Part shown: positions 1-30,305 of the stretch, piece by piece
Numbering within the stretch: position 1 is the stretch's first letter
Layout: each line of letters starts with the position of its first letter
Source: Neocallimastix lanati (nom. inval.)
Taxonomy: Eukaryota; Neocallimastigomycota; Neocallimastigomycetes; Neocallimastigales; Neocallimastigaceae
Direction: 5' to 3'
Assembly (NCBI GenBank): GCA_016946835.1
Contig: JACVTC010000418.1
Location: 1-30,305, forward strand
DNA length: 30,305 bases
Position numbers and translations under genes: made by a program
Notes under the pieces: model-generated
Databases searched by the model: none
What the model was told of the DNA's origin: nothing
Seen by the model: the letters and a program-made list of their open reading frames with translations, nothing else

Positions 1-1183
1 TTGACAATGTCCTACTTAAACAACAAGTTGGGTGTTCTAATTTGTCTTCCTCCTTTTGCAAAAGAGTACTTCCGATACCTTTATTCTTTTCTATTATTAT
101 TGCATTACACATAGGCGTCTTTAAAGAAGTATGGTTATTATATATTTCAGTTATTCTTTTAATTCCTTTTTTTGTTTTTTGATATAAGCAATCATCATCT
201 GGATCAATGTAGAGTCTGTACTTCTTTTGTATACCTCTTCCTAATATAATATTAAAGAATGGATTTGTATAATCTATTATATAAAATTTTTCATTCACAG
301 TTAAGTTATTATTTATAATTAATTTTAAATTTATATAAGAATTAGTATGGAGTATTGTACCATCGGCAATTGTAATAGTTTCAGAAAGGTCACAATTATT
401 AATGATTACATTTTCTAGTTCTTCAAGTGAATTTTTAGTTATGATGTTAACATTTGCACCTGTGTCGAAAAGTATTTTGACTGATTTGTTTCCTATTTTT
501 CCACATAATATGGGAATATTTAAATTTTGAATAGTATAAAGTATTTTCTCAACTCGTGGTTTACAACCTTGTTCTAGATCTTTTCTTATAGATGGACTAG
601 CTGATAATAATTGTGTTAGGCTTATTTTAGGATATAAATTATTGGCTTCTTCTAGAATATTGAATTTATTTTCAGGTTTTAACATTTGTATTTCGGTCAT
701 GTTTCGCTTACTTTTTGTTTTAACTTTTTCTGGTATAGTATTTGAATTATTATCTTGATAATTATTTTCATTAGGAGTATTGGGTTGGGGTTTGTCAAAA
801 TTAGTTGCACGAGCACTTTCACTATTATTATTAGATTCTTCATGCGTAATATTATTATTAGATAAATCCATGTCTTCTATATCATTTGTAATTTCTCTTC
901 TTCTTTTATCTCTAATGGCTTTCTTCTGTTGTTTAACAGCTTTTATATTTGGTTGATTTAGAATGGAAGGTTTTACTATAGATTTATTACTTGGTGATAT
1001 TTTATTTTTATCCAATGCATTCCTACTTAGCGATTTTCTCTTTTGGGCTGCATTAATCATATAATTATTGTTTCCTTCATATTCTATAGTATTTTCTTGA
1101 TCATAGTTGTTTGTTGCAATTTTATTTATCTCGGGAGATTGCGTACTCCCGATAACTAATTTAAATGGTTTAATTCTGGACAT
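1..1183 (-). CDS. R1 pol fragment: protease joined to partial RNase H, RT absent
   Basis: The frame is open from a stop at 1187-1189 to the window edge. Counting from the ATG at 1183, about 394 codons are present. Residues 1-200 are a basic, Asn-rich N-terminal region with the pre-protease motif also found in R2 and R4 (a run of form QLL..SP.IR..L.QG). The aspartic protease active site D-T-G is at residues 240-242, in the context ILFDTGANVNII, with the second protease motif ILGRG about 70 residues later. Only 129 residues after the DTG comes GIGSTLLQKEED, EHP and SRTLS, which matches RNase H of R2 and R4; the same distance in R2 is 503 residues. The whole RT domain and the first catalytic RNase H aspartate (TDAS) are missing, without a frameshift. 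Expression is expected by -1 frameshifting from gag at 1159-1165; the ATG at 1183 is an alternative start. Confidence 0.8.
   Translation of the reverse strand, partial: MSRIKPFKLVIGSTQSPEINKIATNNYDQENTIEYEGNNNYMINAAQKRKSLSRNALDKNKISPSNKSIVKPSILNQPNIKAVKQQKKAIRDKRRREITNDIEDMDLSNNNITHEESNNNSESARATNFDKPQPNTPNENNYQDNNSNTIPEKVKTKSKRNMTEIQMLKPENKFNILEEANNLYPKISLTQLLSASPSIRKDLEQGCKPRVEKILYTIQNLNIPILCGKIGNKSVKILFDTGANVNIITKNSLEELENVIINNCDLSETITIADGTILHTNSYINLKLIINNNLTVNEKFYIIDYTNPFFNIILGRGIQKKYRLYIDPDDDCLYQKTKKGIKRITEIYNNHTSLKTPMCNAIIIEKNKGIGSTLLQKEEDKLEHPTCCLSRTLS
1116..1165 (-). promoter_or_regulatory. R1 gag-pol -1 ribosomal frameshift signal (slip site plus pseudoknot)
   Basis: In gag phase the minus strand reads T TTA AAT directly before the TAG stop, the canonical X XXY YYZ heptamer (1159-1165). 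After 7 nt comes stem 1, CGGGAG with CTCCCG (1146-1151 with 1132-1137), enclosing the 8-nt loop TACGCAAT. The loop bases GCAAT can pair with ATTGC at 1116-1120 across an A-rich 11-nt loop, giving an H-type pseudoknot. The -1 frame is the open pol frame. The G/C content of stem 1 stands out in this AT-rich DNA. Confidence 0.88.
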
Positions 1184-2084
1184 TCTTCAACAATGTGACC
1201 AATACGCTGACAATTTATGCATAGGTTGATTTTTAAATCGGATAATTTTTTTGTTATATCATCTAGTTCTTTATCAGTGAATTGAGAACCTTTTAAAGTT
1301 GCTCTTCTCTGTTCGACTCCTTTGTTGAATTCTACAGGGTTGTAAAAATTTCTATTTGTAGTAAAATTGTTGTTATAGTTATTATTTCTAAATTTATTAT
1401 TATAACTGGAATTTTCATTAGTCCTAGTATTAGAGATAAAAGGAATTTTATTGTAATAATTAGTGTTAAAAGATCTAAAATTAGTATTTTTATTATTGTT
1501 ATTATTAGTGTTATTTAGATTCTTCTTTACATTTGAGAATTGAGTTTTATATTTTGGTTTATTATCTTCAAGAAGTTTAAGCATTTTTTCCTTTTTTGAA
1601 GTTATTTCCATTGCATCACTTAATTTAGTAGGTTCTGATTCTAATAAATACTCATACATTTTAGACCAGTTTCTAAATGCATTTATGTAGTATGGAGTAC
1701 TAATATAATCCTTTCCATCTAATTGTAATTGATTTAAGAGTTGTAGGAATTTTGTATCGAAGTCTGAAACTTTTTCACCTTTCTTAATGGTTAATGTTGA
1801 TATTTCCAAAAATTTTACATTCTTTGGAGTACAAGGTTTAAATCTTTTCTTTAAGTTTTCTAAGATTATTTCATAAGAGTCAGCTTGTGCTTTATTTAAA
1901 GAATATATAACAATAGTTCTTGCTTTGTCTGTAGTTACGGCAATTAAATATTCATTCTTTTCTTCGTTTTCAATTTTATATTTTCGACACCAATTTTCAA
2001 AGGCGAATTTCCATTCTTCATATTGGACTTTTTCTTCACCTAATATTGGTAATCTACTAAAAGTAATAGCTTTGGTAGTTGTTT

Positions 2085-2088
<4 letters not shown>
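1156..2088 (-). CDS. gag: R1 Gag (capsid-nucleocapsid) protein
   Basis: 310 codons, ATG at 2088, TAG at 1156. The N-terminal two thirds resemble retrotransposon capsid: a region with WKFAFENW near residue 30, then LKKRFKP near residue 90 and a helix-rich stretch to about residue 170. Residues 180-260 are Asn-rich low complexity. A CCHC zinc knuckle, C-x2-C-x4-H-x4-C, occupies residues 290-303 (CINCQRIGHIVEEC) and should bind genomic RNA in the particle. The C-terminal codons contain the frameshift heptamer, so a fraction of ribosomes continues into pol. The ATG is directly preceded by 29 A residues in the transcript. No disabling change is seen in gag. It is recognised by knuckle, position and gene order; sequence similarity to R2 Gag is weak by eye. 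Confidence 0.85.

Positions 2089-2117
<29 letters not shown>
2089..2117 (-). other. 29-nt poly(A) tract immediately 5' of the R1 gag ATG
   Basis: On the plus strand positions 2089-2117 are all T, so the transcript would carry 29 consecutive A residues ending at the A of the start codon. Such tracts occur elsewhere in the window, but none of the other three gag start codons has one. It could affect initiation or simply reflect homopolymer expansion. Confidence 0.7.
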
Positions 2118-2118
<1 letters not shown>

Positions 2119-2490
2119 TTAATTATTATTATTAGTAGTAGTAGTAATATTTCTAAAATAATTAATTCTTATTATCTTTAGTTTATCTTGAATGATTTCC
2201 CGTCCTTATAGTACGGTTGTAGAATAATACGACGTTTGGTCCCACTGATTATAGGAGTTTTACACTACGTCTACACCTAACGTAGATCTCTACTTATAAT
2301 CAGCGCCTACTCCCCCGTATTGATTCTTATTCTACAGTCCGTTAGCTCTTACTGCAATAATACACTAGTATTAAGGGTAAGAGATTCCTACTATAAGTAT
2401 CAATCAGTCAAGAGAACAGAAGCAGTTCCTCCAACTAAAAAAATACTTTTCTTTAATTGTTTTCCTTAATTTAAATTTTATGGTTTTCTA

Positions 2491-2524
<34 letters not shown>

Positions 2525-2976
2525 TTATTTTATACAATAATATCCTAGAAAATATTAAAAAAAAATAAAAGGTTAAGTAGTATAATGGTATTTATAAATT
2601 TTTATTATTTGAATATTTAAAGAAAAATAAAAAGTTAAATTATAAATGTTTATTATTAATAATTCTCAAAAGAATATTAATTACGATTTTCCAATAATAT
2701 AAGTAATAAGTAGGTAGTATACTCGTAGCCAGCTTGCCCACTTGCTCAGGCGTCATGTACTACTCGTACCAGTGATTCTCCTACACGTTTATACGTTTGT
2801 AGAATAGTTCAGAGCTTCCCAGCGCGCCGACTGTGAAAGAATAAACTAATCACGGAAACCACTTATTATTTTACTTATATTATTGCTTCTAAAGCAACAA
2901 TATTCTTTTTTTGAAAAATAAATAATAATTTTATAATAGAACTTCTTAAAGTTCTTCTGTTTTATTTTATTTTATA

Positions 2977-3024
<48 letters not shown>

Positions 3025-3495
3025 AAAATTTTTTTATATTAAAATTTTTCTAATAAATTTTTTTTTTTTTTTTTTTTTTTTTATTATTAAAATTTTACTA
3101 ATAAATTTTATTATTATTATTATTTATTACTTATAATATATACTTTATTATTTAATTAAATTGAATAATATGAATACTATTTAATTATCTTTAAAAAATT
3201 TTTTTTTTTTTTATTTAATTATTAAAGATAAATTTAATTTAATTTGCAGTTTATTTAACGTATATTATTTGTTGATTAATTTATATTAATAACTTTAATT
3301 ATAATAATTTATTGCTATAATATTTTATTTGCATATTATTTAGATAAATTTATTTGAGTCTATTACTATGAATAATTTAGAGTTATTCTAAAACTAGACT
3401 AATTTATTGTATTAATTATTGTTTAATATTACCATTGAATAACTAGGCTTATTCTAATATTAAACTAAAAAAATTTTACTTACCACCGGGGCAAC
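2118..3495 (-). other. R1 5' untranslated leader with two GC-richer structured blocks
   Basis: No gene is seen. Two blocks are far less AT-rich than their surroundings. The block at about 2180-2440 has a nested hairpin: outer arms CTGATTATA (2245-2253) and TATAATCAG (2295-2303), inner arms CTACGT (2265-2270) and ACGTAG (2280-2285). The block at about 2700-2830 shares short motifs in the same order with the R2 leader (12555-12660), including the identical 10-mer AGTTCAGAGC at 2806-2815. Between them are T-runs and A/T simple sequence. By position this is the genomic RNA leader between primer site and gag, where packaging or translation signals would lie. Confidence 0.55.
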
Positions 3496-3512
3496 AAGAG
3501 GATTCTCCACCA
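3496..3512 (-). other. R1 candidate primer binding site
   Basis: The minus strand reads TGGTGGAGAATCCTCTT. It begins with TGG, the complement of a tRNA CCA end, and shares its first nine bases (TGGTGGAGA) with the primer sites of R2 and R4. It lies 2 nt from a possible LTR terminus TG at 3515, and its distance to the gag ATG (1.4 kb) equals that in R2. The matching tRNA is not identified. Confidence 0.5.
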
Positions 3513-3514
3513 TT

Positions 3515-4561
3515 GATTTATACCCAATATTCTTAATCTACAAAAATTAAATTTTGCAGAAGTGAATAAAAGGATAAATACTGAATAAAAATTGATTTAA
3601 GGGAATTTAAAAAAAAAATAAATATGTTTTATTATTAAACACAAAAATGTTTTATTAAAAAAATTTATTTTTATTTTAATATTAATCTTTATTTATTTAA
3701 TAATTAATTTTGTTTAAATTAATAAAATAATTGTTAAAAACTAATAAAATAATAAAATGAAATATTTATTATTTATACTAATTTATTTTAAATTTTAATA
3801 ATAAAATTGATTATTAATAACTAATAAAATATATAATAATTTATCAAAATAATTAATAATCATAAAAATTGATTATTAAAAACTAATAAAATATCTATAA
3901 TAATTTATTAAATAATTAATAATCATAAAAAATTGATTATTAAAACTAATAAAATATTTATAATAATTTATTAACTAATTAATAATAAAGAATAATTTAT
4001 AAGAAATATTTACATGTTTTTATATTTTTCTTTGATTTTAAACTATTTACATTAAAAATAATAAAATTAATAAAAGAGAAATAAAGAATAATTTATTATT
4101 AAATTAAACAATATTTACAATTAAAATGTTAATAAAGATGAGTTTTAAAATGTTATTTTAATTACAATTTGTTTATAAAAGTTGAGTTATAAAATAAATA
4201 AAATAATCATTATTTTAAATAAAAGTAACTTAAAAAAATTATTTAACTATTTAATTTTAATTTTGAGATGTTTATAAGTTTGTTTATTTGTTGTTTATAA
4301 TTTATTAAATTTGTTTATTATTTTGTTTATTTGGAGTTTTAGAAAAATATTATTTATTAATTTATTTTAGTTTTTAATTAAAATTATTAATGATTAATTA
4401 ATTTATTATTATTTTATTTTAATTATTTTTATTTAATTAATTTTTCTTAAATATGGATTTAATTTTTTTTAGAATGGATTAATTTTTGGGTTAAGCTAGA
4501 AAACTTTAACATGAATTTGTTTTTATTATTTATTTTAATTTAATAATTTTGTTATTTATCA
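3515..4561 (-). repeat. R1 probable 5' LTR
   Basis: On the plus strand this segment starts TGATTTATA next to the candidate primer site and ends ATTTATCA, matching the TG...CA rule and the TTATCA end of the R2 LTR. Its 1047 bp is similar to the R4 LTR. It is essentially pure A/T. No second copy is in the window, so both limits are inferred; an alternative right end is the LTR-like TTTATCA at 5588. Confidence 0.4.
3803..3990. repeat. About 62-bp tandem repeat, three copies
   Basis: Three successive units begin with AATTGATTATTAA and contain ACTAATAAAATAT, then TATAATAATTTAT and TTAATAAT. The units differ by a few substitutions and single-base indels. The array lies inside the probable R1 LTR and is non-coding. 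Confidence 0.6.
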
Positions 4562-4564
4562 GAA

Positions 4565-4642
4565 TGGTAGACTCGGGGTTGACACTTAGATATTTAAAAT
4601 CAAGCAGGGGGGGACGGGTATTACCCTGCTTTGATTTTAAAT
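4565..4642. other. GC-rich stem-loop with adjacent primer-site-like sequence
   Basis: The arms ATTTAAAATCAAGCAGGG (4592-4609) and CCCTGCTTTGATTTTAAAT (4624-4642) pair over 18 bp with one bulged A. They enclose a 14-nt G-rich loop (4610-4623). Just before, TGGTAGACTCGGGGTTGAC at 4565-4583 looks like a tRNA-primer binding site in plus orientation, three bases after the TTATCA end at 4561. No open reading frame follows. It could be the start of a decayed plus-strand element, a structured RNA or part of host flank. Confidence 0.5.
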
Positions 4643-5507
4643 AAAAAAAAAAATAATAATTTTTTTTTTTAAAAGTTATTTATTTATTTTTTATTAATAT
4701 AAAATTTTATTATTTAAAGTACACATATTTAATTTTTAAGAAATTGTTACAATATTTATATTTTTTTATAAATTTAAAGTATAATTAATTGTTTATAATT
4801 TAAGTAATTTTATAGAATTATTGAATTAATTTTATATCAATAATTCATTTTTGTTTTAATTTTTATAAATATAATAATATAATATTCAAATATAATTTAA
4901 TTAAAAATAATTATAAAATAAATATATAGAAAATAGTTTTTACTATTTTCTTTGATATTTTTAAGTTAAATAAATTGTTTTTAAAGATTAATATAATAAA
5001 TTTAATAATCTTTAATTATTTTAAATAATACTTGTAATTATTTTCAAAATAAAATAAAATTTTTATAATATTTAATTAATAAATTTGATAATATTTAAAT
5101 AGTAATTTTTATAATAAGTAAAAATTTTTAATAATAATTTTTAATAATAAATTTAATTAATAATCTTAATAATTTTATAATAATATTTAATAGTTATAAT
5201 ATATAAATTTTTATAATAATATTTAATAATTTTAATAATTTTATAATATTAATAATTTATAATAATTTTTAGAATAATATTTAATTAATAATTTTAATAA
5301 TTTTATAATAATTTTTATAATAATATTTAATTAATAGTTTTAATAATTTAGTATCTTAAAAGTATAATTTTAATATTTATAATTGTATTTTAATATATAC
5401 ATATATTTAATAATATAACAATAAAGTAATTAATTAAAATTTATTTACATTATTTACAAGTTAAAATTAATTTATATCAAAATAAATTAAATTTACAATG
5501 AGGTTTA

Positions 5508-5588
5508 GGTTATGAAGAATATAGGAAAGTACAATTTAGTAAAGAATTATTAATAATAAAATAAAGGTTATTAATTCATTCTTTATCA
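5508..5588 (-). repeat. Probable LTR relic (terminal part)
   Basis: GAAGAATATAGGAAAGT near 5511 is also present in both R4 LTRs about 110 bp before their end. After a comparable but degenerate stretch the sequence reaches CTTTATCA at 5588, like the TTATCA terminus of the R2 LTR. It is followed by AGAA, the same four bases as the R2 target duplication. The other end cannot be placed, so it may be a solo LTR or a fragment. Confidence 0.4.
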
Positions 5589-6141
5589 AGAATGATACGT
5601 TATTTTTATAAGTATCAATGTTTTTGTGGTTAGCAAGATTGTATTAAATAAAAATATATTCTAATATAAAAATATATAATTACAATACACGTTAATATTA
5701 AAACAAAATATAAAAAAAATTATAGTTTTGTCGTTTTATTTATTTATTTAAATTATTTATGTCGTAATACAAATTTTATAATAAAATGTTATTAAAGATC
5801 TTATTAATTATTTATTTCTAACTAACTTATTACTATTAGAATTTTTGATAAATAAATATATTCCCCAAATATATTTATTTTAACCAATTTTATCTCTATT
5901 TTTTTTTTTTAAATAAAAAAACCTCCCTTCTCTTTAAAGAATTATAATAATTTTTCTTTTATATTTCTAATTTCTAATTTACTATAAATTAAATCCTATT
6001 GGCTATTAACTAATTAAATAAATTTAATAATTTTTATATTACTATTTATTATTATAATATACATATATAATTTAACTAATTATTTATTATATTTAATTTT
6101 ATTTCTTGATAATATTCTCTTTTTATTTAAATACTGCATCA

Positions 6142-6145
6142 AGAA
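6142..6145. repeat. R2 left target site duplication (AGAA)
   Basis: AGAA precedes the TG of the left LTR and is repeated at 14243-14246 after the CA of the right LTR. The match extends to ATCAAGAA on both sides because the target itself ends like the LTR, so the true duplication is 4 bp or slightly more. Confidence 0.65.
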
Positions 6146-6444
6146 TGTTAAGGTTTTAGAGAATTAAATAAAAATAAAGTAAGGAAACACAAATTTTATT
6201 TATTTATTTATTATTTTTATTTATAAATTTATTTGATTTTATTTGATGATATTTAAAAATTAGTAGCAAAATTTACAACTATTTATACTTTTTTTCAAGG
6301 CATAAAAGTTGTTCTTGCCACTAAATTACATTTTATTTATTTTTTTTTTTTAAAAACTATTAAATTTAAATTGATTGTTATAATTAATTATATAAAATTT
6401 AATTATAACAATATAAATAAAATACATTTATAATATTAATAAAA

Positions 6445-6496
<52 letters not shown>

Positions 6497-6992
6497 TTAT
6501 TTATTTAAAAATATCTAAAATATTACTAATAAGAATTTATTTAATTGGCTATAATTTTTATTACAATCTGTTAAAATATTCAAATAAAAATAAAAATACT
6601 ATTCTAATATAAAGGTTTTTAATAAAATAAAATATTTTTCAATATAAAATAAAACATTTCGATATAAAATTTTATAATAAAAAGTTAAAATATAATATAT
6701 AAATTTTTAATTATCAATATATAAAAATATTATTAATATAAATTTTCATTATTAATATAAAAAAAATAAGATTTATTATTAATATTGCTAATATAAGTTT
6801 TAAATATATAAAAATATTACTATTAATATAAGATTTAATATAAAAATATAAAGTTTAATATAATTTTTGATTTAATTTTTGATCTTTGGATTTAAAAATT
6901 TATTAAAGTACAAAAATAATAATGTACACATAATGTATTAGAAATAAATCGTAGATTTAATTAAGAATGCATTATTTAGTACATTCTTATCA
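6146..6992 (-). repeat. R2 3' LTR
   Basis: Starts TGTTAAGG and ends CTTATCA on the plus strand, an imperfect terminal inverted repeat. It matches 13395-14242 base for base as far as compared, apart from the T-run at 6447-6494. An inverted pair AAGAATG and CATTCTT lies just inside the right end. Confidence 0.92.
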
Positions 6993-7003
6993 AGATGCCC
7001 CGA
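6993..7003 (-). other. R2 polypurine-tract candidate
   Basis: The minus strand reads CGGGGCATCT directly before the 3' LTR. R4 has GAGGGCATCT in the same place, so GGGCATCT is conserved at the LTR junction in both. It is short and not purely purine, so its role in plus-strand priming is inferred from position. Confidence 0.45.
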
Positions 7004-7010
7004 CGAAGAC

Positions 7011-10000
7011 TCAAGCTTCTCTGTAAGCGGAGTTAAACTTTACTAAATTTTTAAAGTGAACATTCCTATCGAGTTGCTTTCCAGTCTTCTGATCGATTAG
7101 GGTTGCCGTGTTGAATTGAATTTTTAAAATTTTAAATGGTCCATTGTAATATGGTTCTAGCTTAGTGCGGCTAAAGTTTCTAACAAGAACAAGATCACCA
7201 GCCTTTAATTCTTTTCCTTTTTTCATACTTATTTGTTCTTCTCGTCTTGTTGCCCAATACTTGTTAGCATTCTTCACATTTTCGCATGCTTCTCTAGTCC
7301 ATTGATAATGACGAACAAATTTTTCCATTAAAATTTCATCATACGATTTACCTGCATTTTCAATTGTTCTTATGGCTATATCATAAGGCTGTTGGTCTTC
7401 TCTTCCATATACTAATTCAAAACTAGAATGTCCGGTAGCTGTGTTTTTGGTAGTTCGAAGTGCCCATAAAGCAGAAGGTAAAACTTCATCCCAATCTTGA
7501 TTTTTCCTTCCTAATAAACGAAGTAATTTTCCAATTTCTTTATTTCGATTTTCAGTAAGGCCATTTGATTCAGGGTGGTAAGTAGCTACAAATTTAACAT
7601 ATACATCATAAAGATCAAGAAAGATTTTAGTCATATCAGAAGTGAATTGGACTCCATTATCAGTAGTAATAACTTGAGGGACACCATGTCTTGCAAAAAC
7701 GTTTATTAAAAATTTAATTATATCAGAGGAAGTTATGTTTTCAGTGGGTTCGGCTTCAACCCATTTGGTAAAGTAATCAACAGTTACTATAATATATTGA
7801 TTATTATTTCTTGTTTTTGGTAACGGTCCTATAATATCTAATCCTAAATGCACAAAGGGACCCTCCACTTTAGTTGGATGGTTTTCGGTTGGTTCTGGAT
7901 ATGGTTGAGGACGATTTAACTGGCATTTTTCACAATTACTAACAATTCTTTTGATATCTTTAATCATATGATTCCAATAAAAGTTTTTCTTAAGTCTTTG
8001 ATATGTTTTGTAATATCCTTCGTGGCCAATATTATGAGCTTCTAAAATTAATTTAAACCTTTCATTTTCGTCCGTTATTAATTTTCTATAATTTCCATTG
8101 TCGATAAAGTAATCTTCACCATCAATAACAGTAAACTTTTCATTAATAAATTCCTTTATAACTTTAGATAATAATTCTTCATTATTTCCATTAGTAATTT
8201 TTGTTAATAATATCTTTCTCTCTTCCTTACTTTTCATTCTTGAAAGAGCATCAGCTAACACATTCTTTTTGCCTGATTCATATTTTATATTAATTCCAAG
8301 CATACTAGCGGTTAGACACCATCTTGTTTGCCTTGCATTCAAAGGTTCTTTATTCTTAAATAAACCAACTAATGGTTTATGATCTGTGTAAATAGTTGTA
8401 GGTAGTGGATTTCCTTCAATATAAGATTTAAATTTAGTCATACAGTAAAACAAAGCGGTTCCTTCCAAATCGGTAATACCATAATTCTTTTCAGCTTTCT
8501 TTAAACTTCTACTTATAAAGTGTATTGGATGCTCCTTACCGGTTTCTTCTTCTTTTTGTAAAAGAACTCCACCAATTCCATTATACGAAGCATCAGTTCT
8601 AATGATAAAAGGTTTGTCAAATGACGGAAATTTTAGAATAGGCGCATTGATTAATTTTTCTTTTAGGAGTTCAAAGCTTTCTTGTTGTTCTTTATTCCAT
8701 TCATATTTAGTATTCTTTTTCAATAATTTACATAAAGGTGAGGTAATTTGAGCATATTTAGGGATAAAGTCACGATAATACCCTATTGCTCCTAGAAATG
8801 ATCTTAATTCATGAATTGATGAAGGGGCTTCCCACTTCTTAATAGCTGTTATTTTACTTTCCATGGGACTTAATCCTTTAGTAGTAAGTTTGTGACCTAA
8901 TACATCAACTTCAGTTTGAAGAAAATGGCACTTTTCAATATTAATTTTTAACTTGTTTTCTTTAAATACTTCTAATACTTGTTTAATATGAATTAAATGT
9001 TCTTCGATACTTTTTGAATAGATCAAAACATCATCAATAAATACATAAACAAATTCACCAATAAAAGGGAATAAAATTTTATTCATTTCTCTTTGGAAGG
9101 TTGAGGGAGCTCCAGTAAGTCCAAAAGGCATAACCTTAAATTGATAATTTCCAAACTTAGTAGTGAAAGTGGTTACTTCAACGCTTTCTTCATCCATTAA
9201 GATTTGGTGAAAACCAGAAAATAAATCAAGAGTTGTAAATATTTTAGCTCCTCCGAGACTATCAAAAATTTCATCTATATATGGAACTGAATAAGAATCT
9301 TTTTCTGTCATATCATTGACTTTTCGGTAGTCAATGCACAAGCGCCACTTTCCATTGTGTTTTAGAATAAGTACTACTGGAGATGACCATTCTGAACAGG
9401 ATGGTTCTATCAATCCTTTCTTAATAAGTTTTGTAAGTTCTTCTTTTAAGATATCTGATTTTAATTTAGTTAACCTATAACTTCTTAATTTTACTGGCTT
9501 TGAATTTGCTTTCAAACGGATCTTATGTGGTGAAAGTTTAGAAGGAGTTAGTTCTTCTGTTGAAGTGGCAACTATGTCAATCATTTCTTTGAGAATTTTA
9601 ATAATTTGTTCTTTATAATCTTTATTTAAGGTACTTAAAAATTCATCACTCTCAATAAATTCCATTGGAGTTAATTCCTTTATAATTTCCTTTTCATTAT
9701 TCGTTTCTTTAACTTTTCTAATAGTGCAAATTATACTTTCTTCATCATAATATTGATTATTTATTTTAGCTATTTCTTCGTATTCACTTTCTGACAAAAG
9801 TTTACATAAACTGTTTAAGGTCGGATGAATAAATAAACAATGATCGATTTGAGTTTTAAAGTTTATTAACATATCATAAAATGAGTCTTCTTTCTCAATA
9901 ATTCTAAAGTCCGCATTAAATTCATAATTATTAATTTTTACTGGTAATTGAACAATAATTCCTTCCGAGTATTCTTCATCTTGTGTTGCTAGTTGGATTC

Positions 10001-11021
10001 TTCCACGACTTTTTCCAACTGTTTCATATTCACCAGGTAATTTATCAAAATACTGCTTAGTAACGATGCTTAGGTTACTACAAGAATCAATTAAAAGTTT
10101 TCCTAGTACTCCGTCAACACTTGCATCAACCATTGCTAAGTCTTCTTCGGCTACTTCATTACTTTTACTTATGTAGCTATGATCATAGTTATTCACTAAT
10201 AAAGTTCGTGCTATTACATTGTCTACAGTTCCAATTATTTTAGATTTTTCTAACTTTAAACCTTGAGTTAATTGTGAACGAATTTTCGGACATGCATTCA
10301 AGAGTTGACCTATCGTAATACTGGATTTAAGATTATTTAAATCATCCATAATATTGTAAGGTTCTTTATTATTCATCATTTTGATATTCCTTTTTACTAA
10401 CTGAGTATTTTCATTATTAGTTTCTTTAGTTTTTGTTGAAATTAATTTTTCCAAAGTATTAGTTTTATTTTGTTGATTATCTTTATTCATTTCTATATCT
10501 TCTATTTCATTATCGATTACAAGTATATCTTCAGATTCAACTTTTTTCTTTCCTTTTGATGAATAATTGTTGTTTTCTTCTTTACTTTCTCTTACTCTTG
10601 TTATATTTCTTAATTCCTTTTCTTTTTGTTTTTCTTTGTTAATATTTGGTTGAGTTAAAATTGAAGGAAGTATTTGATTTTTATAAACTTTATTTGGTTT
10701 ATTATGTAGCTCATTTTCTTTCTTCTTTCTTAAAGCAGGAGTTGCGAAAGGACGTGGATTATCTTTTAAACTTTTATGTACTTTCTTGGAATTATTTTCT
10801 TCCTTTTCGCTGTTATTATCATTCATTTTTCTTTTTATAGCATTTATAATGATATTATCCTCACTTTCAGTTGTGTCACTAAAATCAGATTCTTCAGATT
10901 CTTTATTAAAGGAATTATTATCAATTGGGGTATTCTTGGTAAAAGTATTATTTTGTAAATTATTTAATGAAGCTATTGTTTTGTCATTGGGAGTGCTTCT
11001 GCTCCCATTTAGAAGTTTAAA
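7011..11021 (-). CDS. pol: R2 Pol polyprotein: protease, RT, RNase H, integrase (via -1 frameshift)
   Basis: The frame is open from the slip site at 11015-11021 to the stop at 7011; the first ATG (10826) is internal. From that Met (1271 residues): basic, Asn-rich N-terminus to about 200; protease with D-S-C at 247-249 instead of D-T/S-G; RT with catalytic D534 (TTLDLFSG) and FIDD at 596-599; RNase H with D745 (RTDAS), E788 and D815; integrase HHCC zinc finger H931, H935, C965, C968, and catalytic D997, D1056, E1092 (DD35E). A GPF module lies at 1229-1231, and no chromodomain follows. It makes cDNA in the particle and integrates it; the position next to tRNA-Val implies targeting to Pol III genes. 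No internal stops or frameshifts. Closest relative here is R4 Pol, easily aligned end to end. Confidence 0.95.
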   Translation of the reverse strand, partial: FKLLNGSRSTPNDKTIASLNNLQNNTFTKNTPIDNNSFNKESEESDFSDTTESEDNIIINAIKRKMNDNNSEKEENNSKKVHKSLKDNPRPFATPALRKKKENELHNKPNKVYKNQILPSILTQPNINKEKQKEKELRNITRVRESKEENNNYSSKGKKKVESEDILVIDNEIEDIEMNKDNQQNKTNTLEKLISTKTKETNNENTQLVKRNIKMMNNKEPYNIMDDLNNLKSSITIGQLLNACPKIRSQLTQGLKLEKSKIIGTVDNVIARTLLVNNYDHSYISKSNEVAEEDLAMVDASVDGVLGKLLIDSCSNLSIVTKQYFDKLPGEYETVGKSRGRIQLATQDEEYSEGIIVQLPVKINNYEFNADFRIIEKEDSFYDMLINFKTQIDHCLFIHPTLNSLCKLLSESEYEEIAKINNQYYDEESIICTIRKVKETNNEKEIIKELTPMEFIESDEFLSTLNKDYKEQIIKILKEMIDIVATSTEELTPSKLSPHKIRLKANSKPVKLRSYRLTKLKSDILKEELTKLIKKGLIEPSCSEWSSPVVLILKHNGKWRLCIDYRKVNDMTEKDSYSVPYIDEIFDSLGGAKIFTTLDLFSGFHQILMDEESVEVTTFTTKFGNYQFKVMPFGLTGAPSTFQREMNKILFPFIGEFVYVFIDDVLIYSKSIEEHLIHIKQVLEVFKENKLKINIEKCHFLQTEVDVLGHKLTTKGLSPMESKITAIKKWEAPSSIHELRSFLGAIGYYRDFIPKYAQITSPLCKLLKKNTKYEWNKEQQESFELLKEKLINAPILKFPSFDKPFIIRTDASYNGIGGVLLQKEEETGKEHPIHFISRSLKKAEKNYGITDLEGTALFYCMTKFKSYIEGNPLPTTIYTDHKPLVGLFKNKEPLNARQTRWCLTASMLGINIKYESGKKNVLADALSRMKSKEERKILLTKITNGNNEELLSKVIKEFINEKFTVIDGEDYFIDNGNYRKLITDENERFKLILEAHNIGHEGYYKTYQRLKKNFYWNHMIKDIKRIVSNCEKCQLNRPQPYPEPTENHPTKVEGPFVHLGLDIIGPLPKTRNNNQYIIVTVDYFTKWVEAEPTENITSSDIIKFLINVFARHGVPQVITTDNGVQFTSDMTKIFLDLYDVYVKFVATYHPESNGLTENRNKEIGKLLRLLGRKNQDWDEVLPSALWALRTTKNTATGHSSFELVYGREDQQPYDIAIRTIENAGKSYDEILMEKFVRHYQWTREACENVKNANKYWATRREEQISMKKGKELKAGDLVLVRNFSRTKLEPYYNGPFKILKIQFNTATLIDQKTGKQLDRNVHFKNLVKFNSAYREA
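10969..11021 (-). promoter_or_regulatory. R2 gag-pol -1 ribosomal frameshift signal (slip site plus pseudoknot)
   Basis: In gag phase the minus strand reads T TTA AAC at 11015-11021, two codons before the TAA stop. After 7 nt stem 1 is TGGGAG with CTCCCA (11002-11007 with 10988-10993), loop CAGAAGCA. Loop bases GAAGC can pair with GCTTC at 10969-10973 across a 14-nt A-rich loop. The T-A closing pair replaces the C-G pair of R1 and R4. The -1 frame runs open into pol. Confidence 0.92.
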
Positions 11022-11920
11022 GACTTTTTGGAATATATTTCTTTTTTATTTTTTTCCATAATCTTATTTAATTGAGGGCAATAGTATGAGTAATGACCTT
11101 CTTCCTTACAGAAGAAGCAAGTTTTAACAGATAAATTTCTCATTTTCTGGGTTGATTCTTCTATAATATCTTGAGGTTTCAGTTTATTATTTGTTTGACT
11201 TGTTTGGAAAGTTTCGTTTCTTCTTTTAGGATAAAGTCTTGAAGTAGTACTGTTTTGATTATTTTGATTATGCTGGGAATTATTAACATTATAGGTATTA
11301 ATATTATTGTTCCTTACAGAAAGTCTATCTACTTTCTCGGCAATTTTGAAAGCTTTCTCCATACTTATATCATCTTTAAGGGATAATTTCTTCCAGGCTT
11401 CATAATTATTTTGAATAGAATCAATATAATCTAGTACACCGATGCGCTTTCTTCTCTTTTTATCAAGTTTAGTGTACAAAGTTCTATATCTTACATTAAA
11501 GTCCTTAATCTTTTCGTTTCTTTTAATTCGCATTGCACGAAGTTCTTTAAGAAGTAAATTTTGGTCTTCTTTAATACCGTAAAAATTTTCAAGACTTGAA
11601 ATAATTTTTCCAAGAGAAGGAAATTTAATATCATCATCAACATTTTCTTCTTCATCATGTTCTTCTTCTTCATCTGATGAATCATCACTTTCATCATCAC
11701 TATCTTCTCCCAAATCTTCAATAACGCGTTGTACTTCACCAGAGCTGGTAAGTAAACAAGCATTAAATATTGTTTCTGGATCTGTGATACCTTGTATCTT
11801 GATCCAAAGTTTCAATTCAGTAGCCCAGGACTTAATATCTAAATTGTCCTTGCTAAGTTTCACAATATCTCTTAATTCTTTTTTCAATTCTTTAAAGCTC
11901 AAAGTTGTTTCCTTGGACAT
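11009..11920 (-). CDS. gag: R2 Gag (capsid-nucleocapsid) protein
   Basis: 303 codons from the ATG at 11920. The frame is open for 22 more codons upstream, but without an ATG there, and similarity to R4 Gag begins at this Met. Residues 1-68 are capsid N-terminal helices (SWATELKLWI). Residues 69-97 are a run of Asp, Glu and Ser, strongly acidic. The capsid core continues with a conserved block around residues 100-200 shared with R4 (YGIKEDQNLL, LRAMRIKRNEK, FNVRYRTLY). The CCHC zinc knuckle CFFCKEEGHYSYYC is at residues 268-281. Gag forms the particle and binds genomic RNA. The last codons carry the slippery heptamer. The gene looks intact. Confidence 0.9.
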   Translation of the reverse strand: MSKETTLSFKELKKELRDIVKLSKDNLDIKSWATELKLWIKIQGITDPETIFNACLLTSSGEVQRVIEDLGEDSDDESDDSSDEEEEHDEEENVDDDIKFPSLGKIISSLENFYGIKEDQNLLLKELRAMRIKRNEKIKDFNVRYRTLYTKLDKKRRKRIGVLDYIDSIQNNYEAWKKLSLKDDISMEKAFKIAEKVDRLSVRNNNINTYNVNNSQHNQNNQNSTTSRLYPKRRNETFQTSQTNNKLKPQDIIEESTQKMRNLSVKTCFFCKEEGHYSYYCPQLNKIMEKNKKEIYSKKSLNF

Positions 11921-12095
11921 TTTGTTTAAATATTTCTTGTTGTATATTAATGAGGTGATTAAATAAGAATAAATTTGGAAATACAACTTTAAAAATATAA
12001 TTTAATAGGTAATTTAATATCGAATCAATTTTTAAAACAATATATTTTAGTAACTTTTTGAAAATAATAATTTTATTTGCTTTCTTTAGTAGATA

Positions 12096-12367
12096 TAAGC
12101 TCGAAATCCTTATCGACAACTTAGTAGAAATTATAAAGCACGAGGTTCTTTTCGACTACTTTATTAAGAATAATTTTTAAGTTCGAAATCTTTATCGACA
12201 ACTCAATAGAATAATTTTTAAGTTCGAAATCTTTATCGACAACTCAATGGAATAATTTTAAGTTCGAAATCTTTATCGACAACTTAATAGAATAATTTTA
12301 AGTTCGAAATCTTTATCGACAACTTAATAGAATATTTTTCAAGCTCGAAATCTTTATCGACCACTTG
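12096..12367 (-). repeat. Seven-unit array of bulged hairpins in the R2 leader
   Basis: Units start near 12096, 12135, 12178, 12219, 12259, 12299 and 12340, a period of 40-41 bp. A typical plus-strand unit is TAAGTTCGA, AATCTTTA, TCGACAACTTA. It folds into a 6-bp outer stem, a 3-bp CGA/TCG stem and a 2-nt bulge (GU in the RNA). The last unit changes the outer pair to CAAG/CTTG and the second to AAAG/CTTT, compensatory relative to TAAG/CTTA; two middle units have one A-C mismatch. The array ends about 180 nt upstream of the gag ATG. R4 has two similar hairpins in the equivalent place. A role in packaging, dimerisation or translation is possible but not shown. Confidence 0.8.
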
Positions 12368-13371
12368 AATTTTGTAATTTAGTATATTTGTAGTAATAAA
12401 TTTAGAAGCAAAGTTTTATTTATTATTTTCACCTTTCAAAAATTTTTCTTTTTAAACGATAAATATTGTATTGTTATAGCTAATAAAATTATTAATTAAT
12501 TATAATTATTAAATACAAAAAAAAAATAATCTTTATTGTCGTACAATCTGATAGTACACACTGTCTGACGTGCAGCTTACCTAATGGTGTCATGCCACGC
12601 GTGTGCCACGATTACTATATTCAATATAAAATATAGCAGTTCAGAGCCCACTAGCCCAATTACTATGTAGGATAAACTTAATCCGATAATCTATGTACGG
12701 AATAAAAAAAAATTTTAAAAGTATTCAATAATATTTTTATTAACTAATAAAAATTAACTAAAAACACAATATTTTCAAAGTAAATTAAGATTCTTTTACA
12801 GGAATTATTAAACAAATAAAGTATCAGTAATAAAAAAAAAAATAAAAAAAATTTAAATGGCGAAGTTAGCCAAAGTCTGATACTTTATATAATAAAGTGC
12901 CTTATAACTAGCACAAAGAAAAGTAAAAAAAATTATATAAAAAAAACAATCTTACGCCTTCGGTGACGTAAGCTCCTTATTCGCCAGTGCTTGGAAAGTA
13001 CCCGCACCTTCGTGTGTTGAAACGTTGAAGGTTGAACTATTATTACCGGGTCGGTAACCAAATACCTTCGTCTACTTTCCAATTAATCTCCAAATTAACT
13101 ACTATTCAATAACCTACTATGAATAGAGTTAATTTGTTGCTATCTGAGAATACACTGTGTATGAGCTCTATCCGCTCCTTGTTATAATTTTACAAAATTT
13201 GTTTTTTTAGAATCTTAATTTTACTTATTTAAAAAAAATTTTTTTTATATATATATATCAAACAAGCGCCATGGGTTAATCAAAGGATTAACGACTTACT
13301 TGTTTATCAATATAAAATAAAAAAAAAATTAAAAAAAAATCTATGTTATTTACTATTATTTCTATTTAATT
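12368..13371 (-). other. R2 5' untranslated leader, structured segments
   Basis: No gene is seen. GC-richer blocks alternate with A/T sequence. At 12555-12660 is the block shared with R1 (10-mer AGTTCAGAGC at 12638-12647). Perfect hairpins include CTTACG with CGTAAG (12951-12956, 12967-12972) and TTACC with GGTAA (13043-13047, 13053-13057). A 17-bp stem with a single bulged base pairs 13091-13108 with 13120-13136. A two-tier hairpin uses AAACAAG and CTTGTTT (13260-13266, 13299-13305) around GTTAATC and GATTAAC (13275-13281, 13286-13292), about 70 nt from the primer site. Confidence 0.65.
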
Positions 13372-13388
13372 CCCCGATATCTCCACCA
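13372..13388 (-). other. R2 primer binding site (tRNA-type)
   Basis: The minus strand reads TGGTGGAGATATCGGGG, which would pair with a tRNA 3' end CCCCGATATCTCCACCA (CCA tail, discriminator A, acceptor strand TATCTCC, T-stem strand CCCGA). R4 has the same 17 bases. A 6-nt gap (13389-13394) separates it from the LTR, more than the 0-2 nt seen in most Ty3 relatives. The tRNA is not in this window; tRNA-Val here has a different acceptor stem. Confidence 0.85.
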
Positions 13389-13394
13389 TATAAA

Positions 13395-13693
13395 TGTTAA
13401 GGTTTTAGAGAATTAAATAAAAATAAAGTAAGGAAACACAAATTTTATTTATTTATTTATTATTTTTATTTATAAATTTATTTGATTTTATTTGATGATA
13501 TTTAAAAATTAGTAGCAAAATTTACAACTATTTATACTTTTTTTCAAGGCATAAAAGTTGTTCTTGCCACTAAATTACATTTTATTTATTTTTTTTTTTT
13601 AAAAACTATTAAATTTAAATTGATTGTTATAATTAATTATATAAAATTTAATTATAACAATATAAATAAAATACATTTATAATATTAATAAAA

Positions 13694-13746
<53 letters not shown>

Positions 13747-14242
13747 TTATTTATTTAAAAATATCTAAAATATTACTAATAAGAATTTATTTAATTGGCT
13801 ATAATTTTTATTACAATCTGTTAAAATATTCAAATAAAAATAAAAATACTATTCTAATATAAAGGTTTTTAATAAAATAAAATATTTTTCAATATAAAAT
13901 AAAACATTTCGATATAAAATTTTATAATAAAAAGTTAAAATATAATATATAAATTTTTAATTATCAATATATAAAAATATTATTAATATAAATTTTCATT
14001 ATTAATATAAAAAAAATAAGATTTATTATTAATATTGCTAATATAAGTTTTAAATATATAAAAATATTACTATTAATATAAGATTTAATATAAAAATATA
14101 AAGTTTAATATAATTTTTGATTTAATTTTTGATCTTTGGATTTAAAAATTTATTAAAGTACAAAAATAATAATGTACACATAATGTATTAGAAATAAATC
14201 GTAGATTTAATTAAGAATGCATTATTTAGTACATTCTTATCA
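13395..14242 (-). repeat. R2 5' LTR
   Basis: 848 bp, TGTTAAGG to CTTATCA on the plus strand, the near-identical partner of 6146-6992. It contains the promoter for R2, read leftward, away from tRNA-Val copy A, whose coding part starts 15 bp beyond its right end. The T-run is 49 bases long here. Confidence 0.92.
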
Positions 14243-14246
14243 AGAA
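14243..14246. repeat. R2 right target site duplication (AGAA)
   Basis: AGAA follows the CA end of the right LTR and matches 6142-6145. In copy B of this host segment the flank reads TCAGAACCTC instead of TCAAGAACCTC, so the R2 and R4 insertion points differ by about one base relative to the tRNA. Confidence 0.65.
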
Positions 14247-14257
14247 CCTCAACGAAT

Positions 14258-14330
14258 ATCCAAATAGTGTAGTGGTTATCACGTTTGCTTTACACGCAAA
14301 AGGTCTCCGGTTCGAACCCGGGTTTGGGTA
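14258..14330 (+). tRNA. tRNA-Val (anticodon UAC), copy A
   Basis: Full 73-nt cloverleaf without CCA and without intron. The acceptor stem is ATCCAAA with TTTGGGT (one U-G pair), discriminator A at 14330. The D-arm region holds box A (TAGTGTAGTGG). Anticodon stem TTTGC/GCAAA with loop TTTACAC puts TAC at 14291-14293, reading GUA valine codons. T-stem TCCGG with CCGGG (one U-G pair) closes loop TTCGAAC, giving box B GGTTCGAAC. The closely packed R2 5' LTR lies 15 bp upstream, at the expected Pol III initiation region. Copy B at 29604 is identical. Confidence 0.97.
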
Positions 14331-14339
14331 TGATGTATA

Positions 14340-14344
14340 TTTTT
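14340..14344 (+). terminator. Pol III terminator of tRNA-Val copy A
   Basis: Five T residues begin 10 nt after the last tRNA base, the usual Pol III stop. The same run is at 29686-29690 after copy B. Confidence 0.75.
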
Positions 14345-14391
14345 ATTTGTATTTTAAGTATATATAATTTTTCTTTTATATATATCAATTA

Positions 14392-14408
14392 TGTTACGGT
14401 TCGTAACA
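14392..14408. other. Perfect 7-bp inverted repeat downstream of tRNA-Val copy A
   Basis: TGTTACG, GTT, CGTAACA forms a perfect inverted repeat with a 3-nt centre, about 60 bp after the tRNA, with several G/C bases in otherwise A/T sequence. It is kept in copy B at 29738-29754. It may be a protein-binding site; no function can be assigned. Confidence 0.5.
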
Positions 14409-14699
14409 ATTTTTGGATTATAATATTTTAACACTTCAAGAAATTAAATAAATAAATAAATATTTGTTTTATATAATTTTTATTAAAATTATTTCAAATT
14501 AAAAAATTAAAAAAAAAATGTTTTTTTTTTATTAATTACTATCCTCTTAAAAAGTTATTTTAGAATTACATGTATTTATATTTTTTTTTACATTTAAAAT
14601 TTGTTAAACCTATCTAAAATATTTTCTAAATATTTCTAACTAATTAATATTATTATTTTTTCCTAAAAATTTATTTTTGTAAAATTTCCTATTTATATA

Positions 14700-15434
14700 T
14701 GTTAAAAAGTAAACAGATTGAATTTAACGAGGAATCAGGTTGATATATCTATATAATATAACTATATAGATATAAGTAAATTACTAAAATAAAAGAGTTA
14801 TAAAGTTAAATTTGTTAATTTAACACTTAATTAAAACTAATAATTGGTTTGATATGATAAAAATTTTTATTTATTAATAAAAATATATAGTTATATTATA
14901 ATAGGTTAACTATAACCTTACAAAGAACAAAAAGATAAATTTGAATTTTCTTTTTATACTTTGTAGGTTTGAGAATATTGATAATAATAATATAAAGTTG
15001 ATAATAATAATATTTAGTATAAGAATATGTTTAATATAAATAAATTATATTTTTTAATCTAATATATTAGCTAATATATATAATATAATATTAAATTTAA
15101 ATATTTAATATAGTAATTAATAATTAATAATTAATTAAATCAATATAACATAAATTAATACATAAACATTAATTTATGAATCAAGGATGACATGACCAAA
15201 TGATTCATGTTAATAAATATTTTATTTATTAATAATATTTAAGTTTAATATGATATCATTAGAATCAGTAGGCCTAAGCTGGTCCTAAGATGATCAAATA
15301 ACTTATAATATTATAAAATAAATAAAATTTAAAGAATAATTAATGAATTATAAATTTTTATTAATTATTTTGTTTTTAATAATTTTAATTGAAATTAATT
15401 GAAATTGAAATTTAATTCAGTTGTAATTTCAACA
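14700..15434 (-). repeat. R3 3' LTR
   Basis: 735 bp, TG...CA, matching 20991-21725. It contains the presumed transcript start motif (ATAACCTTAC at 14912-14921 on the plus strand) and TATA box (14950-14958) in the corresponding places. Confidence 0.93.
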
Positions 15435-15983
15435 ACGCCCTTCCACAAAAATCGGATTCCAGACGATTTTGTGTAACGTTACATAAATAAATTATTATAT
15501 TTATAAAATTGTATATTTTAAAAAAAATTTTTTTTTTTTTTTTTTTTTTTTTGAAGTAAAAAGGTCACATGAGTTCTTTAAAGAACACATTACAAGTGGT
15601 CATTTCATGGAAATTTCGAAATTGTCAAAATTTACTGAAATTAAAATTTTGTTATAAAACTAAATATCGAGAAATATAATGGTGTGAATTTTATTAAAAA
15701 TTTCGTTGAAAAAATGTGAATTTGAAATTTTGAAATTTAAATTGAAATTTCATCTTAATTTTATGCATTAAATTGAAAATTTTTAAATATAGTGAAAATT
15801 TATAATTTAATGAATATAATAATGTAAAAAATAAATAAAGTATTATTAAATTTCGATTTTTAAAAATTTTTGAAATTTTGAAATGTAAAATTTTAAATTA
15901 ACTAATTTAATTTTGAAATATTATTATTTAATATACTATTTATAGCTTAAGTATAATAATTTTTTTTTTTTTTTTTTTTTTTT
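15435..15983 (-). other. R3 3' untranslated region with polypurine candidate and palindromes
   Basis: No gene is seen. The minus strand has GGAAGGGCGT next to the 3' LTR, a polypurine-tract candidate. Beside it is a stem, CACAAAAATCG (15444-15454) with CGATTTTGTG (15464-15473), with one bulged A and a 9-nt loop. It is followed by the perfect palindrome TGTAACGTTACA (15472-15483). A second perfect palindrome, GTTCTTTAAAGAAC, is at 15573-15586. The rest is A/T with repeated GAAATTT motifs and a T-run at 15961-15985. Confidence 0.6.
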
Positions 15984-18900
15984 TTAATTATAAGAAAGAG
16001 AAGTGAATTTTCTATTATTCTTTAAATATTCTTGATATATTCTTTGATTCCTTGGATTATTTTCAACTTCATAAGAAGGCACCCAATTACTTGAACTTTT
16101 ATATTTGTATCTAACTCTATATTCGTAGCAGTTTTTCTTGTAGTTTGTCCTAAATCCAGAAATTTCAATAATATCATTAATGGATTCATTGTGCGAACTT
16201 CTATTTAAAAACTTTTGCGGAGTTGGGACATAAGGTTCCAATTCAGAGATATGAAAGATTGGATGATGTTTTGGAAAAGGTGACTTTTTAAGATCAATTT
16301 TATAATTATTATTCTCTAAAACATCGATTACCTTGTAAGGTCCATATTTGCAAGGAGCGAGTTTAGAACAATCTTCAATATTTAAGGAAGGAGGTGCTTG
16401 AATCCAAACCAAGTCACCTTCTTTTATTACAGGAGGTGGCATCCTTTTCTTATCCGCATAATTTTTATATAATTCTTTAGATCTTAATAAGACATCTTTA
16501 ATATGATTAAAACTTGTACTTACATTTTTAATAAATTTACTATTAGTATCAACTTGGGGTAGTAAGAAATATTCGTCCATAGATGGATGAAATCCATAGT
16601 TAATAAAGAAAGGTGTTTCTTTTGTAGATTCATTGACTGAATTATTATAAGCGAACTCTGCAAGATAGATCCAATTAATCCAATCGTCGTGATAATAAGA
16701 TCTTGAATAAGCTCTTAAATACTGTTCAATAAAGGAGTTACATCTCTCAACTTGACCAACAGTCTCATGATGATCTGTTGTAGCTAATTTGGATTTAATA
16801 TTAAGTAATTTCATGAATTCCTTCCAAAGTGCACTTGTAAACTGAGGACCTCTATCTGTATACATATCATAAGGAAGGCCATGTAATTTATAAACATTAT
16901 TCATAAATGCTTTAGCAGTTTGTTTTGCATCAGGAATTTGTTTGAAAGGTATTAAGTGAATCATTTTGGAGAAACGATCCACTACAACCATTATTACCGT
17001 ATATCCCTTTGAATCCGGGAGGCCACATAAAAAGTCAACTTCTATAGATTTCCAAGGTCTATCAGGTGTTTCCAACGGTTGTAGAAAGCCATATTTCCTA
17101 TGTCTATTAATTTTGTTTCTTGCACAACATTCACAGGAATTGACAAATTTTGTAACATCATCTTGCATTTTGGGCCACCAAAAGTTTCTTGTAATTAATT
17201 CAAGAGTTCTTTTAATTCCAAGATGACCAGCGGAAGGCTTTTCATGATATTTAGTTAAGATTTCTAATCTTAAAATTTCAGGAATATAAATTAAATTATT
17301 ATATAATATAATATTATCCTTTATTTTGAACTTATTCATTTTCCTAAAGGGTTTATAGGACATATCATTTTTAATATTCTGTGGGCTAAAATAGAGTCTA
17401 ATATCATCAGCTGTGGCATCTGTTTTTGTAGCTTCTATAATTTTTTCTAAAAGATCGCTAACAACACCAATAAAACATGGAACTTCCTTTACATTTTTTA
17501 TGTCAAGAATATTTTCGGTTTTAGTTTCTTCATTATTTTTTATATAATCTGGTCTTCTTGAAAGAGAATCAGGTTTTCCATTATTGGAACCTTGTCTATA
17601 AATTAATTCAAAATTATATTCTTGGAAGAACATATGCCATCTATGTTGCCTTTGATTACCAATTTTACCTCCAAGGGTATATAATAAGTTCCTATGATCA
17701 GTATAAACAGTTACTTTGTATTTCGCACCAAGTAATAAATGTCTCCATGCCAAAAAGGCTTCTCTAATAGCTAACAACTCCTTGTCTGTAATAGTATAAT
17801 TAATTTCTGCACCTTGTAAGCTTCTTGAGAAATATGCAACTGGATGTAATTTATTATTATCATCCTTTTGTGATAAAACAGCACCAAGGGCAAAGTTACT
17901 TGCATCACATTCAACAATAAATGGTTTATTATTATCAGGATGGAATAAAACTGGAGAACTGGTTAATCTTTTCTTTAATTCTGAGAATGATTCTTCACAT
18001 TTGTTATTCCAATTAAATTTAATATTTTTTCTGGTTAAATTATGTAAAGGTTTTGCAATTTTTGCAAAATCTTTAACAAATCTTCTATAATAATTGCAAA
18101 GACCTAAAAACCTCTGTACGTCCTTTAAGTTATTTGGTTGAGGCCAGTCTTTAATTGATTCTATTTTCTTCGGATCGGTAGTGACACCTTGACCTGATAA
18201 TACATATCCAAGGAATTCAACTTTCTTTTTATCAAATTCGCATTTTTCTAATTTTGCATATAAGTTATTATTAATTAATGCTTGCAAAACCTCCCTAACT
18301 TGTTTATGATGTTCTTTTAAATCTTTGGAGTAGATTAAAATATCGTCTAAATAAAGAATAACACTTTTTTCTAAATATGGTCTTAGTACCGAATTAATAA
18401 ACGATTGAAAAGTAGCTGGTGCGTTTTTTAAACCAAATGGCATAACTAAGTATTCATAGTGACCATATTTAGTTCTGAAAGCTGTCTTGTATTCATCCCC
18501 TTCCTTAATACGGATTAAATTATAGGCTGAACGTAAATCTAATTTTGTAAAATACTTTGCTCCTTTAACCTTTTCAATAATTTCATTAATAAGAGGTATG
18601 GGGTACGAGTTTCTTATAGTAACAGCGTTTAACTTCCTATAGTCTACGCATAACCGAAGTGTACCATCTTTTTTCTTTTGGAATAGAACTGGATAACCTG
18701 CAGGTGATTCAGATGGTCTAATAAATCCTTTTTTTAGGTTTTCTTTTATATATTCTTTCAAAACTTTATTTTCCTCTTCGGTTAAGGGATAGATTGGACC
18801 ATAGTGAAGGGAAGCGTCCTTCTCCAGCACTATTTTGCAGTCGGTTAAACAATGTGGGGGAAGTTTATCGGCTTCGGCTTTACTAAAAACAATAAATAGA

Positions 18901-19886
18901 TCGCGATATTGAGGCGGAATATCTTCAATATTTGGATCTTCATTGTCATTTTTATTAATTTCTTTATTTGATAAGAAGGAATATATTAAAAAATTGTAAT
19001 TATAGTCATTGTTTAAATTAAAATTATTTTTTAAATATTTATTTTGTTTTTTGAAATAATATTTATATTTATTAATAAAATAATGATTTTTATTAAAAAA
19101 TTTTTTATAATTAAATTTATCACAAAATTTTGAAAATTTATTAAGGTTAAGGTTATTAAGTTTTTTATTAAAAAATTTTTTATTATAATTAAACTTCTGA
19201 TCAAATTTTTTGAAATTTTTTGAAAAATTTTTATAATTAAATTTTTTTATTGATTTATTAAAAAGTAAATAATTTTTTAAAATTTTATTTTTCATCGACT
19301 GTAGATATAAATTGTTTTTGCAATATTTATTAGGATTTTTGTTATTTTTATTTGAAAAATAATAATTTAAGTAAGAATATAATATATTCTTATCATAATT
19401 ATAGTGAATTTTGAATTTTCGCATGAACTGATTACCAAAAAGTAGATCAGTTGGTATGCAATTTGTTATTAGAAATTTTTCATTGTAATTTTTAAAATAA
19501 AATTTTTTATTCTTTTGTATTTTTATTTGAAATTTTAGCCAAACGTACTGATCTATCTTAGTAGTAGAACCAGATATACCTTTGACTGAAATTTTATTTT
19601 TTAAATTATAAATTTTTAAATTTAGTTTTTGAACTAAATTTTCTGTAATAAAATTACAAAATGATCCAGAATCTAGCATAGATTCAGATGTAATTTTTTG
19701 GTTATTTTTAATTTTTAATTTATTATTATTAATTGGTAGTCTTGTTGGAATGTAGCAATGGAATAAAAGAAAAGTTGAAGGTAGTTTTTGGGTTGTGATG
19801 TTATCAAATGAAGGAAAGTTATAATAAATTGTTTTTACATTTTTTGATGAATTGGACTCCGAGTGAAGTCCTTCATTTAGTTTTTT
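15984..19886 (-). CDS. pol: R3 Pol polyprotein: protease, RT, RNase H, integrase, chromodomain (via -1 frameshift)
   Basis: Open from the slip site at 19880-19886 to the stop at 15984; the first ATG (19679) lies inside the protease, so it is not a plausible start. From that Met (1231 residues): protease D-S-G at 3-5; Lys/Asn/Phe/Tyr-rich low-complexity spacer at about 100-245; RT with D381 (TKLDLRSAYN) and YLDD at 443-446; RNase H D592 (ECDAS), E634, D661; integrase finger H812, H819, C849, C852; catalytic D882, D942, E978 (DD35E); GPY at 1113-1115; chromodomain-like tail at about 1168-1220 (CYEYRVRY, SNWVPSYEVEN). The first cage aromatic is not evident, which suggests a group II chromodomain. 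The tail probably steers integration through chromatin. No internal stops; all catalytic residues present. Confidence 0.95.
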   Translation of the reverse strand, partial: KKLNEGLHSESNSSKNVKTIYYNFPSFDNITTQKLPSTFLLFHCYIPTRLPINNNKLKIKNNQKITSESMLDSGSFCNFITENLVQKLNLKIYNLKNKISVKGISGSTTKIDQYVWLKFQIKIQKNKKFYFKNYNEKFLITNCIPTDLLFGNQFMRKFKIHYNYDKNILYSYLNYYFSNKNNKNPNKYCKNNLYLQSMKNKILKNYLLFNKSIKKFNYKNFSKNFKKFDQKFNYNKKFFNKKLNNLNLNKFSKFCDKFNYKKFFNKNHYFINKYKYYFKKQNKYLKNNFNLNNDYNYNFLIYSFLSNKEINKNDNEDPNIEDIPPQYRDLFIVFSKAEADKLPPHCLTDCKIVLEKDASLHYGPIYPLTEEENKVLKEYIKENLKKGFIRPSESPAGYPVLFQKKKDGTLRLCVDYRKLNAVTIRNSYPIPLINEIIEKVKGAKYFTKLDLRSAYNLIRIKEGDEYKTAFRTKYGHYEYLVMPFGLKNAPATFQSFINSVLRPYLEKSVILYLDDILIYSKDLKEHHKQVREVLQALINNNLYAKLEKCEFDKKKVEFLGYVLSGQGVTTDPKKIESIKDWPQPNNLKDVQRFLGLCNYYRRFVKDFAKIAKPLHNLTRKNIKFNWNNKCEESFSELKKRLTSSPVLFHPDNNKPFIVECDASNFALGAVLSQKDDNNKLHPVAYFSRSLQGAEINYTITDKELLAIREAFLAWRHLLLGAKYKVTVYTDHRNLLYTLGGKIGNQRQHRWHMFFQEYNFELIYRQGSNNGKPDSLSRRPDYIKNNEETKTENILDIKNVKEVPCFIGVVSDLLEKIIEATKTDATADDIRLYFSPQNIKNDMSYKPFRKMNKFKIKDNIILYNNLIYIPEILRLEILTKYHEKPSAGHLGIKRTLELITRNFWWPKMQDDVTKFVNSCECCARNKINRHRKYGFLQPLETPDRPWKSIEVDFLCGLPDSKGYTVIMVVVDRFSKMIHLIPFKQIPDAKQTAKAFMNNVYKLHGLPYDMYTDRGPQFTSALWKEFMKLLNIKSKLATTDHHETVGQVERCNSFIEQYLRAYSRSYYHDDWINWIYLAEFAYNNSVNESTKETPFFINYGFHPSMDEYFLLPQVDTNSKFIKNVSTSFNHIKDVLLRSKELYKNYADKKRMPPPVIKEGDLVWIQAPPSLNIEDCSKLAPCKYGPYKVIDVLENNNYKIDLKKSPFPKHHPIFHISELEPYVPTPQKFLNRSSHNESINDIIEISGFRTNYKKNCYEYRVRYKYKSSSNWVPSYEVENNPRNQRIYQEYLKNNRKFTSLSYN
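19854..19886 (-). promoter_or_regulatory. R3 gag-pol -1 ribosomal frameshift signal (slip site plus hairpin)
   Basis: In gag phase the minus strand reads A AAA AAC at 19880-19886, directly before the TAA stop. After 8 nt comes a perfect hairpin GGACT with AGTCC (19867-19871 with 19854-19858) and an 8-nt loop. I found no convincing second stem. The -1 frame is the open pol frame. The module differs in sequence from R1, R2 and R4 but has the same layout. Confidence 0.82.
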
Positions 19887-20956
19887 GAATTATTATTATT
19901 TGTACTATTATTACTGTTATTATTAATTTTATTAAAGTTATTATTGTTATGGACTTTATTATAATTATTATTATAATATTTGTTATAATTGTTATTATTA
20001 TTATATTTATTATTATTGTTGTTGTTGTTATTGTGGACATTAGAAGGCTTTTTCTTTAAATTTTTATTACCATTAGATTTTAATTGACCTTTAGATTTCA
20101 AGGAATTTTCGTAAAGAATACATCTAGTATAAATAGTACTAAGATCAGAAGGAAATTCATCCATTTTTTCTATTTCTTCCTGGAACCTTGGGTGCAATCC
20201 ATTATAAAAGAATAAAACTAAAGCTTCTTCATTCCAATTCAAACATGTTGCAAGGGTTCGAAATTCATCAATATAATCATTAATTTTCCCAAATGTGTGA
20301 GAAATTTTTGCGAGTTGGATCATGGCTAATTTCTTACTGGCAACATTATTAAAAGCTTTCCTTAATTCTTTAATCAATTCTTCTAATGTTGCTGGACTTC
20401 TATCTTTATATTTGGCATAATACCAATTACGAGCACCATCTCTTAAGCGTGACTTAACATAATTAATTTTTACATCCATAGTAGATTCACAGTTAGGATA
20501 AGTCTTAAAAGTATCTTCACAGAGCTGACAAAAGAGATCGGTTTCCTTAGTATCCCCAGTGAAGAATCCAGGTTCTGGGACTTCTTGAAGTGTATTGGGA
20601 ATAGTATTCCTCATTATTACATCATTGTCTGCCTCTCTTCTTGTTGATATAGAAGCGTTATCATCTTGATTTTGAGAAGCATTAACATTAGGAATAAAAT
20701 CGAATTTCTGATTTAAAATGCTGGTAATAGAAGAAAGTTGTTTTATGATATTCTTGTTATCCCTATTTAAAGTAAAAAGTTTCTTTTGAAGATCTTCATT
20801 ATATTTATTAAAATCTTCTCTTGATAAGAATGTAACTTCTGCATCTTTTGCCAGTTCAGAGACAGTAATCTGAGCGTCTGTTCTTAGCTTATTTACTTCC
20901 GACATAGGAGCAAAGTCAGGATAGGAGTTTGCCCACACGTTATTATAAAGGGACAT
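19877..20956 (-). CDS. gag: R3 Gag (capsid) protein
   Basis: 359 codons, ATG at 20956, TAA at 19877. The N-terminal 100 residues include a helical stretch at about 35-90. Residues 130-300 match the retrotransposon Gag capsid core (EPGFFTGDTKETDLF, then RDGARNWYYAKY, then LKELRKAFNN-like and FFYNGLHPRFQEE). The tail from about 305 is Asn/Lys/Tyr-rich low complexity, rich in AAT and AAC codons. No CCHC knuckle is present, as in Tf1-type elements; the basic Asn/Lys tail may bind RNA instead. The ATG lies 24 nt after the self-primer site, so the leader is very short. The final codons hold the AAAAAAC heptamer. Confidence 0.9.
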   Translation of the reverse strand: MSLYNNVWANSYPDFAPMSEVNKLRTDAQITVSELAKDAEVTFLSREDFNKYNEDLQKKLFTLNRDNKNIIKQLSSITSILNQKFDFIPNVNASQNQDDNASISTRREADNDVIMRNTIPNTLQEVPEPGFFTGDTKETDLFCQLCEDTFKTYPNCESTMDVKINYVKSRLRDGARNWYYAKYKDRSPATLEELIKELRKAFNNVASKKLAMIQLAKISHTFGKINDYIDEFRTLATCLNWNEEALVLFFYNGLHPRFQEEIEKMDEFPSDLSTIYTRCILYENSLKSKGQLKSNGNKNLKKKPSNVHNNNNNNNNKYNNNNNYNKYYNNNYNKVHNNNNFNKINNNSNNSTNNNNSKN

Positions 20957-20980
20957 ATCAAGGTGATTCTCTTTTCTTAG

Positions 20981-20990
20981 GTAAGGTTAT
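20981..20990 (-). other. R3 self-primer binding site (Tf1-like)
   Basis: The minus strand reads ATAACCTTAC directly against the 5' LTR terminus (TTAACA). Its perfect complement GTAAGGTTAT occurs on the sense strand of the LTR at 21203-21212. That is 37 nt after a TATAAAAAG box, where the transcript should begin. In Tf1 the mRNA 5' end folds back on an adjacent site that also begins ATAAC and primes minus-strand synthesis. There is no TGG of a tRNA-type site. Confidence 0.83.
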
Positions 20991-21725
20991 TGTTAAAAAG
21001 TAAACAGATTGAATTTAACGAGGAATCAGGTTGATATATCTATATAATATAACTATATAGATATAAGTAAATTACTAAAATAAAAGAGTTATAAAGTTAA
21101 ATTTGTTAATTTAACACTTAATTAAAACTAATAATTGGTTTGATATGATAAAAATTTTTATTTATTAATAAAAATATATAGTTATATTATAATAGGTTAA
21201 CTATAACCTTACAAAGAACAAAAAGATAAATTTGAATTTTCTTTTTATACTTTGTAGGTTTGAGAATATTGATAATAATAATATAAAGTTGATAATAATA
21301 ATATTTAGTATAAGAATATGTTTAATATAAATAAATTATATTTTTTAATCTAATATATTAGCTAATATATATAATATAATATTAAATTTAAATATTTAAT
21401 ATAGTAATTAATAATTAATAATTAATTAAATCAATATAACATAAATTAATACATAAACATTAATTTATGAATCAAGGATGACATGACCAAATGATTCATG
21501 TTAATAAATATTTTATTTATTAATAATATTTAAGTTTAATATGATATCATTAGAATCAGTAGGCCTAAGCTGGTCCTAAGATGATCAAATAACTTATAAT
21601 ATTATAAAATAAATAAAATTTAAAGAATAATTAATGAATTATAAGTTTTTATTAATTATTTTGTTTTTAATAATTTTAATTGAAATTAATTGAAATTGAA
21701 ATTTAATTCAGTTGTAATTTCAACA
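20991..21725 (-). repeat. R3 5' LTR
   Basis: 735 bp, TG...CA, partner of 14700-15434. On the sense strand U3 would run from 21725 to about 21213 and R-U5 from 21212 to 20991, if the transcript starts at GTAAGG. One substitution against the 3' LTR was noticed. Confidence 0.93.
21203..21249 (-). promoter_or_regulatory. R3 core promoter: TATA box and predicted transcript start
   Basis: The sense strand has TATAAAAAG (plus-strand 21241-21249) and, 37 nt downstream, GTAAGGTTAT (21203-21212), complementary to the self-primer site. The spacing is plausible for Pol II initiation at the G. This start is inferred from the self-priming model. Confidence 0.6.
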
Positions 21726-21780
21726 GGATTTTCTCTTTTGTTAATTTTCTTGCGTATTTCTAGCTGTATTGTATCAGAAC
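21726..21780. other. 55-bp host spacer between R3 and R4
   Basis: Single-copy in the window and not LTR sequence. It ends TATCAGAAC, and CAGAACCTCAACG follows the far end of R4, so this is the original upstream flank of tRNA-Val copy B. Its last four bases (GAAC, 21777-21780) are the left target duplication of R4. Confidence 0.75.
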
Positions 21781-22487
21781 TGTTCGGTTATATAAGAAAT
21801 AAAAGGATTACAATAAATACACTTTATTTTGATAATTTTTTTTTTTTTTTTTTTTTTTTATGTTTATTTGTTTATGTGTTTATTTGTTTATATTTTTTTT
21901 TAACTAATAAGAAAATTAATTATTACAATTATTTATTAAACAATATAATTTTTTTTTTTTATTTTTATATAACTAAATAAAACTATTTATTAAATTATGC
22001 ACTAAACTAAATAAATTACTTAATAATATTAACTAAACTATTATAACTAAAAATTTAATTAAATAACTAACTATCAAAACTAAACTATTTAAAACTAAAC
22101 AAACTAAACTATTTAAAACTAAAATTTTTTTTTTTTTTTTTTTTTTTTAAGACTAAACTATTTAAAACTAACTAAAAATATTCTTATTATTAATTTTATT
22201 TTTATTATTTTAATTTTGTTAGTAATCTTATTATAATCTAAGGAAAGATTCTCCTTTTTTTTTATTGAGTAGACATAGGTCTATTTATACTTTTTCAATT
22301 TTATTTTTAATTGTAAAGCCTCAATAAAAAAAAGAGTTTGAATTAAAATTAGGATTTTTGAAATTGATTTTAATAATTATTCAATATATTTTATATTTAT
22401 TAAGAGTATAATTGAATAAATATGATAAAATCTTTTCGAAAACGTTAGAAAGTCATTACTAATAATTTTAAATTTTATTAGTAAAAA

Positions 22488-22529
<42 letters not shown>

Positions 22530-22800
22530 TATATATTAATAATCAACCAATATTTTTATTTTAATTATTTAGAATTTTCTAAAAATTTATAGAATTTATT
22601 TAAGAGATTCTTAATATAGAAATCTTTTAGAAACTTTTAGAAAAATAATAATATTTACTATCAATATTTTAGAATTTCCATGAAAGAAGAATATAGGAAA
22701 GTTTAGTTTAATAAGAAATCAATAATAATTATAATTGGAATATTTGTAATATATTATGAAAATTATTACAATTTAATAATTATTGTTTTGTTCTTTTTCA
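21781..22800 (-). repeat. R4 3' LTR
   Basis: 1020 bp, TGTTCGG to CTTTTTCA on the plus strand, partner of 28564-29589. It contains T-runs near 21838 and 22490 and ACTAAAC-rich sequence at 21970-22180. Differences from the partner include indels near 21870 and 22280 and A/G near 22604. Confidence 0.92.
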
Positions 22801-22823
22801 AGATGCCCTCGCATAAATTCAGG

Positions 22824-25800
22824 CTAAATGGAGGCTGAATTATACTTTACTATATTCTTCAAATGGACATTTCTATTTAATTGGATTCCGGTATTTGGAT
22901 CAGCTAAAGTTAAGGTATTATATTGTTTCTTAATGACTTTTAAAGGACCTACGAAATATGGTTCAAGCTTTGTGCGGTTAAAATTTCGAACTAGTACTAA
23001 ATCGCCAACAGCTATTCTTTTTCCTTGATTTAGGCTATTCTTTTCTTCTCTCCTTGTTGCCCAGTATTTACTTGCGTTTTTACTATTCTCGGCAGCTTCT
23101 AAAACCCATCTGTAATGTGAAACAAATTTTTCTAGCAATACTTCATCCGAAGATTTATATAGGTCTTTTGTTGGTCTAGCAGCAATGTCGAATGGTTGCT
23201 GATCTTCTCTTCCGTATACTAGTTCAAAGCTAGAGTGGTTGGTAACTGAATTTTTAGTTGTTCTGAGGGCCCATAACGCAGAAGGTAATATCTCATCCCA
23301 ATCTTTATTCTTTTCTCCTAGCAATCGAAGTAATTTACCTATCTCTTTATTCCTATTTTCGGTTAAACCGTTTGATTCCGGATGATAGGTAGAAACGAAT
23401 TTTATGTAGACATCATATAAATCTAGAAAAACTTTAGTCATGTCAGAGGTAAATTGCACCCCATTATCAGTAGTGATGATTTGCGGAACACCATGTCGGG
23501 CGAACACATTTATGAGAAATTTAATCACATCTTGGGAAGTAATAGTTTCAGTAGCTTCCGCTTCAACCCACTTCGTAAAGTAGTCAACAACTACTAAGAT
23601 ATACTGTTTATTATTCTTAGTTTTCACAAGCGGACCTATAATGTCTAATCCTAAATGTACAAAAGGTCCTTCTACTTTAGTTGGAGTATCTTCTGTAGGA
23701 TCAGGGTAGGGTTGCGGTCTATTGAGTTGGCATTTTTCACACTTACCAATTATTCTTTTGACATCGATTATCATATTGTTCCAGTAATAGCTTTTCTTTA
23801 GCCTTTGGTAAGTTTTGTAATAGCCTTCATGACCAATGTCATGAGCTGCCAAGATCAGTTTAACTTTTTCGGCTGTATCAGTAACCAATTTCCTATAATT
23901 ATTTCCATCTACAAAATAGTCTTCACCGTCAATAGTGGTAAATTTTTCCGATATAAAGTCTTTAATTACTTTAGATAATAATGTTTCATCTTTTTCTTGT
24001 GTAACTTTCATGGCTAGCAATTTCTTATCCTTTTCACTCTTCATTCGAGACAATGCATCGGCTAAGACATTCTTTTTTCCAGGTTCGTAACGAATATCAA
24101 CACCTAAGGAACTTGCTGTTAAACACCATCTCGTTTGTCGAGCATTTTTCGGTTCCTTGTTCTTAAAAAGTCCAAGTAAAGGTCTATGATCAGTATAAAT
24201 TATGGTAGTGTGCGGATTTCCCATAATGTATGATTTTAACTTTTCTAAAGCGAAGTATAAAGCTAAACCTTCCAAGTCTGTTATTCCATAATTTTTCTCT
24301 GACTTCGATAAGGTACGACTTATATAATGAGCAGGATGTTCTTTACCAGTGATTTCATCCTTTTGAAGTAATACTCCTCCGAGTCCATCATAGGAGGCAT
24401 CTGTTCTGATAATAAAGGGTTTACTAAAATCGGGAAATTTAAGGATAGGTGCATTTATTAAACATTCTTTCAGCTTTTCAAAACATATTTGTTGTTCGTC
24501 ATTCCAGACATACTTTGTGTTCTTACGTAAAAGTTTACATAAGGGAGCCGTTATTTTAGAATAATTAAAAATGAATTTTTGGTAGTAACCGACTGTCCCT
24601 AAGAATGACCTTAGTTCGTGAATATTAGTGGGAGGATTCCACTTTTTAATAGCTTCTATTTTACTTTCCATTGGACTTAATCCTTTTGTAGATAGTTTAT
24701 GACCAAGTACTTCTACTTCTGTCCTAAAGAATTGGCATTTTTCTATATTGATTTTCAATTTGTGTTTACGAAAGATTTCAAGGACTTGTTGGATATGGAT
24801 AAGATGTTCTTCAACACTTTTAGAATATATCAGTATGTCATCGATAAAATTGTATACACATACACCTATTAAAGGAAAAAGAATTTGATTCATCTCACGT
24901 TGAAAGGTAGCTGGAGCGTTCGTGAGACCAAAAGGCATGACTTTGAATTGATAATTTCCGAATTTAGTAGTAAAGGTAGTGATCTCTACACTTTCATCAT
25001 TCATTAATATCTGATGGTAACCAGAGTAAAGATCCATGGTAGTAAAAATTTTTGCACCTTGTAGACTATCAAATATTTCATCGATATAAGGTAATGCATA
25101 AGAGTCTTTTTCAGTGGCTTCGTTAACTTTTCTGTAATCTACGCATAATCTCCATTTTCCATTTGGTTTTGGAACCAATACTACTGGAGAACTCCAAGTT
25201 GAATGAGAGGGTTCAATTAATCTCCTCTCAATTAGGTCAATCAGTAATTCTTTCAGAATATCAGATTTAAATTTTGTTAGCTTATAACTCTTCTGCTTAA
25301 CCGGTTTAGTTCCTTCTTTTAATTCAATTTTATGGGGAGTCAAATCTGATGGTGTTAATTCTTCTGAAGAAGTCGCAACAATTTCTATGTTATCCTCCAA
25401 TAATTTAAGAATTTTGTCTTGAAAGTCTTTATTCAGAGTATTTTTAAAAATATCATTATGTATATAATCTAAGGGAGGTAATCCTTCAATGGTTTTTAAC
25501 TTTGCTTTAATATTGACTTCTTCTTTATCGTCAATTTTTGTTACTGAACATAAAAGTTTTGGTTCGTCTTCAAAATCATTATTTAACTGTGCAATCTTTT
25601 CAATGAATCCTTCAGTTGAGAATCTACAAAGACTGTTTAATACAGGATGTATGAATAATCTATGAACAGCTTGTGTTTTAAGATTTATTAAAACATCATA
25701 GAATGGATCTTCTTTTTCTACAATTCGACAATTTACAGTCATAGTAAAATTGTTAATTCGAATAGGTACTCTAATTATGACACTCTCTGAGTACTCATCA

Positions 25801-26872
25801 TTGTTAGTAGCAAGACGGATGCGACCACAGCTTATACCAATTGGTTCAAAGTTTCTTGGAATTTTGTCTAAATATTTTCGAGTTATTATATTTAGATTAC
25901 TACAAGAGTCGATTAAGAGTTTACCTTTAATGCCTTCAACTGTGCAGTCAATATCATCCTCTTGGATTTCCTTTCTATTACTTTTGTAAGAGTGGTCTAC
26001 GTTATTGACCATGACTGTCATAGCAGTAATATTTTCTACTGCTCCCGCTATTTTATCTTTCTTAACTAACTTTAGCCCCTGAGAAACTTGAGATCTAATT
26101 TGGGGTGAAGAATTTATTAATTGTCCGAATGTGATGTTACATCTTATATTATTTAAATCTTTTAAGACATCATATTCTTCTTGATCCTCTAACATTTGAA
26201 TTTTCCGTTTAACTTTAGGGGTGGAGATTTTCTTTTCCGTATTTCCTTCTTCCATTAACTTTTCAATTGTTTCTATTTCTTTGAGGTTTTCTAAGTCCTC
26301 TAGGTCGTCACCTATATTTATTATTGGGGTTGTTTCTTCTTTATTTGTAGATTTTACATTAGATTTGATTTTTGGTTCAATGCTTATACTTCCTCTCTCT
26401 TTATCACGAGCTTCTTTAGCCTTAGCCTTTTCTTTATTATTTCTTGGTTGGGCTATAAAGGAAGTATGTAGTTGCTTTTCAGCTGGCTTTGGGGATTTAT
26501 TTCCAATTCTCTTTCTCTCTTCTTCCGAAGTGCGGGGGTTGCTATTGGTCTAGGATTATTTTTCAAACTTTTGTATTCACGATTTTCATAGTTTTCTATA
26601 GTATCATCTACTTTTTCTATTTTTCTTTTTGCAGCCGCCACAGTAAAATTGGTTGCATTTAGATTTTCTTCCTCATCTGGGTCATAATTTATTTCATAAA
26701 GACTATTAATATTACAACTTCTATTATTGTTTTCTGAGTTCGTTTCTTCCTCACTACCAATTTTATTTACTGTCAGAACATCTGGGAAGGAAATCTCTTT
26801 ATTAGGGTGAAATTGAATTGAAGCTAATTTTTTTGTTCCGGGAGTGCTTCTACTCCCGACTATTGATTTAAA
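22824..26872 (-). pseudogene. pol: R4 pol with a frameshift in its N-terminal part
   Basis: Two frames together cover the equivalent of R2 Pol. The N-terminal frame runs from the slip site (26866-26872) to a stop at 26453 and carries a segment like R2 residues 19-40 (NNPRPIATPALRKK). The main frame holds everything else to the stop at 22824, and its similarity to R2 begins inside the GA-rich stretch near 26512-26530, where the frame is lost. From its first ATG (26255, 1143 residues): protease D-S-C at 116-118; RT FIDD at 470-473; RNase H D619 (RTDAS); integrase H805, H809, C839, C842; D871, D930, E966 (DD35E); GPL instead of GPF at 1103-1105. The enzyme domains look intact, but frameshifted ribosomes should terminate before reaching them. 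Confidence 0.85.
26820..26872 (-). promoter_or_regulatory. R4 gag-pol -1 ribosomal frameshift signal (slip site plus pseudoknot)
   Basis: In gag phase the minus strand reads T TTA AAT at 26866-26872, one codon before the TAG stop. After 7 nt stem 1 is CGGGAG with CTCCCG (26853-26858 with 26839-26844), loop TAGAAGCA. Loop bases GAAGC can pair with GCTTC at 26820-26824 across a 14-nt A-rich loop. The signal is preserved although gag and pol carry frameshifts. Confidence 0.9.
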
Positions 26873-27773
26873 GGCATATTGTGGTTTTGATTGAAGTACT
26901 TTCTTTTGTTTTCTTGAATAATGGACTGAAGTTTAGGACAATGATTACTGTAATGACCTTTTTCTTCACAATAGAAACAAGTTTTAATAGTTAAATGTTT
27001 CATTTTACTAGTAAGATCTTCCCTTTCAACATCTACATTAGTTCTCTTTAGTTCTTCGGACTCTAATTTCTTATTATAAGGTATAGAGGGAGAATTTCGT
27101 TTGAAGGTATTATTACTATTATAATTGTTTCGATGGTAATTCTCTTGATTTGTAAGTCGGGTTTGGTTAATCATTAATCTATCTACCTTTTCAGCGGCTT
27201 CATAAGCTTGTTTTAAAGAAATATCATCTTGTAAGGAGACTCTTTTCCATGCTTCTTCATTGTTTCTTAAAGAATCCACGTAATCTAGAACACTTACTTG
27301 CTTCTTATGCTTCTTGTCTAGTTTCAAGTATAAAGATCTAAAGCGTGTGTTAAAATCTTTCACTTTTTCATTACGTTTTATTCTTAGGGAACGTATTTCT
27401 CTTACTAATAAATTCTGATCTTCCTTAATGCCATAAAACGTCTCTAATGCATCAATAATCTCTGAGAATGTAGGATAAGAAGTATCATTTTCGTCGTTAC
27501 TTTCATTGTCACTTTCATCATTATCTTCATCTTCATCATCACTATCATAGTTATCCAAATTATTCTTCAATTCTTGAATTACCTTCCTCGGTTCACCCGT
27601 AGATGTTAAAACGCATGCAATAAATATTTTCTTTGGATTAGTAACTTCTTCAAGCTCAATCCATAATTGTATTTCTGAGGCCCAAGTCTTAATATCTAAG
27701 TTATCCTTGGTTAATTTTTCAATATCTTTGAGTCCTTTTTCAAAGATTTGAAATCTATTTCCTGGTTAGTCAT
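26860..27773 (-). pseudogene. gag: R4 gag with a frameshift near its start
   Basis: Similarity to R2 Gag begins at an ATG at 27773 but the frame changes at a run of five A residues (27736-27740 on the plus strand, T). Downstream the gag frame is open to the TAG at 26860, with no ATG until far inside. It retains the acidic Asp/Glu/Ser/Asn run, the core block YGIKEDQNLL and LRIKRNEK, and a CCHC knuckle CFYCEEKGHYSNHC ending about 25 codons before the stop. The change looks like loss of one base in a homopolymer. A sequencing error there would give the same picture. Confidence 0.85.
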
Positions 27774-27884
27774 CTTTGATAATAAAAAATGTATTAATAA
27801 ATATTCCAACTTAATAAAAAAAATTTTCTTTTTCTTTATATAGAGTAATTATTATTGATTTTATAATATAATATAAATTAATTT

Positions 27885-27951
27885 TAGACTCAAAAATCCT
27901 TTTGACAGTCTATTCCTCCTATAGTAGACCCGAAATTCTTTCGACAGTCTA
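27885..27951 (-). repeat. Two bulged hairpins in the R4 leader
   Basis: Unit 1 (27885-27912): outer arms TAGACT and AGTCTA, inner CAAAA and TTTTG, with AC (GU in the RNA) bulged between them. Unit 2 (27925-27951): outer TAGAC and GTCTA, inner CGAAA and TTTCG, with the same AC bulge. This is the same fold as the R2 array with different paired bases. They lie about 110-190 nt upstream of the gag ATG. Confidence 0.75.
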
Positions 27952-28539
27952 TAATTAAAATTAAGAAATATAAAATAAATATAATCCAGTTATTCCCAAC
28001 TGCTAATTATATATCTAAGAATCAAAAATAAAAATTTTTTTTTTTTTTTTTTTTTTTTTTATTATTATTTCATTTGCATATATTATAATTAAATAAAATA
28101 TTCGAAACCCGCAGGTCGTCTCTCTACGATTTTCAACCTCGATCTTAGAACCGTCAATTATAAATAAAGTTTTCTATTGTGCCTACCAATTGAAACATGG
28201 AATTTACGGCTTTTTCAATATCCAACTTACTGGTAATTTATAATCTTATTCTAAAACCCTTTACTCTCTCGCTTCTACAAGAGACTTCCCTATTCTACTC
28301 TCTTTTATTTAATTATTTTTATATTTTTACACAACCTCTACTCAGTATACCGTTGTGAAAATACTATATGCAAATATATAGTAATTATAAGAATTTTATA
28401 TTTTATATATCACAATTAATAAACTAAAATTTTAATATTTTTTTTTTATAGTTATAATTAATAAAAAAAAATTTTTCTTTTTTTTTTCTTTTTTTTTCTT
28501 TTTATAATATTTATCTTTCCTTACTTTTATTTCTTATAT
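27952..28539 (-). other. R4 5' untranslated leader
   Basis: No gene is seen. A GC-richer block at about 28100-28350 is flanked by A/T sequence and T-runs (28034-28060, 28480-28500). I could not align this block with the R1/R2 conserved block. Confidence 0.55.
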
Positions 28540-28556
28540 CCCCGATATCTCCACCA
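28540..28556 (-). other. R4 primer binding site (tRNA-type)
   Basis: The minus strand reads TGGTGGAGATATCGGGG, identical to R2, with a 7-nt gap (28557-28563) to the LTR. Identity of the site while the LTRs differ shows both families use the same tRNA primer. Confidence 0.85.
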
Positions 28557-28563
28557 TTTCTAA

Positions 28564-29277
28564 TGTTCGGTTATATAAGAAATAAAAGGATTACAATAAA
28601 TACACTTTATTTTGATAATTTTTTTTTTTTTTTTTTTTTTTATGTTTATTTGTTTTGTGTTTATTTGTTATATTTTTTTTTTTTAAACTAATAAGAAAAT
28701 TAATTATTACAATTATTTATTAAACAATATAATTTTTTTTTTTTTATTTTTATATAACTAAATAAAAACATTTATTAAATTATGCACTAAACTAAATAAA
28801 TTTACTTAATAATATTAACTAAACTATATAACTAAAATTTAATTAAATAACTAACTATCAAAACTAAACTATTTAAAACTAAACAAACTAAACTATTTAA
28901 AACTAAAATTTTTTTTTTTTTTTTTTTTTTTTTATAAGAACTAAACTATTTAAAAACTAACTAAAAATAGTTTTATTATTAATTTTATTTTTATTATTTT
29001 AATTTTGTTAGTAATCTTATTATAATCTAAGGAAAGATTCTCCTTTTTTTTTATTGAGTAGACATAGGTCTATTATACTTTTTTCAATTTATTTTTAATT
29101 GTACAAGCCTCAATAAAAAAAAGAGTTTGAATTAAAATTAGGATTTTTGAAATTGATTTTAATAATTATTCAATATATTTTATATTTATTAAGAGTATAA
29201 TTGAATAAATATGATAAAATCTTTTCGAAAACGTTAGAAAGTCATTACTAATAATTTTAAATTTTATTAGTAAAAAA

Positions 29278-29318
<41 letters not shown>

Positions 29319-29589
29319 TATATATTAATAATCAACCAATATTTTTATTTTAATTATTTAGAATTTTCTAAAAATTTATAGAATTTATTTAAGGGATTCT
29401 TAATATAGAAATCTTTTAGAAACTTTTAGAAAAATAATAATATTTACTATCAATATTTTAGAATTTCCATGAAAGAAGAATATAGGAAAGTTTAGTTTAA
29501 TAAGAAATCAATAATAATTATAATTGGAATATTTGTAATATATTATGAAAATTATTACAATTTAATAATTATTGTTTTGTTCTTTTTCA
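28564..29589 (-). repeat. R4 5' LTR
   Basis: 1026 bp, TGTTCGG to CTTTTTCA, partner of 21781-22800. Its right end is 14 bp from tRNA-Val copy B, and the element is transcribed away from the tRNA. Confidence 0.92.
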
Positions 29590-29603
29590 GAACCTCAACG
29601 AAT

Positions 29604-29676
29604 ATCCAAATAGTGTAGTGGTTATCACGTTTGCTTTACACGCAAAAGGTCTCCGGTTCGAACCCGGGTTTGGGTA
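29604..29676 (+). tRNA. tRNA-Val (anticodon UAC), copy B
   Basis: Identical over 73 nt to the gene at 14258-14330, with the same anticodon loop TTTACAC, box B GGTTCGAAC and discriminator A at 29676. A Pol III terminator of five T residues is at 29686-29690. The R4 5' LTR ends 14 bp upstream, so native upstream sequence is displaced by 7.8 kb of element. Confidence 0.97.
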
Positions 29677-29685
29677 TGATGTATA

Positions 29686-29690
29686 TTTTT
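29686..29690 (+). terminator. Pol III terminator of tRNA-Val copy B
   Basis: Five T residues begin 10 nt after the last tRNA base, as in copy A. Confidence 0.75.
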
Positions 29691-29737
29691 ATTTGTATTT
29701 TAAGTATATATAATTTTTCTTTTATATATATCAATTA

Positions 29738-29754
29738 TGTTACGGTTCGTAACA
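29738..29754. other. Perfect 7-bp inverted repeat downstream of tRNA-Val copy B
   Basis: TGTTACG, GTT, CGTAACA, the same as at 14392-14408 in copy A. It falls within the duplicated segment, so its presence here does not by itself show selection. Confidence 0.45.
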
Positions 29755-30305
29755 ATTTTTGGATTATAATATTTTAACACTTCAAGAAATTAAATAAATA
29801 AATAAATATTTGTTTTATATAATTTTTATTAAAATTATTTCAAATTAAAAAATTAAAAAAAAAATGTTTTTTTTTTATTAATTACTATCCTCTTAAAAAG
29901 TTATTTTAGAATTACATGTATTTATATTTTTTTTTACATTTAAAATTTGTTAAACCTATCTAAAATATTTTCTAAATATTTCTAACTAATTAAATTATTT
30001 TTTCCTAAAAATTTATTTTTGTAAAATTTCCTATTTATATATGTTTTTTTTTTTTTTAAAATTTAATTTAATATTTTTTTATACTATTTGATTATTTTCC
30101 TAATTTTTATTTTATAATTTTTATACAATTTAATTGTTAATATAAATTGAATTAATATATTTTAACTAAATATACCTTAAAAATAATAAACAATATTTAT
30201 TTTAAATACATATTATTTAGAAATATTAGTAATTTAAAATTATTTAACTATTTAGTTTATTATTTACATAAATAAAAATACTAACTTTTAATTAAAAATA
30301 TACTT

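Follow-up and report, generated by a model that had tools for sequence, protein, structure and literature searches.

The principle of the H-type pseudoknot that stimulates -1 ribosomal frameshifting is already well known, retroviral examples being the gag-pro signals of MMTV and SRV-1. The putative signal described here, carried by retrotransposons of the anaerobic gut fungus Neocallimastix lanati, resembles these in its X_XXY_YYZ slip site, its spacer of 7-8 nt, its stem 1 of 5-6 bp, its short loop 1, its junction of 0-1 nt and its A-rich loop 3; it differs from them in that the fungal stem 1 is almost frozen over ~1100 copies, stem 2 has been exchanged and one class is seemingly devoid of stem 2. 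Frameshift pseudoknots have usually been studied one virus at a time, whereas here ~1100 copies are found in one genome. With slip site, spacer, stem 1 and loop length fixed, and stem 2 swapped, lengthened or missing, these copies form a natural mutational series suited to asking what stem 2, loop 3 and the stem-1 sequence each contribute. This large natural variant set is unusually rich and shows that elements of an early-diverging fungal phylum carry a predicted -1 pseudoknot signal.

Saccharomyces Ty3 uses +1 frameshifting, whereas the element R2 studied here is predicted to use -1, even though its Pol finds its top match among solved structures in Ty3 Gag-Pol (7q5b) and insertions of its family occur, as for Ty3, just upstream of tRNA genes. 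On the ground that Ty3 itself shifts by +1, a first, sequence-only reading of this locus had called a -1 pseudoknot in such a lineage notable. This argument does not hold as stated, -1 frameshifting being usual in Ty3/gypsy elements, fungal ones included, according to two sources (PMC10085805, PMC5009743). In PMC5009743, 28 of 51 animal Ty3/gypsy elements have pol in the -1 frame, frameshift pseudoknots are described in PEG10 and Ma3 (PNMA3), two domesticated mammalian Ty3/gypsy genes, and the frameshift mechanism of Ty3 is termed distinct; in PMC10085805, Tf1/sushi elements outside fission yeast are predominantly -1. The present elements thus share with PEG10 and PNMA3 a -1 shift and a pseudoknot stimulator in a Ty3/gypsy-derived context (PMC5009743), with the difference that they are multi-copy fungal elements and that both the gag and the pol frames of R2 are open. 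With the Tf1/sushi chromoviruses they share the production of Gag-Pol by -1 in fungal Ty3/gypsy elements (PMC10085805); the element R3, by its SH3_Tf2-1 match, looks like a member of that group, in contrast to R2, whose Pol is without such a match and which has UUUAAAY and a pseudoknot. Among the titles listed by a literature search (at most 20 per listing) that covered a minority of subscription journals, none dealt with a comparable signal in anaerobic fungi.

The retrotransposons of the window

The window, i.e., the whole stretch of DNA analyzed (positions 1-30305), contains four Ty3/gypsy-type elements (R1, R2, R3 and R4), each on the minus strand; genome-wide patterns were counted over 199,045,447 bases in 762 contigs. 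A domain scan of R2 and R3 gave the pol order RT - RNase H - integrase, as in Ty3/gypsy elements (Metaviridae). In R2, the gag ORF (11009..12001) has a CCHC-like motif near its C-terminal end, identified by eye, and is followed in the -1 frame by a pol ORF (7011..11045) encoding RT, RNase H and integrase. From the ORF listing, the gag ORF of R1 spans 1156..2118 and that of R4 26860..27765; the R1 pol ORF, likewise in the -1 frame (2..1186), is cut off by the window start. In R4, pol begins in the -1 frame (26453..26932), but this frame closes after 139 codons and the long pol ORF (22824-26549) lies in a different one. This second change of frame marks R4 as a damaged copy; the damage affects its pol region (22824-26932) and leaves the frameshift signal intact. 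The two LTRs are 99.88% identical in R2 (853 bp), 99.7% in R3 (739 bp) and 97.6% in R4 (1032 bp), those of R1 falling outside the range.

R3, whose pol carries a Tf2-1-like SH3 domain, belongs to a separate, chromovirus-like group; SH3_Tf2-1 was sought in R2 and R3 (R1 being cut off). Its gag matches Retrotrans_gag, plus Ty3_capsid just under the cut-off of the latter. The gag products of R1 and R2 gave no Pfam match at E<=0.001, and PF19259 is borne by some homologues of R2 Gag. Just upstream of R2 gag, tandem repeats of ~41 bp occupy 12096-12370.

A predicted -1 frameshift signal in R1, R2 and R4

On the minus strand of R2, the slippery heptamer T_TTA_AAC stands in the gag frame (11015..11021), with the gag stop TAA two codons on. 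After a spacer of 7 nt come the 5' strand of stem 1, TGGGAG (11002..11007), an 8-nt loop (CAGAAGCA) that contains the 5' strand of stem 2, GAAGC (10995..10999), then the 3' strand of stem 1, CTCCCA (10988..10993), and, 14 nt past stem 1, the 3' strand of stem 2, GCTTC (10969..10973). The same layout is found in R4, with the heptamer T_TTA_AAT (26866..26872) and a pseudoknot made of CGGGAG/CTCCCG and GAAGC/GCTTC (26820..26858), also on the minus strand, as is the signal of R1, which combines T_TTA_AAT (1159..1165) with CGGGAG/CTCCCG, GCAAT/ATTGC and an 11-nt loop 3 (1116..1151). In all three elements, the heptamer T_TTA_AAY is in phase with gag, which ends within the spacer after one or two more codons, and pol is open in the -1 frame; the 7 nt to the 6-bp stem 1 correspond to 8 nt to its 5-bp core, GGGAG/CUCCC. 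When R1, R2 and R4 were re-read, the letters and coordinates first reported for them proved correct, and the claim that slip phase, gag stop and open -1 pol frame agree was upheld, with the reservation that in R4 pol is open for 139 codons only.

A scan of both strands of the window for a slip heptamer followed by a 6-bp stem with at least 4 G/C returned the R1, R2 and R4 sites, the reverse strand of the R4 hairpin and one extra site (4593/4641). In Rfam, the R2 signal (window positions 10900-11060) was without match at E <= 1, and those of R1 and R4 were without match at the gathering threshold.

It is very probable, judging from the sequence, that the signal of the R1/R2/R4 type directs -1 programmed ribosomal frameshifting from gag into pol in Ty3/gypsy elements of this anaerobic gut fungus, with stem 1 locked by stem 2 in an H-type pseudoknot. 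Phase, stop, -1 pol frame, spacing, both stems and the replacement of stem 2 across families are observed directly. From these we infer folding in the cell, slippage and the efficiency of slippage. According to the proposed mechanism, the ribosome would read gag as far as T_TTA_AAY, where stem 1 (GGGAG/CUCCC), locked by stem 2 as an H-type pseudoknot, would stall it while the slip site occupies the P and A sites. Some of the passing ribosomes would then shift, both tRNAs re-pairing with UUU AAA one base upstream; these ribosomes would escape the gag stop, which lies one or two codons further, and would produce Gag-Pol, the predicted junction reading ...HLNLVIGST in R1 and ...KSLN-LLNGSRSTP... 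in R2.

Exchange of stem 2 among families

Altogether 96 copies were read (3 in the window, 91 elsewhere in the genome and 2 on MAG contigs), 76 from one set and 20 mostly picked for odd loops or spacers, so that they form a non-random sample. From them, 34 representatives were drawn, some of which are close relatives; near-duplicates were omitted, as were seven apparently decayed variants (L115, L124, L132, L133, L140, L141 and L144).

Stem 2 occurs in several types, namely A (GAAGC/GCUUC, 5-7 bp), B (GCAAU/AUUGC, 5-7 bp), E1 (UGUACU/AGUACA) and E2 (GAACGUU/AACGUUC), to which the weak types E3 and D, of 4 bp each, must be added. A stem 2 of at least 5 bp is present in 58 of the 64 examined copies of the first four types (A 32/37, B 22/23, E1 3/3, E2 1/1), against 2/29 in class C, described below, 0/1 in D and 0/2 in E3. 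Among the 34 representatives, a run of at least 5 bp is found in 11/11 of class A, 6/6 of B, 3/4 of E, 0/1 of D and 1/12 of C. Loop 1 measures 1-3 nt, the junction 0-1 nt and loop 3 8-14 nt, sizes that are usual in H-type knots.

The sequence-only reading had proposed from R1, R2 and R4 that stem 2 is rebuilt with other bases; this is borne out by at least four unrelated versions, each of which matches its own downstream half. Indeed, when loops were combined with downstream strands, pairing was obtained in 162 of 162 combinations of a type with itself and in 26 of 238 with another of the four types (A, B, E1, E2), combinations within one type not being independent. No single family proves stem 2, as the synonymous null gives P values of 0.0014-0.10 per representative with a run of at least 5 bp (A, B, E1, E2); it is the exchange of unrelated stem-2 sequences between families that makes it convincing.

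These data bear on another explanation, namely that the stem-1 hairpin alone would stimulate frameshifting everywhere and that stem-2 complementarity would be a side effect of Pol codon conservation. The 3' half of stem 2 does lie within IAS/IAT, a Pol motif shared by many sequences of classes A and B, the synonymous null does reach 0.1 in some families, and in class C slip site, stem 1 and geometry persist with no stem 2. However, a side effect of this kind would hardly account for four unrelated sequences that fit their own partners and mostly fail with foreign ones, nor for the extension of stem 2 to 6-7 bp in 5 of the 11 class A representatives. Codon usage in class B also stands against it. 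In this class, which like class C was picked by Pol residues alone for third-position counts, the loop codon whose last base lies in stem 2 encodes M (4), K (4), T (3) or V (1), and its third base is G in all 12 distinct sequences, whereas AAG, ACG and GTG make up 23%, 5% and 7% of their respective codons in these pol genes; in the pattern listing, this G is replaced by T at one genome place. Stimulation by the hairpin alone is hence quite improbable, and a pseudoknot in these four types remains the preferred reading.

In a tree built from the divergent start of Pol, with 5 of 20 inner branches well supported, class B forms one fully supported clade, and classes A and C are unresolved as clades. 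The branches of the tree are long, the Pol regions compared being deeply diverged, so that the signal outlives protein similarity at the start of Pol.

The AAGG-loop class

Class C, with AAGG loops (AAGGNNNA or ACGGNNNA), accounts for 211 of the 1102 genome copies. It retains slip site, stem 1 and geometry and has no convincing stem 2; the 2 of 29 copies with at least 5 bp are about the chance level, synonymous draws giving 0-0.28 per class C sequence. It was set apart from the H-type pseudoknots on this count. The pseudoknot is therefore not universal, classes C, D and E3 having no good stem 2, and the earlier proposal of a lineage-wide -1 pseudoknot stands for R1, R2 and R4 and loop types A, B, E1 and E2, and fails for the AAGG-loop class. 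Family members lacking stem complementarity had been named in advance as evidence against the pseudoknot; the AAGG class supplies them for stem 2, with stem 1 kept. Loci L001 and L072 are examples of this class, in which 15 of 17 distinct sequences are without a stem 2 of at least 5 bp.

Two pairs of letters do not vary in class C. Among the 17 distinct sequences, the loop codon is AGG in 16 and CGG in 1, with GG invariant, and the codon past the stem is ACC in 16 and TCC in 1, with CC invariant. The invariant letters include third codon positions, and AGG represents 15% of Arg and ACC 17% of Thr codons. This invariance looks like RNA-level selection and may perhaps reflect a two-pair contact next to the A-rich loop 3; GG/CC by itself is predicted to be unstable (+0.8 kcal/mol). 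Partners for class C up to 260 nt downstream were not found at any constant place. An upstream partner for the loops, UCCUU/UCCGU at -53 to -71, was considered and rejected: it is present in 9 of 16 rows, mostly within the Gag motif YSF, and missing elsewhere.

A bolder reading can be formulated, which we offer tentatively and hold to be rather doubtful as a whole. One lineage would have kept stem 1 and the 8/8 geometry nearly letter for letter over deep divergence and exchanged stem 2 at least three times. In the AAGG class, it would have dropped stem 2 for an invariant loop GG and a CC past the stem, beside an A-rich loop 3. The outcome would be a minimal two-pair, triplex-supported knot of an undescribed kind, in which stimulation would come from the stem-1 sequence and the loop-3 adenines and not from stem 2.

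Geometry, stem 1 and codon choice

The hairpin GGGAG-N8-CTCCC occurs at 1165 genome places, against 2 for the reversed control; as the pattern is its own reverse complement, each place was counted once. TTTAAAY lies exactly 8 nt upstream of 1102 of these hairpins (95%; control 0). When the spacer was freed to 4-14 and the loop to 3-18, only 1108 matches were obtained, of which 1102 (99.5%) keep the 8/8 geometry. The stricter pattern TTTAAAYN7YGGGAGN8CTCCCR has 673 exact genome matches and none in the reversed control. The ~1100 matches are related copies and not independent events. In the copies read, the gag stop is the second or third codon after TTA in 95/96 and in all 34 representatives, and the 5-bp core of stem 1 is perfect in 92/96.

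Over the 34 representatives, 94.9% of stem-1 cells are paired and four of the six pairs are invariant. Covariation in stem 1 is thus thin, as these four pairs never vary. The swap from C-G to U-A put forward by the sequence-only reading is right in its letters; it concerns the outermost pair only, which is UA in 12 representatives, UG in 4, GC in 3, CG in 2, AU in 2 and unpaired in 11 (10 of 33 distinct rows), so that the swap sits at an optional pair. One inner pair also varies among the representatives: it is G-U in one of them, and in one family (L134, GAGAG/CTCTC), for which 14 like copies and one broken copy are listed and one copy was read, it shows a compensatory change from G-C to A-U. 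Codon choice is a stronger support for stem 1 than the outer-pair swap, on the evidence of recoding: with Pol residues fixed, the 5-bp core survives in 0.035-0.28% of synonymous draws (24 sequences), and GGG and CCC account for 5% and 14% of their codons in pol.

These figures also weigh on two further explanations. Pol could be reached by splicing, internal initiation or transcriptional slippage, the site being decorative. Such routes need no heptamer, gag stop and structure at a fixed spacing, and transcriptional slippage usually takes place on long homopolymers, which TTTAAAY is not; we therefore regard them as very unlikely. Protein-level conservation of the Pol N-terminus, with an RNA devoid of function, is scarcely credible: the Pol motif G..x[ST]P does recur in most sequences read and the copies do derive from few families, but synonymous draws so rarely retain the stem, TTTAAA is accompanied by a nearby gag stop at a fixed distance in 34/34 representatives (in which the heptamer is present by selection, as they were found via TTTAAAY patterns), and the 1102 of 1165 hairpins cited above were found independently of the heptamer.

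Occurrence beyond this genome

Reading of DNA for the frameshift signal covered one genome and two MAG contigs (L067 and L069), and protein homologues extend the picture. The Gag homologues bearing an organism name come from Orpinomyces (5), Neocallimastix lanati (2) and Anaeromyces robustus (1), which points to an anaerobic gut fungus as host. Of 64 Gag homologues, 47 have LN or LK as their last residues, with no more than one residue after it, as expected from a slip site TTA-AAY placed immediately ahead of the stop; all 47 belong to the 51 that have a zinc-knuckle-like motif near the end. Such an end was found in none of the 8 organism-named entries, several of which look truncated. These protein ends suggest that the signal may be spread over other species.

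In the IMG/VR viral collection, 53 pattern matches were obtained, none of which combined a stem 2 with two long, correctly phased frames; the nearest one, L050, gave no retroelement-like reading by eye, and R2 Pol had no relative in the viral collection. The genome collection gave 10 matches; long gag and pol frames, each in the phase expected, are present in just two of them, L067 and L069, both belonging to class C. The contigs are binned as an Erysipelotrichaceae and a Methanosphaera MAG; they are probably rumen-fungus contamination of prokaryote genomes. L069 is nearly identical to L112, a copy from the present genome.

R3 and the tRNA neighborhood

R3 carries a different signal on the minus strand, with the heptamer A_AAA_AAC (19880..19886) immediately followed by the gag stop TAA and, 8 nt past the slip site, a plain 7-bp hairpin, GGACUUC ACUC GGAGUCC (19854..19871), which gains more pairs beyond a bulge in the predicted fold; inspection by eye revealed no stem 2. 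As R3 also has a -1 site before its gag stop, all four elements of the window read as -1 frameshifters.

In R2 as in R4, the LTR ends on its outer side ~13-14 nt upstream of a tRNA-Val(TAC) gene (14242-14331 and 29589-29677). Twelve other ends of the R2 family were fetched, and the LTR end was seen in 11 of them (all except L157). A tRNA gene starts 13-15 nt past the LTR end in 3 of these 11 (L163, L164 and L165). Words resembling an A-box and a B-box occur at 21-23 and ~64-66 nt in 7 of the 11, these three included, the other 4 having no box pair; the word patterns were partly derived from the same sequences, and the background is 2 of 462 window tiles. Ty3 is known to target Pol III genes (PMC5911963), and by analogy the placement of these ends suggests that the R2 family may insert by a Ty3-like targeting of Pol III genes. 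Of note, a 470-bp stretch with the tRNA-Val gene is duplicated beside R2 and R4 (14234-14703 and 29580-30045), at 98.5% identity.
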